This document shows positions 1 to 64,000 of a DNA stretch of 64,000 nucleotides, one piece after another (position 1 is the first letter of the stretch; each line of letters opens with the position of its first letter). Position numbers and translations under genes: made by a program. The DNA is from Phycisphaerae bacterium. Its GTDB lineage: Bacteria; Planctomycetota; Phycisphaerae; Phycisphaerales; UBA1924. Under the pieces are notes generated by a model. The model made no database searches. It worked only from the letters and a program-made list of their open reading frames with translations, and was not told the origin of the DNA. Location of the stretch: contig JAUIES010000001.1 in NCBI GenBank assembly GCA_030429705.1, positions 1 to 64,000 on the forward strand. The letters are read 5' to 3'.

Positions 1-456
1 CGCATCACCTTCCAAACGCACTCGTCCATGCTTGCCTCCTTGTGGTCCTGCCAGACCGAGAGGCAAGCATGGCATGCGCACACACTTAACGCAAGTTAGC
101 ACGCGCTACGCGCGAAATCCTCCATGGCCGCGTCTTCATGGCCATGTCGGACCGTCATTGGATTTCGATCATGGCCTTCCGGCGCCATGACCATGCCACC
201 CTGCTCCTCGCAGGTACAGCGACGCCGGCCGGGCCCGATGATTCCGCACGCGCCGATGTTCTGATTCGCCCGTTTGTCCTTGATTCGTGAAACGAAATCA
301 GATACATTCTCGTCAATCGGTTCGTGCAAACTCGCACACAGCCCATCCAGCAGGTATCGGCGCACATGGGCTGTTTCGACGCTCATTTATCCAGCATGTG
401 CGGTTCTGTGTTCAGTAGCGATCGCTTGTCCGCGATCAATAATCGGAGAGTTATCA
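1..456. other. Leader region without a supported gene
   Basis: No convincing coding region is seen before the ATG at 457. A 96-codon minus-strand frame (96-386) exists but has no recognisable domain and no clear ribosome site, so it is not called. The stretch holds the inverted repeat at 26-72 and, just before 457, a purine-rich ribosome site (cggagag, 444-450). A promoter for the fibre-like gene at 457 probably lies here, but no boxes are clear enough to mark. Confidence 0.5.
26..72. repeat. 13-bp perfect inverted repeat (hairpin)
   Basis: Bases 26-38 (ccatgcttgcctc) are exactly reverse-complementary to 60-72 (gaggcaagcatgg). An inner 4-bp stem GGTC/GACC lies at 44-47 and 54-57. There is no T-tract on either side, so it is not a standard intrinsic terminator. 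It could close a transcript coming from outside the window or be a protein site. Confidence 0.6.
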
Positions 457-2523
457 ATGTCCATAGCAAAATCTGTTCTCTTTGCCGCCCTGGTGACTCT
501 CGCTGGAGCCGCACATGCTCAATGGAGTGCCGTCGGAAACTTCATTCGATACAACAGCGGTCCGGTCGGCATCGGCTCAAACAACGCGGCCGGGCAACTC
601 GATGTCCGCAGCGATGGCACACGCACGATCAGTGCGTTCAACACCGCACCGACCGGGTACACCTATGCCGTCCATGGCACCGCACGCAGCATTAGCGGTC
701 GAGGGGTCTACGGCATCGCCCAAAATCCGCTCGGCAATGGATCGGGTGTGTATGGTGTGAGTAATGGTCGCATCGGTCGCGGGGTGTACGGCTATGCGAC
801 CGATGCCGGGTTTGGCGCGTCGTACGGCGTGTACGGCAAAGCCAACAGTACCGGGGGGGCTGGTGTCTACGGCGAAGGCACGGCGGGCCCGGGCATCATC
901 GCCCAGGGTCTCATCGGTATCCAGGGACTCGGCACAACTGGGGCTGGAGGCACCTTCACAAGTACGAACAGTCATGGCGTCACCGGGTTCGCATCAGGTT
1001 CCACGGGCACCATACACGGTGTGTGGGGGACGACCAATAGTCCCTTCGGTGCCGGCGTCCGAGGAGACGCGAACGGCACCACCGGGTTTTCATTCGGAGG
1101 CTCGTTCAACGGCACGAGCGTAGCCGGCGGCGGCGTTTTCGGCCGGGCGAATGCGACAACCGGAACCACCTCAGGTATCTATGGACTCAGCCTGAGTACA
1201 TCAGGCCGCGGTGTTTATGGGGAAGCGTCGGCAAACTCTGGCACGACCTATGGCGTGTTCGGCACGAGTGACAGCACGAGTGGATATGGCATCTACGGTG
1301 AAAATACAGCAACAAGCGGCGCGACGCGAGGGGTCTACGGCAGCGTGGCAAGCACAAGCGGAATCGGGGTCGTTGGCTCCGTGACTGCAAGCTCCGGAAC
1401 TACATCCGGGGTTCTTGGCGTTAGCACGAGCACCTCAGGGTACGGCATACAAGGTCTGTCAGCCTCAGCAACCGGTTTCAATTACGGCGTGTTCGGTCAG
1501 AGCCTGAGCACCTCCGGTCGCGGCGTGTATGGGCTCGTCATCCAGCCGACGGGCGCCACAATTGGTGTCGAAGGTCGCAGTGACAGCACGACCGGTAGCG
1601 GTGTGACCGGAGTTGGATTCGCCAATTCGGGGGCGAACTATGGTGTCACGGGTCAGAGCAACAGCACTTCAGGGACGGGTGTCTATGGAAACGCAGTCGC
1701 CAGTTCAGGTAATACGAGAGGTGTCTATGGAGTTGCAGCCAGCGCTAGCGGCGCAGGTATCTATGGGTACAACTCCGCAACGAGCGGCTCGGGATTCGGT
1801 GTTCGCGGCTCGACGGCGAGTTCATCCGGCTCAGGAGTCTTTGGAACAGACAGCCAATCGACCGGCGCGAGTTTCGGCGGCCGGTTCTACTCGATCAGCA
1901 ACGCAGGAACCGGTGTGCAAGGCCAGAATGGAAGCCTGAACGGGAACACAGTTGGTGTCAGAGGGCTGGTCACCAGCCCGAGCGGCACAGCCGTTATGGG
2001 TTACAACACTAATACCGCAAACGGCTATGGCGTTCTCGGTCGATCCGACGCGTTTGGATCCGGTGGGGCCGGGGTACGCGGCCTTGGTCATGTCGGTGTC
2101 GAAGGGTCCGGGGCTGGCGGAGGATACGACTTTGACGCAGTCGGACCTGGAGTCAACTACGGCTCGACTTCGTCGCGGCGCTGGAAGAACAGCATCGTCA
2201 ACATAGACAGCCCGCTCGAGAAATTGGGCCAACTCAGAGGTGTGTACTTCACCTGGGATGAAGCCCATGGCGGACAACGCGACATCGGATGCATCGCCGA
2301 AGAAGTCGGCAGAATCTTGCCCGAAATCGTGGTTTATGAAGAAAACGGGATCGACGCCGACGGCATGGATTACTCGAAACTAACACCTTTGCTGATCGAG
2401 GCGGTCAACGCCCTGCGGACTGAAAAAGATGAGCAGATCGCCCAACGCGATACCGAGATCGCAGAACTGCAGCGTCGTCTGTCTCAAATGGAGGCCGTGA
2501 TTGAGAAACTTGCAACCCAATAA
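457..2523 (+). CDS. Exported repeat protein with C-terminal S74 (endosialidase-chaperone) domain
   Basis: 688 residues. The start at 457 is chosen because it follows a cggagag ribosome site and opens directly with a Sec signal peptide ending AHA-QW at about residue 21-22; the open frame extends further upstream without one. Residues about 50-560 are glycine/serine/threonine-rich repeats built on GVYG and STSG motifs at roughly 20-30-residue spacing, as in beta-structured fibre or stalk proteins. The last 121 residues match a peptidase S74 intramolecular chaperone: a Ser followed by RRWK (candidate Ser-Lys cleavage pair, motif SSRRWKNSI), then GCIAEEV and DYSKLTPLLIEAV. A charged coiled coil of about 35 residues ends the protein. 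In phage tail spikes this domain trimerises the fibre and then cuts itself off. A cell-surface fibre role here is inference. Confidence 0.85.
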   Translation: MSIAKSVLFAALVTLAGAAHAQWSAVGNFIRYNSGPVGIGSNNAAGQLDVRSDGTRTISAFNTAPTGYTYAVHGTARSISGRGVYGIAQNPLGNGSGVYGVSNGRIGRGVYGYATDAGFGASYGVYGKANSTGGAGVYGEGTAGPGIIAQGLIGIQGLGTTGAGGTFTSTNSHGVTGFASGSTGTIHGVWGTTNSPFGAGVRGDANGTTGFSFGGSFNGTSVAGGGVFGRANATTGTTSGIYGLSLSTSGRGVYGEASANSGTTYGVFGTSDSTSGYGIYGENTATSGATRGVYGSVASTSGIGVVGSVTASSGTTSGVLGVSTSTSGYGIQGLSASATGFNYGVFGQSLSTSGRGVYGLVIQPTGATIGVEGRSDSTTGSGVTGVGFANSGANYGVTGQSNSTSGTGVYGNAVASSGNTRGVYGVAASASGAGIYGYNSATSGSGFGVRGSTASSSGSGVFGTDSQSTGASFGGRFYSISNAGTGVQGQNGSLNGNTVGVRGLVTSPSGTAVMGYNTNTANGYGVLGRSDAFGSGGAGVRGLGHVGVEGSGAGGGYDFDAVGPGVNYGSTSSRRWKNSIVNIDSPLEKLGQLRGVYFTWDEAHGGQRDIGCIAEEVGRILPEIVVYEENGIDADGMDYSKLTPLLIEAVNALRTEKDEQIAQRDTEIAELQRRLSQMEAVIEKLATQ
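700..2130 (+). repeat. In-frame GVYG/STSG coding repeats
   Basis: Within the fibre-like gene, degenerate DNA repeats encode G-V-Y-G and S-T-S-G units (for example near 770, 1210, 1280, 1510, 1680 and 1730). The units vary in length and sequence, so they look old rather than freshly duplicated. Confidence 0.7.
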
Positions 2524-2646
2524 TCAGGAACGCCTTTTTTCTGGAACCATTCGGCTACGCCAAGGATCCATCCTCAGTCGCGATGGCCAGAAAGACTCGC
2601 CACGACAATCCGTCACACGATGCTGCAAGTCTGATATCCTGTGGCC

Positions 2647-4962
2647 ATGATCCACCATTCAACTCGTTCGATGCCGATCACCACCGCTGCCGTCCTCTGC
2701 CTCATCCTCGCGCTCGCTCCGGTAGCAGCCGCCCGGATGCAGGCAGCCCTGACGCCGATCCCGGCGCCCGCTTCGGCCCCGGAAACCACCACCCGTTTCC
2801 ACGCCGACCCTTGGGCCGACTTCGCTGCATACGCCGAAGCCGAGCATGGCGAACTGGGTGCAAGAGCCGCAGCGTTCCTCGCTACCCATCGCCCGAAACG
2901 CGATGCTGACATCGACCCCGCCATCCTGCGCGACAACCTTGCCTACGCCCTCAAAGCTCGCGAGACCTTCCCATGGGCAGCCAGCCTGTCTGAAGACATG
3001 TTCTTCAACGATTGTCTGCCCTACGCCTCGCTCGATGAGACTCGTGAATCGTGGCGGCCGGACTTCTACAAACGCTGCAGTCAGATCGTGGCCGAGGCCA
3101 CCACCGCGACCGAAGCAGCCCAGGCGATCAACCGCGAACTCTTTCACGAGATCAATGTCCACTATAACACGGGCCGCAAGAAACCAAATCAGTGCATCAG
3201 TGAATCGATCGCCCAAGGACGCGCCACCTGCACCGGGCTTTCAATCATCCTCGTCAACGCCTGCCGATCGGTCGGCATCCCGGCCCGTATTGCAGGCGTC
3301 GCCAACTGGAGCGACAACCGCGGCAACCACACCTGGGTCGAGATCTGGGATGGCGGCTGGCACTTCACCGGTGCCGATGAATACGACAAGAACGGGCTCA
3401 ACCGAGGCTGGTTCAATGGGTCTGCATCGAAGGCCGTGCCGGGCTCCGAGGAATACGCCGTCTGGGCGACTTCGTGGCAAGCCACCAACGCGCACTTCCC
3501 GATGGTGTGGGATCGCCAGGACAAATCCGTACCGGCCGTTGATGTGACGCAGCGCTACCTGCCCAAGCAGGCAGACGATGCGGATAGCCCCCCCACCGTC
3601 TTCGTGCGCGTGTGGGACACTCGCGGCGGCGAGAGGCTGCAAGCCACGGTCGAACGACTCGACTGTGACGGCGCAACGATCGAAACCGTCACCACCAGAT
3701 ACGACCGGGCCGACCTCAATGACATGCCCGCGTTGACGATCGACGGTGACAGCCCGATCGGCACGCGACTGCGTGTCATCCACAACGACACCGTCCGGCT
3801 GGCGTCCATCCCAGCAGGTTCAAGCAGTACCGTCGATCTATTCTTCAACGAGCTCGGGCTGACACGGAGCGATGCCGAGACGCTGCTCGCCAAGCGGTGG
3901 GCCGAGCGAAACACGACGATCGCGACCGCACGCGCCAAAGAGGTCGAAGGTATGGCCTTCGTCCACCCCGATCACCCAGATCACCCGCTTCGCATCAAGG
4001 AACGAACCTTTGGCGACGCACCCGAAGGCGAGCGCAGCCTATGGATCTCGATGCATGGCGGCGGCGGGGCACCGGCCACCGTCAACGACCAGCAATGGCA
4101 AAACCAGATTGGACTCTATGAACCAGCCGAGGGTATCTACATTGCCCCGCGTGCACCGACCAACACCTGGAATCTGTGGCATCAGGGCCACATCGACCCA
4201 CTCTTCGATCGCCTGATCGAAACCTATGTCGCCACGCGCGGCGTCGACCCCAACCGGGTGTATCTCATGGGTTACTCCGCCGGGGGGGACGGGGTCTATC
4301 AACTTGCGCCACGCATGGCCGATCGCTTTGCAGCCGCCGCCATGATGGCCGGGCACCCCAACGAGACCACGCCGCTCGGGCTGCGCAACCTCCCCTTCGC
4401 CTTGCTCATGGGAGGCGATGATGCAGCCTACAAACGCAACGCCATCGCTGCCGACTGGGGCGAGCAACTGGACGCGCTGCAGACCGCCGATCCGGATGGA
4501 TACCCCCACCAAGTCATCATTTATGAGGGACTTGGGCACTGGATGCAGCGGCGCGACGCCGAAATCCTACCATGGATGGCATCACACACCCGCACGCCCT
4601 GGCCACATCGTCTCGTCTGGCATCAGGACGATGTGACGCATTCACGCTTCTACTGGCTCGGCGTGGATAACCCCAAGGCCCGCACCACCATCGAAGCCAT
4701 CGTGAGCATCACCGACACCGAGCAACACATCGAGGTGCGTTCCGATGATGTCACGAAAATCACGCTGCGTCTCCGCGATGAACTGATCAATCTCGACCGC
4801 CCGTTCACCGTCACCGCCAACGGCCAGACGGTGTTCACTGGATACGCAACGCGTACCCCCTCCGCCATCGACGCGTCATTGCTCGAACGCCACGATCACC
4901 TGACCGCCGCGACGGCGACGCTTGAGATTGAACTGCCGGTTCAGAAAGAAGTCACACCCTGA
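2647..4962 (+). CDS. Exported transglutaminase-like / alpha-beta hydrolase fusion
   Basis: 771 residues from ATG 2647; a GTG two codons earlier and an ATG at 2671 are alternatives. A hydrophobic signal segment ends near AAARMQ. Residues about 100-260 resemble a transglutaminase-like protease fold: Cys in RATCTGLS, His in GNHTWVEIW and an acidic residue in GADEYD fit a Cys-His-Asp triad. Residues about 455-655 look like a polyhydroxybutyrate-depolymerase/feruloyl-esterase type hydrolase: nucleophile motif GYSAGG (Ser about 544), and a late His in GLGHWM. A C-terminal segment of about 100 residues looks beta-rich. It stands alone, convergent with the kinase gene. The fusion suggests a periplasmic or secreted enzyme working on peptide or ester bonds of a polymer; the substrate is unknown. 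Confidence 0.75.
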   Translation: MIHHSTRSMPITTAAVLCLILALAPVAAARMQAALTPIPAPASAPETTTRFHADPWADFAAYAEAEHGELGARAAAFLATHRPKRDADIDPAILRDNLAYALKARETFPWAASLSEDMFFNDCLPYASLDETRESWRPDFYKRCSQIVAEATTATEAAQAINRELFHEINVHYNTGRKKPNQCISESIAQGRATCTGLSIILVNACRSVGIPARIAGVANWSDNRGNHTWVEIWDGGWHFTGADEYDKNGLNRGWFNGSASKAVPGSEEYAVWATSWQATNAHFPMVWDRQDKSVPAVDVTQRYLPKQADDADSPPTVFVRVWDTRGGERLQATVERLDCDGATIETVTTRYDRADLNDMPALTIDGDSPIGTRLRVIHNDTVRLASIPAGSSSTVDLFFNELGLTRSDAETLLAKRWAERNTTIATARAKEVEGMAFVHPDHPDHPLRIKERTFGDAPEGERSLWISMHGGGGAPATVNDQQWQNQIGLYEPAEGIYIAPRAPTNTWNLWHQGHIDPLFDRLIETYVATRGVDPNRVYLMGYSAGGDGVYQLAPRMADRFAAAAMMAGHPNETTPLGLRNLPFALLMGGDDAAYKRNAIAADWGEQLDALQTADPDGYPHQVIIYEGLGHWMQRRDAEILPWMASHTRTPWPHRLVWHQDDVTHSRFYWLGVDNPKARTTIEAIVSITDTEQHIEVRSDDVTKITLRLRDELINLDRPFTVTANGQTVFTGYATRTPSAIDASLLERHDHLTAATATLEIELPVQKEVTP

Positions 4963-5010
4963 GAGAAGCACCAAAATTGGGCGTTCAACGAGGTTCGCAC
5001 ACCATGTGTT

Positions 5011-7581
5011 CTAATCTCCATTGATCACAATCATCGCTTCGAGTTCGTCTGCTTCAAAGCCGAACTGCTCCAGATGCGTGCGTGCTTCGCGCCTGAGCTC
5101 TTCAGCACCGGCTGCATCACCAGCCCGCTCTCGCACCGCCGTCTGTATGTTCATCGCGACCGCATAAGTCCGGGCATGTTGCCTCTTGTCGAGATATGGG
5201 ATCGCTTCGAGAGCGTGCGCGTCGGCAGCCTCATCTTCATCAATCGCCAACAGCGCCTGTGCCAGATACACCTGCACCGTCGTGATCTGAAAGTGCCCAA
5301 CCGACCAGTTTGAACGCCGCACCTCCAATGCTCGTTCGAGTACTTCGCTCGCATCAGAAAACTGCTCAGCGACCAGATACAACCTGCCAAGTTCATAGAG
5401 CGCGTTTCCAGATTGAATCGAATCGGTACCGTATTCGCCAGCAACAGATTCGACATCAGCAATCGCGTACGGGATGCCCTCTTGCGGTCGGCCGACGACA
5501 CCGTACGCCCGCGCAAGCGTTCGTCGTACAGACTCGGTCGTGAAATGATCGTGCCCGAGCACGCGACTGGATCGTTCATACGCATCAAGGAGCAGATCCA
5601 CCATTGCTTCATTCGGCTGGTAGACTGTCTGTGCTTCGCCATATAACACCATGGCATCAATCACCATGGTGTTGTCCGGGGGGTAATACGCTTTTGCAAT
5701 CTCGTACAGCCGTGCAGTCGTTTCGAGTTGCTTCTCGGGTGTGGGACCGAATCGCAAATTCATGCTATAGGCAAACAGCAACTGACAGTGGTCGGCAGGG
5801 TCGACGCCCGGCAGCCGCTCGTAGAGTCCGAGGATCCGCCTCTGGTTCGCCATTGAACCATCAGCCCGCTGCACAACGCGCAGTCGCTTCGGATCCTCTT
5901 CGGTATAGAGTGCTGCGGCTTCTTGATCGGCAAGTCGGATCTGATCTTTCCAACCCTCGAGCCCGTGTCCCCACAAAACATCGTGCAGCCGAACCCGCAG
6001 TTCAACAACCTCAGCACTCGGCACGCCGTAGTGCTTGACAGCGTACGCAAGAGCCTTTTTGATCGAAGCGACTCCTGCCTGGGTCTCGCCTGCATGGGTC
6101 TGAAACCAACCGATCCCCGCCAACATGTCAATCATGTGCTCGGGGTCTTCTTCGAGCCCCTCGGCTGCGCGGTCGGCGATTGCCTGCATGGTCCCCTCTG
6201 TCAAACCCGGCGAAGCCCCACGCACATTGGCATCCGCCGTCAGCAGAAGCATGTCGAGTAGAAAATCGCCGATGAATGCAACACGATCAGTACTGGCGAT
6301 AGCCCGATCGCGCTGCTGATTGGCTTCATGCCATTTCGTCCCGGCAATGACCAACGCCGCGACAAGTGCGATCCCCAAGATCCCGGCCAGCGACACCGAC
6401 GCTCTGTGCCGCCGCACAAACTTCCGCGCAACATACGAAACACTTGGGGGGGCTGCACTGATCGGTCGACCCGCCAGGAAATGACGAAGATCGTCGCCCA
6501 TTGCCATCGCCGACGGATAGCGCAGCTCCGGATCGGTCGCACAGGCTTTGAGCACGATGCGATCAAGATCGCCGCGCAGCGCTTTCGGATGGATCCGGGT
6601 ACTTGTGGTCTGCTCAGTCGCGATGCGACTCGGCCGGGTGATTCGAGATGTGGACCCATCGCTCGGGGTGGTCGCTGATTGCGACGCAGACCCCGTAGGC
6701 ACATCGCCCGCGAGAAGTTCACACAGCATGGCACCAAGTGCATAGACATCGATCCGCGTATCCGCAGTTTCTCCACCCGCGCGTTGCTCGGGGCTCATGT
6801 ACCGCGGCGTGCCGAGTCGCACACTCGCTTGCGTATGCGGGCTGGCAGGATCGGCATCAAGCAGTTTGGCGATGCCAAAGTCAATCACCCGAGGCCGAAG
6901 CACCGCACCGTGTTTCTCGACGAGCACATTGGCTGGCTTGAGATCGCGGTGAATGACCGCACGCTGATGCGCGTGGTGAACTGCGTCACACACATCGGCC
7001 ATGATTGCTACGCGCCGATTGACATCAAGATTGTGCGATTCACACGCGTGAACAAGTGAATCACCTTCCAGGAGTTCCATCGCAACAAATGGCTGTCCCT
7101 GTTCCGTCAGCCCGGCGTCATAGACCTTGGCAATCGATTCATGGCTCATCCGCGCCAGAAGCGCTGATTCGGCGCGAAAACGCATGATCGCGTCTTCGCT
7201 GACCAGTTCACGCCGCAATGCCTTGACCGCAACAGCTCGCTCGATCGGCGTTCGCTGCATCGCGCGATACACAATCCCGAACCCGCCGCGCCCGATTTCT
7301 TCACCAATCTCGTAACCGACGATGCGAGGCATCATTTCGATCGAACCGGCTTCGAGGTAAGCTGTCGAAAGGTCATCATGAACAGTGTCATCGAGCAAGA
7401 CACCCGCTGCACGATCATGGGCTTCAATCAGTTGCTCGACCGCATCGCGCAACTGCGGTGTCGAATCACCGAGTAACCGATCCACACGCTCGTCGAGATC
7501 CTGCGACCGCAACTCGAGCACTTCATAGAACAGCGCTTTGATTGCTCCAAGATCGTGCTGTGCGTTGGTGGAGTTGGTCAT
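5011..7581 (-). CDS. Membrane Ser/Thr protein kinase with TPR-like sensor region
   Basis: 856 residues. After an N-terminal helical segment the kinase domain spans about 90-370: glycine loop GRGGFG, catalytic Lys120 in VAVKAL, HRDLKPAN at 211-218, DFG at 234-236, and GTPRYMSPEQ in the activation segment. All catalytic residues are present. One transmembrane helix lies at about 394-413. The remaining 440 residues form helical TPR-like repeats (CHAT/MalT-like arrangement), expected on the other side of the membrane or as a scaffold. The ATG overlaps the stop of the ECF sigma gene upstream (ATGA), so the two are translationally coupled. Kinase-TPR proteins beside ECF sigma factors are a common planctomycete pairing. 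The kinase may phosphorylate or gate the sigma factor, which is inference. Confidence 0.9.
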   Translation of the reverse strand: MTNSTNAQHDLGAIKALFYEVLELRSQDLDERVDRLLGDSTPQLRDAVEQLIEAHDRAAGVLLDDTVHDDLSTAYLEAGSIEMMPRIVGYEIGEEIGRGGFGIVYRAMQRTPIERAVAVKALRRELVSEDAIMRFRAESALLARMSHESIAKVYDAGLTEQGQPFVAMELLEGDSLVHACESHNLDVNRRVAIMADVCDAVHHAHQRAVIHRDLKPANVLVEKHGAVLRPRVIDFGIAKLLDADPASPHTQASVRLGTPRYMSPEQRAGGETADTRIDVYALGAMLCELLAGDVPTGSASQSATTPSDGSTSRITRPSRIATEQTTSTRIHPKALRGDLDRIVLKACATDPELRYPSAMAMGDDLRHFLAGRPISAAPPSVSYVARKFVRRHRASVSLAGILGIALVAALVIAGTKWHEANQQRDRAIASTDRVAFIGDFLLDMLLLTADANVRGASPGLTEGTMQAIADRAAEGLEEDPEHMIDMLAGIGWFQTHAGETQAGVASIKKALAYAVKHYGVPSAEVVELRVRLHDVLWGHGLEGWKDQIRLADQEAAALYTEEDPKRLRVVQRADGSMANQRRILGLYERLPGVDPADHCQLLFAYSMNLRFGPTPEKQLETTARLYEIAKAYYPPDNTMVIDAMVLYGEAQTVYQPNEAMVDLLLDAYERSSRVLGHDHFTTESVRRTLARAYGVVGRPQEGIPYAIADVESVAGEYGTDSIQSGNALYELGRLYLVAEQFSDASEVLERALEVRRSNWSVGHFQITTVQVYLAQALLAIDEDEAADAHALEAIPYLDKRQHARTYAVAMNIQTAVRERAGDAAGAEELRREARTHLEQFGFEADELEAMIVINGD

Positions 7582-8225
7582 GGTGAACGCTCATCTCGCA
7601 TGGTCGATGCATCAAGCAACTGCTGCAGCCGAGCGCGCGCAAACTCCCAGTCGCGTTTGATCGTTCGTTCAGACACGCCGAGCATTGCTGCGATCTCGGC
7701 GAGTTGACGCCCTGCAAAGAACCGCAACTGCACGACCGCCGCAGACCGTTCATCCTCGCGCTCAAGCAACTTGAGCGCGTCATCAAGCGCCAGCAAGTCG
7801 TGTGGATCGGCATCTTGCGATGCAATCTCGACATCGGCGCTAATGATCTTCGCCCCCGCGCGCGGCGATCGTTTCGCCGCAGCCTTCGCGCGAGCGTGGT
7901 CGATCAATATACGCCGCATCGCCACCGATGCCGCTTTGAAGAACGCATGGCGGTGGGCATAGTTCATGGTCGTGTGATGGAGTTCGCCGCTAAACAGTTT
8001 GAGATATGACTCGTTGACGAGTGCGGTCGCACCCAATGTGTGACCTGCTCGCTCATTGCGCATGTATGAAGCCGCGATCACACGCAATTCTCGATACACC
8101 TCACTGAGCAACTGCTCCTGCGCTTTGGCATGACCGGCCTGGGCATCTTCGATCAACAGCGTGAGATCGCCACGATCGGTCGCGGGCGTTGACTCAGGTT
8201 TTGAGGTGTCCTGATCATTGGACAT
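7578..8225 (-). CDS. ECF-type RNA polymerase sigma factor
   Basis: 215 residues from the ATG at 8225; the open frame extends to 8432, but that extension has no sigma-like content. Region 2 lies at about residues 20-100 (LYREL-type helix then ATALVNESYLKL and RRILIDHARAK), and region 4 at about 140-200 (QLRFFAGRQLAEIAAMLGVSERTIKRDW, a helix-turn-helix). The TALVNE and YLKL spacing is typical of the planctomycete sigma group that pairs with kinase genes. It is transcribed first, with the kinase overlapping by four bases. No anti-sigma gene is nearby, consistent with kinase control instead. Confidence 0.9.
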   Translation of the reverse strand: MSNDQDTSKPESTPATDRGDLTLLIEDAQAGHAKAQEQLLSEVYRELRVIAASYMRNERAGHTLGATALVNESYLKLFSGELHHTTMNYAHRHAFFKAASVAMRRILIDHARAKAAAKRSPRAGAKIISADVEIASQDADPHDLLALDDALKLLEREDERSAAVVQLRFFAGRQLAEIAAMLGVSERTIKRDWEFARARLQQLLDASTMRDERSP

Positions 8226-8441
8226 TGTCGATCTGCTCCCGCCCACCGCGTTCGCGTTCACTCGGCGATAACAGCGTGGTTTTGCGAGTATACCAGACGA
8301 CGAGCTATTGTCCCAACGGGACCGAGGGTCGTGCAATCGCAGAACCCGGTGATGCAAAACCGCTGTCATGAAAGACTCCTCAATCGTCAGTTTTCGTCTC
8401 GAGCCCGTAGCATCGCAAGAAACTTGATCCATCGCACGAAA

Positions 8442-8474
8442 CGCTGAGCAGGATCAGAGAGATCCTGCCCAGCG
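8442..8474 (-). terminator. Strong hairpin after the dockerin gene
   Basis: CGCTG-A-GCAGGATC, loop agaga, GATCCTGC-C-CAGCG: two perfect stems of 5 and 8 bp separated by one mismatch. It lies 43 bases beyond the stop of the minus-strand gene ending at 8517. There is no T-tract on the minus strand, so it may be a transcript-stabilising hairpin or a non-classical terminator. Confidence 0.4.
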
Positions 8475-8516
8475 CGTCAAACCGTGTGAGCGAACACGCC
8501 CGCGGTGTTCAATACC

Positions 8517-10886
8517 TCATCCACATCCAAGGTCGTACAACGCGAGGAACATCTGCACATCAAAGAAGTCGAGCACAGCGTCTTCGTTCACATCGGCTGC
8601 AGGATCATCACTCTCGAACTGGCTTAAGAACGCGAGCACATCAAAGAAATCAACAACACCATCCGCATTGACATCCGCTCCGCAAGTCACGAACACTTCG
8701 ACAGAATCGTTGTCATAGATCACGAACGCACGCCGATTAAACCCGAGCCCGCTGTCGTCCACCTCTTGAAAAGCACCAACAATGCTTCCAGCCTCGATGA
8801 TGGTGACCGTTTCACCTACGGGGGCTGGCTCGCCGCCAACCCAATCAAGCATCAGCGTCCCGTCGAGCGTCGCCTCGTCATGCACGACATAGTGCTCAGT
8901 CGTGATCACATCGAGGATGTCACTCATGTGAATGTACAAGTCAGCAGTGCTTTCCAAAGTCAAAGACCCCATCGTCGCAACACCATCCTGCATCCAACTC
9001 GCAATGTTGACTTCGCCCGCACTGCGGAAGCCGACATCACTCAGGTCCGAGTCTTCCTGGAAGACGGTCCGTTCCACGGTCGACACAGCGTCAATCGTGC
9101 CCTCACCGACAAAGGATGCTCCTGGCACAATCCATGTGTCGCCATCGACTTCGAGTGTGCCGTTGATCGTGTTGACACCAGAACTCGTGAACTCGATGCG
9201 ATCTTCCGGATCATTGCCCGTGGTCCGTAGCATCGATGTTCCTTCGACAACCAGATCGCCGTTTTGACTAAAGTCATCAAGCACCACAAATCCAGAGTTC
9301 AAATGCAGCGATCCTCTCGCTCCATTGTCCTCGACGACAATGAGTTCGAGGTCCATCTGCAGCACCTCGCGGATGCCGAAACCATTGCCGACGAATGCCG
9401 ATCCCGAAAAGGAATGAAAGGCACCATCGCTCAGATTCGTCATGACCAAGTCACCTTCTTGGACGCGCAAGACTCCATCCTCGACCGTGTCATCCCCATC
9501 CAGGTCCACAAGCCGTACCTCGAGCGTCCCGCCTTCAGCGATCATCTCGCCCCTGTTCGATACAAACGAGTCGATATAGCCATTGCCTCGAATGATCCCA
9601 TCATTGTCAAGACGCCGACCGGAAAGCGTTCCCCCGTCCAGGACGATCTCGCCATCGCTCGCCCATCGCGTACCGGTACCAATCTGTTCGACATGGAGCA
9701 CGCCATCGATATTGAGTGTGCCTCCAAAGCTTGGCGACGAGCCAAGATCGAGCGTTTCAACGATGAGCGACAGCGTCGAGTCGTGAGCAATGTTCACCGT
9801 CTTGTCACCGGCACCATCAAGATCCAGATGACTGCCCGGCCCGAGATTGATCGTGGTCGTCCCGCCCGTGACATTCAATGTACTTTCAGGTTGACTCATC
9901 AGATCGATGATCGAGCCTTCGCCTGATGCAGTGAAGTCCGCGGAGTCGAGAATCAGCAAGCTGGCGGGCATAGCAAGCCGGGAATCACCGGCCATGTTGA
10001 TCTCGCCGCGCAAGACCGTGATCGGTGCGTCGATCGCGGTGTGACTCCATATTTGAATGGTGCCGTAACTATCGACGACCGGAGCCTCAAGCCGCGCTTT
10101 CGATTGAGACCCATCTCCAGTCAGCGCAATGTTCGATAGTGATTCCGCGACAAAACCACTCTGACTGATAAAACTCGATTCTCCGCCGTTCGCATGTATC
10201 GAGATGGCGCCGCCGAGTGCACCGGTATAAGGAAGTTCATTGATGAGAGAATTTCCGTTGGAGGCAACAATGACGGCGTTTGGCGAGGACCAATTGAAAC
10301 GAGAGGTACTGCTGTTTGTTCTTCGCAGGGTAAGTGAACCGCCATAGGACTCAGGCCCGTCCGCCCAGATGACACCATGACCGACGATCTCCAGATCGCC
10401 AGTCGTGCTGTTCATCTCAATAACGCCGCCGCCAAGTATTTCGCCGTCCTGTACAACCAACTCGGTGTCAATTTGCGCCAATCCGCCAGCCATGATAAAA
10501 AAAGCATGATCAATATCGAGCGTGTCCACATCGAAGTCTCGAGGTGATGGCGAGTCACGAACAACGATGCGACTTCCGGCTCCGTTCAAGTTGACATCGC
10601 CAGAGACAAAGATCGAATAATCACCGGGAAAGACAGAAGCACCCCCGACTATGTTCATCGCGCCCACCGAGAGGTTCGCGTTCAGATAGACTTCCGAGGC
10701 CAGCCCCGTCACGGTCGCCGTGTCCAGCACTGAATCTGGATAGGCTCCGATGGGACCGGTCCATAGGTTTGGCGTCTCCCATGCTCCTATGTTGTTGGCC
10801 CAGGTGAAATTGTCCGCGACCGACCGGGTCGTTCCGGCGCCGAGAGCGATCAGGCTTGCGAATGCGATTCGAGTGTTCTTTTTCAT
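8517..10886 (-). CDS. Exported beta-repeat protein with C-terminal dockerin-type domain
   Basis: 789 residues from ATG 10886, chosen because AAGGA stands just upstream and a Lys-rich signal peptide (MKKNTRIAF...) follows. The middle 650 residues are acidic and Asn/Gly/Ser-rich with repeated short beta units (motifs such as LDGGTL, GGTLEV, NGTLEVDG), as in autotransporter-like or pectate-lyase-like beta helices. The last 55 residues hold two calcium-loop units, DVNADGVVDFFDVLAFL and DVNEDAVLDFFDVQMFL, ending LGCG; this is a type I dockerin-like pair of the planctomycete 'GC' kind. No cohesin is seen in the window, so the partner is unknown. It probably sits on the cell surface. Confidence 0.8.
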   Translation of the reverse strand: MKKNTRIAFASLIALGAGTTRSVADNFTWANNIGAWETPNLWTGPIGAYPDSVLDTATVTGLASEVYLNANLSVGAMNIVGGASVFPGDYSIFVSGDVNLNGAGSRIVVRDSPSPRDFDVDTLDIDHAFFIMAGGLAQIDTELVVQDGEILGGGVIEMNSTTGDLEIVGHGVIWADGPESYGGSLTLRRTNSSTSRFNWSSPNAVIVASNGNSLINELPYTGALGGAISIHANGGESSFISQSGFVAESLSNIALTGDGSQSKARLEAPVVDSYGTIQIWSHTAIDAPITVLRGEINMAGDSRLAMPASLLILDSADFTASGEGSIIDLMSQPESTLNVTGGTTTINLGPGSHLDLDGAGDKTVNIAHDSTLSLIVETLDLGSSPSFGGTLNIDGVLHVEQIGTGTRWASDGEIVLDGGTLSGRRLDNDGIIRGNGYIDSFVSNRGEMIAEGGTLEVRLVDLDGDDTVEDGVLRVQEGDLVMTNLSDGAFHSFSGSAFVGNGFGIREVLQMDLELIVVEDNGARGSLHLNSGFVVLDDFSQNGDLVVEGTSMLRTTGNDPEDRIEFTSSGVNTINGTLEVDGDTWIVPGASFVGEGTIDAVSTVERTVFQEDSDLSDVGFRSAGEVNIASWMQDGVATMGSLTLESTADLYIHMSDILDVITTEHYVVHDEATLDGTLMLDWVGGEPAPVGETVTIIEAGSIVGAFQEVDDSGLGFNRRAFVIYDNDSVEVFVTCGADVNADGVVDFFDVLAFLSQFESDDPAADVNEDAVLDFFDVQMFLALYDLGCG

Positions 10887-11065
10887 GATTTGATTCCTTT
10901 GTTTGGTATGTGCAAGGATCTCGGACAGCACCGATGCTGATCTGATCCAGGAGACAAAGCGGGAATCAATCCATGATGGGACATCACCTTGTAATAAAGT
11001 GTCAAAATGGACTTCTGAACCAGATACGGGGTTTTTTGTTCACTATCAGGAGCCGTTCAAGGCGC

Positions 11066-11093
11066 AAGAAAAAGCCGGGCGCTTGGCCCGGCT
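11066..11093 (-). terminator. Rho-independent terminator of the VPS10-type gene
   Basis: On the minus strand AGCCGGGC, loop caagc, GCCCGGCT is followed by a run of T (ttttt then cttg). It lies about 32 bases beyond the stop at 11125 and fits that gene. Confidence 0.85.
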
Positions 11094-11124
11094 GGAAGAA
11101 ACTCAAAGTTGTGCGACAAAGTTT

Positions 11125-14100
11125 CTAGTCGAAGACACCTGCTTCTTCGTGATCCAGAACACCCTCATCTTCGACCTCCAGACCTTCGAAGAAGCCGTCA
11201 AAGTCAAAATCCACATCGGGCTCTGTCGGATCGTTCACGACATCGAAGACACGCGAGACAATCACATCGCCTGAGGTCAGGACAAGTCGATACGAGCCCG
11301 CACCGACCATCGCCCCGCGACGGAATCGTTGGCGCTGTGAGTTGGCTGGGGGGGCACGGCGAAGATCCCAATCGATCTTGTGCAACCCGGCTTGCGTGCC
11401 TCCATCCGGAATGTCGAGCGTGCGAACCAACCGACCTGCAATATCGAAGACCTCGATCTTCAAATCACTCGCGTTCTCGCCGAGTGAGTAATAGATCGAT
11501 GCGCTGCGCGAGGGGTTTTCGCCGGTGAACCAGCCATGGGCTCCTCGACCGCGTTCGGGGGCAAACCGCCACTGCACAACCGTGTTTGGTGTGTACAGAT
11601 GAACACCCGCGTTGCGTGCTGCAGCATTCATCTGCTGGAGCGGCGTGACATCAATCGCCCAGGCTCCGCGGCCATGCGTCCCGACAACAATCTCACCGTT
11701 CGATTCGTGCTGCGCAACTTCATGAATAGAAACCGTCGGCAGGTCGTTGTGGAACTTCGTCCAACTCGCTCCACGATCGACCGAAACCCACAGCCCAAAC
11801 TCAGTGCCCAGGTACAACACATTGCGGTTGACCATGTCTTCGCGAAGGACCCGCGAGCAACCCGTCGGCAAGTTCCCACGAAGTGAACTCCAGGTCTTGC
11901 CCGCATCTTCTGACACGAACACATACGGCTCATCGTCGTCGTAGTAATGACCATCGAGCACGATGTACACGCGCTCGCGCTCAAACTTCGACCACTCGAT
12001 CGACTGCACTCGCCGTGGACCGGGGACCATGCCCTCAAGGCCGGGCCCTTCCGGTTCGTCGCTTGCTTCCGCGACAACTTCGCGTTCGCCGTTGAACGGT
12101 GCTTCAAAGCCCATGGCTTCGGATCCGAGATTGCCGACCAGTCTGCCGTCGTCGAGTTTTGCCTTAAAGTCGAACTTGCCCTGCGGGCCGGTGAAACTGA
12201 ACGATAGTTCTCCAGTATCTTCATCAAATTCTGAACTCTTGGTCGTGTCATTGAGCACGGTTGCAGCTATCTCGACCGAGAATTGCTCGTCGTCAAGTTT
12301 GGTGATGATCAGCGTGAACGGCGGCTGTCCCGATCCAGCCATTTCACCACCCAAGTTGCAGATCCACTCACCATTCAATGGATGATCAGGACCAGCAGGC
12401 GCAGACGAGTCTTCGTCGCTCGAATCGCTTGTTGTCGAAGCGGCCGCCCATGTTCGCGGTGCCCGTGCGGATGCGGACGATGTCACCTCGGCAGATTCTT
12501 CAGCAGAGCCGCGACCACCAGCATCACCCGGAAGTGCAGCCACAAACTCTCGCAACTGCGTCATCTCTTCCTCATTAATGGACCCATTGTCGTCGGCATC
12601 AAACATCTTGCCATAGGGACGCATCCGTTCCGGTATCTCCGAAGTTTGCAAGAGCCCGTCCTCGTCCGCATCAAATCGTTCGAGGAAGAACGCGAAGGTC
12701 GGCGCTCCTCGACCAGAACCGGCGCGATTCGCGGCGCGAGCCGGACGATCTGCGGACGAATCCGACGATTCAGTTGATTCGTCTGTGTACGCTGTTTCGT
12801 CATAGGGGAACATGATGTTCTCCCACTCGCCCCCACCATCGCGCGAGACCCACAGTGCGCCATCATCAGAACCGACCATGAGCAAATCAGGGTTGATCGG
12901 CGACTCATCAAACGCTGTAGAACTGCCTCGCCGCGTGCGTACGACCTGCGGGCTGATACGCTTGATGTCGTTGCCCTTGTCGTATGAACGGAACACATAG
13001 TTTCCTGCGGTGTAATAGATCTTCGGGTTGTGATGGCTCAACATGAACGGCGTCTTCCAGTTCCACCGATACTCCGTCCCGCGCGGAGCGCGAGGCCGAA
13101 TCCAACCGCGTTCGCCTGTGGTCAGGTGCACGCGCCCCATGCCGCCATTCTGGCTCTCGTAGTACAGCTGGGCAGGGTCATCCGGATCGATCGCACAGAT
13201 GAATCCATCGCCCCCACCGATTCGGAACCAGTCTGTGTTGTAAGTTCCGTCACCGGTTCGGCTGCGATTCGGCCCGCCCCACGAACCGTTGTCCTGCAGG
13301 CCGCCGTACACCATGTAGAGAGGCTGATTGTCAACCGCAATATGATAAAACTGCGCAATTGCAAATTTGTCATGGTGAATGAAAGTGTTGCCGCGGTCAT
13401 GCGTGACATACACGCCGCCATCGTTCCCAAGAATCATGTGTTCGCCGTCATTCGGATCGATCCACATTGTGTGGTGATCGACATGCACAATGCCGGGCGC
13501 GCCATCGCGGGTCCAGGTCTTGCCACCATCTGACGACTTTGAGAGCGCCGTGCCAAGAACCCACATGTAGTGGTCATCACTCGGATCGACACGGAACTTC
13601 GAGTAATACATCGGGCGCGGGTTGATCGAGTTGATGCGCTCCCATGACTTGCCCGCGTCGGTCGACTTGAAAAGCCCACCCGTTTCATACCCGTCTTCAC
13701 CCTGCTGATCCTGAATGCTGTCGCGCTGGCCGCCAAGATCCTGTTCAAACGGTTTGCTGGATGGATCCGGGTGTTCGGCGAGTGTGACATCGATATCCAC
13801 GACCTCGCCCGATCGCGCCACCTGCATGGTCACATCTGTGCCGGCTTCGCGAATCCGAATCTCACCTAGGAAATCGTCATACGACAGCACCGGCTCGCCA
13901 TCGACCTGAATGACGATATCCCCCACCTTCAGGCCTGCCTTCTCCGCCGGGCCGTCTTTGGTGATCTGCGTGAGCCGTGCACCAACATCCGCGTTTTCTC
14001 CCGACATCCCCAAAAAACCGGGCTTCGCAATACCTTCACCAATCCGCACCGAATCGACAAGCATGTACACCGTGTCGGCATCTGTCCCCGACCAGTCCAT

Positions 14101-14907
14101 GCCCATGCGACCCATGTCAACACTCGGCAAGCCTTTCGTGATCTCCGTCCAGGTATCCCCGCCATCTTCGGTGCGATAGAGCCCGCTACCAGGTCCCCAT
14201 CGCTTCGCCGGGTCGTTGGTGTCAAACGCATCGCGTTCGCGCTCCCAAGCAGCTGCAAGAATCACATCCGGGTCCTCAGGATGAAACATCATGTCGATGA
14301 TGCCGGTCTTGTCATCGATAAAGAGCACTTTGTCCCATGACTCCCCGCCATCGGTGGTGCGATACACGCCGCGATCATCGTTCGGTCCCCACAGCCGACC
14401 GAGCGCGCCAACATAGACCGTGTCGTCGTCTTCAGGATGAATCAGGACCTTGCCGACCTGAAAGGTGTCCTTGAGCCCCATGTGCTTCCACGACGCTCCG
14501 CCATCTGTTGACTTGTAGACACCGTCACCCCACGACACGCTGTTGCGTGGGTTGTGTTCACCTGTTCCGATCCAGACGAGATCTGGGTCAGTCGCCGAGA
14601 CCGCAATGTCGCCGATCGAAACAGACGACTCGTGATCAAAGAGATGCTCATAGGTGTCGCCATTGTTGGTCGTCTTGAGCAACCCGCCCGATGCCGACCC
14701 GACATAGTAAATCTTTGGGTTGGCCTGATAGACTTCAATATCGACGATGCGCCCGCTCATATTCGCAGGCCCGATAAGACGCCAGTCGAACGACTTGACC
14801 CAATCCGGATCGAGCGCTTGCGTTGCACCCCCATCTTGAGCGTGTGCAACCATGACAAATGCACTTACAAGCGTGCAGACAGCGGTTTTTAGTCCAGTTT
14901 GACGCAT
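11125..14907 (-). CDS. Giant exported VPS10/BNR propeller with PDZ, EF-hand and FlgD-like parts
   Basis: 1260 residues from ATG 14907 (GGAG eight bases upstream); a Sec signal ends near VAHAQDGG. Many Asp-box/BNR repeats (S-T-D-G-G-x-S/T-W, for example TDGGASWKHM, TEDGGDTWTEI, SSDGGKTW, SEDAGKTW) show sortilin/VPS10-type propellers of the glycosyl-hydrolase-like class. A PDZ domain is inserted at about residues 305-380 (AGLKVGDIVIQVDGEPV). Two EF-hand loops lie near residues 740-785 (DADEDGLLQTSE and DADDNGSINEEE). A FlgD/Por-sorting-like Ig fold lies near 1130-1220 (VFDIAGRLVRTLDI). Between the EF-hands and the last propeller part there is a Ser-rich linker and a small beta domain. The role is probably surface or periplasmic binding or proteolysis support; no protease triad is seen. 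Confidence 0.85.
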   Translation of the reverse strand: MRQTGLKTAVCTLVSAFVMVAHAQDGGATQALDPDWVKSFDWRLIGPANMSGRIVDIEVYQANPKIYYVGSASGGLLKTTNNGDTYEHLFDHESSVSIGDIAVSATDPDLVWIGTGEHNPRNSVSWGDGVYKSTDGGASWKHMGLKDTFQVGKVLIHPEDDDTVYVGALGRLWGPNDDRGVYRTTDGGESWDKVLFIDDKTGIIDMMFHPEDPDVILAAAWERERDAFDTNDPAKRWGPGSGLYRTEDGGDTWTEITKGLPSVDMGRMGMDWSGTDADTVYMLVDSVRIGEGIAKPGFLGMSGENADVGARLTQITKDGPAEKAGLKVGDIVIQVDGEPVLSYDDFLGEIRIREAGTDVTMQVARSGEVVDIDVTLAEHPDPSSKPFEQDLGGQRDSIQDQQGEDGYETGGLFKSTDAGKSWERINSINPRPMYYSKFRVDPSDDHYMWVLGTALSKSSDGGKTWTRDGAPGIVHVDHHTMWIDPNDGEHMILGNDGGVYVTHDRGNTFIHHDKFAIAQFYHIAVDNQPLYMVYGGLQDNGSWGGPNRSRTGDGTYNTDWFRIGGGDGFICAIDPDDPAQLYYESQNGGMGRVHLTTGERGWIRPRAPRGTEYRWNWKTPFMLSHHNPKIYYTAGNYVFRSYDKGNDIKRISPQVVRTRRGSSTAFDESPINPDLLMVGSDDGALWVSRDGGGEWENIMFPYDETAYTDESTESSDSSADRPARAANRAGSGRGAPTFAFFLERFDADEDGLLQTSEIPERMRPYGKMFDADDNGSINEEEMTQLREFVAALPGDAGGRGSAEESAEVTSSASARAPRTWAAASTTSDSSDEDSSAPAGPDHPLNGEWICNLGGEMAGSGQPPFTLIITKLDDEQFSVEIAATVLNDTTKSSEFDEDTGELSFSFTGPQGKFDFKAKLDDGRLVGNLGSEAMGFEAPFNGEREVVAEASDEPEGPGLEGMVPGPRRVQSIEWSKFERERVYIVLDGHYYDDDEPYVFVSEDAGKTWSSLRGNLPTGCSRVLREDMVNRNVLYLGTEFGLWVSVDRGASWTKFHNDLPTVSIHEVAQHESNGEIVVGTHGRGAWAIDVTPLQQMNAAARNAGVHLYTPNTVVQWRFAPERGRGAHGWFTGENPSRSASIYYSLGENASDLKIEVFDIAGRLVRTLDIPDGGTQAGLHKIDWDLRRAPPANSQRQRFRRGAMVGAGSYRLVLTSGDVIVSRVFDVVNDPTEPDVDFDFDGFFEGLEVEDEGVLDHEEAGVFD

Positions 14908-15171
14908 CTTCCAGTCTCCATGTCTCACTCTTCTACAGAGTCAAGATTGCCAAATTGATCGGTTATCAAGACGACCGGTCGCCCGTTTTCACCCAGACGA
15001 ACAGCCGTTCCACCACAACGCCCACCCTCGTGAGCACCATGTCCAGGTCACAACTTGTTGTGTGATCCCGATCTCTCCATCTCCCCTCACGCTTTCCACC
15101 ATAGCAAAACGAGGTGCGTCTGGGCAAGCGAAACCTGAATTCATGCTGCCTTCAGCAATCTTGCAAGTGAG
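14908..15171. other. Intergenic region
   Basis: 264 bases between the VPS10-type gene start and the DUF1501 gene stop. It must hold the promoter for the VPS10-type gene (minus strand). No open frame, hairpin-plus-T terminator or obvious operator is seen. Confidence 0.5.
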
Positions 15172-16635
15172 TCAAGTCAGGATGTCATGAATCACTTTGC
15201 CGTGCACATCGGTCAATCGCATTTCGCGTCCACCAAAGGGCACGGTCAGCCGTGTGTGGTCGATGCCGAGCACATGCAACATCGTGGCATGCAAATCGTG
15301 CACCTCGACTGGGTTTTCAACCGCGTGATACCCATACTCGTCGGTCGCACCATAAGTTGTTCCGCCGCGAACGCCAGCACCCGCTAGCCACATGGTGTAG
15401 CCAAACGGGTTGTGGTCTCGCCCATTACTTCCTTGGGCAAACGGCGTGCGTCCAAACTCCGCTCCCCAAACCACCAGCGTGTCCTCCATCAGCCCGCGCC
15501 GACGCAGGTCCTTGAGCAGTCCTGCAATCGGTTGATCAACCGCAAGCGCATTCGATTCATGCGACTTGAGCAGATTCGAGTGCTGGTCCCATCGATCATT
15601 TCCATTGACCGCCGGGCAGGTCAGTTCGATAAATCGCACGCCTCGCTCGACAAGCCGCCTTGCCACAAGGCACTGCATCGCGTAGGTCCGTGTTCCCTCA
15701 AACTCGGCATCAAGACCGTACAGCGATTTTGTTTCTTCTGTCTCGTTCGAGATATCCATCAGTTCGGGCACCGCGGACTGCATGCGGTATGCGGTTTCAT
15801 AGTTGGCAATCGCCGATTCGACCGCATCGTTCCTTCCGAGTCGCTCGGCGAACTGACGGTCCAACTGGCCGATCAGATCCAGTTTGTCGCGCTGCAACGA
15901 CGGGTCAGGCTCGGTCGGTCGAATATTCGCCACCGCTTCACCGCTCGGCTTGAAGATCGACCCCTGATGCGTCGCCGACAAAAACCCCGAACCAAAACAC
16001 GCAAGCCCCCCCGGCGGAATCAAGCCACCATTGAGAACGACAAAAGCAGGCAAATTCTGCGCGACACTGCCCAACCCATAACTCATCCACGCACCCATAC
16101 TCGGCCTGCCGGACAGACCCAGCCCGGTGTGCAGAAAATAGTTCGCATTTGTGTGCTCACTGAACGGCGATGTCATCGAACGAACCACGCACAACTCATC
16201 CGCACAAGTCCCAACATGCGGAAACAGATCACTGATCGCAAGCCCGCTCTGCCCATACCGACGGAACTTCCAAGGCGACCCCAGCGTGTTGCCGTTGTTG
16301 TCAAACTGTGTCGCCTCCATCTTCATCCCGAAGGGCTTGCCGTTCTCCACGGTCAGCCGCGGCTTCGGATCAAAGGTATCAACCTGCGACGGGCCGCCGT
16401 CCATGTACAAAAAGATAATGCTCTTTGCCCGTGCCGCATGATGAGGCAGCGTCGCACCGATCTGACCCGCACCAACGCCTGCCAACTCCGACCCTGACAA
16501 GCCCGGAATCGCCCGTGCAAAGGCGCAATCCCCCACCATCGCTGCAAGCGCCATCGCACCAAACCCGGTGACACCATGCCGAAGCATGTCCCGTCTGGTC
16601 ATCGGCGTTGCCTGAAATCGTCCGCAGTGCGCCAT
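15172..16635 (-). CDS. Tat-exported DUF1501 protein
   Basis: 487 residues from ATG 16635, nine bases after the stop of the upstream cytochrome gene; ATG 16602 would give a shorter leader. The twin-arginine motif TRRDML is followed by a hydrophobic stretch. The body follows the DUF1501 sulfatase/alkaline-phosphatase-like fold: FLYMDGGPSQVDTFDPKP near residue 75, VRSMTSPFSEHTNA, VRFIELTCP..NDRWDQHSN, and VVWGAEFGRTPFAQG...GRDHNP near the C-terminus, which carry Asp/His residues suited to metal binding. It forms a two-gene unit with the DUF1549/DUF1553 protein, a pairing characteristic of planctomycetes and their relatives. The biochemical activity of this family is not established; a role in handling complex carbohydrate or sulfated polymers is often suspected. 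Confidence 0.9.
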   Translation of the reverse strand: MAHCGRFQATPMTRRDMLRHGVTGFGAMALAAMVGDCAFARAIPGLSGSELAGVGAGQIGATLPHHAARAKSIIFLYMDGGPSQVDTFDPKPRLTVENGKPFGMKMEATQFDNNGNTLGSPWKFRRYGQSGLAISDLFPHVGTCADELCVVRSMTSPFSEHTNANYFLHTGLGLSGRPSMGAWMSYGLGSVAQNLPAFVVLNGGLIPPGGLACFGSGFLSATHQGSIFKPSGEAVANIRPTEPDPSLQRDKLDLIGQLDRQFAERLGRNDAVESAIANYETAYRMQSAVPELMDISNETEETKSLYGLDAEFEGTRTYAMQCLVARRLVERGVRFIELTCPAVNGNDRWDQHSNLLKSHESNALAVDQPIAGLLKDLRRRGLMEDTLVVWGAEFGRTPFAQGSNGRDHNPFGYTMWLAGAGVRGGTTYGATDEYGYHAVENPVEVHDLHATMLHVLGIDHTRLTVPFGGREMRLTDVHGKVIHDILT

Positions 16636-16643
16636 GCGTACCC

Positions 16644-19600
16644 CTACTCCACAAAAATGAACTCTTTGAGATTCAGCACCACATGACACAAATCAACCCA
16701 CACCTGCCGCTCGACAGCCTCGACATCATCCTGAAGCAACGCGCGATGCGACGCAGCCTGATCATCGAGAAAACGAATCGCGCTCGATCGCTCTTCTTCA
16801 CGAGGAGACCGGCTCAATGCCAACCAATACAGCAGATCAACGCGTTCCCTTGTCGACTCCGATTCATGCAATAGTCGATCCGCCAAGACCTCTGCCTGTC
16901 CGATCATGAACGGGCTGTTCATCAGGATGAGCGACTGTGCAGGCACATTCGACCGTGACCGCTTGCCCATCGCCGAGTGCGGGTTCGGTGCGTCAAACGC
17001 CTGCATCATTGGTTCCAGAAAATTCCGTCGCACTTCCAGATACACGCTCCTTCGACCATCACCATCGATCGGCCCACTCTTGCCAGGCCTCCCGCGTCCA
17101 GTCATAAAATCTGTCAAATGAACCGGCACGCTTCGACCATACATCGTCTCATCAAGTCGTCCTGAAACAGCCAACACCGCATCTCGAATTGTCTCTCCCT
17201 CAAGCCGACGCACCGTTCGCACCGATAGCATCTGATTCAGCGGGTCAACCTCCGCCGCTCGACCTTCCAGAGACCCACTCGCCATGCGATAGGTCTTCGT
17301 CAACACAATCGCACGAATCAACGATTTGATGGACCATCCCATCTCATCACGAAATCGCGACGCAAGATGGTCGAGCAGTTCCGGGTGCGTTGGTGTTGAT
17401 CCAAGCAAGCCGAAATCATCGGTCGACTCGACGAGCCCGCGACCAAACAAGTGGTGCCACACCCGATTGACAATCACTCGCGTCGTCATCGGATTCGATT
17501 CATCCAGCACGCGTTCTGCCAGCTGCAGCCGTCCGCTGCCACTCGAACCGTCGATTGACGCATCGTCGCACAACACGCCCAGGAACCCACGCGGAGCCAC
17601 CTCGCCCAGTTGCAGGTGATTCCCTCGTATGAACACGCGTTCATCCTCGGGCGAACCATCCTCAATCGCAGTCACTCGTCTCGGCTCGGGTATGTCGTTC
17701 TCGATACGCTCATACGCAGCCACGACAGCAGGGTCCGATGCCTCGGAACTGCCAAGCAGCTGGTGTTCAGACAGGCTGTTCAAACAGTGCACATCAAGAC
17801 GATCAACAGCGACACCAACTTTTTGCAATGTGGCATCGACGCTAAAAACCTGGGCAACATCGGCCAGCGATGCTTCCCCCCCATACCGACGCCGTATCAA
17901 CCTCGCTACACCTTCATCATCGGGCGTTGCGTTGCTCTGACCAAACACGATGTCATCAACCGCGATCGACCCGTCCAACCGATCGTCAATGATCTCGTAA
18001 TGAGCGCGATGTCCCACAAACTTGCGCACATCGTGCACAATCCAGCGCCAATCGTCCGACTCGACATCCTGTTTCATCCCGCCGAACAACAACGCGTTGT
18101 ATTCGTCCATCGTGTAGCCATCGACAATCACGCGAAGCGTGCCGCGCCCTTTGGCGCGCGTCATGATGAACGGCTCAACGATCTCGAATGTCGGCGATCG
18201 CAGCGTCCCCATCAAGCGATCAGAAAGGCTTCCTGACCATGCCATCGAAGTCGTCGCCCATGATCGCTGACCATCATGCCAGATCGGCATCCCCATCGGT
18301 GTCGCAACCTGAGTGAACCCCCACCCGGAGGCAAACCATTCGTGCTGCCCGTCAGTTTGATCGAATCGCTCAAACGACCTGTACCCAGTGTTCGGTCTAT
18401 CTGGCTGTTCCAACAGATGCCCAACGACTGCCTCGGCATCACCCCCGACCTGGCTCGCGAGCCGACTGAATGCCGCCAGCACATCGTCATGGCGCCCATC
18501 ATCAAAAGCCATGAACGCCTCAACCCATGACCCGAGTGCTTCGGGATCGAGGTTTCGTTCCGCAGCCACCGCCGCCACACTCCGCTGCGCATGTTGCCCG
18601 CGCACTGCAGCGTTGGAGAACACCAGTTCGTCGACGCGAATATTCCCCCACCCGCCTGTCGCGTCATCAAAAATCTCGATCACCGCATCCTGCCCTCGAT
18701 AGGCAGACAGATCGATCGAACCTGGCACCAAATTCAGCGTATTGGAGCCAGTCGCTTCGCCGACCACCTTGCCATCGACAAGAACCCGCAGGCCAGTCTT
18801 GCCGGGGTGATGCCCGCCGCCGATGAGAAAATGCAGAAACCCGCGTCGAATCACAAATGACGCGCTGACAAGTTTGCCAGTCTTCGCATCCGTATCCGGG
18901 CTCGAACCCGATTCAGTCCGTACATGTGAATCGGCGAAACCATGCCCGACCGCTGTCCCGCCCGCAGCCAGTCGACCCTCTCCCGATTTCGTCGGCCCTT
19001 CAGCAAAAGCATCGCCGACAACCGTCCAACCGTCATAGGAGTCGCCATCAAAATCCTCGAACGGCCGTTCAAGAGGACGATCGACAACCTCATCCACACC
19101 GGGCTCGCCAAACATCACTTCCGCTGCGCCCAAGGCTAAATGCGACGCTGGATCAAAGTCGACGGGTAGCTGTTCAGACGCTTGGTGTAATCTGAGCCAA
19201 TCATGCATCTGGTGATCCGACAGCGCCGCAATTGCGGCTTCGATGCGCCCCCCCGGATCCAGATAAGCCTCCTGCCGCCGAGAACTCTGCAGAAATCCCG
19301 CCAGCCCGTAGTACTCCTTGGTCAATATCGGATCAAACTTATGATCATGACACCGCGCGCAACTCACGGTCGTGGCGAGAAATGCCTTGGAAAACACATC
19401 AATCTGATTGTCAATGCGCAACGCTTCATCGAGCCTCACATCGACCGGCGCATGCGTCCCCTCACTCATCCACCAGAAACCGGTTCCGATGATCGACTCA
19501 TTGAATCGTTCGTCAGGGTTCATGCGCGGGTTTGCTAGCAAATCACCCGCAATATGCTCGGTCACAATCTGGTCATACGGCACATCCGCGTTGAGCGCAC

Positions 19601-20435
19601 GAATCACATAGTCACGATACTCGAACGCATGACGGATCGGATAGTCGAACTCGTGCGCATAGGTCTCCGCGTAGCGCACCAGATCAAGCCAGTGCCTCGC
19701 CCAGCGCTCACCAAACGCGGGTGATGCCAACAATCGATCCACCAGGTCTGCATAAGCTTCCGGCGAATCATCCTGCTCAAACGCACGAACCTCCTCCGGC
19801 GTTGGCGGCAACCCGGTCAGATCAAAAGACAGACGACGAATCAGCGTTCGTCGATCCGCCTCCCCTGCAGGAACAAGATCAACCGCATCCAGTCGCGCGC
19901 GCACAAACGCATCGATCGCATGGTCTTTCCAAGTTGCATCTTCGACTTCCGGCACGGCGGGTTCACCGACGGGCTCGAGCGACCAGTGCTGTTCGTACTG
20001 CGCACCTTCCGCAATCCACTGTCTGAGAATCGCGATATCCGCTTTTGAAAGTGGCTCTGCTTCGAGCGGCATCCGCTCGTCATGGTCCGTCGAAGTCACA
20101 CGCTCGATCAACACACTCTTCTCAGGGGCCCCCGGCACGATCGCGTTGCCACGACGCCGATCGGCCGTTGCACCTTCAAAGGTGTCGAGCCGAAGATCGG
20201 CTTCGCGGGTACTCGGATCAAACCCATGACAAGCCAGGCAACTTCGCACCAGGATCGGGCGGACCTGCGTTCCAAAATCAACCGTATCCGTGAACACGGC
20301 ATCCGGTACAGACTCGTCAGGTCGCACGCCCACAGCACAAAGCGCCAGAGTGAAACATGCCATCACCCAAACCCATGGCCGGACCGATCGACTCGATTTA
20401 ATAAGTGTGACCTTCACATGCGGAGCATACCGCAT
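16644..20435 (-). CDS. PSCyt1/DUF1549/DUF1553 planctomycete cytochrome-like protein
   Basis: 1263 residues with an N-terminal hydrophobic anchor or signal (about 20-37). PSCyt1 follows, with haem motif CLACH at 66-70 and a Met-containing DERMPLE stretch. DUF1549 starts near 165 (DAFVRARLDAV..RRTLIRRLSFDLTG). A second CxxCH (CARCHDHKFDPI) lies near 359-363. Two beta-sandwich insertions follow (about 470-590 and 720-850), the first with FLIGGGHHPG and GGWGNIRVDELVF, similar to the carbohydrate-enzyme sandwich often seen in this family. DUF1553 closes the protein (TRVIVNRVWHHLFGRGLV, SIKSLIRAIVLTKTYR, NSPFMIGQAEVLADRL). Two haem motifs suggest periplasmic electron transfer tied to its DUF1501 partner. 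It is divergent from mutS with a 62-base gap. Confidence 0.9.
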   Translation of the reverse strand: MRYAPHVKVTLIKSSRSVRPWVWVMACFTLALCAVGVRPDESVPDAVFTDTVDFGTQVRPILVRSCLACHGFDPSTREADLRLDTFEGATADRRRGNAIVPGAPEKSVLIERVTSTDHDERMPLEAEPLSKADIAILRQWIAEGAQYEQHWSLEPVGEPAVPEVEDATWKDHAIDAFVRARLDAVDLVPAGEADRRTLIRRLSFDLTGLPPTPEEVRAFEQDDSPEAYADLVDRLLASPAFGERWARHWLDLVRYAETYAHEFDYPIRHAFEYRDYVIRALNADVPYDQIVTEHIAGDLLANPRMNPDERFNESIIGTGFWWMSEGTHAPVDVRLDEALRIDNQIDVFSKAFLATTVSCARCHDHKFDPILTKEYYGLAGFLQSSRRQEAYLDPGGRIEAAIAALSDHQMHDWLRLHQASEQLPVDFDPASHLALGAAEVMFGEPGVDEVVDRPLERPFEDFDGDSYDGWTVVGDAFAEGPTKSGEGRLAAGGTAVGHGFADSHVRTESGSSPDTDAKTGKLVSASFVIRRGFLHFLIGGGHHPGKTGLRVLVDGKVVGEATGSNTLNLVPGSIDLSAYRGQDAVIEIFDDATGGWGNIRVDELVFSNAAVRGQHAQRSVAAVAAERNLDPEALGSWVEAFMAFDDGRHDDVLAAFSRLASQVGGDAEAVVGHLLEQPDRPNTGYRSFERFDQTDGQHEWFASGWGFTQVATPMGMPIWHDGQRSWATTSMAWSGSLSDRLMGTLRSPTFEIVEPFIMTRAKGRGTLRVIVDGYTMDEYNALLFGGMKQDVESDDWRWIVHDVRKFVGHRAHYEIIDDRLDGSIAVDDIVFGQSNATPDDEGVARLIRRRYGGEASLADVAQVFSVDATLQKVGVAVDRLDVHCLNSLSEHQLLGSSEASDPAVVAAYERIENDIPEPRRVTAIEDGSPEDERVFIRGNHLQLGEVAPRGFLGVLCDDASIDGSSGSGRLQLAERVLDESNPMTTRVIVNRVWHHLFGRGLVESTDDFGLLGSTPTHPELLDHLASRFRDEMGWSIKSLIRAIVLTKTYRMASGSLEGRAAEVDPLNQMLSVRTVRRLEGETIRDAVLAVSGRLDETMYGRSVPVHLTDFMTGRGRPGKSGPIDGDGRRSVYLEVRRNFLEPMMQAFDAPNPHSAMGKRSRSNVPAQSLILMNSPFMIGQAEVLADRLLHESESTRERVDLLYWLALSRSPREEERSSAIRFLDDQAASHRALLQDDVEAVERQVWVDLCHVVLNLKEFIFVE

Positions 20436-20497
20436 TCAACCCGCATCGCGAAACCAGCGCTGTCCCAAAACCAACCCTGCCTCCCTACGCTTGCTCC

Positions 20498-23224
20498 GTG
20501 CCTTCCAAAAGCCCGGATTCCAAACCCGATACCCCGGCGATGCGCCAGCACCGCGAACTCAAAGCCCAGCAACCCGGGTGCATCCTCTTTATGCGCATGG
20601 GCGATTTCTATGAACTTTTCTTCGACGATGCCATCGCCATGAGTCAAGCCCTCGGGCTGACACTCACCGAACGACCCGTTGGGGTGCCCATGGCCGGTGT
20701 ACCCCACCACCAACTTGCCACCTACCTCAAAAGGGCAGTCGAGCAGGGGTTTCGGGTCGCGGTCGCTGAACAACTCGAAGACCCAGCGCAGGCCAAAGGC
20801 ATTGTCCGCCGTGGCATTGGTCAAGTTGTCACACCAGGCACACTCGTCGACGAGTCGCTCGTCGCCGATGAAGCGACGACTCAACTCGCTGCGATCTTTT
20901 TTGGCGAAACATCAACTGCCGCTGCGGTGGTTGACCTTTCAACAGGCGCATTCACAGTCCTCGAAGTCGCGCGTGAGCAGTCACCCGCCGATGCGCTCGC
21001 TCGGTTTGGTATCGGTGAACTCCTTTACGCCGAGACCGCCGACGGCCGCACGCCGGCCCGTGTCGCCGAGGTCACCGAGCGTCTTGACGCATCACCCACC
21101 GCTCGTCCCGCGTGGCATTTCCGGCGTGATGAAGCCCTCGAAGCAATCCACACGCAGTTTGGTGTCGCAACAACCGAAGGATTCGGTCTGTCTGATGACG
21201 ACCCGACGATCCCGGCCATCGGCGTCGTGCTCCGCTATCTTGCTGAGACCCAGGCGGTTGACCGAGAGCCCACCGATGCCAGCGCCGGTTCAGAGTTTCA
21301 AACTCAACGCCGTTCGCTTGCCCATCTCCGTCCGCCGATGCGCCTTGCGACTGATCAAGCGTGCAGTATCGACGCGGTCAGTCTGCGGTCACTTGAGATC
21401 GAGCACACGCTCCGATCCGGTCAACTTGAAGGGTCGCTCCTGGGTGTTTTCCTTCGGCCGGCGAACACAACGCGGGCCCTGTTCAGAACACCCATGGGCA
21501 AAAGGCTGATCCGAGACTGGCTCACCGCGCCATCGACCGATCTCGATCTGATCAACGCCCGCCAGTCGGCTGTCGCGGCATTCGTTCAGGATGACCGCCT
21601 GCGCGAACAGACCAGTGAAGCGCTCAGCGGCATTCAGGATGTCGCCCGCATTGCAGGCCGAATCGCACTCGGCCGCGCCACGCCGCGCGATCTGGGCGCC
21701 CTTGGTCAGTCCGTCAACCATACCGATGCACTGCTCGATGCCACCGAAGGCACGCCCGCCCTTGCATCGCTCCACAGCGCGTTCGACACGCTACACGCAG
21801 ACCTCACCCCGCTCGCACAGCACATTGCAAAAGCCTGCGTCGAAGCCCCCCCTGCTCATATGCGTGAGGGCGGGCTTATCCGCGATGGGTTTGACGCGGA
21901 ACTCGATGAAGCCCGAACGCTCCAACGCGACGCTGGTGACTGGCTGGCGAAGTATCAGGCTGATCTCATTGAAGAGTTTGACCTGCCAAGCCTCAAAGTC
22001 GGTTTTAACAAAGTGTTCGGCTACTACATCGAACTGCCCGCAGCCCAGGCCAAACGCGCCCCCGACCGCCTCACCCGCAAACAAACACTCAAAAACGCCG
22101 AGCGATACATCACACCCGAACTCAAGACCTTTGAAGACAAGGTGACGACAGCCGAAGCCCGAGCCATCGAACGAGAACGCGTCATTTTCACCGACCTTTG
22201 CAACGCAGCAGCAAAGCAGGTGCGTGCTCTGGGCCGTTTCGCCGATACCGTCGCACAACTCGACACGCTGCTTGCACTCGCTGAAAAAGCCCGCATCAGC
22301 AACTGGGTTCGGCCTGACATCACCACCGACTCAACGGTCGATATCCGGTCCGGCCGCCATCCGGTTCTTGACGAAACGCTCGAAGGCAGGTTCATCCCCA
22401 ATACCACGACACTCGCCACCAATGACGAAGCCCCCCTCGCCCTGATCACCGGCCCGAACATGGCGGGCAAGAGCACCTTCATCCGTCAGACCGCGTTGCT
22501 TGTCTTGCTCGCACAGATTGGCAGTTTCATCCCCGCTGACGCAGCCTGCATCGGCATCACCGACCGCATCTTCACCCGCGTCGGTTCCGACGACGCTCTC
22601 CATCGTGGTCAGTCCACCTTCATGGTCGAGATGACCGAGACCGCCAATATCCTCAACAACGCGACCGCGAAAAGCCTCGTGATTCTTGACGAAATCGGTC
22701 GGGGCACCAGCACCTTCGACGGGCTCAGCCTCGCGTGGGCCATCACCGAACACCTCGCCGAGCGGCAAGTGCGAACGCTCTTCGCCACCCACTACCACGA
22801 ACTCACCGACCTCGAAGAGCGTCTCCCCGGTCAGGTCCGAAACCTGCATGTTGCTGTCCGCGAATGGGAAACCGAGTCGGGGCAAGAAGAGATCGTCTTC
22901 CTGCATGAGATCCGTCCCGGTCGCACCGACCAGTCCTACGGCATCCATGTCGCTCGCCTCGCAGGTGTACCAAACACGGTCACCCGCCGGGCCAAGGACA
23001 TCTTGGAAACATTGTCAGCCGAATACGCGCCCCCCGGCCCCGACCAACCCGCCGAACGAGTGACGCGACCGACTCGCCCCGTCCGCAGCACCAATCAGAT
23101 GGGCCTCTTCGCCGAGCCGCAGCCTCACCCGGCGATCGATCAGCTGCGTGAGATCAAGATCGAAACGCTGTCCCCCCTGCAGGCGTTTGATCTTCTGCGA
23201 GAACTGCGCGAGCGGGTGGACTGA
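20498..23224 (+). CDS. mutS: DNA mismatch repair protein MutS
   Basis: 908 residues from GTG 20498; ATG 20540 is the alternative start and would still keep the first conserved motif. The mismatch-reading F-x-E motif is in MGDFYELFFDD near residue 31. Connector, lever and clamp domains follow. The ATPase has Walker A GPNMAGKST at 652-660, then STFMVEMTE, Walker B LVILDEIGRGTSTFDG, and ATHYHEL. The C-terminus ends in a short QAFDLLREL tail. Length is normal for bacterial MutS1 (about 850-900). It recognises mispairs and recruits MutL; no mutL is in the window. Confidence 0.97.
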   Translation: MPSKSPDSKPDTPAMRQHRELKAQQPGCILFMRMGDFYELFFDDAIAMSQALGLTLTERPVGVPMAGVPHHQLATYLKRAVEQGFRVAVAEQLEDPAQAKGIVRRGIGQVVTPGTLVDESLVADEATTQLAAIFFGETSTAAAVVDLSTGAFTVLEVAREQSPADALARFGIGELLYAETADGRTPARVAEVTERLDASPTARPAWHFRRDEALEAIHTQFGVATTEGFGLSDDDPTIPAIGVVLRYLAETQAVDREPTDASAGSEFQTQRRSLAHLRPPMRLATDQACSIDAVSLRSLEIEHTLRSGQLEGSLLGVFLRPANTTRALFRTPMGKRLIRDWLTAPSTDLDLINARQSAVAAFVQDDRLREQTSEALSGIQDVARIAGRIALGRATPRDLGALGQSVNHTDALLDATEGTPALASLHSAFDTLHADLTPLAQHIAKACVEAPPAHMREGGLIRDGFDAELDEARTLQRDAGDWLAKYQADLIEEFDLPSLKVGFNKVFGYYIELPAAQAKRAPDRLTRKQTLKNAERYITPELKTFEDKVTTAEARAIERERVIFTDLCNAAAKQVRALGRFADTVAQLDTLLALAEKARISNWVRPDITTDSTVDIRSGRHPVLDETLEGRFIPNTTTLATNDEAPLALITGPNMAGKSTFIRQTALLVLLAQIGSFIPADAACIGITDRIFTRVGSDDALHRGQSTFMVEMTETANILNNATAKSLVILDEIGRGTSTFDGLSLAWAITEHLAERQVRTLFATHYHELTDLEERLPGQVRNLHVAVREWETESGQEEIVFLHEIRPGRTDQSYGIHVARLAGVPNTVTRRAKDILETLSAEYAPPGPDQPAERVTRPTRPVRSTNQMGLFAEPQPHPAIDQLREIKIETLSPLQAFDLLRELRERVD

Positions 23225-23230
23225 GTCCAA

Positions 23231-24310
23231 TCAACGAAACTTCCAAGACGCTACGCACCTGGGGCATTCGCGGGTTCCATCTTCCGCCCGCTCGAGACCT
23301 CTCAGGTTTCCGCCGCACGCCGGACACAAGTCTCGCTTGAGCATCTCACTGACGGCCACCGGTTTGTTTGCGCTGTGCCCTTGTCGGTTTGCGAGCAAGG
23401 ACATCATGAACACCATGCTCCACAACAAGCACAACGGCCAGATCAATCGAACAGCCTGCATCACCGAGGCCGGCGGCCAGTTACCAATGATTGAAGTTAA
23501 CATAAATATGACGATCATCAATGCAAAAAACACACCAAATCCATATCCGAGTGCCCGACGCATTGGATGACGCGCCCGAAGCACCTCGCGGGCTTCAACA
23601 AGCCGAGCATGGTGCTCATAGTGATCAGCCAAGTCGATCGCTTTGCCATATTGCTTGTCAAGAAGCGCGTGCCGCGTCCCCCGCGCATCGCGGATCTGCC
23701 TCTCGGACCATCTCGCTTGTTGCGTGAACCCAATCCGGTCGGCCATCCGGCGTTGCACCGCATGCTTCGGCCCTAGCAAACGCGTTGTCTCAACTCGATC
23801 GCACGCCCAGGCCGACCCGCACTCGGCGCATCGCACAAATCCATCCTCTTCCTGCCGGCTCCCCTGAAGTGGATACACGCACACAGGACAGATCCCGTTT
23901 ACCAAGAACACTCTACTGAACTCAGGCCCGCCACGGTACAGGCGATTTCGCATCGCAATGCGCTCTCCAATGATCCATGTCGGGAAGAACAGAAAGAAGA
24001 CCACTGACATCGCCCACGGCGACTGCATCACCGATCCAAAAACGGTTCCGCTGAATACACGACTCAACCAAATCGTGGACACAATGGCGAGCGGTCCGAT
24101 CAAGCAACACACCAGAATGCCGAGCAAGGGCCTCGGGCTCTTCATCACCCTTGTCGCCAACGAATACACAAATCGAGTGTGCTCATCGGCCCCGGCAAGC
24201 ACAGACTGCATTTCTACCCGATGCTGCGTCCCAGCATCATCTAAGATCGCCAAGTGCTTCAGCGCAGGCCTGCGGCCCGATCGCTGTCCCGTTGATGAAT
24301 CGGTTTCCAT
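23231..24310 (-). CDS. Four-helix membrane protein with two zinc ribbons
   Basis: 359 residues from ATG 24310 (a TTG three codons earlier is possible). An N-terminal DDAGTQH stretch precedes two transmembrane helices (about 65-120). A zinc ribbon CPVCVYPL...CAECGSAW follows near 145-170, then two more helices (about 250-320) and a second zinc ribbon CPACGGNL...CPRCVASW at the C-terminus. Function is unknown. It is the last of three related genes on this strand (with those at 24366 and 24896) and ends 6 bases from the mutS stop, tail to tail. CPxCGxxLRGL ribbons on membrane proteins are frequent in planctomycetes. Confidence 0.75.
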   Translation of the reverse strand: METDSSTGQRSGRRPALKHLAILDDAGTQHRVEMQSVLAGADEHTRFVYSLATRVMKSPRPLLGILVCCLIGPLAIVSTIWLSRVFSGTVFGSVMQSPWAMSVVFFLFFPTWIIGERIAMRNRLYRGGPEFSRVFLVNGICPVCVYPLQGSRQEEDGFVRCAECGSAWACDRVETTRLLGPKHAVQRRMADRIGFTQQARWSERQIRDARGTRHALLDKQYGKAIDLADHYEHHARLVEAREVLRARHPMRRALGYGFGVFFALMIVIFMLTSIIGNWPPASVMQAVRLIWPLCLLWSMVFMMSLLANRQGHSANKPVAVSEMLKRDLCPACGGNLRGLERAEDGTRECPRCVASWKFR

Positions 24311-24365
24311 GATCGCCAATCACCCCTTCGACCGTCGGTTGTGACACAGGTCCTCCCCCAGTCAC

Positions 24366-24875
24366 TCACAACCGGCACGCACGCTTTTCCGGAAACATCG
24401 GAAACCGCCACGCCGCACCGCACTCCGGGCACACCGTGCAGCCATCGTCCGCCGCCACGATTCCGGACAGGTCATATGTACACGCCAAGCACCCCGGCGG
24501 CAACGAGCGGACCAACACACGAGCGTACTTCACCGAGCGACGGTTTATCTCAAACAATCCGGTCATCACAATTGGTATGCAACCCCACACAGCCGCCTGT
24601 TTCGTGTCACCTTGACTGATCAGCACCCAGAACACCCACGCCACGGGCACAAGCACAATGACCGAAACGACGACAATTGTAATCGGTTTGTGCTGCAGGA
24701 CTTGGCGAGCCCGCTGTGTGCTCTGTTGATGAGGTTTCAGTGGATGTTCTGACAGTTCAGTCGCTTTCGACTCAGACCAATCTGAATGCTGATCATCGAA
24801 CTGCAGCGGTCGCATCGTGTGGCGTTCGCCTCGATCGTCTGTGACCCGATTCAATATGTAACTGCATTTGGGCAT
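24366..24875 (-). CDS. Small membrane protein with C-terminal zinc ribbon
   Basis: 169 residues. The N-terminal motif is VTDDRGERH, there are two predicted transmembrane helices (about 75-98 and 102-120), and the C-terminus has a zinc ribbon CTYDLSG...CTVCPECGAAW. The tail is nearly identical to that of the neighbour at 24896-25441 (shared DGCTVCPECGAAWRFP), showing a local duplication. It is 55 bases from the gene downstream and 20 bases from the one upstream, so probably one operon. Function is unknown. Confidence 0.75.
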   Translation of the reverse strand: MPKCSYILNRVTDDRGERHTMRPLQFDDQHSDWSESKATELSEHPLKPHQQSTQRARQVLQHKPITIVVVSVIVLVPVAWVFWVLISQGDTKQAAVWGCIPIVMTGLFEINRRSVKYARVLVRSLPPGCLACTYDLSGIVAADDGCTVCPECGAAWRFPMFPEKRACRL

Positions 24876-24895
24876 GGCATTGAGACAAGTCTATC

Positions 24896-25441
24896 TCAAC
24901 CGTCTTTCGCCCAAGGCCCACGAATCGGAAATCGCCAGGCGGCTCCGCACTCGGGGCAGACCGTGCAGCCATCATGCTCAGCCGCTAGTCCTGACATGTC
25001 AAAGATGCAAGCCACACATGTATTCGGAAGAACGAGTATCTCCTTCCGTTTCTGACGGATCATCATCAAGCCCGCATAGTAAAATAGCAGAAAGTACGAC
25101 GGGCATGCGAAAAAGCTGGCGAGGACAGGAAACACAAGCGCGTCTCGCCAACTGCCCCACAAGATTTCGATGTTGCTCATGAACCCCATACACAAGCCCG
25201 CGATGATCATGACCGCGATTCTCGTAAAGTTCGCGCGTGGCGACTGAGTATCTTGCCACAGTATCCACCGAGCAAACCGAGCGCTGCGTTGCTGGGGCGT
25301 GCCGCTCGTGTGAGTCATGTCGAACCGAAGCATTCGTCGAATCGACGGCACCATCGAACCCGCCGATCGCAACGGCTTCGGCTTGTGCCGAACACCTCGG
25401 TCGTCTTCGAGCCGCTTTTTGAAGTGAACCGTCCGAGCCAT
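24896..25441 (-). CDS. Small membrane protein with C-terminal zinc ribbon (paralogue)
   Basis: 181 residues from ATG 25441 (GTG 25447 also possible). It has the same plan as the gene at 24366: LEDDRGVRH near the N-terminus, two hydrophobic helices (about 85-105 and 115-140), then a CVACIFDMSG...CTVCPECGAAW ribbon. It is first gene of the three-gene minus-strand cluster and divergent from the aldo/keto reductase, with an 82-base gap for both promoters. Confidence 0.75.
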   Translation of the reverse strand: MARTVHFKKRLEDDRGVRHKPKPLRSAGSMVPSIRRMLRFDMTHTSGTPQQRSARFARWILWQDTQSPRANFTRIAVMIIAGLCMGFMSNIEILWGSWRDALVFPVLASFFACPSYFLLFYYAGLMMIRQKRKEILVLPNTCVACIFDMSGLAAEHDGCTVCPECGAAWRFPIRGPWAKDG

Positions 25442-25523
25442 TCGCACCCCACTTCAGTCTACAGTACCGACATCAATCCGTTTCGACGCAACGGTCTTTC
25501 AAACCGACAGCTCAGGAGCCCCC

Positions 25524-26612
25524 ATGTCCCTCACCGACTACCGCACCCTCGGCCGCAGCGGCCTACGCGTCAGCCCGTTCTGCCTCGGAGCCATGACCTT
25601 TGGCACGGAGTGGAACCTCGGCGTCGGGCCGGAAGAATCGTTTGAACTCCTTTCCGCCTACCTCGACCGGGGGGGTAACTTCATCGACTCAGCCAACATC
25701 TACAACAAAGGCCACTCCGAAAAAATCATGGGCGATTACTTCGCGACTGGCCCTGGCAAAGGAAAACGCGACCGCGTCGTCATCGCGACCAAATTCATGG
25801 GCAACATGTACGCTGGCGATCCCAACGGCGGTGGCGGCGGCCGCAAGAGCATCATCGATGCGTGCGAACACTCCCTTCGTCGCCTGCAGACCGATTACAT
25901 CGACCTCTATTGGGCTCATTTCCACGACGAGCAAACACCCATCCACGAAACCGTCGAAGCGATGGACTTCCTCGTCAAGCAAGGCAAGGTGCGCTATGTC
26001 GGGCTGTCTGACTACCCGGCGTGGGTGTGCGCCCAGGCTCAGTACGAAGCGATTTTCAAAAACTGGACACCCTTCGTCGGGTTGCAGATCGAATACTCAC
26101 TCCTGCAACGCACCGTCGAGGGCGAACTGATCCCGATGGCCAAAGCCATGGGCTTGGGTGTGACCCCCTGGAGCCCGCTCCGAGGCGGCGTGCTCTCCGG
26201 CAAGTTCCGCCGCGGCGAGTTCCCGAAGGGCGACACCCGCGTCCTGCCCGAGAGCCAGTACCTCAACGATCGCTCCTACGACCTGATCGATGCACTCCAC
26301 GAGATCGCTCGCGAGGTGGATGGCTCACCGGCCCAGGTTGCGCTGCGCTGGGTCCATGATCGACCCGGTGTCACCAGCACCATTATCGGTGCTCGCAAGA
26401 TGGGGCACCTCCTTGACAATCTCGGTGCCGCCAATATCAGATTGAAACCCGAGCACAACACGAGGCTGGATGAACTGAGCACACCCACGCTTCCGTTCCC
26501 GTGCGAGTTTCTTGACCGCGTCCGGTCGGCGATCCATGGCGGCATGAAAGTCAACGGGATCGATGCTCCGGCGTGGCCTTTGCAGCCTACCGATGAAAAT
26601 GATCGATGGTAA
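25524..26612 (+). CDS. Aldo/keto reductase
   Basis: 362 residues. It starts YRTLGRSGLRVSPFCLGAMTFG, the classic opening of the AKR family. Catalytic tetrad candidates are Asp in FIDSANIYNKGHSE (with the Tyr), Lys in ATKFMG, and His in YWAHFHD. The NADP-binding region near the C-terminus includes STIIGARKMGHLLDNL. The (beta/alpha)8 barrel length is normal. It likely reduces small aldehydes with NADPH in the cytoplasm; the physiological substrate is not evident. It is monocistronic. Confidence 0.92.
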   Translation: MSLTDYRTLGRSGLRVSPFCLGAMTFGTEWNLGVGPEESFELLSAYLDRGGNFIDSANIYNKGHSEKIMGDYFATGPGKGKRDRVVIATKFMGNMYAGDPNGGGGGRKSIIDACEHSLRRLQTDYIDLYWAHFHDEQTPIHETVEAMDFLVKQGKVRYVGLSDYPAWVCAQAQYEAIFKNWTPFVGLQIEYSLLQRTVEGELIPMAKAMGLGVTPWSPLRGGVLSGKFRRGEFPKGDTRVLPESQYLNDRSYDLIDALHEIAREVDGSPAQVALRWVHDRPGVTSTIIGARKMGHLLDNLGAANIRLKPEHNTRLDELSTPTLPFPCEFLDRVRSAIHGGMKVNGIDAPAWPLQPTDENDRW

Positions 26613-27122
26613 AAACCCCACCTGTTTCGGTTGCTCATCGATGATCGCCTGATAACTCGTCATATCAGCGTCTTCGACGCGATCGAACACAGCATTTGAT
26701 GCCTATCACGAAGCCCAGATAGTACCTGTTCGCACCTGGCCAATACGAAACAAGATTCCACAGAAATGTCATAAACACCTTTATTTCTGGGCGTCACACA
26801 CCTTCTGCCCGGCCTTTTTTTCTGGCTCCCGAGAGCCATACCTGGCCACAACTGGCCGCTGGGTCCGAGAACTAGAAAGTTTGAAGATTCACACAGGATC
26901 GCCGAACCGGGTGGCAACCCCCCAACTCTGAGGTACATATGAGGTGCGTGAACGAGATTTTGCTCTCGGTTCGTTCATTTGAATGGACTGGAACGATTGT
27001 TTCGAGAACGCACGGCAAGTCTGAGGGGGTCTCACTCACTCTCACTGGCGTGTCGAGTTTACCGGACGCGGCGTACCGGTTGTCTCATTTGTTATTCGGT
27101 TCACTTTTTTGGAGATAGAGAA
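26613..27122 (+). promoter_or_regulatory. 510-base gene-free leader of the sorting-tail gene
   Basis: No supported gene. It contains a T-run (26815-26821) followed by a short hairpin TGGCTC-ccga-GAGCCA (26823-26838), and a G/C-rich patch at 26890-26950 with a gggtggcaaccc hairpin and a repeated gaggt (…ctgaggtacatatgaggtgc). The start at 27123 has a clear ggag site. A long untranslated leader, perhaps structured, is possible; no known riboswitch class was recognised. Confidence 0.35.
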
Positions 27123-27755
27123 ATGAAGAAGATCGCACTTATCGCAGTTGCAGGCCTTGCTGCAGTCGCCACCGCTGAGCCCCTGACCGCCGGAAACGGC
27201 AACGGTGGTTCAAACGGTACCGCAATGAACATGCTTGACTTCGCCACGGTCACCCAGACCCGCGGTTCAGGCAATGTCATCGTCACCGTCACCTTCAACT
27301 CAGATATCGATTTCTGGGACCTCGAAGGCGACTCGGACAACCTGATCCTTGACCTCAACTTGGGTGGCGCCGCCACGATGCACGGCATTGGCTGGGATGT
27401 CACCCAGACCACGATCGGTGCTTCATGGCTCAGCGAGCAGGTCGTTTCATTCGCCGAAGCAGGCGGAGCACCCGCCCTGTACCTGACCACGAGTGGCACC
27501 GGCGCTCCCGGTACCGAATCCAACGCATCAGCTGGCATCGTTGACCTCGGCGACGCCGGCATCCCGGATCTCGTGATGGCCAGTGGTGTCCTCCGCATGG
27601 AATTCTTCGAGTCGTTTGACGATGTCGCCGACGCGATCGACGGCCACTGGCTCGAAGGCAGCACGCTGACCTTCGACATGACCGTCGTTCCGGCCCCGGG
27701 CGCCCTCGCGTTGCTCGGCCTTGGTGGTCTCGCCACCGCCCGTCGTCGTCGCTAA
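27123..27755 (+). CDS. Small exported protein with VPAPG...RRRR sorting tail
   Basis: 210 residues from ATG 27123, preceded by ttggag. Sec signal MKKIALIAVAGLAAVATA. The mature part is about 165 residues, Gly/Asn/Thr-rich and acidic, with no known enzyme motif. The tail is VPAPGALALLGLGGLATA then RRRR: a PEP-CTERM-like sorting signal in the planctomycete form (VPAPG in place of VPEP, hydrophobic helix, Arg cluster). Such tails are expected to be cut by an exosortase/archaeosortase-type enzyme; none is in the window. A strong terminator follows, so it is monocistronic. Length and tail resemble the gene at 54549, though the bodies look different. Confidence 0.8.
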   Translation: MKKIALIAVAGLAAVATAEPLTAGNGNGGSNGTAMNMLDFATVTQTRGSGNVIVTVTFNSDIDFWDLEGDSDNLILDLNLGGAATMHGIGWDVTQTTIGASWLSEQVVSFAEAGGAPALYLTTSGTGAPGTESNASAGIVDLGDAGIPDLVMASGVLRMEFFESFDDVADAIDGHWLEGSTLTFDMTVVPAPGALALLGLGGLATARRRR

Positions 27756-27790
27756 TTCGCACCTTCGACGATCTCTCTTAACCACTCCGC

Positions 27791-27825
27791 AGCCCCCGTG
27801 CATGTCACGGGGGCTGTCCTTTTGT
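27791..27825 (+). terminator. Rho-independent terminator
   Basis: AGCCCCCGTG, loop catgt, CACGGGGGCT (27791-27815), then gtccttttg. It closes the sorting-tail gene ending at 27755. Confidence 0.85.
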
Positions 27826-27889
27826 GACCCAGCATCATCTCTGAAAAGAGAAAACGCCGTAGACCTCAAGCCAACGGCGATTTCAAAAG

Positions 27890-27962
27890 TGGAGCGGAAG
27901 AGATTCGAACTCTCGACCTCATCATTGCGAACGATGCGCTCTACCAACTGAGCTACCGCCCC
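27890..27962 (-). tRNA. tRNA-Ala (anticodon CGC)
   Basis: 73 nt on the minus strand beginning GGGGCGG and ending CCGCTCC-A. Acceptor stem pairs 7/7 with the G3-U70 wobble that identifies alanine tRNAs. D arm GCTC...GAGC, anticodon loop TTCGCAA giving CGC, T arm with GTTCGAATC. The 3' CCA is not encoded. It lies between a terminator and the ZnuA-like gene, reading the other way. Confidence 0.95.
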
Positions 27963-28074
27963 GTTCTTCGACCGCAAGTGTAGGCCCAGCCTCTCCAGAT
28001 CGCCCTCTCGAAACGACCCGTTTCCCATCATCCTTCTCAGTTGCGATCTCGTCGGACTCGCCGTACTATTGCAC

Positions 28075-29061
28075 ATGAGTTCTCATTTGCAATACTGCTC
28101 GCCGCTTGCGATCTTCATGCTTTGTGTGGTTGCCTGTTCGTGCATCGGCTGCAAAAAGCCGGGCGACCAAAGTCCATCTCGCAAGTTCGAACGCGTTTCG
28201 ACCACGATTGCTCCGATTCAAGGGCTCATCGAGCCGCTACTCGCGTCGACAGTCGAAGTCAGCGTTGTCATCGGTGCTGGCGAATCGGTGCATGGTCATC
28301 GCCCGTCCGCTTCCGAGATCGCACAGCTGCGCCGTGCCGATGTCATTGTTGGTGTCGGCCTGGGCATTGATACCGCTTTGACCCGTGCGGTCAGAGACAA
28401 ACCGACTCAGGGCCAGCAAATTCTGATCTTTGCAGACATTGTCGGCATCAAATCACAGGAATCGGGTCACGACCATAACCATGACCATGACCACAGCCAT
28501 GACCATGACCACGGCAGCGTTGACCCCCACCTCTGGCTCGACCCAGTCCTTGCTCGTTCGTTCACCGAACAGGTTGGCGTTGCGCTTCAAACTCTTGCCA
28601 TGGAACGAGGTGATCAAACTCTCGCGGAGGAAATTGCACGACGGACTGAGCATCGACTCGCCGTGATCGATGCGATACATGCCACCTACCAAAGTCGTCT
28701 CGCACCGTTTGAAGGTTGGTCCATCCTCACGCCGCACCCGGCGTTCAGTCGATTGCTGAATCATTACGGCCTGACCGAATACGCCTTGAGTTTCAACAGT
28801 CCGCATGCCGCTCCATCACCCGCCCAACTTGCCCAAGCCGTCAAACGCACACAAGAGAATCAAATCGCAGCCGTGTTTAATGAGCCTCAGAATAACAGCA
28901 AACTGATCGACGCTGTCGCCGATCGGGCCGACCTGCCAATCGGAACACTTGATCCGCTGGGCTCGGGCGACTGGGATGCCATGATGATGGCTAATCTGGA
29001 CGAACTCGTTCGTGTACTATCGCTGGTGGAACCACCCGCTCGCCCGTCTGGTCAGCCATAA
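28075..29061 (+). CDS. znuA: Zinc/manganese ABC transporter substrate-binding lipoprotein (ZnuA-like)
   Basis: 328 residues from ATG 28075 (TTG 28069 possible). A hydrophobic N-terminus has candidate lipobox cysteines at 21 (VVAC) and 26. The TroA/ZnuA fold has His ligands in SVHGHRPS (near 70), a His/Asp-rich loop of alternating H-D near 133-148, VDPHLWLDP, LTPHPAFSRL, and a C-terminal GTLDPLG region. The His-rich loop points to Zn2+ rather than Mn2+. It captures the metal outside the inner membrane and hands it to the permease encoded two genes on. First gene of a long + strand chain. Confidence 0.88.
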   Translation: MSSHLQYCSPLAIFMLCVVACSCIGCKKPGDQSPSRKFERVSTTIAPIQGLIEPLLASTVEVSVVIGAGESVHGHRPSASEIAQLRRADVIVGVGLGIDTALTRAVRDKPTQGQQILIFADIVGIKSQESGHDHNHDHDHSHDHDHGSVDPHLWLDPVLARSFTEQVGVALQTLAMERGDQTLAEEIARRTEHRLAVIDAIHATYQSRLAPFEGWSILTPHPAFSRLLNHYGLTEYALSFNSPHAAPSPAQLAQAVKRTQENQIAAVFNEPQNNSKLIDAVADRADLPIGTLDPLGSGDWDAMMMANLDELVRVLSLVEPPARPSGQP

Positions 29062-29093
29062 CAGACTTGTTCAACCGAGACGATCAGCCAGTC

Positions 29094-29882
29094 ATGCACC
29101 CCCACCCCGCCATCCAGGTCGACCACCTCAGGTTTCGCTACGACAAGGCAACCGACGATGTGCTGGATGACATTTCGTTCTCAGTCGAGCCTCGCGAAAA
29201 ACTCGGTGTCCTTGGACCAAACGGCGGGGGCAAATCAACGCTTCTCAAACTTCTGCTCGGATTACTTCCAGTCTCGCGTGGTCAGATTCTGATTTTCGGC
29301 AAGCCGCCGCAGTACGCAAGGCGCGAAGGGCTGATCGGATACCTTCCACAGAAAATCGAAGCCGAGTTGAGCGCCCCACTTTCCGTGCGACAAGTGATCG
29401 CCATGCCCATCAAAGTGGCGGGTCAACCAACGCCTGAAGACGATCAACACCTGCGTTCAATGCTCGATCTGTTCGAACTGAGTTCACTGGCCGACAAGCC
29501 GATCTGTGCGCTCTCGGGCGGTCAACTTCAACGCGTCATGATTGCCCGTGCGCTCGCGAGGCGCCCGAAGATCCTGATCCTTGACGAACCCACCGTGGGA
29601 ATTGACATTCGCGGCCAGCAGCAGTTCGCCAGTCTTCTCAACTCGCTCCATGAATCGCTCAACCTCACACTCGTCATTGTCAGCCATGAACTGCGGACAA
29701 TCGTGACCGGTTCAACGCGTATCGCCTGCCTTGCACGCACCATGCATTTTCACGGCTCGGCATCCGGTCTGACCACCAGCATCCTTGAACAGGTCTTCAG
29801 GCATGATGTCTCAGGCATCATCCCGGCGGACGACAGCACACCACCAGACCACAACTGCGGAGGGTGCTGTGCGGACCATTGA
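29094..29882 (+). CDS. znuC: Zinc/manganese ABC transporter ATPase (ZnuC-like)
   Basis: 262 residues from ATG 29094; a TTG at 29067 would add nine residues. Walker A GPNGGGKST, Q-loop YLPQK, signature LSGGQLQR, Walker B ILILDEPT, H-switch VSHEL. Odd feature: the last residues are HNCGGCCADH, a Cys/His-rich tail that could bind metal. The 3' end overlaps the permease start by 14 bases. It powers metal uptake in the cytoplasm with the flanking subunits. Confidence 0.9.
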   Translation: MHPHPAIQVDHLRFRYDKATDDVLDDISFSVEPREKLGVLGPNGGGKSTLLKLLLGLLPVSRGQILIFGKPPQYARREGLIGYLPQKIEAELSAPLSVRQVIAMPIKVAGQPTPEDDQHLRSMLDLFELSSLADKPICALSGGQLQRVMIARALARRPKILILDEPTVGIDIRGQQQFASLLNSLHESLNLTLVIVSHELRTIVTGSTRIACLARTMHFHGSASGLTTSILEQVFRHDVSGIIPADDSTPPDHNCGGCCADH

Positions 29883-30777
29883 ATACCTGACTGACCCCGC
29901 CCTCGCCTCTTTCTTCTGGCCGGTCTTGCTGACCACACTCGTTATCGCCATCCTCGGCGGCTCGATGAGCTGGATCGTTGTCGTCAAGCGCCTGAGTTTT
30001 ATCGGCCAAGGCGTGAGCCATTCCGCGTTTGGTGGTGTCGGCATTGCTCTTGTCGTCGGGTTCACCTCCGGTTCGCTTCTGGGCGAACTGGCGACTGCGA
30101 CCATTGTCCTCGCATTTTCATTGCTCGCAGCCTTTGGCATTGCACTTCTCAGCGGACGATTGTCAGCTCGATCAGACACCGCTATCGGCATTGTACTCAG
30201 CGTGGCGATGGCGACCGGGTTTCTACTCTACAGCCTCGCCGAGTCAATCGCAGCCCAGAGCAGTGCACCCCCGCCGCAGTCACTCGAATCGATTCTGTTC
30301 GGATCAGTCACGCAGATCGACACTTTTGATCTGATCTTGGCGCTCTGCGCATTGGCAATTGTCATTGCGACGCTTTGGATGCGTCGCCACCGTGTGCTTT
30401 TCTGGATGTTTGACGAAGCGGCTGCACCGGCATTTGGTGTTCAGGTCACCCGCGAACGAATGGTTGTGCTGGCTCTCCTCGCCTTGGTCGTCGTGGTCAC
30501 GATGAAGCTTGCCGGCGTTGTCCTCGCGACAGCGGTTCTCGTGCTCCCTGGCGCTATTGCATTACGATTGTCGCAGCAATTGCGTCCTGTACTGTGTATT
30601 TCGGTTCTCTCGTCGGTCGCCTGCGCCATCATCGGGCTGATCCTCGCTTTCGAACTCGACACACAGCCCGGGCCAACAATCGTTCTCACACTTGGCGCTT
30701 TGTTCGGCGCGACATGGTTGCCCCGCCTGCAGCATCGTTCGACGACCGCCTCATCCGCACCAAGTTCGCAATCATGA
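29869..30777 (+). CDS. znuB: Zinc/manganese ABC transporter permease (ZnuB-like)
   Basis: 302 residues from GTG 29869, which follows a ggaggg site inside the end of znuC; the longer frame to 29785 lacks a site and is not membrane-like. ABC-3 family with 8-9 hydrophobic helices (FFWPVLLTTLVIAILGG, HSAFGGVGIALVVG, RMVVLALLALVVVVTMKLAGVVL, ATAVLVLPGAIAL). The SHSAFGGVG motif is typical of this family. Stop and the next start overlap as ATGA. Confidence 0.9.
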   Translation: MRTIEYLTDPALASFFWPVLLTTLVIAILGGSMSWIVVVKRLSFIGQGVSHSAFGGVGIALVVGFTSGSLLGELATATIVLAFSLLAAFGIALLSGRLSARSDTAIGIVLSVAMATGFLLYSLAESIAAQSSAPPPQSLESILFGSVTQIDTFDLILALCALAIVIATLWMRRHRVLFWMFDEAAAPAFGVQVTRERMVVLALLALVVVVTMKLAGVVLATAVLVLPGAIALRLSQQLRPVLCISVLSSVACAIIGLILAFELDTQPGPTIVLTLGALFGATWLPRLQHRSTTASSAPSSQS

Positions 30778-31835
30778 CCGATCCGAAATCCAACGCAGTT
30801 CCCGTGGTACCAAGGGTCGAGCCGGACCGATCGCTGTTGCCGCAGATTCAAATCGAGGATGTTCGTCGTGCTGCGACCTGTTTGCAGGAGCACGCACATC
30901 GCACGCCGGTCATCACTTCGCGCACGCTCGACGACCGCGTCGGCGCGGAGGTGTTCGTCAAGTGTGAGAATTTTCAACGGGTGGGGGCATTCAAGTTTCG
31001 TGGCGCATACAACGCGCTCGCTCAACTGGAACCCGAGGTTGGCGTGCTGACCTATTCATCGGGGAACCACGCGCAAGCGGTCGCGCTTGCGGCTGCCGAA
31101 CTTGGTCGGCAGGCTGTCATTGTCATGCCGAACAATGCGCCAGCAATCAAACGACAAGCCACCAGCCACTACCTCGCAAGAGCCAAGACCGGAAGCCGAG
31201 TCGTCTTGTACGACCCGTCCACTACAGTCCGCGAGACACTTGGCCACGAAATCGCAGCCCATGAGGGTCTCGTGGTCATTCCGCCGTATGACCACCCGCA
31301 TGTCATTGCCGGGCAGGGCACCGCTGCACTCGAACTCTTCGCCGAGACGGGCTCGCTCGACTTTCTACTGGTGCCGTGCGGTGGAGGCGGTCTGCTTTCG
31401 GGATCAGCGGTTACGGCGGCGAGCGTGGCACCGGGCTGCCAAGTCATGGGTGTTGAGCCCAAGTGCGCTGACGACGCCACCCGATCATTTGAAACAGGTC
31501 ATCTGCACCGCGTCTATCAACCACCAACGATTGCTGACGGTGCCCGCACGCCCTCACTCGGCAAGTACACATTCGCCGTGATCACGGAACATGTCGCTGC
31601 GATGCACACTGTTTCAGAGACCGAGATAGCCCGAGCGACCCTATTTGCCTGGGAGAGGCTTAAACTCGTCGTCGAGCCCAGCGGAGCCCTTGGGCTTGCG
31701 GGCCTTTTCAAACTTGCCCAGAGTCACATTCTCGACGACCAGAGAATCGGCATCATCATCAGTGGCGGTAACATGGACCCTTCCCTGGTCGGGGCGATCG
31801 TCACTCGCGCAGAGGCCTCCACAACCGACGAGTAA
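30774..31835 (+). CDS. PLP-dependent threonine dehydratase / serine racemase-like enzyme
   Basis: 353 residues from ATG 30774, overlapping the znuB stop (ATGA). Fold type II PLP enzyme: catalytic Lys74 in GAFKFRGAYNAL, SSGNHAQAVALAA for the substrate loop, phosphate loop CGGGGLLSG, and the C-terminal IISGGN. No ACT regulatory domain, so it resembles the catabolic dehydratase or serine racemase group rather than biosynthetic IlvA. It converts Ser/Thr to keto acids, or isomerises serine. Its place after a zinc importer is unexpected; coupling may reflect convenience or a metal-regulated D-Ser role (inference). Confidence 0.88.
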   Translation: MTDPKSNAVPVVPRVEPDRSLLPQIQIEDVRRAATCLQEHAHRTPVITSRTLDDRVGAEVFVKCENFQRVGAFKFRGAYNALAQLEPEVGVLTYSSGNHAQAVALAAAELGRQAVIVMPNNAPAIKRQATSHYLARAKTGSRVVLYDPSTTVRETLGHEIAAHEGLVVIPPYDHPHVIAGQGTAALELFAETGSLDFLLVPCGGGGLLSGSAVTAASVAPGCQVMGVEPKCADDATRSFETGHLHRVYQPPTIADGARTPSLGKYTFAVITEHVAAMHTVSETEIARATLFAWERLKLVVEPSGALGLAGLFKLAQSHILDDQRIGIIISGGNMDPSLVGAIVTRAEASTTDE

Positions 31836-31850
31836 GCGTACGATTCAACT

Positions 31851-32663
31851 ATGCCACAGATTCATCCATCTTCAACCGTGGGCCCTGAGGTCGAATTGGG
31901 CGAAGGCATCGAAATCGGCCCACGATGTACCGTCTCCGGCCGCGTTCGGCTCGGTGACGGTGTTCGGCTTATCGGTGATGTCTACCTGAACGGACCACTC
32001 ACCGTCGGGCCGGGGACCACCGTGTATCCCTTCGCATGCATCGGGTTCCCGCCGCAAGATGTCAAGTTCAAACTCGGCGACCCCACCCCGGGCGTGGTCG
32101 TTGGTGCGAACTGCACCATCCGCGAGCATGTCACCGTTCACGCTGCAACGCACCCGACCGATCCAACAACGATCGGCGACCGTGTTTTCATGATGGTCAA
32201 TGCCCATGCCGGTCATGATGTCCAGATGGGGAACGATGTCGTGCTTGTGAACAACACGAGCCTTGGTGGGCATTGCATCGTGGGCGATCGCGTCACACTG
32301 GGTGGTCACACCGCGATTCATCAGTTCGTGCGCGTCGGTCGATTCGCGTTTCTGTCCGGTGGACTGGCTGCCACTTGCGATGTCCCCCCGTTCTCACTGA
32401 TGGCACGCCGCAACGAAGTTTCCTCCGTCAATGTCATAGGCATGCGTCGGAACGGTTTTTCAAACGATGAGATCACCGGCACCCGACTGGCGTTTCGCAA
32501 GGTATTCCGAAACACGCTACAACGGACAGAGATGCTCGCAATTCTCGATGACATCGGCCAAGACTGCGCACCGGTCGCCGAAGTTGCAGAGTTTATTCGC
32601 AACGCAAAACGACCCATTTGCCACGGGCTCCTCGGTCGCGGACAGGCGATCTCACACGCATAG
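31851..32663 (+). CDS. lpxA: UDP-N-acetylglucosamine acyltransferase LpxA
   Basis: 270 residues. The N-terminal half is a left-handed beta helix of hexapeptide repeats (IGPRCTVSGRVRLGDGVRL and onward). The signature region has MVNAHAGHDVQMGN with the candidate catalytic His, then GGHCIVGDRVTLGGHTAIHQFVRVG. The C-terminal helical domain (FSNDEITGTRLAFRKVFR) is standard. It catalyses the first committed step of lipid A synthesis in the cytoplasm, evidence for an LPS-type outer membrane in this organism. Other lpx genes are not in the window. It is 15 bases downstream of the dehydratase and 6 bases ahead of the next gene. Confidence 0.95.
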   Translation: MPQIHPSSTVGPEVELGEGIEIGPRCTVSGRVRLGDGVRLIGDVYLNGPLTVGPGTTVYPFACIGFPPQDVKFKLGDPTPGVVVGANCTIREHVTVHAATHPTDPTTIGDRVFMMVNAHAGHDVQMGNDVVLVNNTSLGGHCIVGDRVTLGGHTAIHQFVRVGRFAFLSGGLAATCDVPPFSLMARRNEVSSVNVIGMRRNGFSNDEITGTRLAFRKVFRNTLQRTEMLAILDDIGQDCAPVAEVAEFIRNAKRPICHGLLGRGQAISHA

Positions 32664-32669
32664 CCCAAA

Positions 32670-33581
32670 ATGACGAGCGCACCAGTCACAAACCGGCACC
32701 CACTTAACCTGCCCGACGGTGCGGTCGGTGGTCTTTGTGTTCTCGCCAGCGGCTCACGCGGCAATTGCTCAGTCCTCGTCGTTCCAGACGGGGGGACGCG
32801 CCGCATTGTGCTTATCGATGCTGGCTTAAGCCCCAGGCGAACGCAACGCCTTCTAGCCGACTATGACATTGGCCTCTGGGAGATTGACGCTGTCGTCCTC
32901 ACCCACCTCGACACCGATCACGCCCACCTTGGCTGGGCCAAGTCAAAATCACTGCGGGCACCGTTCTACATCCACGCTTCTCACCGCGGCCGAGCAGAGC
33001 GGCTTGGGTTGGCGCACAAACACACACGACCATTCCGATCGGCTTTTGAGATCGGCAATCGGATCAGTATCGATCCTGTCTTGCTCGAACACGATTCACT
33101 CGGTGTCGCTGTATTCAGGATCTCAATTGCAGATGAACGGACTGATCAGCACGCTGTGTTGTGTTATGCAACTGATGTTGGACGACCAAGTCAAACGCTG
33201 GCTCGGCATATCCACGACGCTGACACACTTGCGATCGAATCGAACTATTGCACAAACCTGCAGCAAAACTCCGACAGGCCTGCTTTTCTCAAACGCCGAA
33301 TCATGGGTGGTTCGGGGCATCTCAGCAATCAGCAGTGTTTTGAGCTGGCTCAAAAAGCCGCGCCACGATCCGATCTGATCTGCCTACATCTCAGTCAGCA
33401 GTGCAATGACCCGGCGCTCGTCCAAGACCTCCATCAAAATGCGCCGTACTCCGTCACGCTGTCGACACAACATGAACCCACAAACTGGGTGTGGATTCAA
33501 CCATCGAGATCATCGCCGATCACTCCAGTTGCGCAAGAAAATGAAGACCTTCCGTTGTGGTCAACAGAGGTTGGTCCGTGA
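32670..33581 (+). CDS. Metallo-beta-lactamase-fold hydrolase (WalJ/YycJ-like)
   Basis: 303 residues. LASGSRGNCSVL near residue 25 is the opening typical of WalJ/YycJ. Metal motif at 79-84 is HLDTDH (family usually HxHxDH, so the second His is Asp here). The next metal Asp candidate is in YATDVG, and the late His in GSGHLSN. The fold is that of 5'-exonuclease/phosphodiesterase-like enzymes acting on nucleic acid or nucleotides. It overlaps the next gene by GTGA. Confidence 0.8.
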   Translation: MTSAPVTNRHPLNLPDGAVGGLCVLASGSRGNCSVLVVPDGGTRRIVLIDAGLSPRRTQRLLADYDIGLWEIDAVVLTHLDTDHAHLGWAKSKSLRAPFYIHASHRGRAERLGLAHKHTRPFRSAFEIGNRISIDPVLLEHDSLGVAVFRISIADERTDQHAVLCYATDVGRPSQTLARHIHDADTLAIESNYCTNLQQNSDRPAFLKRRIMGGSGHLSNQQCFELAQKAAPRSDLICLHLSQQCNDPALVQDLHQNAPYSVTLSTQHEPTNWVWIQPSRSSPITPVAQENEDLPLWSTEVGP

Positions 33582-34393
33582 GTGCTTTCGAGCAGAAGAA
33601 CCCCTCCCGTCGAACCGCCCTGGTCGAAGACGCCGGTCAGCGTAGACGATCGCTGCAACGACAACATCGAAAACAGACGATTCAAAAGTTCGTCCGCGAG
33701 TTTCGAAAACGACTTGGACTCCCTCAGGTTATCGAGGTTGATGGCGTTCGCTACACCGAACGCGACCCAACACCGCTCTCGCGAGCACTGTCACCCAGAG
33801 GCACGGGCAAGAAGGAATATTTAGTTCGCTTTGCCGATGGAGGCAGCCGTATGCGAATACGGGCAACCTCGAAGCGAGTTTACACGGATTTAATGCCCGA
33901 TCCAGATCTGCAACACGACTCATCGGTGCTCGACCGAATTCGCCCTGGTATGCGTGTACTCGAAGTCGGCGCGGGGACGGGGGGCGGCTCGGCGGCACTC
34001 GCCCGTGCGGTCGGCCCGTCGGGAGGCGTTATCGCACTCGGATCAGACCGTGAATCCATCAGATTTGCCCGGCGTCGATACCAATTCAACCATCTGGCGA
34101 TTGAACTGGGTGGCATCGAGTCTCTGTACGGCGAACTCGACCATGCCTTCGATGCTGCGATCGTGCGATGCTCGCCGTTGATTGCTGCACAAGAAATTCG
34201 CGAAGTCTGGCGATGCATCGCTCGAGGCGGTTGGATGCTCCTCTGCCAAACCGACAACCTTGATCAGTCACCCCATACCCTGGATCTGCCTGAAATCGCT
34301 CGACTTTATGCGTCAAGACCATCCAGGTTCCTGTATGAACGAACACAAGATCGCAAGCCGCCCGCGTCCGCCGGTCCTAGCCTTGACCAATGA
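33578..34393 (+). CDS. SAM-dependent methyltransferase
   Basis: 271 residues from GTG 33578, whose last bases overlap the previous stop (GTGA). A basic N-terminal region (about 1-100, many Arg/Lys) could bind RNA. The Rossmann motif I is VLEVGAGTGGGSAAL near residue 125; motif II acidic loop ALGSDRES; motif IV IVRCSP. The fold resembles tRNA (m1A) TrmI/PimT-like methyltransferases, but the substrate is not fixed. The stop overlaps rsfS (ATGA). Confidence 0.75.
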   Translation: MSAFEQKNPSRRTALVEDAGQRRRSLQRQHRKQTIQKFVREFRKRLGLPQVIEVDGVRYTERDPTPLSRALSPRGTGKKEYLVRFADGGSRMRIRATSKRVYTDLMPDPDLQHDSSVLDRIRPGMRVLEVGAGTGGGSAALARAVGPSGGVIALGSDRESIRFARRRYQFNHLAIELGGIESLYGELDHAFDAAIVRCSPLIAAQEIREVWRCIARGGWMLLCQTDNLDQSPHTLDLPEIARLYASRPSRFLYERTQDRKPPASAGPSLDQ

Positions 34394-34827
34394 CCGAAAC
34401 ACCATCGAATGAAACATTTCCTGACCGATCTGCTGGCGGCGAAAAGGCTGCCCTCCGCTTTGCACTCGAAGCCGCCCAAATGCTGCGCGACGACAAGTGC
34501 GAGGACATCATTCTCCTTGATGTACGCGTTCTGAGCCAGGTGACCGATTACATCGTCATCGGCACCGGCACCTCGCAACGGCAAATGGCATCGGCCCTCG
34601 ACCATATTGAAGACCTCGGCACCGAACAGGGATTCACACGCCACGGCCAAGACCGCGACGAACGATCGCTCTGGCTGCTCGCCGATTTCGTCGATGTCGT
34701 CGTTCACCTGTTCGAACCGAACGCACGCGCTCATTACGACCTCGAAATGCTCTGGGGCGATGCACCGCGACTCGACTGGGAATCGCAGCGGACACATACC
34801 CCCGGTTCGGCGGAGCCCACCGCGTGA
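34390..34827 (+). CDS. rsfS: Ribosomal silencing factor RsfS
   Basis: 145 residues. Contains the Iojap/RsfS core: FALEAAQMLRDDKCEDIILLDVRVLS, TDYIVIGTGTSQRQM, DWVDVV-type stretch ADFVDVVVHLFEP, ARAHYDLEMLWGDAPRLDW. Binds uL14 on the large ribosomal subunit and blocks subunit joining when nutrients are short. Start overlaps the methyltransferase stop, and its own stop overlaps aroB by GTGA. The N-terminal 15 residues are polar and divergent. Confidence 0.95.
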   Translation: MTETPSNETFPDRSAGGEKAALRFALEAAQMLRDDKCEDIILLDVRVLSQVTDYIVIGTGTSQRQMASALDHIEDLGTEQGFTRHGQDRDERSLWLLADFVDVVVHLFEPNARAHYDLEMLWGDAPRLDWESQRTHTPGSAEPTA

Positions 34828-35984
34828 CAACAAGCATCGTCGACATTCAGGCAGGATCCAAGAATTACCCTGTCATGATCGGTTCCAGCCTGCTTGGCGC
34901 ACTGGGTGATGCCATCGCAAGGATGCAACCATCACCGCCGACTCGGGTCCTGCTCGTCGCAGACGACAGCCTGCCCGCGTCGACCGTCGACACAGCGAGG
35001 GCAAGCCTCGCGAGCGCATGCAATGAAGTCTTCATTGCGAGTTGTCATGCGACCGAGGAAAACAAATCGATCGCAGCTTTCGAAAAATTGCACGCTGCGG
35101 CGGCATCACAAGGTATCGACCGGGGCGACTGTCTGGTCGCGCTTGGAGGAGGCATCACCGGCGACCTTGTCGGTTTTGTGGCGGCCACTCATCGTCGCGG
35201 CGTCCGTGTCATCCAGTGCCCGACAACCCTGCTCGCCATGGTCGATGCGTCCGTCGGCGGCAAAACCGGCATCAATCTGGTCGCTCAGAGCATGTTGCTG
35301 AAAAACTTTGTCGGCAACTTCCATCAACCCGAATGCGTCCTCGCATCGATTGACACGCTTGATTCACTCGACGATCGGCAGTTCCGATCTGGGCTTGGCG
35401 AGTGCATCAAACACGCGATGATCTCAGGATCGACCGACCCGCAACTCGGTGATTGGACGCGAATCAACCTCGCTGCGATCCTGAACCGGAACACACGCGC
35501 GCTGGCGGAGTTGATCGAACGCAATGTCCGCGTGAAGGCCGCCGTCGTTGCGACTGACGAACGCGAAACCGCCAAAACAGGGGGGCGGGCACTTCTCAAT
35601 CTCGGACATACTTTCGCGCATGCGATCGAAACGATCCCGACCCTCTCGCCGGATGATGAGTCCTCGAACGCTCCGTTGCTCCACGGGGAAGCGGTTGCGC
35701 TCGGGCTCGTCGCCGCCGTATCGACCGCTCGTTCTCTCGATCTCGTGGATAACGCATTGTTCGATCAGACCTTACGCACCATCCAGGAGAGTGGACTACC
35801 CACGCAAATCTCGGGTTTGCCGTCCAACGAATCGATTGTGGACCGAATGGCCCACGATAAGAAAGCGCTCGGCGGTTCCATGCGTTTCGTCCTTCCGGTT
35901 GGCCCTGGAAGTGCCAAGACGGTGCTTACACCCCCCCTAAATGCGGTCAAAAAGGGCCTTGATGCCATCCGAAGCGAGATTTGA
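34824..35984 (+). CDS. aroB: 3-dehydroquinate synthase
   Basis: 386 residues from GTG 34824. NAD-binding GGGITGDLVGFVAATHRRGV, PTTLLAMVDASVGGKTGIN, the metal ligands in Glu of LGECIKHAMI and His of NLGHTFAHAIE and HGEAVALGL are all there. It makes 3-dehydroquinate from DAHP in the shikimate pathway. Last gene in the coupled + strand chain; no terminator hairpin is seen in the 107 bases before the ParA gene. Confidence 0.97.
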   Translation: MTTSIVDIQAGSKNYPVMIGSSLLGALGDAIARMQPSPPTRVLLVADDSLPASTVDTARASLASACNEVFIASCHATEENKSIAAFEKLHAAAASQGIDRGDCLVALGGGITGDLVGFVAATHRRGVRVIQCPTTLLAMVDASVGGKTGINLVAQSMLLKNFVGNFHQPECVLASIDTLDSLDDRQFRSGLGECIKHAMISGSTDPQLGDWTRINLAAILNRNTRALAELIERNVRVKAAVVATDERETAKTGGRALLNLGHTFAHAIETIPTLSPDDESSNAPLLHGEAVALGLVAAVSTARSLDLVDNALFDQTLRTIQESGLPTQISGLPSNESIVDRMAHDKKALGGSMRFVLPVGPGSAKTVLTPPLNAVKKGLDAIRSEI

Positions 35985-36091
35985 TCCCTTATTCAAGCCC
36001 TGCGAACGCCGAACCCGATAACCCTTGAGTTGTGTGTCATCACATCCATTTGGCCCCGATGTGTCCGCTCGGGTAAAAAAGGGGTTCCGCT

Positions 36092-37081
36092 GTGCGGGTC
36101 ATCGCAATCATCAATCAAAAAGGCGGCTGTGGCAAGACCACGACCGCGATTAGCCTCGCCTCCATCTTTGCCAAGCGCAACTTCCGGACTCTGCTTGTCG
36201 ATCTCGACCCGCAGGGGCATTGCGCCGCAGGTCTGGCGGTCCCCGAATCCCGCATCGAACTCGATATCGGTGATGCCATGCTCGCCGCAGAAGAGAAGGC
36301 GTTGGATACCAATAGGCTTCTCTGGCGCGTCGGTAGAAATCTCGATCTCGCTCCGAGCCGCATGAAACTGGCAGGCCTCGAAGCCCCCACCGGAGGCCTG
36401 CAGGAACTCCCAAACAAAGAACGTCGGCTTCAAAGAGCGATCGAGCGCGTGTCCGATGCCGCCCGCGTCCCGTATGATGTCTGCCTCATCGATTGCCCCC
36501 CGTCGATCGGTCTCTTGACCTACAACGCTCTGGCAGCCGCCAAAGAAATCATCGTCCCCGTCGAAACCAGTTACTTCAGCCTGCAAGGGGCTTCGCGCCA
36601 GGTCGCCACGGTCCGTTCGCTCGCCCGTCGACTTGGTATGCGCGTCAGAACGAGGCTGCTCCCGACGCTGCACGATCCGAACAGCACGCTTGCTCGCGAT
36701 CTGCTCGATGAACTCAAACGCCGCTTCCCGGCCAATGTCATCCCAATGACGATCCGCTTTGATACGCTGCTCAAGGAAGCCGTGTCATTCGGTCAGCCCA
36801 TCGATGAATACGCGCCCGATTCCTTCGGTGCCGCCGACTACCAGAGCCTCGGCGAATGGATGATCCAACACGCCGGGATCGATCGCTCACTCGAGCCCGA
36901 CGAAGCAGAAGCACTCGAACTCGGTGATCTCCATTCCGCGATCGACATGATGGTGGAAAAACGGTCCCCCACCGTGATCGACATCGCAGAGCCCCTGCAG
37001 GAAGCACCCATCGATGCACCTCCGTCAGCGATCGTCAACGGCACTCACCGTCACAGCGGTGAAATGAGCCACGGCGCCTGA
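36092..37081 (+). CDS. ParA/Soj-family ATPase
   Basis: 329 residues from GTG 36092, preceded by AGGGG. Deviant Walker A KGGCGKTT at 10-17 (with the signature Lys), DPQG at about 40-43, switch/hydrophobic CLIDCPPSIGLL, and the ETSYFSLQGASR stretch of chromosomal ParA/Soj proteins. A C-terminal extension of about 70 residues is acidic and poorly conserved. ParA proteins position chromosomes or large complexes by ATP-driven DNA binding. No ParB gene follows; instead a MinD/FlhG-like protein without a P-loop does. It is closed by a terminator. Confidence 0.88.
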   Translation: MRVIAIINQKGGCGKTTTAISLASIFAKRNFRTLLVDLDPQGHCAAGLAVPESRIELDIGDAMLAAEEKALDTNRLLWRVGRNLDLAPSRMKLAGLEAPTGGLQELPNKERRLQRAIERVSDAARVPYDVCLIDCPPSIGLLTYNALAAAKEIIVPVETSYFSLQGASRQVATVRSLARRLGMRVRTRLLPTLHDPNSTLARDLLDELKRRFPANVIPMTIRFDTLLKEAVSFGQPIDEYAPDSFGAADYQSLGEWMIQHAGIDRSLEPDEAEALELGDLHSAIDMMVEKRSPTVIDIAEPLQEAPIDAPPSAIVNGTHRHSGEMSHGA

Positions 37082-37110
37082 GCCTCAACACCACCAATCG
37101 CAACAACAAC

Positions 37111-37135
37111 ACACGGGCGATCTGCCCGTGTTTTC
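37111..37135 (+). terminator. Rho-independent terminator after the ParA gene
   Basis: ACACGGGC, loop gatct, GCCCGTGT, followed by tttctt. It lies 30 bases past the stop at 37081. Confidence 0.85.
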
Positions 37136-37439
37136 TTGCGCAGCATCTTGAATTTCCATTGTTGATCAGGCGCCAGACAGGATCGATGTTCAAGGACTTG
37201 AGCCCTTCGGCACGGCTCGGGCCCGTGAACGGAACAAATAGACAGATCGTGCTGAACCACTCCTGAACGAGCGGAATGCCTCATTTGCCACCAGGCGGAC
37301 AGGAAAAATGACTGAAGAGCCACACCGGAACCCCAATTCCACTAGATGCGGTATAGATAGTTGCTTTTGTGCCCAAGATCGCGGACAATACCTCGACCCG
37401 TCGATGGAGCATTCATCACAAACTACAGGGCGAAGCAAG
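37136..37439 (+). promoter_or_regulatory. Upstream region of the FlhG-like gene
   Basis: 304 bases with no supported gene of its own. An in-frame ATG at 37308 has an AGGA site, but the 44 codons from there to 37440 use AGA, ATA and TGT codons rare in the neighbours and have no conserved look, so this is read as leader. A tatagat box at about 37351 might be a -10 element; no matching -35 is convincing. Confidence 0.3.
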
Positions 37440-38819
37440 ATGGAACCGAACGGCTTCGACACAGAATTCTCAGCACTGTCCAGACTTGGGGATGTCGATC
37501 CCGAAGAATGCGACGCTTTGGCAGATGTGTTCCTGGGTGAACCTACGAAAAAAGTGTTCGAGATCGATCCGATGGAATCAGACCTGGCTGACGATTCGTC
37601 TCCGGGTTCCACAACGCCGCCGCGTATTCTTCAACTCGTTGTCTGTTCACACCTGGCAGACGCAGAAGATTATTTCGAAACATTCTGTCACGCTGCCAGC
37701 GTTGAACCCATTCGAAGCATCGGATGTGTCAAACACGCTGGAACTGGCTGGTCTGCGCAGTTGATCGGTCGCGGACATCGGTTCAACAGCCGGCGCGCAA
37801 GCGTCGCCGCCGCCATGCGCCAGGTCGCCGATGCTGCAGACGAAGTGAATGTCAGTTTGCCGCCACATCACGAGATTGGTTTGCTCATCGACGGGCTGGA
37901 GGGTCTCAACGATCCGCCTGATGCGATTGTCGTATTGACGACGCCGGTCGAATCAGATGTCGTCGCGGCGTATCGGCAAATCAAATCGATCGCAACCTTC
38001 AGCCCGGACATGCTTGAGCGGGTCCGCGTCGCCTTGATCGCCGATGACGAGCAACAGGCTCATCAACCGCTCGGCCGACTCGTCGAAACGGCAGCCCGAT
38101 TCCTCCAGGTCCAGCTCGATTCGCAGGTCATTGTGCCGCCGCATCGAACAAATGATTCAGAAGACGACATGGCTCACTTGACCGACCAGGACGACGCCAT
38201 CGAGACGCACAACCAACTGCCAAGCGAAGCACGACGCGCTTTGAACCCCGAGTTTCAGCCGTCTCTGCCGAACGACGCGTTGATTGAAGACGACCATGCC
38301 AAGCAAAATGAAGCACGCCCGCAGGTCGAGACAGTGACTTCTGCAGCACCTGAGGATCTTCAGCCGCAGCCACAGCCGCAATCAAACGAACCGGCGAAGA
38401 ACACCAGCTGCGCCGTTGAACCACCCAGCAGGTCATTGTGCAGCGTCCTCACCTCTGACATGGCGATCTTGCAGGTGCGTTGTCCGGAGGCGCCCCATGT
38501 GGTGCTCGCCGTCGATGCCGCTGGCCGCATGCACGCCTTCGCCTCCGTTCACACGACCGACGACATGCAGGCGCAGCCCGAACCCCTGGCCGCTTTGACA
38601 CGAGCTCGCGCGTTTGCCGCCCGACACCTGCCCGTACTCGTGACGCTCGACGAGCGGATTCGATCTGACGCGGGCACGCCCGTTGGGCACCTCGTCAGCG
38701 ACCGATTTGCAGCACTTGAGCCGTGCCTCAACGCGGACCTGCATCTGCACCTCGTCGTACCGGTGAAGACCAACAGCCAGACAGTCTGGGGTGTCAGCGA
38801 ACTCCACAAAGAGAGTTGA
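37440..38819 (+). CDS. MinD/FlhG-like protein lacking the P-loop, with acidic C-terminal extension
   Basis: 459 residues from ATG 37440 (ATG 37308 would add 44). Residues about 63-234 align by eye to the later half of MinD/FlhG-type ATPases: GLLIDGLEGL, VVLTTPVESDVVAAYRQIKSIA, RVRVALIADDEQQA, and AARFLQVQLD...VIVPP. The N-terminal KGGxGKT P-loop is missing; the domain starts RILQLVVCSHLADAE. A Gln/Glu/Pro-rich linker (about 240-365) and a second small domain of about 95 residues (MAILQVRCPEAPHVVLAVDAAG...) follow. It is probably a non-hydrolysing partner or adaptor. The upstream neighbour is an intact ParA; they might work together. Confidence 0.6.
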   Translation: MEPNGFDTEFSALSRLGDVDPEECDALADVFLGEPTKKVFEIDPMESDLADDSSPGSTTPPRILQLVVCSHLADAEDYFETFCHAASVEPIRSIGCVKHAGTGWSAQLIGRGHRFNSRRASVAAAMRQVADAADEVNVSLPPHHEIGLLIDGLEGLNDPPDAIVVLTTPVESDVVAAYRQIKSIATFSPDMLERVRVALIADDEQQAHQPLGRLVETAARFLQVQLDSQVIVPPHRTNDSEDDMAHLTDQDDAIETHNQLPSEARRALNPEFQPSLPNDALIEDDHAKQNEARPQVETVTSAAPEDLQPQPQPQSNEPAKNTSCAVEPPSRSLCSVLTSDMAILQVRCPEAPHVVLAVDAAGRMHAFASVHTTDDMQAQPEPLAALTRARAFAARHLPVLVTLDERIRSDAGTPVGHLVSDRFAALEPCLNADLHLHLVVPVKTNSQTVWGVSELHKES

Positions 38820-38868
38820 TTCCATATCCCCGAACCCCCATCGACCGCCAATCCAACCACCAACGAAA

Positions 38869-38897
38869 AATGGCACGGGTCAAACCCGTGCCATTTC
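38869..38897. terminator. Bidirectional terminator
   Basis: AAATGGCACGGGT, loop caa, ACCCGTGCCATTT: a 13-bp perfect stem flanked by A and T runs. It separates the + strand FlhG-like gene from the minus-strand clpX and can serve both. Confidence 0.9.
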
Positions 38898-38920
38898 AAA
38901 ATTGTGTATTCATGAACCGA

Positions 38921-40327
38921 TCAGGCTGACTTGGTCCGCTGCACACGAAGTTCCTTGAGTGATCTCGGGTTCTCAAGCGAGTTCGCATCGATGACATACT
39001 CAGCGCCTTCGTTGTCCTGATCAGGCAGTTCATACATCAGGTCCAGCATGACTTCTTCCATCACCGCGCGAAGTGCACGAGCGCCAGTTGCTCGCTTCGA
39101 CGCTCGCTTGGCGATCGTCTCCATCGCGTCGTCGGTGAAAGTCAGTTTCGCACCTTCGAGAGAGAACAGATGCTGATACTGACGCATCAGGGCATTTTTC
39201 GGCTCGGTCAGAATCTGCACCAACGCGTCGTTCGACAACGGCATCAGCGGCGTGATGACCGGCAAACGACCAACGAGTTCGGGAATCATGCCATAACTGA
39301 CGACATCTTCGTTCGTCACCTGCGCGAGCAGATCGGCCCGCTCCTTCTGACGATCGATCGGACCAGTACTCGCGGTCTGCTCACCGGCAGAGAATCCAAT
39401 TCGACTCTTGCCGATGCGTCGGCGGATCGTGTCTTCAATGTTCACGAATGTGCCGCCACAGATGAACAGCACATGCCGCGTATCAAACTGAATGTACTGC
39501 TGCTCGGGGTGCTTGCGCCCGCCCTGCGGCGGCACATTGGCAACTGTTCCTTCGAGCATTTTCAGAAGCGACTGCTGCACGCCTTCGCCCGAGACATCGC
39601 GCGTAATCGAAACATTGCTTGAAGTCTTGCCGACTTTGTCCACTTCGTCAATGTAGATAATGCCGCGCTGGGCTGCTTCGACATCAAAATCTGCCGCCTG
39701 CAGCAGTTTGAGAAGAAGATTTTCAACATCCTCACCAACATACCCGGCCTCAGTGAGCGTGGTCGCATCACCAATGGCAAATGGAACCTTGAGCATCCGC
39801 GCCATTGTCCGCGCGAGCAGCGTCTTGCCCGAACCGGTCGGACCGATCATCAGAATGTTCGACTTGTCGAGTTCGATATCACCAGATGTTTCACTCTCCG
39901 CGTGCAGCAACCGCTTGTAGTGCGTGTGGACTGCAACCGAGAGCGCTCGCTTGGCTTGATGCTGACCAATGACATACTGGTTCAAGAATTCATTGATTTC
40001 TCGCGGTGCCGGAATATCGCTCAGCGTTCCGCCGGTTGTATTCACACGACGCCGTTCCTGACGGAAGATGTTTTGACACAACTCGACACATGCCGAGCAG
40101 ATGTACACCTCGTTTGGTCCTTCGACCATCGGCCCAACTTCACGGCTGGTCTTGCCGCAGAATGAACAGGTCGTGACGCGGCGTCCTTTGAATCCACCAT
40201 CACCACCGTCTCCGCTTGACATCCCGCCGCCTCCGCCAGAGCTTGATGCGCCACTCCCACCGCCCGAAGAACCGCGTGGTGACTTGGGCTTGTTGGAGGA
40301 CGCTTGAATCTGTCCGTGTGCTGTCAT
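38921..40327 (-). CDS. clpX: ATP-dependent Clp protease ATP-binding subunit ClpX
   Basis: 468 residues from ATG 40327 (GAGG upstream). Zinc-binding domain: Cys54, Cys57, Cys77, Cys80. AAA+ domain: Walker A GPTGSGKT at 162-169, Walker [11 protein letters not shown], sensor IGFSAGEQT, RKxG-type region and [13 protein letters not shown] near the C-terminus. ClpX unfolds tagged proteins and feeds ClpP; no clpP or tig is next to it. Odd: about 50 residues precede the zinc domain, with a Gly/Ser-rich tract (about 18-45) absent from typical ClpX. It follows the SHOCT-like gene by 128 bases. Confidence 0.95.
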
Positions 40328-40455
40328 TGGTTTCCTCAAACTCTCTCGGAACGAATAATAAAGACAACGCGTGCTTAGGACTATCGACCGACCGGCTCTG
40401 AATCTCAAATCGAGCCTGCGTTGTTCAGCATGTTTTCATGCGAAGACCGATAAAA

Positions 40456-40860
40456 TCAGCCCTCATCGCCTTCCTGTTCTCGTCGCCGATTCGCTTCGAG
40501 AATCTCAGGCGGAATCGGATCACCAGCCAGGTCATACCCCGGTTGTGCACGCATCTCACCGGACGAATCGACCAGTCCAACAGGGCGAGGCGGAGGCTCA
40601 TGCCCAGAGACCTTCGCCACGATGCACTTACGCAGATACTCATACTCCTCAATCGAAATCTCGCCCGCATCACGCATGCGTCGAAGATCTTCAAACATCG
40701 ATCCACCAGTCTCGTCGTCCAACCCGGCTGCAAATATTCGCTTCCGCACAATGAGCATCACAACACCGGCCACAAGGACCAGCCCGACGACGATGCCAAG
40801 GTTGACAAACATCGCATTCAGATCCTGCTTGTCTTGTCCGAGTACGATCAGGCCGATCAA
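40456..40860 (-). CDS. Small membrane protein with SHOCT-like C-terminus
   Basis: 134 residues from TTG 40860. This start is preferred because GGAGGG stands 7 bases ahead and it lies four bases after the upstream stop; ATG 40812 would cut off the first 16 residues. One transmembrane helix (about 17-40, LGIVVGLVLVAGVVMLIV). Residues about 55-85 (FEDLRRMRDAGEISIEEYEYLRKCIV) match the short SHOCT helix pair seen in oligomerising membrane proteins. The tail is rich in Pro/Glu/Arg and disordered. Function is unknown. Confidence 0.6.
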   Translation of the reverse strand: MIGLIVLGQDKQDLNAMFVNLGIVVGLVLVAGVVMLIVRKRIFAAGLDDETGGSMFEDLRRMRDAGEISIEEYEYLRKCIVAKVSGHEPPPRPVGLVDSSGEMRAQPGYDLAGDPIPPEILEANRRREQEGDEG

Positions 40861-40864
40861 CCCA

Positions 40865-41602
40865 TTACCCTCCTGATGCCGCAATGGCGTCACGCACCGG
40901 TGACAGAAATGACGGAACCAAAGTCGAATGAACCAACTGCTCGCCGTGCTCAGCCAGTCGATCAAGCTCGGCCGGCAACTCTTCCAGCGTCACGCCAGGA
41001 TCAGTCTTGCGCACCGTGAGATACACGCTGATTGGCCCTGCCGGGGTGCCGTTCGATCCTTGCCGCGTCTTCACTTCAAAGTGGGCCTGTAACCCGTCGC
41101 TCGCTTCTCCGATGCGGAGTCCAAAGACAGGCTGAAAATCGATCGGGCTGCCCTGATCGATATCAAGCAACGCCGACAACGGTGAATCTCCCAAAAGCGC
41201 CGCCGCCACAATGGCATCATGCGCACCAGTTGCCACGAGATCAAAGCCGAACAACAACTCCAGATACTCAAGATCCAACGGTGAAATACTCAAAAAATAC
41301 GGCGCAACTTCGAGAACACACCGATGAAGCCCGTACGCATCCTCAAACGATTCCGGGTTCACCACACCAGAACGAATCGTCGACGAACGAATCGCAAGCC
41401 ACTGCTGCGGCGACTTCCCCGCTTCAGACTCAAGCGCCAACTCGTCTTCATACCGCCGAAAAGATTGCATGTTCGGATGTGTCTTGCGGACCCGCTCGAA
41501 CAGATCAAGCACCGTCTCACGCGTCCCCGGAAGATCCAGTTTCACGCTTAACTTCTGATTGACATAGAAGTCCGAACACAAGGCCCGGTACGAGACCGCC
41601 AT
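40865..41602 (-). CDS. Conserved-looking hypothetical protein
   Basis: 245 residues, soluble, no signal peptide and no recognised motif. Opening MAVSYRALCSDFYVNQKLSVKLDLP and a repeated alternation of hydrophobic beta strands and acidic helices suggest a two-domain alpha/beta protein. It has the look of TIGR04255-type immune or toxin-partner proteins, but I could not confirm this. It overlaps nothing and is followed by the SHOCT-like gene 4 bases on; the DUF418 gene lies 48 bases upstream. Confidence 0.6.
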   Translation of the reverse strand: MAVSYRALCSDFYVNQKLSVKLDLPGTRETVLDLFERVRKTHPNMQSFRRYEDELALESEAGKSPQQWLAIRSSTIRSGVVNPESFEDAYGLHRCVLEVAPYFLSISPLDLEYLELLFGFDLVATGAHDAIVAAALLGDSPLSALLDIDQGSPIDFQPVFGLRIGEASDGLQAHFEVKTRQGSNGTPAGPISVYLTVRKTDPGVTLEELPAELDRLAEHGEQLVHSTLVPSFLSPVRDAIAASGG

Positions 41603-41650
41603 TCGCAGACCCTCCTGAGTCAGACACTCTAGGTGCAGTCATCGAGCGAC

Positions 41651-42901
41651 TCAGCCGTCAATTGATGCTTGCTGATGTGCGATCGGGAACAGCCGCCAGT
41701 AGGTCAAACAGCGCCACACCCATTCCGCCGGGCCGAACCGGAAGAATCGGCTCCAGAACAAACTGAAGACGATGTTGAAACTCCAGATACCAAGCAGGAT
41801 CAACCCGAGGCCGAGATACTCGAACCGTGCGAACAACCCGAACCCATACCCATAAAACAAGGTCGTGCAAATGAGCGTGTGGAGGAAGTAGTTCGTCAGC
41901 GCCATCCGCCCGACCGCTCCGAGTGCATGGGTCAGCCATCGCAGCCGCCCGTTCTTGACCAACAAGATCAGGATCGTGGCATAGCCGATCGCAGTCCCTA
42001 CACCAACGAACTGCCCCATCCCCTGGAACAAGAAACCCGGGATCTGATCGTTCCACTGTTTCGTCAGCCAGATGGTTGCGGTTGTGAGCACGAGCCCGAC
42101 CGGCAAAGCGACAGCAGCGACTGTGCCATAGAACCGGTTCGTTCTTTCGCCTGTCAGATACCCGTTGCGAACGAGCGCCATGCCACCGATCATGATCGAC
42201 AGAATCGGCCAGAAGAAAAATATGAACAGAATGTACATGAACAGAATCGTGGGCAAGCGCCCCATGAACACATCCGCATACCCGCCGCGGTGGGCATCGA
42301 TCGAGTGTGCAATATTGCGAAAGAGATCAGTTTTACCATTGTGATGCGCCCATGCACCCAACAAGGTGAAACCAAACATGAATGCTGAGCCAACCACATA
42401 GCCACACACGCTCACCATGAGCAGTGTCTTTGGCTTCCACCTTCGCACCCACCACAGTACCGTCATGCCGGTCAGGGCGTAGTACAGCAGAATGTCGCCG
42501 AACCACAGAAAAATGCCGTGAATGAAGCCAAACAGTGCAAGCCACGCCATGCGCCGATACCAGAGACCGGCACCAGTTCGTAGCGGCGTCTCATCGTCAT
42601 CGAATTTGCGCGAAAAAAGCACCGTTCCAGCACCGAAAAGCAACGCAAACAAGAACATCATCTTGCCGAAGAAAAATGTCTGCACGATCAGGTGACCGAT
42701 CTCGTTCACGCGCTCGTTCGCAGGTCCTGTTCCGAGGAGATCCATACTTGTGGTGATGACCCGAGGATCAAACATGGCCGGTTCCGGCCACGCGAAACTC
42801 AGGATGTTCGGACCCAGGATCCCGAGCAGCGCAAAACCGCGAATCACATCAAGTGTTTCGATGCGCTTCGCGTTCGGTGAAACCAGGTGTGGTTCATTCA
42901 T
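41651..42901 (-). CDS. DUF418 (YeiB-like) membrane protein
   Basis: 416 residues from ATG 42901, overlapping the HAD stop (ATGA). It opens NAKRIETLDVIRGFALLGILGPNIL, the DUF418/acyltransferase-3-like N-terminal signature. About nine hydrophobic helices follow, and the conserved C-terminal GPAEWVWRCLTYW is typical of DUF418. Other members sit in inner membranes and are suspected transporters or transferases; function is not established. Confidence 0.85.
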   Translation of the reverse strand: MNEPHLVSPNAKRIETLDVIRGFALLGILGPNILSFAWPEPAMFDPRVITTSMDLLGTGPANERVNEIGHLIVQTFFFGKMMFLFALLFGAGTVLFSRKFDDDETPLRTGAGLWYRRMAWLALFGFIHGIFLWFGDILLYYALTGMTVLWWVRRWKPKTLLMVSVCGYVVGSAFMFGFTLLGAWAHHNGKTDLFRNIAHSIDAHRGGYADVFMGRLPTILFMYILFIFFFWPILSIMIGGMALVRNGYLTGERTNRFYGTVAAVALPVGLVLTTATIWLTKQWNDQIPGFLFQGMGQFVGVGTAIGYATILILLVKNGRLRWLTHALGAVGRMALTNYFLHTLICTTLFYGYGFGLFARFEYLGLGLILLGIWSFNIVFSLFWSRFFRFGPAEWVWRCLTYWRLFPIAHQQASIDG

Positions 42902-43587
42902 GACATGATCCAATCAACAATGGAGTCAGTCTGCGAAAGATCCGCGACAACACGGTGCGCACCCGCACGCTCGAGGTCCTGACCTGTCGCGTGCCCGGTC
43001 GCAACACCAAGTACGCGGCATCCATTGGCGAGTGCACATCCAACATCGTGAATCGTGTCGCCGATGACAACCACTCGCTCAGGCTCGATCGTGCCACCGA
43101 TCTCCTGCGCAAACCGATCGATCGCAACCAACGGCAGATGGTCGCGCGCGGGCGGCACATGCGGCGAATCATCGCCCCAGACATTGAGTGCAAATGACGC
43201 AAGGCTGAACCCTGCCGATTCCAGTTTCAGTGCGCCGGTCTCTTCAAAGTTTCCGGTCAGAAGTCCGGTGGTGATTCCATCACGATTGCCGACCGCCTTC
43301 ACCAGTTCGAGAGCACCTTCGAGCGCAATCGCCGGTTCCCGACCCAACCTGTCGGCCAGATGATCTCGATACCCAGCACGCATCTGTGCGACATGGTCGA
43401 TCGTTGGATCGATTCGGTTGTGGACCAGCAGGTCATGGATAATCAACGGGTCTAACCGCCCGCCATAGTCAGTCCGCGTCGCATCAAATGCAGCCCCGAA
43501 CAAATCGCGCCCCGCATCTTCGAGCGATTTCATCCCGGCTCCACTCGTTGAGAGCAGTGTCATGTCTATGTCGAACAGAATCAGCAT
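42898..43587 (-). CDS. HAD-family hydrolase (phosphatase)
   Basis: 229 residues from ATG 43587, preceded by GGGAG. Motif I is LFDIDMTLL with nucleophile Asp and the second Asp two residues on, motif II TTGLLTGNFEETG, motif III/IV VVIGDTIHDVGCALANG. The cap region sits between motifs I and II. It resembles phosphoglycolate phosphatase-like enzymes; the substrate is not defined. Its stop overlaps the DUF418 start, and the acylphosphatase gene lies 38 bases upstream. Confidence 0.88.
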   Translation of the reverse strand: MLILFDIDMTLLSTSGAGMKSLEDAGRDLFGAAFDATRTDYGGRLDPLIIHDLLVHNRIDPTIDHVAQMRAGYRDHLADRLGREPAIALEGALELVKAVGNRDGITTGLLTGNFEETGALKLESAGFSLASFALNVWGDDSPHVPPARDHLPLVAIDRFAQEIGGTIEPERVVVIGDTIHDVGCALANGCRVLGVATGHATGQDLERAGAHRVVADLSQTDSIVDWIMS

Positions 43588-43625
43588 GCTCATCTCCCTC
43601 GGCCGAATGAATCGGCGCCTAGCAA

Positions 43626-43898
43626 TCACCACCGCTTGATCTCAAATCCTTCTTCGCCCTCAACAACGCCGAATTCCATCGCATCTGTAGACGAGATAAA
43701 CGCTCCCCGTTGGGTTTGAACCGCCGAACGGAACGCCTCGATCGCTGTCTCTGAGCCTTGGACTTCCACGCGTACCGACCCGTCATGTTCGTTGCGAACC
43801 CACCCTGTCACAGGCATTTCGCGGGCAATCGACCGCACGGAAGCCCGAAAACCGACCCCTTGCACACGCCCACGATAGTTGATCACCATTCGCCGCAT
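43626..43898 (-). CDS. Acylphosphatase
   Basis: 90 residues from ATG 43898, matching the usual family size; an ATG at 43967 would add 23 residues without conserved content and would sit in the divergent promoter of dnaG. The signature GRVQGVGFR has the catalytic Arg, and WVRN has the catalytic Asn. It hydrolyses carboxyl-phosphates such as 1,3-bisphosphoglycerate. It is first gene of the minus-strand chain running to clpX. Confidence 0.9.
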   Translation of the reverse strand: MRRMVINYRGRVQGVGFRASVRSIAREMPVTGWVRNEHDGSVRVEVQGSETAIEAFRSAVQTQRGAFISSTDAMEFGVVEGEEGFEIKRW

Positions 43899-43978
43899 AC
43901 CGTGTGATACCCGATCGACCCGGTTCGAGCAACTCGACACCGAGGTCTCGGGCGGAAACGCACTCATAGGATCATCAC

Positions 43979-45826
43979 ATGGCTGCCAATCACTTTGACG
44001 ACGATGCTCAACGCGTGAAGAACGCATCCGACATCGTTGATGTGGTTGGTGAGTTGGTCTCCCTGCGACCCAAGGGTCGCGAGTTTGTGGCGATCTGCCC
44101 CTTCCACGACGACCACAAGCCGTCCATGTCGGTTGTCCCGCACAAGCAGATTTTCTTCTGCCATGCGTGCGGCACGGGAGGCGATGTGCTGTCGTTCGTT
44201 CAAAAATTCCACCGCATGGAGTTTCGACCAGCGCTCGAGTATCTTGCGTCCCGAGCCGGCATCGAACTCACGCCGCGGTCCGCTCCGAAGCGACCCATAG
44301 CCGAAGGTGAACCAACTCGAGATTCAGTCGGTGAAGCCAACGATTTCGCGCATCGCTTCTTTCAGGCCATCCTCGCTCATCCTGAGCATGGCAAAGCATC
44401 TCGCGACATCATCTCCAATCGTGGCATCTCGGACGAGATGGTGGCTGCGTTCGAAATCGGAGCCGCACCCGATCGATACGACGGACTTCTGCTCAAAGCC
44501 GACGATGCCAGATTCGATCGACGCCTGTTGATCGGAGCAGGTCTGGTCAAAACGCGTGACGATCGAACCTACGACGCGTTCCGCAATCGACTCATTTTTC
44601 CGATTCACGATCAGACCGGACGCGTTATCGCATTTGGCGCCCGTCGCATCAATGACGAAGACGAGCCCAAGTATCTCAATAGCCCTGAGTCGCCGTTGTT
44701 CCACAAGTCGAACGCACTCTATGGCATTCGTCAGGCATCACGGTCGATCCAGCGCGAACGCGTGGCTGTGGTCGTCGAAGGCTACACCGATGTCATCGCT
44801 TGCCATCAAGCGGGATTCACGAATGTCGTCGCCACGCTTGGTACAGCGCTGACCGCCGGTCATGCGCGCACGCTCCGCAGGCTGTGCGACACCGTTGTTC
44901 TTCTTTTCGATGGCGACAACGCAGGGCAGCGAGCCGCCGACCGCGCGGTCGAGGTTTTCTTCACCGAACCCGTCGATGTCAAAATCGCAACACTCGCCAG
45001 CGTGACAGATGCGAATGATCCGGATGAACTGCTCGCCCGACCAGATGGTGCAGACACTCTCCGCGCCTCCATCGAGGCCGGTGTCGAACTACTCGATTTT
45101 CGGTTCCGTCGAATCAAAAGCGAGTGGAGCCACCTCGGCCCGGCAGCACTCAACAAGGCGCTCACCGAAGAAATTGGAACCCTCGCCAGACTCGGGCTGA
45201 CCCGCCTCGAACCCACCGCTCGCGGGCTGATCACGCGCCGTTTGATCGAACTCACCGGTCTTGATGAAACCGTCATCGCACATGCGTTGCGGTCGGCAGG
45301 ATTCGCAGCTGCCGATCGAAACGCTCGAAGCAGCCGCGACGAACAGGCTCCAGCCGCCAGGCCTGTGATTGCCGGGCGATCACTCTCAGCCCCCGAAGCC
45401 ATCATCGGCTGCTTGTTGATCGAACCCAAACTATGGCGAACACACGCCGAAGCCATTGGGTTGCTGCCAACCAGGTTGCGATTTGACGATGCCAACGCAC
45501 AAGCGGTTGCCGATTGTGTCCTCGGTCTCGTCAGAAGCGGCACCGACCCAAGGCTTGAAACAGTCCTCGCTGCCGATCACAGGCCGCCCGTGCAAGCCGC
45601 TGCTGTCGCTCTTTCAAGTGCAGCCGAGCAACAAACCGATCGCGACCCATCGCGTGTCAGCGTTCTGCTGCAGGATTGTCTGATCCGCATCGCCACCACG
45701 ATCGAGCGGGCGCAGTCTGACACTGATACCGATCCACTGGCTCGGCTCGAACGCGAGCGGGCGGCACGAAAACGACTGGGATCGAATTTTCAAGGCAATC
45801 CGTGGCGACCTCGCCCGCCCCAGTGA
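43979..45826 (+). CDS. dnaG: DNA primase DnaG
   Basis: 615 residues; aggatcatcac precedes the ATG. Zinc-binding domain Cys40, His43, Cys61, Cys64. RNA polymerase core with the TOPRIM motif VVVEGYTDVIA and DGDNAGQRA. The C-terminal helicase-binding domain is the least conserved part. It makes primers for replication. rpoD follows 54 bases on, as in many MMS operons, but without rpsU. Confidence 0.97.
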   Translation: MAANHFDDDAQRVKNASDIVDVVGELVSLRPKGREFVAICPFHDDHKPSMSVVPHKQIFFCHACGTGGDVLSFVQKFHRMEFRPALEYLASRAGIELTPRSAPKRPIAEGEPTRDSVGEANDFAHRFFQAILAHPEHGKASRDIISNRGISDEMVAAFEIGAAPDRYDGLLLKADDARFDRRLLIGAGLVKTRDDRTYDAFRNRLIFPIHDQTGRVIAFGARRINDEDEPKYLNSPESPLFHKSNALYGIRQASRSIQRERVAVVVEGYTDVIACHQAGFTNVVATLGTALTAGHARTLRRLCDTVVLLFDGDNAGQRAADRAVEVFFTEPVDVKIATLASVTDANDPDELLARPDGADTLRASIEAGVELLDFRFRRIKSEWSHLGPAALNKALTEEIGTLARLGLTRLEPTARGLITRRLIELTGLDETVIAHALRSAGFAAADRNARSSRDEQAPAARPVIAGRSLSAPEAIIGCLLIEPKLWRTHAEAIGLLPTRLRFDDANAQAVADCVLGLVRSGTDPRLETVLAADHRPPVQAAAVALSSAAEQQTDRDPSRVSVLLQDCLIRIATTIERAQSDTDTDPLARLERERAARKRLGSNFQGNPWRPRPPQ

Positions 45827-45880
45827 CCTCGACCGACATACCGTCCAATGTACCAAAGCACTCTCCCGGGGCATCGACGC

Positions 45881-47815
45881 ATGGCATCAAAGCGATCATC
45901 AGGAACCAACGAACCGCAGGACATGCACCCGGCTCTCGAAGCGCTGCTCGATCTCGGTCGAGAACGAGCCTGGCTGAGTTACGAGGAACTCAACAACACA
46001 CTCCCTGATGAAATGGTGGCGACCACCGCGATCGACGAAATGCTGGCACGCCTCGACGAATACGGCATTGAACTCATCGATGAACTCGAATTCCGGGCGC
46101 GCGTCTATCGCGCCAACAAGTCGTCAGGCGACAAGGACACGCGGACGGGCATCGCAGCCGACATTGCCAAACGATTCCGCGCCATGAGTGTCGCGGGTGG
46201 GGAACGCGAAGGCGATGCGACTGCGCTGCAAGTGCGTATCAACGCCAATCACCACGCACCAACCCAGGCCGAGCGCGATGTTGCCGAAGCTGCTGCACTC
46301 GATGACGAAACCTTGGCTCGTGATATCGACGCTGCGGTTCAGGAAGACGGTGCGTCACGCAGAATCGACGACCCGGTGCGCATGTATTTGACGCAGATGG
46401 GCGCCATCCCATTGCTTACGCGCGAAGAAGAGATCCGTCTTGCCAAGAAGATCGAAACGACGCGTATGATCTTCCGTCGGCGATGCCTTGAGTGTGACTA
46501 CATCGTCGCCGAGGCGGTAAAAATTCTCCGGCAAGTTGATACCGGCGATCTGCCGTTCGACCGCACGATGCGCATTTCGACGGCTGAAGAAGATCACAAG
46601 GACACACTCGCAGCGCGCATCCCGGCCAACCTCCCCACCATCGAAAAAACGCTCGAACGCAATCGTGCCGACTGGGAAGCACGCTCGCAGACCAACAGTA
46701 AAACACGACTGATGACACTTCGGGCGAATGTGGCAGCACGCCGCCGGCGTATGGCAGCACTGACCGAGGAACTCTGCCTTCGCACTGGTCGCATTGTGCC
46801 TCTCATGCGCAAACTGAGGTCCATTTCGCTCAAGATGGATGCACTGTCACGCCAGATCGATGGGGCATCCAAGCGGCAAGTTCGAGGCGACGACCCGGAA
46901 GACCTCGCCGTCATGCGCGAAGAACTGGACGGGCTCCGAGAGCTCGTCCTCGAAGATGCGGATGCATTGTCCAAACGACTCAAGTCCATCTCGACTGTGT
47001 TCTGGGAATACGAACAGGCCAAACGCGATCTCTCGGGTGGCAACCTGCGGCTCGTCGTATCGATCGCGAAAAAGTATCGCAATCGCGGGCTCAGTTTCCT
47101 GGATGTCATCCAGGAAGGCAATACCGGTCTGATGCGCGCGGTTGACAAGTACGAATATAAGCGCGGATACAAGTTCAGCACTTATGCCACCTGGTGGATT
47201 CGCCAGGCAATCACGCGCGCGATCGCGGACCACGCTCGCACCATCCGCATCCCGGTCCACATGATCGAGACGATGACCAAGTTGCGGGGCATCCAGAAGT
47301 CGATCCTGCAGGCAACCGGTGTCGAACCAACCATCGAAGAACTCGCCGAACAAGCCGGTATTCCGCCCAAAGAGTGTCGGCGCATCATGGGCATCAGCCG
47401 GCACCCAGTCAGCCTCGATCGGCCGGTGGGCGAAAGCGAAGACAGTTACTTCGGTGACTTCATCGAAGACGGTAAGCAAGAAGCACCTTCAGAGGTCGCA
47501 GCCAACGAAATGCTCCGGTCCCGGATCGATGGTGTCCTCAAAACACTGACCTACCGCGAACGCGAAATCATCAAACTGCGCTACGGCATCGGCGACGGGT
47601 ACACCTACACCCTCGAAGAGGTCGGCCGAATCTTCAAGGTCACGCGCGAACGCGTCCGCCAGGTCGAAGCAAAAGCCATCCGCAAACTCCAGCATCCGGT
47701 CCGAGCTCGTAAACTGCAGGGCTTTGTCGAAGGCTCCGTCTATAAAGAAGTCAAACCTGACTCGACCGAGCCCGACCGCGAGGGCGAGATCTTTGAGCAA
47801 GACGACGAAGAGTGA
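45881..47815 (+). CDS. rpoD: Primary RNA polymerase sigma factor (sigma-70)
   Basis: 644 residues from ATG 45881; ATG 45848 and ATG 45923 are alternatives. Region 1.1 [12 protein letters not shown], region 1.2 [23 protein letters not shown], a non-conserved region about 200 residues long, region 2 [26 protein letters not shown] and [21 protein letters not shown], region 3 [12 protein letters not shown], region 4 [15 protein letters not shown]. This is the housekeeping sigma factor. It is in one block with dnaG and prmC. Confidence 0.97.
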
Positions 47816-47839
47816 TGCCAATCGTGTACACTGGCACCC

Positions 47840-48772
47840 GTGCCCACGCCTTCGTCTCAATCTGATGTCTGGACCACGCGAAAACTACTCGGATGGATGA
47901 ACGAAGCGTTCACCTCGAACGAGGTCGAATCGCCTCGACTCAGCGCCGAGATGTTGCTCGCACATGTCATCGGCTGCGACCGGTTGCGCCTGTACACCGA
48001 TGCTGATCGACCCGCCACACCAATCGAACGAGCCGCGCTGCGTGACCTTGTCAGCCGAGCACTTCGTCACGAACCGATTCAGTATCTCATCGGTGAAGGC
48101 TGGTTCTTCGGTCTGCAGTTCACGGTTGATGCTCGAGTGCTCATCCCGAGGCCTTGCACCGAAACAATCGTCGAGAGCGTCCTGCAACACGCGCGTTCGC
48201 GTCCCGGGTTCGGAGGGTCGGCTGGCGAGTCCGTTCTCATCGCCGATATCGGTACGGGCTCAGGTTGCATCGGGATTGCGCTGGCGAAGCATCTCGCCCA
48301 CGCTCGCGTCGTTTGTACAGATGTTTCAGCGGACGCGCTCGCTGTTGCCCGAAGCAACGCCGAGCGCCATGAAGTCGACGATCGCATCGACTTCCGGCAG
48401 GGCGATGTTCTCGCACCCATCCTCGAACATGCGGCCTGTGGTCAGCGCGGTGCACTTTCGTATCTCGTCAGCAATCCGCCGTACATTCCGGATGTTGAAT
48501 GGGACACACAGATGGGACGCAATGTCCGTGGCCACGAACCCGAGATCGCACTGCGTGGCGGTGTCGACGGGCTCGATGCGGTTCGGCAACTCATCACGCA
48601 AGGCCCGCCACTACTGCGCCCGGATGGACTTCTCCTGATCGAGATCGCGGCATCGACCGCTGATGCAGTGCGAGAACTCGCACACGACGAACGCTTGCTT
48701 TCGTCTGTCGAAATCGTCAATGACATCGACGGGTTGCCTCGAACACTCATTGCGACAAGAAGCCACAAATGA
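47840..48772 (+). CDS. prmC: Peptide-chain-release-factor glutamine methyltransferase PrmC
   Basis: 310 residues from GTG 47840. An N-terminal helical domain (about 1-95) contacts the release factor. The Rossmann fold has IADIGTGSGCIGIAL and the catalytic SNPPYIP motif. It methylates the GGQ glutamine of RF1/RF2. It lies 24 bases after rpoD. prfA is not in the window. Confidence 0.95.
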   Translation: MPTPSSQSDVWTTRKLLGWMNEAFTSNEVESPRLSAEMLLAHVIGCDRLRLYTDADRPATPIERAALRDLVSRALRHEPIQYLIGEGWFFGLQFTVDARVLIPRPCTETIVESVLQHARSRPGFGGSAGESVLIADIGTGSGCIGIALAKHLAHARVVCTDVSADALAVARSNAERHEVDDRIDFRQGDVLAPILEHAACGQRGALSYLVSNPPYIPDVEWDTQMGRNVRGHEPEIALRGGVDGLDAVRQLITQGPPLLRPDGLLLIEIAASTADAVRELAHDERLLSSVEIVNDIDGLPRTLIATRSHK

Positions 48773-48796
48773 CCACACTGTGCAGCATAAACAGAA

Positions 48797-50446
48797 TCAA
48801 GCACTGTCCGATTCTGGACTCAGCGCGTTGCGGATCTGTTCGAGCAGCACTTCGATCTCAAACGGCTTGAAGATCACGGCTCCGAGGCCTTCCTGACTTG
48901 CACGCACGATCGAGTGATGCGGGTCGTACCCAAACCCTGTCATCAAGATCACGGGTGTCGCGTCACACGACTCTTTCGCCGCTGAGAACACCTCGTACCC
49001 GTTGCGATCCGGCATCTGGATATCGCTGATCACAAGGTCGAATGGTTGATTCTGTCCAGCAGTGTTCTCCGATTGGATCGCTTGGATCGCATCCTCGCCG
49101 CAGCCGACCACTGTCATCTCACAGCCCTTGCTGCGCAACACATCTGCAATAACTTTGCGAATCTTCAAGTGGTCATCGGCGACGAGGATCCGCTTCCCGA
49201 TCAGCAGGGGTTCTTCGCCTCGATCCGCCATTGCACGCTCGACACCGAGCAGTGTCTGCGGCCCGGAGGCGACCTCCTTCACCCGTTGCCTGATCGCTTC
49301 AACATCGGCCCGAATTCGATCAATGTGTGATGACGCTTCAGCCGAATTTTGCGGCGAGGATTCTCGTAGCCAGTCAATTTCATGCAGAATGTCGTCAAGC
49401 GGTTCATTCAACTCGCCCTCAACACGCACGGTGACATTCTCATTCGTTGAACATCGTTCAACGACCAACAAGTCAAGCATGTGCAATGCAAGGGCAACAT
49501 GCCGAGCGAAGATCTCTACAAATCTCCGATCCTCTTCGTCAAACCCATGCGGGTTTTGCGACTCGATGTCGATGATGCCGATCACCTGATCGTGTAACAA
49601 CAACGGCACGGTCAGCGAACTGCGCGCACCGGCGAGACCTGGTAAAAATAGATCATCCGTCTGCGCGTCTGAGCAGATGTAACTTTGACCGGTCGCGGCC
49701 ACATACCCGCTGATCCCGCTTCCAGCAGCCTCTGGAATCAGCGTCAGATGTTGGATTTCACTCGGAAGCCCGATCGACATAACCAACGACAACGCCTTTG
49801 TGCGTTCATCAATCAGAAAAATGGCGAAGTGGTCGTAGTTCAACAAGTCGTGCATGTCGCGCACGATTTTTTTCTCGATCAGACCCAATCGCTCCATCAT
49901 GTTCATGCCACGAATGGCATCCGCATCGAGTCGCACCAGTTCATAACCGGCGCGGTCAATCGCTTCCATCTTTTGCTGACGACGACGCTCCTGGGTGACA
50001 TCGCGAACAACGCCAGCGACCTGAACCGTGCTCTCGGCTGTGCAGATGCTCGATTCGTCCTCCCGGCGTTCTGCAGGGGTCACATAGATCTCAAAAATCT
50101 TGGAGCCGTCAGACGATGCAACATCAAACCGGCACACCAACTCACGCAGCGCAACCTTTTCTTCAGATACGCGACTACGAAACCACGCTGCAGATTCGGA
50201 GCACACATCAGCGATCCGAGACTGCGTCCCTTCGTCGAGTGCGTTGAAAAAGTCGTTCGACCAGATAACGCGGCCACCATCCGAGGCGAGCACGATTCCT
50301 TCGACCAATGCGTTGGCGACCCGTTCGATAGGTGACTCCACCGGGAGTGACTCGACCGCGTACCGATCTGGAAGCGCGGAATCCAACTCCAGCTTTTCAG
50401 CCTCGGAAAGACCCTCGACAAACACCCTGGCGCGGCTTTTCGACAT
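48797..50446 (-). CDS. PAS-GAF-response regulator protein with decayed kinase core
   Basis: 549 residues from ATG 50446 (GGGG upstream); the frame extends to 50575 but would overlap the divergent ABC gene start. PAS-like domain at about 40-155, GAF at about 185-325, a helical segment at about 340-392, and a receiver domain at about 418-547 with acid pair Asp424/Asp425, phosphoacceptor Asp475 (VISDIQMP) and Lys in IFKPFE. The helical segment has GELNEPL at 344-350 where histidine kinases usually have HELxNPL; the H is Gly, and no HATPase domain follows. No output domain either. It may be a phosphate sink or a sensor docking to another kinase. Confidence 0.8.
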   Translation of the reverse strand: MSKSRARVFVEGLSEAEKLELDSALPDRYAVESLPVESPIERVANALVEGIVLASDGGRVIWSNDFFNALDEGTQSRIADVCSESAAWFRSRVSEEKVALRELVCRFDVASSDGSKIFEIYVTPAERREDESSICTAESTVQVAGVVRDVTQERRRQQKMEAIDRAGYELVRLDADAIRGMNMMERLGLIEKKIVRDMHDLLNYDHFAIFLIDERTKALSLVMSIGLPSEIQHLTLIPEAAGSGISGYVAATGQSYICSDAQTDDLFLPGLAGARSSLTVPLLLHDQVIGIIDIESQNPHGFDEEDRRFVEIFARHVALALHMLDLLVVERCSTNENVTVRVEGELNEPLDDILHEIDWLRESSPQNSAEASSHIDRIRADVEAIRQRVKEVASGPQTLLGVERAMADRGEEPLLIGKRILVADDHLKIRKVIADVLRSKGCEMTVVGCGEDAIQAIQSENTAGQNQPFDLVISDIQMPDRNGYEVFSAAKESCDATPVILMTGFGYDPHHSIVRASQEGLGAVIFKPFEIEVLLEQIRNALSPESDSA

Positions 50447-50573
50447 AACCCCGTCGATCTCTCGGCCTGAACGAACCTCATTCAGTCTATCGCCTTCAAC
50501 ACGATCTGCCCATTCGATTCCCACTTCAGGTTGTACGATTGCGACCCACGAGCCCGATATCCTCATATCGCCC

Positions 50574-51524
50574 ATGATCGTCGCACGCTCAATCTCAAAG
50601 TACTTCGGCCGAACACAAGCGGTTCATGATGTCTCGTTCGCGCTTGAACCGGGTCAGATTGCCGGACTGCTAGGGCCAAACGGAGCGGGCAAGAGTACGA
50701 CCATCAGAATGGTCACCGGATTCCTCGCGCCCGATCATGGAAGCGTCACCATCGCGGGCCACGACACGATTGATCAACCGGCTGCGGCCAGGCAGCTCAT
50801 TGGATATCTACCCGAGTCCTCGCCTTGCTATCCCGAGATGCGTGCGATCGACTACCTCATCTACCGCGGACGATTGCAGGGCGCCAGCCGTCGAGACGCG
50901 AAGCAAGCTGCTCACCGAGCCGCTGAACAGTGCAGACTCGAACCGACCATGTCACGAAAACGGATCGGAGCCCTGAGCAAGGGGTACCGTCAGCGGGTCG
51001 GTCTCGCGGCCTCGATCGTGCACGATCCGAAAGTGCTCGTTCTCGATGAACCCACCAACGGCCTCGATCCAGCGCAAATCCGAGATGCTCGCAATCTCAT
51101 CAAGGATCTCGCCCAGTCCCGCTCGATGCTGGTGTCGAGTCACATTCTGCCCGAGATCGAACGCACCTGTGACCGGGTGCTCATGATCGTCGGAGGCACA
51201 ATCCGCGCTGACGGTTCGCCGGCCGAACTTGCAGCCAAACTTCCAACCAGGATTCACCTCGAGTATCGCCCGAAGAATGATCCTGACACCGTGCCCGGCA
51301 TGATTCGGCAGGTCGCCGGCATCCAGTCCGTGCAAACATCCTCACTTCCCGAGAACTGGAATCGACTCGATGCCGAAGCGTCGGGCGATGCCCACGATCG
51401 TGTCACCGATGCACTTTACAGAGCCGGTGTGCAGATACGCTCGCTTACCGCGATGCAGCCGACCCTTGAAGATGTCTTCGTCCATCGCATGGACGCAGTA
51501 ACAGCCGGCGAGGTCACCACATGA
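50574..51524 (+). CDS. ABC transporter ATPase (GldA-like)
   Basis: 316 residues from ATG 50574 (the longer frame to 50100 is not conserved). Walker A LLGPNGAGKSTT, Q-loop YLPES, signature LSKGYRQRVGLA, Walker B VLVLDEPTNGLDP, H-switch SSHIL. A C-terminal extension of about 90 residues is usual for GldA/ABC-2 type ATPases. It overlaps the permease start by ATGA. With the next two genes it forms a GldA/F/G-like exporter; the substrate is unknown and not proven to be gliding-related. Confidence 0.9.
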   Translation: MIVARSISKYFGRTQAVHDVSFALEPGQIAGLLGPNGAGKSTTIRMVTGFLAPDHGSVTIAGHDTIDQPAAARQLIGYLPESSPCYPEMRAIDYLIYRGRLQGASRRDAKQAAHRAAEQCRLEPTMSRKRIGALSKGYRQRVGLAASIVHDPKVLVLDEPTNGLDPAQIRDARNLIKDLAQSRSMLVSSHILPEIERTCDRVLMIVGGTIRADGSPAELAAKLPTRIHLEYRPKNDPDTVPGMIRQVAGIQSVQTSSLPENWNRLDAEASGDAHDRVTDALYRAGVQIRSLTAMQPTLEDVFVHRMDAVTAGEVTT

Positions 51525-52243
51525 CGCGCATCTTCGCGGTGGCACGCCGAGAACTCGGGTCGATGTTTCGTACGCCGGTCGGCTGGATTGTTATTGCGCT
51601 CTATCTCTTTCTCACCGGGCTGGTCTTCATCATGAACACGCTGGTGCCGGGCGATGTCGCCACCCTGCGCTACTTTTTCGGTGCATCGGCCATGCTTCTC
51701 ATTCCGATCGCACCGGCTGTCTCGATGCGACTGTTCGCAGAGGAATACCGAGCGGGAACGATCGAATTGCTCAGCACGACGGCGCTCAGCCCCTGGGCGC
51801 TGGTGGTCGGCAAACTGCTCGGTGCGGCGGGCTTCTTGATCGTTTTGCTTTTGCCCACACTCATGTATCCCGCTGTACTCTTTTGGTACAGCGACCCGAA
51901 CCCTGACCCCGGTCCGATGATAACGGGCTATCTCGGTCTCGCCCTCGTGGGTCTGCTATATCTGTCGATCGGGCAGCTCGCTTCGGCATGCACATCAAGC
52001 CAGACGCTCGCATTTCTGGTCTCGCTGATGTTTCTCGTCCTCATTTCACTCGCGTCCACCCAACTGGCAGCCATCGCCCCACCCCCGATCGATAACGCGT
52101 TACTCAATTTATCGATCGATCGCCGAATCAGAGATTTCTCGATCGGCATTCTCGACACTTCGCACCTCGTGTTCTTTCTCTCAGGCATTGGCCTGTTTTC
52201 AGCCGCCTCAGCCGGGGTTGTTTCCATGCGGAGGTGGCGATGA
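51521..52243 (+). CDS. ABC-2 permease (GldF-like)
   Basis: 240 residues, six hydrophobic helices. It opens MTRIFAVARRELGSMFRTPVGWIVIALYLFLTG, matching the GldF/NosY-like family. The RLFAEEYRAGTIELL stretch is conserved in this family. Spans the inner membrane and pairs with the ATPase just upstream. Start and stop each overlap a neighbour by four bases. Confidence 0.9.
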   Translation: MTRIFAVARRELGSMFRTPVGWIVIALYLFLTGLVFIMNTLVPGDVATLRYFFGASAMLLIPIAPAVSMRLFAEEYRAGTIELLSTTALSPWALVVGKLLGAAGFLIVLLLPTLMYPAVLFWYSDPNPDPGPMITGYLGLALVGLLYLSIGQLASACTSSQTLAFLVSLMFLVLISLASTQLAAIAPPPIDNALLNLSIDRRIRDFSIGILDTSHLVFFLSGIGLFSAASAGVVSMRRWR

Positions 52244-54351
52244 TGCGTCGCAATAGCAGACATCTTCGCGCGTGGATGTCCACACTCATCGTTATGGGCG
52301 CGACATTACTCGCGGTGATCATGGCCAATCTGGCAGCCACCAACGCAAACACGCGGTTTGACCTCACATTCACCGGCACTCATAACCTCAGCCCGCGCAC
52401 AACACAACTGCTCGAACGCCTCGCACCAGGATATCAAATCATTCTTGCTGTTGATCGCACGGGTGTCGATCAACGGTGTTTCGATGCCGTGGTCGATCTC
52501 GTCAATCAGATGGCTGATGAATCGAGTGCGATCGAGTCACGCGTCATCGATGTCAATTCGGCAGCAGGACGCACTCAGTTTGATGCCTTGATTGAAAGTC
52601 TGCACGCACGCGAGAAGCCGCTCATCGATCAGCAAGTCAGCGAGTTCACAACCGCTTTGCAGCAATGGAGTGCGATTTCAAACGCGCTGCGATCCGCGGC
52701 TGATGACATTGCCCAACTCGGCCAGGCCGTTCCAAACAATCGATCGGATAGCCAGGACATCCGCAGTTTCATGAGTCAACGAAGCACACTTTCCAACCTG
52801 CTCGCTGACCAGCTCGATCAGGTCAACGCCGCGGTTTCAAGTGCGTTGACCGAAGACACGAGATCCACCACCGACACCGCGACATTGCGCGATCGAGTCG
52901 TTCCTGAACTCAACAAGATTGTCACGCAGCTCACACCAGTCGAAGCGCAACTTGCCCGCTTTGGTGTGACAGATGCCATGCCAGAGTCGCTTCGTGTACC
53001 GGCGACGACTATCAGCAGATCCATCAACGGCTCACTTGACACCCTGCGTATCACCATCGACGCGCTTGTTCGATTCCGTCGTCCTTCAGTTTTTCGCATC
53101 GAAACAGCACTGGCGACCGGTGAAGCCTGCCTGGTCATAGGTCCCACGGAATCAGAACTCACGGGCATTGATCGCGAATCGATCATCCCGTCCATTGCGA
53201 CCACCGCACAGCCTCCCGCTGAAGCCGCCCGGCAGGCTGAAGACATGCTGACGATCGCTCTCGCTTCCGTCTCTGCCCACGACAAGCCCATATTGGTCAT
53301 GCTTCACGCGGAGGTTGAGCCATTTGTCAAAACCACGCCCGCTTTCGAGCAGTTCATCGAACGCAACCAACTGCGCGGCATTGATGTCGTTGAATGGCCC
53401 TTGATCTCGTCGCCTCAGCATCCCGCGCTCGAACCGATCGATCCATCAGGCCAACGACCGGTGGTGTATTTTGCCATCGCGCCAAATAGCGCAGCCGCAA
53501 GTGTACGAGGTGACGAAGCACTTGCGGGCGCTCGCCGCGCCTCGACGCTCGGTGCAGCGCTGACCAAACTAATCGATGAGGGCGCGAACATTGCTCTCAA
53601 CATCAACCCGTCCGTCTTTCCAACCTTTGGCGATGTCGATCCGATCGCGGCTGCCGTCAGGCCGTTCGGGATTACGCCGCTCACAGGCTCCCCGCTGGTC
53701 TTGAGCCAACTTGACGGCAATGGCTCACGCCGAACACGAACGGCTGCGGACGCCGTCGGTCCTGGTGGCGCACAACCGCTGGCAGACGCGCTCACTGGTC
53801 TTTCGGCCCGCATCCTTTGGCCAATCGTCATCGATGCCCCGCAGACACCAGGTGTTGAGACTTACCCGGTCCTTCAGATCGCTGGTGGTACCGATCGGTG
53901 GCTTGAGTCACAGTGGATCGGTTTGTGGCAAGAAGCCGCAACCAACACCACGCCCGTCAGCGCGCAGTTTGACCCGGCACGCGATGTTCGAAGGGACGAC
54001 TACATCGTTGCTCAGGCTGCCGAACGAGCAAACCCGCGTGGTACCGGCCGACAACGCTTGCTCTGCATCGGATCGAATGCATGGGCTCTCGACCGGGTCG
54101 CACAGGAACGCGCTCAACTCGACGGGCGACTCGTTCCACTGCACCCGGGCAACCTCGAACTCATCGACGCGAGTGTCTTCTGGCTCGCCGGGCAAGATGA
54201 CATGATCGCCCGAGGCGCCTCGACCGCTTCGTCACCAACCGTGGCACAATTGACGCCCGTCCAGCGGACTCGCATGGCATGGTTGATCTTGGCCGGGCTT
54301 CCCTTTGGTGTACTGGCGTGCGGTATTGGCTATCGGATCTTGCGCGGCTGA
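52240..54351 (+). CDS. Gld-type ABC auxiliary membrane protein (GldG-like)
   Basis: 703 residues from ATG 52240 (GTG 52234 upstream possible). One N-terminal helix (about 10-35), a large extracytoplasmic region and a C-terminal helix (about 680-700). The opening resembles the GldG family (FDLTFTGTHNLSPRTTQLLERL, which matches the LS..T...L pattern), with PVVYFAIAPN near 410. A long coiled helical insert (about 125-250) is not typical of short GldG. It completes the exporter with the two preceding genes. Its stop is 198 bases before the next gene. Confidence 0.8.
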   Translation: MMRRNSRHLRAWMSTLIVMGATLLAVIMANLAATNANTRFDLTFTGTHNLSPRTTQLLERLAPGYQIILAVDRTGVDQRCFDAVVDLVNQMADESSAIESRVIDVNSAAGRTQFDALIESLHAREKPLIDQQVSEFTTALQQWSAISNALRSAADDIAQLGQAVPNNRSDSQDIRSFMSQRSTLSNLLADQLDQVNAAVSSALTEDTRSTTDTATLRDRVVPELNKIVTQLTPVEAQLARFGVTDAMPESLRVPATTISRSINGSLDTLRITIDALVRFRRPSVFRIETALATGEACLVIGPTESELTGIDRESIIPSIATTAQPPAEAARQAEDMLTIALASVSAHDKPILVMLHAEVEPFVKTTPAFEQFIERNQLRGIDVVEWPLISSPQHPALEPIDPSGQRPVVYFAIAPNSAAASVRGDEALAGARRASTLGAALTKLIDEGANIALNINPSVFPTFGDVDPIAAAVRPFGITPLTGSPLVLSQLDGNGSRRTRTAADAVGPGGAQPLADALTGLSARILWPIVIDAPQTPGVETYPVLQIAGGTDRWLESQWIGLWQEAATNTTPVSAQFDPARDVRRDDYIVAQAAERANPRGTGRQRLLCIGSNAWALDRVAQERAQLDGRLVPLHPGNLELIDASVFWLAGQDDMIARGASTASSPTVAQLTPVQRTRMAWLILAGLPFGVLACGIGYRILRG

Positions 54352-54548
54352 TAACTTCGATCGCCCCCACCCACGCAGCGCCCCATAACTCTTTTTACGA
54401 CGCACTGCCAAGCACACGACGCAGAGCTTACCCAGACTCCGCACGCGCTCTGTTTTCGTCGTGGTCGCAGCCTCATTCGTGTGGCATGTTGCAGGTGTCG
54501 AGCAACACGCTCGATTGCAAACAGACACAACGACCCAGGAGAGAAACC

Positions 54549-55298
54549 ATGAAAAAGACAACTGCTGTTGCTGCTGTGCTGATCGCTGCCTGTGGTGCAT
54601 CAGCCGATGTGTATTCTTGGGACTGGCAACCCGGTGACACCGGTGTCAACAACAACGCCGGCATTTTGGAATCTGTCGAGATGCGATTCCACACCAACTC
54701 TGACCGATTCGTCTTCAATGTGACTTTCGCCGATCAGATCACCGAAGGCTATACCCTCGCCGTTTCACCTGGCGCCAACCCCAAGGGGCACGCTGGCGAA
54801 TTGGCATTGCTGTACTTCGACGCGACCAACATGAATCAGGTCAAGTTGAATGCTGTCGCATACAACGGCCTCAACACGCAGACCAGCTACTACGACGGTT
54901 CACCCGCCAGTGGTGTGCAGGCACCTGACCAGATTGCCACGAGCCTGAATGCCATCGACGCTGCGATGATCTCGGCCACGGCGTCCGATCACGACGGCAA
55001 GCGGACCTTCAGCCTCACGCTGGACGCGACCGCGATCAACAACCACATTCCCGCCAATCCCGGTCCGAACGGTCCGAGCGAATGGACCGGGGTCGAGTTT
55101 GGTTCACTCATGGGTATCTGGTTCCACCCTGTAAAGAACTTGAACAGCACCTACGACGCCAACGGATTCCTCACGGAATGGGGCGGACAGCAAGGTTGGC
55201 TCGATGGCTCGAACTTCACGACAAGCGTTCCCGCGCCGGCGGCGGGCGCGACGCTGCTGGCGGCATTCGGCCTGGCTGGGCGTCGTCGCCGCGCCTGA
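54549..55298 (+). CDS. Small exported protein with VPAPA...RRRR sorting tail
   Basis: 249 residues from ATG 54549, preceded by cccaggagag. Sec signal MKKTTAVAAVLIAACGASA. The mature domain has a beta-sandwich feel (FVFNVTFADQ, TFSLTLDAT) with no enzyme motif. The tail is VPAPAAGATLLAAFGLAG then RRRRA, again a PEP-CTERM-like signal. The same class as the gene at 27123. It is closed by the terminator at 55332. Confidence 0.8.
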   Translation: MKKTTAVAAVLIAACGASADVYSWDWQPGDTGVNNNAGILESVEMRFHTNSDRFVFNVTFADQITEGYTLAVSPGANPKGHAGELALLYFDATNMNQVKLNAVAYNGLNTQTSYYDGSPASGVQAPDQIATSLNAIDAAMISATASDHDGKRTFSLTLDATAINNHIPANPGPNGPSEWTGVEFGSLMGIWFHPVKNLNSTYDANGFLTEWGGQQGWLDGSNFTTSVPAPAAGATLLAAFGLAGRRRRA

Positions 55299-55331
55299 TG
55301 ATCTGATCGCGATCGTCGGCCGTTATAAGTG

Positions 55332-55361
55332 AAAAGGCTCCACCGACGGGTGGAGCCTTTT
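55332..55361. terminator. Bidirectional terminator
   Basis: AAAAGGCTCCACC, loop gacg, GGTGGAGCCTTTT: 13-bp perfect stem flanked by A and T runs, between the sorting-tail gene (+) and the PrpD-family gene (-). Works for both. Confidence 0.9.
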
Positions 55362-55388
55362 CCAATTCAGAACTTCTTCAAAAATCGC

Positions 55389-57002
55389 TCACTCGTACCC
55401 GCTCCGTGTCTGCAACTCGAAATCATGCAGTGTGCGAATTTCGTCCGCAGTGAGTGATGGCAGGTTCTCAAACCGATCGATGATCGGCTTCGGATTATCA
55501 AACGCAAGCGCGCCCAGGAGCGCAAACTTATGGTCCAAAATATCCTTGAGAGGTGCATCAGTATTGCGTGCGTGCCCCCCCGGATACATCACCAGTCCGG
55601 AGTCGTGCAAACCTCCGTTCGCATCTTCGATGATCACACTCGTTGGAATGCCATCTGGATAGCGCGCGTCGTAATCTGGTCCGCCGTGCGCAAACTCGAT
55701 CTTCTCCATCAGACTGCGGGTACGCGCATTCGCGATCGCTTCGGGTCCGTAGTCATCCGGTTCGAGCATGAGTTCGGTCCAGCCAGAGGTTTTCTTCTCG
55801 AGTGCCTTGCGCAAGAGCGTCGCCACGATGTACACCATTGAGTGGTCCGCCGACTGACGCGTCTTCGGATCGCGCTTCGCCGGATCGCCGATGATGCCAA
55901 ATGCTGGTTCGTACGCGACGATGCGGATTTTCTTGATCTGCCCACCATCAACATCGCTCAAGAGACTCGGCGTTTTGGAGACGAGGTTCATCATCGCTTG
56001 AATCGCACCCGCAGACTGGTGTTCATACAACCCGAGTTTAAAGTGCATGCCCATGACCGCGAAATCGTTGCCGGCTCGTGTCAGGACAAGGTTAAACGGG
56101 CTCGCATCGGCATTCTCCGTATTGCTCGGCGGCTTCTTGACGGCAGTAAACATCTGCCCCGGACCTTCAAAGATCCTGAAAATCGCTTCGGGATTGCGGA
56201 AAATGTCGCGCGGGCCGAGGAACCCATCCATCGACCGGCGTACAGCCATAATCGCCACTTCGGTACTGATCGCGGCACTTGAGCCTTTCGAGTCGCTCAA
56301 CTGCTTGCCCGCTCGAATCGCACGGAACGGAATGTAATGCGCCACCGTCATACCAATGGCGCTTTCGATCTTTTCCTGCGTCGCGCCGAGGATCGCTCCA
56401 AACACGGCTGCAGAAGCGATCGCGCCATGGACGACATGGTCAACTTTGTAGGTCTTGAGGCTGAATACCTCCGACAGTCGCCCTCGAATTTCATCAAGAC
56501 AAACCATCGCCCGCAGCGCGTCGGCTCCATTCAAACCCGCGAGTTGAGCAGCCGCAACACACACCGGGTAGAAGTCGTTGTGCCCAAACTCACCAGCGGT
56601 GTGCCCAAGGCGGGGGTTGAACCCGAAATTCGTACCGTTCGAGTCCCATTCTCGAACTGCAGCACTGTTCGCGAGAATCGCCTTTTCAGGATGCACGGCT
56701 ACATCTGATCCAAAAACGGTCGCGCCAGCGTGCGCCGCCCGCCCAATCGGGGTCGCGTCCTCCCCGAGTGCGTACCGCAAGGCTTCACGCCTGAGCACCG
56801 AAGGTGCATTCGTGCCCAGCGCCAGCGCCGAAAGCCCGCACAGCACCGCATCGGTATGGAACATCCTGGTTCGTTCGAGCACCGAATCGTCAGGTTCGCC
56901 GGCCTTGCCAGGTTCGTCTGATAGAAAGTCAATCGCAAATCGCGCGATACCGATCGCCTGATTGGTATCGGCAGCCAATTCCACATAGTCATTGTTGGAC
57001 AT
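55389..57002 (-). CDS. MmgE/PrpD-family dehydratase (2-methylcitrate dehydratase-like)
   Basis: 537 residues. Family motifs visible: the N-terminal helical domain with DAVLCGLSALALG, WDSNGTNFGFNPRLGHTAGEFGHNDFYPVCVAAAQL (conserved D-x-x-D/H site), SLKTYKVDHVVHGAIASAA, and a C-terminal lid domain with DPKTRQSADHSMVYIVA. Usually dehydrates 2-methylcitrate in propionate degradation, but the family also has other substrates, and no prpC or prpB is nearby. It appears monocistronic. Confidence 0.85.
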   Translation of the reverse strand: MSNNDYVELAADTNQAIGIARFAIDFLSDEPGKAGEPDDSVLERTRMFHTDAVLCGLSALALGTNAPSVLRREALRYALGEDATPIGRAAHAGATVFGSDVAVHPEKAILANSAAVREWDSNGTNFGFNPRLGHTAGEFGHNDFYPVCVAAAQLAGLNGADALRAMVCLDEIRGRLSEVFSLKTYKVDHVVHGAIASAAVFGAILGATQEKIESAIGMTVAHYIPFRAIRAGKQLSDSKGSSAAISTEVAIMAVRRSMDGFLGPRDIFRNPEAIFRIFEGPGQMFTAVKKPPSNTENADASPFNLVLTRAGNDFAVMGMHFKLGLYEHQSAGAIQAMMNLVSKTPSLLSDVDGGQIKKIRIVAYEPAFGIIGDPAKRDPKTRQSADHSMVYIVATLLRKALEKKTSGWTELMLEPDDYGPEAIANARTRSLMEKIEFAHGGPDYDARYPDGIPTSVIIEDANGGLHDSGLVMYPGGHARNTDAPLKDILDHKFALLGALAFDNPKPIIDRFENLPSLTADEIRTLHDFELQTRSGYE

Positions 57003-57133
57003 GAATCAAGACTCCCTTCACACCATTCCGGCGGTGGAATGGGTCTCAAGGGTATGCCCCGACACCGATCGGTTGAAGCCCGAAATTTCCGAACCGCCAC
57101 CTGCAGGGCTTGTCAGGGCTACGATTGACCCGA

Positions 57134-57358
57134 ATGGCCAAACAGGACGACAAAATCGCGCTTGATGCTATCGTGGTCGAGGCTCTGCCCAACACGATGT
57201 TCAAGGTTCAACTCCCCGACGACAACAAGACCGAGATCTTGGCGTATCTCTCTGGAAAAATGCGGAAGTTTCGCATCCGCATCCTCCCGGGTGACACCGT
57301 CACAGTCGAGTTGAGCCCCTACGACCTGAGCAAGGGTCGCATCACCTATCGCAAGTAA
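57134..57358 (+). CDS. infA: Translation initiation factor IF-1
   Basis: 74 residues from ATG 57134 (frame opens at 57110). Single S1/OB-fold: [54 protein letters not shown], the full IF-1 signature. It binds the 30S A site. The stop lies inside the end of the convergent FecCD gene (13-base overlap). Isolated from the ribosomal protein genes it commonly joins. Confidence 0.96.
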
Positions 57359-58329
57359 CCCCCCCGCCGCTTCTGGTGAAGCAGCATCCCGAGGAACACC
57401 GGTCCTCCAAGCAGGGCTGTCAGTACGCCCAGAGGCAATCGACCGGATGCCAGGTCAATCGCACGGACAGACGAATCTGCGCCAACCACGAGCGTCGCGC
57501 CGATGAACGCTGACGCGGGAACACTCCAGAGGTGACCCGGTCCGACCAATCCCCGAGCGACATGCGGTGCGACGAGCCCGATAAACCCGATCGGACCGGC
57601 AATCGCAACGGCAGCCCCCGTGAGCAACCCGGAGCCCACAAACTGACCCATTCGCACCGCACCAAGCCGCACGCCCACACTGCGCGCTTCGTCCGCACTC
57701 ATCATTGATGCATCCAGAACGCGTGCCTTCGCCGTCGCGATGACAGTAACCAGACAACACAAGCACCCCGCAATGATCAACCGGACCAGCGACACCTCGT
57801 CATCCAAACCACCTAAAAGCCAACGCCCGGAATAGAGCCCACGATCAGGCATCAACTGCTGCACCACCATCGTCCCCGCAGCGGCAGTGATACTCACGAT
57901 CACACCGACCAGCACCATCGACACAGGATCGATCAGCCCGCCGCGCTGACTCAACAAGTAGACAACCACGAGCGCTGCAAAAGACCCAACCATTGCTGGC
58001 GGCATCGGGTCGCCGCCTGTCGAAGCCGAACCACCCGAGAGTTGAAACAAATACGCTGTCAGGATCACCGCGAGCCCGGCTCCAGACGACAACCCCATGA
58101 TGTCCGGCGATGCCAATGAGTTGCGAAGTAACCCCTGCAGAAGCACACCAGCGACCCCGAGCGAAGCACCAACAACGACCCCGGACATGCATTTTTGCCA
58201 GCGGATGGCGATGATCTGATCCCGAACCGGACCGAGACCAAGCGACGGACCGACGCTCAATCGCCACCAGCACACGAGGATGGCAAGCACCACCAACCCA
58301 ATCAGCATCAATCCGGGCAACCGCTTCAC
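57346..58329 (-). CDS. FecCD/BtuC-family ABC permease (orphan)
   Basis: 327 residues from GTG 58329. About nine or ten hydrophobic helices, with family motifs [51 protein letters not shown], and the C-terminal [26 protein letters not shown]. Imports iron-siderophore, haem or cobalamin in complex with a binding protein and ATPase, neither of which is encoded within the window. The 3' end overlaps infA by 13 bases on the opposite strand. Confidence 0.92.
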
Positions 58330-58406
58330 AATCGGAGCGTATCCGAACCGGACGATCGACGAAGGGGACGCTATGATCCTCCCCTACTGACTGCAGGAGA
58401 TCACGC

Positions 58407-58856
58407 GTGGCCGACAAGACCATCAAATGCCAAGTTGTCACTCCCACCAAGGCACTGCTCGACGAAGCCGTGACCTACGCATCCATCCCCGGTTGGGACG
58501 GGCTGTTCGGGGTTATGCACGGCGGGTCGCCGCTCGTGGCACGCCTTGGCATCGGCGAACTCCGCCTCGATTTCCCCGACACCGCCGAGTCGAAGGGCGG
58601 CTCTCGTTCGTACTACATCGATGGCGGCTTCGCCAAGATGAGTGAGGAGGGCCTCAGCATCCTCGCAGAGACCGCGATCCCAGTCGAGTCGCTGGAAGAA
58701 TCTGAAGCCAAGGCCGAACTCGCAGAAGCCATGGCTCGTCAGGCAGATGTCAATGCCTCGGATGCACTCGCTCAGGCAGATAACATTGCCCGCGATCGCA
58801 ATCGAGCACGAACAAAACTGCGTCTCGCACAACAGTCACGCAGCGCCGGTATCTAA
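58407..58856 (+). CDS. atpC: F1F0 ATP synthase epsilon subunit (isolated)
   Basis: 149 residues from GTG 58407 (caggag upstream). Beta-sandwich domain with KCQVVTPTKALLDEAVTYASIPGWDGLFGVMHG, the GELRL and YYIDGGFAKM stretch; the C-terminal helical domain is Glu/Ala-rich. It regulates ATP hydrolysis at the F1 stalk. Here it stands alone with no atpD or other atp gene beside it. Confidence 0.9.
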   Translation: MADKTIKCQVVTPTKALLDEAVTYASIPGWDGLFGVMHGGSPLVARLGIGELRLDFPDTAESKGGSRSYYIDGGFAKMSEEGLSILAETAIPVESLEESEAKAELAEAMARQADVNASDALAQADNIARDRNRARTKLRLAQQSRSAGI

Positions 58857-58868
58857 CCAGATTTCGAC

Positions 58869-60335
58869 TTAGATCCCAAGCCCGTTTCGCAGCGCCTTCG
58901 TACGCTCGGCATATGTTGAGCCGCGTTGCGTGATCTGTGATGACATTGGTAATCTCGCTTCATCGCTCGGCTCAAGCAAGCGTAAAGCGCTCGTCTCCGG
59001 TGTGAGGCAGGCTTCCTCAAAACCAAGCCCGAGAAACTCCAAGAGGTGCCGCACAGTCGGTTCGGTATTCGCGGTCAAATCTTCGAACCGCAGCGTGTGA
59101 ACCTGCGCGCCAACCGACACAAGCAACGCGGACCAGTGCTCGCACAGCGCCACGACATCGCGCGTGTATGACCCGAGGTCTTCCAGATCGCGTGCAAAGG
59201 TCGCTCCGGTCACCGCGGCAAAAGTTGACATTGCAGCCTCGATCGGTTCACGCGTGCACAAGACAATCCGGGCATCAGGCATCATCAATGGCAGAAGACC
59301 TGCGTGGTAAACATTCATTGGCTGGGCATCGGCAACATGCGTCGTGCCGTCAGGGCAGAGCTTGTTGATCTCTTCCGAATACGCAGTTGCAGCCTCAGTC
59401 AATTGCTTGCCGCGCAGTCTGGTCGGATGGGTCACGACTCTGCGGAACGATGTGGTCTCTGCACCGAGTTTCCCGCGGCACACGGTTGCCAATGCCCCGA
59501 TTTCGCCACAGCCAAACCCGGTTGAATGGCTCGCGATGATGCCCTCGACCAGTTCGTGCCCACTCCCGGGAGGACCAATCAGAAACACATTTCGTTCACC
59601 ATGACCGGCCGCCCGGCTGATCTTGCCCAACGCAGATGGGGTGTATTGCTCTATCAATCCCTCGACGACCTTGTGATGACCAGCCGCGTCAAACTCACCT
59701 TTGGTCAGTTTGGCCGCACGACGCCATGCATCAAATGCTTGATCAGTCGCTCCGGTGCGCTCACACAGTTGACCGAGCACGCGCAAGAGCCTGGTGAGAT
59801 CAACTGCACTCGTCCCGATGCGTTTGGAAGCCTTGGATACGCGCTCCACACCAGATGCAGCATCGTCACCAAGCAAACACGCACGCCCCCAGGCAATCGC
59901 AAGCCCGACCGCATCATCGCCGTCCCAAGACTCGATCAGTTGTTTCGCTTCATCCAGACGACCGAGGTCGATCAACGCTTCTGCTTTGACGGCCTGTGCA
60001 TCTTCGTTCTCGGCGCCACAACCGATGGCTGTCTCGGCCATGTCCAGCGCCTCTTCTCCCCTGTGCAAACGGCGCAGGGCCGACGAGGTCTCGATCGCGA
60101 GAAACTGACGAACGCGATCATCTTCTGACTTTTCGAGCGCCTGCTTCATCAGGACGATCCCGGCAGCCGATCGGCCGAGTCGAGCGAGTGCCGCTCCGTG
60201 CAAGCCTCGGATCGCGGGTTCATCGGGAAGGTTCTGCACCAACTGTTGCGTCAGGCTCCCCGCTCGCGGGTATTCGCCCATGCGTAAGAGTCGTTGAGCT
60301 TCGTGAAACGCCTGGGCTGGTGTCAACTGCGTCAT
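58869..60335 (-). CDS. TPR-sulfotransferase fusion
   Basis: 488 residues. Residues 1-225 are TPR-like helical repeats. From about 245 a P-loop-like GPPGSGH (254-260) replaces the usual 5'-phosphosulfate loop of sulfotransferases (GLPRSGTT type). A later TREPIEAAMSTFA and LRFEDLTANTEPTVRHLLEFLGLGF are in line with Sulfotransfer_3 proteins. The conserved DKMP is DAQP here. It would transfer sulfate from PAPS if active. It sits between convergent atpC and divergent asparaginase. Confidence 0.78.
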   Translation of the reverse strand: MTQLTPAQAFHEAQRLLRMGEYPRAGSLTQQLVQNLPDEPAIRGLHGAALARLGRSAAGIVLMKQALEKSEDDRVRQFLAIETSSALRRLHRGEEALDMAETAIGCGAENEDAQAVKAEALIDLGRLDEAKQLIESWDGDDAVGLAIAWGRACLLGDDAASGVERVSKASKRIGTSAVDLTRLLRVLGQLCERTGATDQAFDAWRRAAKLTKGEFDAAGHHKVVEGLIEQYTPSALGKISRAAGHGERNVFLIGPPGSGHELVEGIIASHSTGFGCGEIGALATVCRGKLGAETTSFRRVVTHPTRLRGKQLTEAATAYSEEINKLCPDGTTHVADAQPMNVYHAGLLPLMMPDARIVLCTREPIEAAMSTFAAVTGATFARDLEDLGSYTRDVVALCEHWSALLVSVGAQVHTLRFEDLTANTEPTVRHLLEFLGLGFEEACLTPETSALRLLEPSDEARLPMSSQITQRGSTYAERTKALRNGLGI

Positions 60336-60419
60336 CGGTCTGGTACTCCGTCAGGTCCGGGAATCACAGGGTACGCCACTCACCATACCCCGGTGCTCTG
60401 ATCGGCTAAGGTATCGTCC

Positions 60420-60947
60420 ATGCGCCACATCACCCTGATCTCAACCGGCGGAACCATCGAAAAGACTTATGACGAACGTGCGGGCACCCTCTCAAACGCT
60501 CGATCGATCGTTCCACGCATGCTCCGAAGACTCAAAATTGTCGATACAACGATCAACACCGTCCAACTGCTTTCTAAAGACAGCCTCGATCTCACAGACC
60601 AAGATCGGCAACGCATCGCCCACACCGTCATCACCGTTCTTGACCAACCCGACTGTGATGGCATCGTCATCTTGCACGGGACGGACACACTCGCCGTCAC
60701 CGGCGACCTGCTCGAACAGAATATCTCGACGCCACGCGTCCCCATCATTTTGACCGGCGCAATGAGGCCTTATGAGATGAAACGCTCGGATGCGCTTCAA
60801 AACCTCAACGAAGCAATCTTTGCTACCGGAGTGCTTGCGCCGGGCGTGTACTGCGTCGTGCACGGCCGGGCGCTCCGATTCCCAGGTGTGTACAAGGATC
60901 ATGCACGAGGCACATTCGCCACAGCAGACGACGAGAAACGAAGTTGA
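60420..60947 (+). CDS. Short asparaginase-like protein
   Basis: 175 residues, about half of a normal asparaginase, yet complete: it ends naturally at 60947, two bases from the stop of the next gene on the opposite strand. Thr12 (STGGTIE), Thr88/Asp89 (HGTDT), LTGAMRP and Lys159 (GVYKDHARGTF) keep the candidate catalytic set. Only the N-terminal domain is present. Such one-domain proteins are annotated as asparaginase-like; activity is uncertain. Confidence 0.8.
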   Translation: MRHITLISTGGTIEKTYDERAGTLSNARSIVPRMLRRLKIVDTTINTVQLLSKDSLDLTDQDRQRIAHTVITVLDQPDCDGIVILHGTDTLAVTGDLLEQNISTPRVPIILTGAMRPYEMKRSDALQNLNEAIFATGVLAPGVYCVVHGRALRFPGVYKDHARGTFATADDEKRS

Positions 60948-60948
60948 A

Positions 60949-62355
60949 TCAAATTGTTTTACGCGTCGGACGGCCCAGCGTGTTCGTCCAGCATCGCTGA
61001 ACTGTGCGCACGGCACCGAGCCCGACCCACCGAAGCATCATGCCGACGCTGTGCAGGCGAAGCACCAGACGAAGCCGACGCAGTGCTACATCGTCAGGGT
61101 CAACTCGTGCCGCTTGGCGCGCCCAATATCGGGCGCGGATCCACTCTTTTCGGCGCAGATGCGCCAGCGCCAGATTGTGCATCGCCGGAACAAATCGCGG
61201 ATTGAGCCTCAACGCAGCCTTGGCGCGGTCGGTCCCCCGATCAAAATCACCCAACTCAAGAAAAGCAACACTCAAGTTGTGTTCTGCGATGTGGTCCTTT
61301 GGTCGAAGAACGAGCACACGCTCAAAGACGCGCACACCCTCTGCAGCCATATCGGCATCGAGAAGCAGTTGACCCAACTCTTCCAGCACTTCCGCATCAC
61401 GGTTCGATTCGAGCCCGATACACGCCAGTTCCCCGGTCAGCAACTCTCTCGCCCGTCGCGTTGAATCCTCTTTGCCATCAGCCAGCAACAGCCCGGCCAA
61501 TCGACGGCGCGCATCCGGATGGTTCGGGTCCAGACGAAGCACAACATCAAACTGCACCGTGGCTTCGTCGTACCGTTCCAACCGATCAGCCAACTCACCA
61601 AGCGCAAAGTGTGCGTCAGGGTGATCGGGCTCGAGTTCAAGAATGCGGCGATACTTTTCACCAGCCTCGACAAATCTGTTCATCTCGACCAGCAAGTCGC
61701 CCAGATCGAGAAGCGTGTCAATATCGCCCGGATCCAATCGCAACTCGCGGTGATACAACTGACGCGCCCGTTCCTGACGGCCGGTCGCTGCGTACGCCTG
61801 AGCGAGCCTCGCGTTGACCCGCGCCATCTCCGGCGAGATTCGAGCGGTCTCGCGCAGACACCAGATCGCACGATCGAAATCTTTCCGATCCAGTAACGCA
61901 TCGGCCATCGCTGAATACAGATCCGGATTCTCAGGATCAGCCTGTTGGCCGAGGTAATACGCCAACTCCGCCGACTCATGATCGCCGAGTTCCGAATATG
62001 CATCGATCTTGTGCACAAAGGGAGATGCCGAGTTGGGTTCGAGTCGTTCGGCGATCTCGAGCCATTCGATTGCCTGGCTCGCTTTTTCGGCTCGAATCAA
62101 ATTGATCGCAACCGCGGTCGCAGACGATGCGTCCTGACGATCACGCAACTCGAAACTTGCGCGAAACGCCGTCGCTGCAGCATCGTGACGCTCTGCGGCT
62201 TCGAGTGTGAGACCAAGATTGAATTGCCATTCCGCCTGGTGTGGGTTCAGCGACAGCGCACGACGCAACTCGGTCTCGGCTTCATCCCACCGACCGGCTT
62301 CGTAGGCCTCGTGTGCCCGTTCAACATGCTCTTCCGCGTCGACCCAGTCGTTCAC
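60949..62355 (-). CDS. TPR-repeat protein
   Basis: 468 residues from GTG 62355 with GGAG five bases ahead; a TTG at 62379 would add eight residues. About ten tetratricopeptide repeats (for example AHEAYEAGRWDEAETELRRAL, NLGLTLEAAERHDAAATAF, ALGELADRLERYDEATVQF, NLSVAFLELGDFDRG). No signal peptide and only a weak hydrophobic stretch near the C-terminus. It probably acts as a scaffold. It lies 114 bases downstream of the pseudokinase gene on the same strand and may share its transcript. Confidence 0.82.
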   Translation of the reverse strand: MNDWVDAEEHVERAHEAYEAGRWDEAETELRRALSLNPHQAEWQFNLGLTLEAAERHDAAATAFRASFELRDRQDASSATAVAINLIRAEKASQAIEWLEIAERLEPNSASPFVHKIDAYSELGDHESAELAYYLGQQADPENPDLYSAMADALLDRKDFDRAIWCLRETARISPEMARVNARLAQAYAATGRQERARQLYHRELRLDPGDIDTLLDLGDLLVEMNRFVEAGEKYRRILELEPDHPDAHFALGELADRLERYDEATVQFDVVLRLDPNHPDARRRLAGLLLADGKEDSTRRARELLTGELACIGLESNRDAEVLEELGQLLLDADMAAEGVRVFERVLVLRPKDHIAEHNLSVAFLELGDFDRGTDRAKAALRLNPRFVPAMHNLALAHLRRKEWIRARYWARQAARVDPDDVALRRLRLVLRLHSVGMMLRWVGLGAVRTVQRCWTNTLGRPTRKTI

Positions 62356-62469
62356 GGCCACTCCAGACTCGGAAACCAATCGGCCCCCGATACCGGTATC
62401 GTATCCAGATTCTCAATTGGCATCAATACACGAAGCCGGACACTATCTGATCGATCTGAGGTCAATTCT

Positions 62470-63306
62470 TCACTCTTTCGGCGTTTCTGCGGTGCCAGAC
62501 CACGCCGAACGCAATCGATCAAGCACCACGCGGGCAGTCCCGGCTTTCGACTCAATCTCGGGTCGGCCGCCTAGCGAAGGGAGGGCCGCCAGTGCATCGG
62601 ACGCTGTCGAGAAACCCCCGGCAGGGTCGAGTGCAACTTCAAACCACTCATCCCACGCGCGATCGAGCCGCCGAACCAGCCGGCTGGCGCGAATGCGAGG
62701 CTCTTCCGCTTCCAGCCCGGTCAGCACCCAATAACCGATCATCGCGACCGATCGAATTTCATCGAGAACCACTTCCGGATCAACTTCCAGCAGCCCGTCG
62801 AGGCGACGCTGAAGCCCATATAGCTCAATCGTGATGCTGCCGTGCCTGTCCACAAACAGATCTGAACCCATCAGCGGTCCGTTACACAAACCTCGCTCAT
62901 GCGCGCAACGAATGGCATCCAACGCGTGAAGCAAGACTCGTTCAGTCTCTGCAGGCGACATCCGCCCACCCTTCAACTTGACCAATCGATCAATCGTTAG
63001 CAGCCCGTCTTCGTTGCCGAGATACGGCTCCGCAGCCCAAATGCAACGCTCGCCCTCGAACGCTGCCGGGTCGATCACGCGCCGAATGGACGGCAAATGC
63101 GCGTGAGAAAATGACTCGAGTGTCTCAATCCATGAAAGAAGCAGGACTCGAAGTCCTTTATCAAGATGAGGTGCAAATGCGTGGATCACCCAGTCATCAT
63201 GATTCTCTTCGTGCTGCGCAAGCCAACGCTCGCCGAAAGGCGAAGACTCAAGCGGGCGCACAAGTTGATAAGGTCCAACCACCCGCAACGGGTCTTGTGA
63301 AATCAT
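62470..63306 (-). CDS. Ser/Thr pseudokinase-like protein
   Basis: 278 residues from ATG 63306 (GAGG upstream; ATG 63324 possible). The fold follows a bacterial Ser/Thr kinase: a glycine-loop-like segment YQLVRPLESSPFGERWLA, then VIHAF where VAIK is expected (Lys replaced by His42), CNGPLMGSDLFVDRHG (141-156) where HRDLKPxN is expected, and ELYG (161-164) where DFG is expected. None of the catalytic residues is kept, so it should not phosphorylate. It stands ahead of a TPR gene on the same strand. A regulatory or binding role is inferred. Confidence 0.75.
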   Translation of the reverse strand: MISQDPLRVVGPYQLVRPLESSPFGERWLAQHEENHDDWVIHAFAPHLDKGLRVLLLSWIETLESFSHAHLPSIRRVIDPAAFEGERCIWAAEPYLGNEDGLLTIDRLVKLKGGRMSPAETERVLLHALDAIRCAHERGLCNGPLMGSDLFVDRHGSITIELYGLQRRLDGLLEVDPEVVLDEIRSVAMIGYWVLTGLEAEEPRIRASRLVRRLDRAWDEWFEVALDPAGGFSTASDALAALPSLGGRPEIESKAGTARVVLDRLRSAWSGTAETPKE

Positions 63307-63552
63307 CGACTGTTTCCTCGTCATCCCGAATGGTTCAACCTTGAACGATCAGGAATACCACCAACGCCAATCACCGTGCTCCCGTGTCATCCACGCAAGA
63401 CTCCATCCGTAGCGTTCTCGAACGCGGTTCGGTGCACGGTTGTTCGGGCCGATTCTACCAAGACCAAGATGCGTTTGCACACGATCCCCATCGCAGATCG
63501 GGAAATACCGTGAACATTTCAGGTTGGTAAGCCCTAATATACAACTGTGCAT
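63307..63552. other. Divergent intergenic region
   Basis: 246 bases between the pseudokinase (-) and the lipoprotein (+). A 74-codon minus-strand frame (63349-63573) ends WRWWYS and has no recognised relative; it is not called. Promoters for both genes should lie here, though no boxes are clear. Confidence 0.4.
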
Positions 63553-64000
63553 ATGCCACTCGCTCAACTTCATTCACACCTGCTCCCTTGTGTCATGCTC
63601 TTGATGGGATGCACCGAGCGGCCAGGCATGACGACATACGAACAATCCGTTGCACCAGAGACTCGGCCTCATCTAACCGGTATCAATTATCAGCCTGAAC
63701 TGACCAAATCACCAGAACAGACACCGCAGCCACAGGCCGAAGTGATCAACCAACCAGGCGGCATCCTCTTTCAAACACTCAGATCGCCAGAGACAGACTC
63801 TGAGCAGCGCAAGGCTGCCGCAGCATCACTACTCGATTCCTACAACCTCAACTGGGATGACATGAATGCTTATCTGCTCGAACCGCTCATTCGCGCAGCG
63901 GTGATTGATGCTGCGTCGCAGAACGCCGCCCGTTCGTCGAGTGTGCTTACAGAAACGACACCGGCTTCCGTCGGCCCTGACGATCGACAGCGATTGATTG
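63553..64000 (+). CDS. Lipoprotein, N-terminal part (cut by window end)
   Basis: The frame from ATG 63553 stays open to the last base (149 codons). A hydrophobic leader is followed by LLMGC, a lipobox with Cys near residue 20. The mature part is Gln/Pro/Thr-rich, then a helical section (QRKAAAASLLDSYNLNWDDMNAYLL). No family recognised. It is divergent from the pseudokinase gene. Confidence 0.7.
   Translation, partial: MPLAQLHSHLLPCVMLLMGCTERPGMTTYEQSVAPETRPHLTGINYQPELTKSPEQTPQPQAEVINQPGGILFQTLRSPETDSEQRKAAAASLLDSYNLNWDDMNAYLLEPLIRAAVIDAASQNAARSSSVLTETTPASVGPDDRQRLI

Follow-up and report, generated by a model that had tools for sequence, protein, structure and literature searches.

A pseudokinase family in Phycisphaerales and its genomic neighbours

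Seven bacterial Ser/Thr kinase families are described in a 2025 review as wholly or largely pseudokinases, five of them wholly, and Planctomycetes are unmentioned there (PMC12599244). Among the described systems closest to the locus considered here are MviN/ActPs3 and EssB/YukC, dead kinases in which the activation loop is deleted or reduced and which recruit partners (PMC12599244). The MviN pseudokinase domain of Mycobacterium tuberculosis works via its C-terminal tail and partner recruitment (PMC12599244). A gene in the window (the whole 64,000-nucleotide stretch of Phycisphaerae DNA analysed here) encodes a protein that, judged by motif alignment and a predicted structure, appears to resemble MviN and EssB/YukC in anatomy, although it departs from both in transmembrane (TM) regions, lineage and gene context. 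Loss of all three catalytic motifs and deletion of the activation loop are common to ActPs3/MviN and the protein studied here, but ActPs3/MviN proteins are actinobacterial and often sit next to a TM segment, whereas this is a soluble, stand-alone Planctomycetota protein with HGP and LYG motifs and no FHA partner seen. Hydropathy gives no C-terminal TM region of the ActPs3/MviN kind, and the lineage is that of Phycisphaerales records, not Actinobacteria. EssB/YukC of type VIIb secretion has a dead kinase fold, a degraded glycine loop and an attenuated activation loop (PMC12599244), which all have a counterpart here, but it is a Firmicutes transmembrane secretion component. The shared neighbours of the present family are metabolic, TPR and HEAT genes, with no secretion genes and no type VII context. 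The gene and the relevant parts of its product are as follows.

62470..63306, minus strand: pseudokinase gene, 278 aa, ATG start at 63306 (from translation and a family found in 133/163 genomes)
62569..63279, minus strand: kinase-fold domain, residues 10-246 (AlphaFold2 model; VIA Z 23.3 against PknB over residues 6-246)
63226..63228, minus strand: Arg27, in place of the beta-2 valine on the adenine side of the ATP pocket (profile alignment and column counts; Arg in 57/60 members)
63178..63180, minus strand: Ala43 at the VAIK Lys position (across members, Arg 42/60 and Lys 0/60)
62860..62886, minus strand: degenerate catalytic loop CNGPLMGSD, residues 141-149, at the HRDxKxxN position (profile alignment and column counts)
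62815..62826, minus strand: ELYG, residues 161-164, at the DFG position (column counts; Glu161 in 52/60)
62761..62814, minus strand: shortened stretch from LYG to helix F, activation segment deleted (length against active kinases of the same genome)
62509..62529, minus strand: basic C-terminal tail motif VVLDRLR, residues 260-266 (family pattern VLxRFR; low-confidence helix 259-270 in the model)

The first-pass annotation of this DNA described a complete gene that keeps kinase-fold landmarks. Completeness is right: the gene is full length, its frame is open and it belongs to a conserved family; an alternative ATG at 63324 would lengthen the product by 6 residues. Single-sequence searches with the window protein gave no Pfam match even at E 10, and the best phmmer match in the PDB is a kinase at only E 0.008, so that recognition of kinase homology needed profiles. 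A 36-member family profile searched against the PDB matches Snf1 kinase at 1.7e-15 and StkP at 9.6e-14 (profile positions 2-167), in an alignment that pairs HRDLKPEN with HGPLxxxEVLVD and DFG with LYG. Profile-profile comparison of the family with eight active kinases of the same genome gives 99% probability and E 3.7e-18. The AlphaFold2 model (30 input sequences) reaches pLDDT 84.9 and pTM 0.81. Foldseek ranks PknA/PknB first (2e-13), and the model superposes on PknB 2fum_B in VIA with Z 23.3 and 2.6 A over 228 residues, which bears out the claimed landmarks. A bilobal fold and detectable profile homology, the two marks of a protein-kinase fold, are both present. MviN and EssB are not among the matches listed by Foldseek and VIA (nor is MviN among those of the profile search of the PDB), where active kinases come first; this is not evidence against kinship. 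Individual members match PF00069 at E <= 0.01 in 20/36 cases (best 3.2e-8), and the window protein does not reach the curated cut-off of that model. Pfam searches with the 36 members returned nothing outside kinase families except one weak DUF4357 match. A PADLOC match to PD-T4-6 (E 6e-6) was dismissed as an identity and is read as generic kinase similarity. Hydropathy gives no transmembrane segment in the pseudokinase domain.

Residues that define an active Ser/Thr kinase (VAIK Lys, HRD Asp, catalytic Asn and DFG Asp) are missing from this fold. In the window protein, the VAIK Lys is replaced by Ala43, HRD by N142-G143-P144, the catalytic Lys by Met146, the catalytic Asn by Asp149 and DFG by L162-Y163-G164. 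The replacement of all of these positions, claimed earlier for one protein, extends to the family in an alignment of 60 members: the VAIK Lys, DFG Asp and HRD Arg are each retained in 0/60, the HRD Asp and the catalytic Asn in 1/60 each and the catalytic Lys in 3/60. Displacement of these residues to other positions was considered; the neighbouring landmarks HxH, LVDRHG and YG align in register in the profile alignments, so the catalytic residues do not look shifted. The glycine-rich loop is also lost. A further lesion, absent from the first-pass annotation, is the deletion of the activation segment, which follows from the length between LYG and helix F (15-23 residues in the family versus 33-63 in active kinases of the same genome). 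The product of 62470-63306 is confirmed as a pseudokinase with a Ser/Thr-kinase fold.

The remaining described families differ from this one in diagnostic motifs or in context. DYD pseudokinases likewise have Arg for the VAIK Lys (42/60 here, Ala in the window protein) and often lose the alpha-C Glu, but they carry an acidic DYD motif at the DFG position, keep the catalytic-loop Asn and are membrane-associated, whereas the present proteins have LYG, lack the Asn and are soluble. DLHK pseudokinases are similar in having no transmembrane region, degraded VAIK and DFG motifs and a conserved beta-2 arginine; they differ in retaining the HRD Asp and catalytic Asn, each kept in only 1/60 here, and in their frequent fusion to helicase domains, of which none is seen here. 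GLW pseudokinases have GLW at the HRD position and poly-Leu at VAIK, where this family has HGP and VxYR and the window protein NGP and VIHA. CP1 has a linked COG3899 domain, and the window protein stands alone at 278 aa with no second Pfam domain. As described, ActPs1 and ActPs2 differ in taxon and domain context (PMC12599244).

Several residues of the former active site are strongly kept, including Arg27, Glu161 and an acidic residue at position 149 (45/60), and their conservation in the alignment suggests that ligand binding could persist. These residues, and the Arg at the VAIK position in most members, would be accounted for if the protein were a SelO- or DLHK-like pseudoenzyme that had retained binding of a nucleotide or some other anion, or that catalysed a different transfer, through non-canonical residues. 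There is a parallel in DLHK pseudokinases, for which ATP binding via conserved arginines, two of which lie in beta-2, has been proposed (PMC12599244). Such a role is rather unlikely, however, given a lost glycine-rich loop, a DFG Asp and VAIK Lys that are never kept, a deleted activation segment and, in the window protein itself, Ala43 at the VAIK position.

Relatives were found by protein and profile searches of whole genomes; a pattern back-translated from the window protein alone retrieved none. With membership set at E 1e-18 or better for the 36-member profile, the family occurs in 133/163 genomes and 61/74 genera of the window's GTDB family, nearly always as a single copy. Sampling elsewhere in the order and the phylum turned up no member; outside the GTDB family, the best scores are <= 66 bits and are spread over ordinary kinases. 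Among the genomes sampled, the pseudokinase family is restricted to one GTDB family of Phycisphaerales. Named records of members, found from a sub-alignment, are Phycisphaerales, Phycisphaeraceae and Planctomycetota MAGs. Apparent N-terminal fusions at four loci (L071, L085, L091 and L098; ORFs of 469-980 aa) look, from their composition, like antisense shadow frames and were excluded. Pfam and NCBIfam hold no model for the family. This long-term, mostly single-copy conservation bears on whether the gene is a functionless, decaying kinase remnant, as loss of every catalytic motif might suggest. That view is scarcely credible: the frame is open over its full length, some positions are invariant, and a well-folded single-copy gene kept this widely contradicts decay.

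Gene neighbourhoods were compared at 60 loci and then across whole genomes. Two repeat-protein genes flank the pseudokinase gene in the window.

60949..62379, minus strand: TPR-repeat gene downstream of the pseudokinase gene (Pfam TPR; probable start GTG 62355, VNDW; order-wide family)
63547..64000, plus strand: 5' part of a HEAT-repeat lipoprotein gene, divergent from the pseudokinase gene and running past the window (from L079:5548-7158)

The HEAT match of the second gene is weak (E 8e-4, below the curated cut-off) and its N-terminus is lipobox-like; in most loci the start of this gene is signal-peptide-like or lipobox-like. Scans for promoters and terminators found nothing above shuffles. 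Beyond the TPR gene lies an asparaginase ORF (60420-60947, plus strand, 175 aa), convergent with it and ending one base before it, in which only the N-terminal domain model is matched (PF00710, 1.3e-32) and which is possibly truncated. At 58869-60335 (minus strand) lies a fusion of TPR repeats with a sulfotransferase domain (Sulfotransfer_3, 3.9e-20); this gene (cluster c30) is also found close to the TPR gene in the window's clade.

Conservation of the TPR neighbour beside the pseudokinase, raised as a check in the first-pass annotation, held in orientation and only in part in presence. Where both genes occur, TPR lies <=6 kb from the pseudokinase in 59/102 genomes, always on the same strand (59/59). 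A TPR gene is nearby in 28 genera. Co-occurrence has an odds ratio of 4.3 (p 7e-4, uncorrected for phylogeny). Adjacency is patchy, because it implies 14 changes across the pseudokinase tree. A TPR orthologue is absent at the threshold used from 31/133 pseudokinase genomes, and both TPR and HEAT are absent from 12, so neither is an obligate partner everywhere. The TPR and HEAT genes are bound more regularly to each other: HEAT lies <=6 kb from TPR in 97/106 genomes and never on the same strand. Gene order in the window is HEAT, pseudokinase, TPR, and the usual order elsewhere is pseudokinase, HEAT (convergent), TPR. Five sister families within the order have both genes too, and no pseudokinase family member was found in them. 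In 20/20 sister-family loci inspected, TPR stands head-to-head with an exported HEAT-repeat gene, and no kinase-like ORF (E 0.05) is near the pair. The pair therefore predates the arrival of the pseudokinase beside it in a single lineage; the standing partner of the TPR gene is the HEAT gene, not the pseudokinase. The same sister-family loci speak against an ancestral TPR-pseudokinase unit. The divergent TPR-HEAT pair (L145-L164), which is conserved across the order, is itself uncharacterised.

These comparisons also bear on the earlier proposal that the locus is a split, inactivated version of a kinase-TPR fusion, with the TPR half next door. A TPR gene does lie downstream on the same strand, and the same window has a kinase-TPR fusion at 5011. 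The proposal did not survive comparison, and such a split is highly improbable: the TPR protein shares nothing beyond generic repeats with the TPR portion of the 5011 fusion (E 0.07), and its family predates the association with the pseudokinase, being paired with HEAT across the order.

A different neighbour lies directly upstream of the pseudokinase on the opposite strand in 70/133 genomes: HppD in 47 and an HmgA-like protein in 23, divergent in 70/70. No TPR gene is nearby in 35 of these 70 genomes. HppD passes its equivalog cut-off (376.8 versus 277 bits), whereas the HmgA-like proteins fall far under that of HmgA (55.6 versus 510.75 bits) and are only distantly related to the model. HmgA-like proteins of about 440 aa (L072, L074, L087, L092 and others) are encoded by almost every genome of the GTDB family and are possibly a separate subfamily of homogentisate dioxygenase. 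A search for a shared upstream regulatory motif in 28 loci gave top 8-mers in 8 loci against shuffled maxima of 5-7; these were GC-rich and none is claimed. The link may be functional or may be inherited synteny. If co-expressed with the divergent hppD or hmgA-like gene from a shared head-to-head promoter, the pseudokinase could modulate or sense tyrosine/homogentisate breakdown, and the presence of two non-homologous enzymes of one pathway at the same position, often with no TPR gene nearby, argues for such a regulator. We consider this unlikely, nonetheless. The window's own clade does not show the arrangement, which may have been inherited as part of a larger syntenic block that includes trpB and a transporter; the upstream regions share no motif, and the HmgA-like proteins match their model far below the equivalog level.

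The pseudokinase is probably a binding or switch protein, not an enzyme, and we judge it reasonably likely that this catalytically dead protein serves as a soluble scaffold or an allosteric adaptor that acts by binding. Such a role fits because the fold is kept without catalysis. The protein would neither bind ATP nor transfer phosphate and would act through protein contacts, with the kinase fold offering a surface to a protein partner. The probable TPR start lies ~114 bp downstream of the pseudokinase stop, and the two genes of the window may be co-transcribed; their presumed co-transcription makes the TPR protein the first candidate partner. The earlier idea of a scaffold is thus reasonable, with the TPR protein as a putative partner only. 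A second contact could come from the C-terminal tail, where a VLxRFR pattern, defined only after inspecting sequences, occurs in the last 40 residues of 32/60 members versus 0.9 in shuffles and in 9/343 control windows. This basic tail comes after a low-confidence linker in many members and could dock on a partner or on the membrane. A broader scheme would combine several of these features: a pocket rebuilt around Arg27, Glu161 and the acidic residue 149 would bind a metabolite or nucleotide, signal that state to partners and link the breakdown of aromatic amino acids (hppD/hmgA) with the TPR-HEAT pair across the envelope. We regard such a ligand-sensing pseudokinase as very unlikely.

The pseudokinase family looks new, having apparently not been described before, and would be a further family of bacterial pseudokinases. 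Present in ~80% of the genomes of its lineage, with no active member found, it makes a clean example of a kinase fold retained for functions other than catalysis. The genes linked to it provide concrete candidate partners, namely the TPR protein, the exported HEAT-repeat protein, HppD and the HmgA-like protein.
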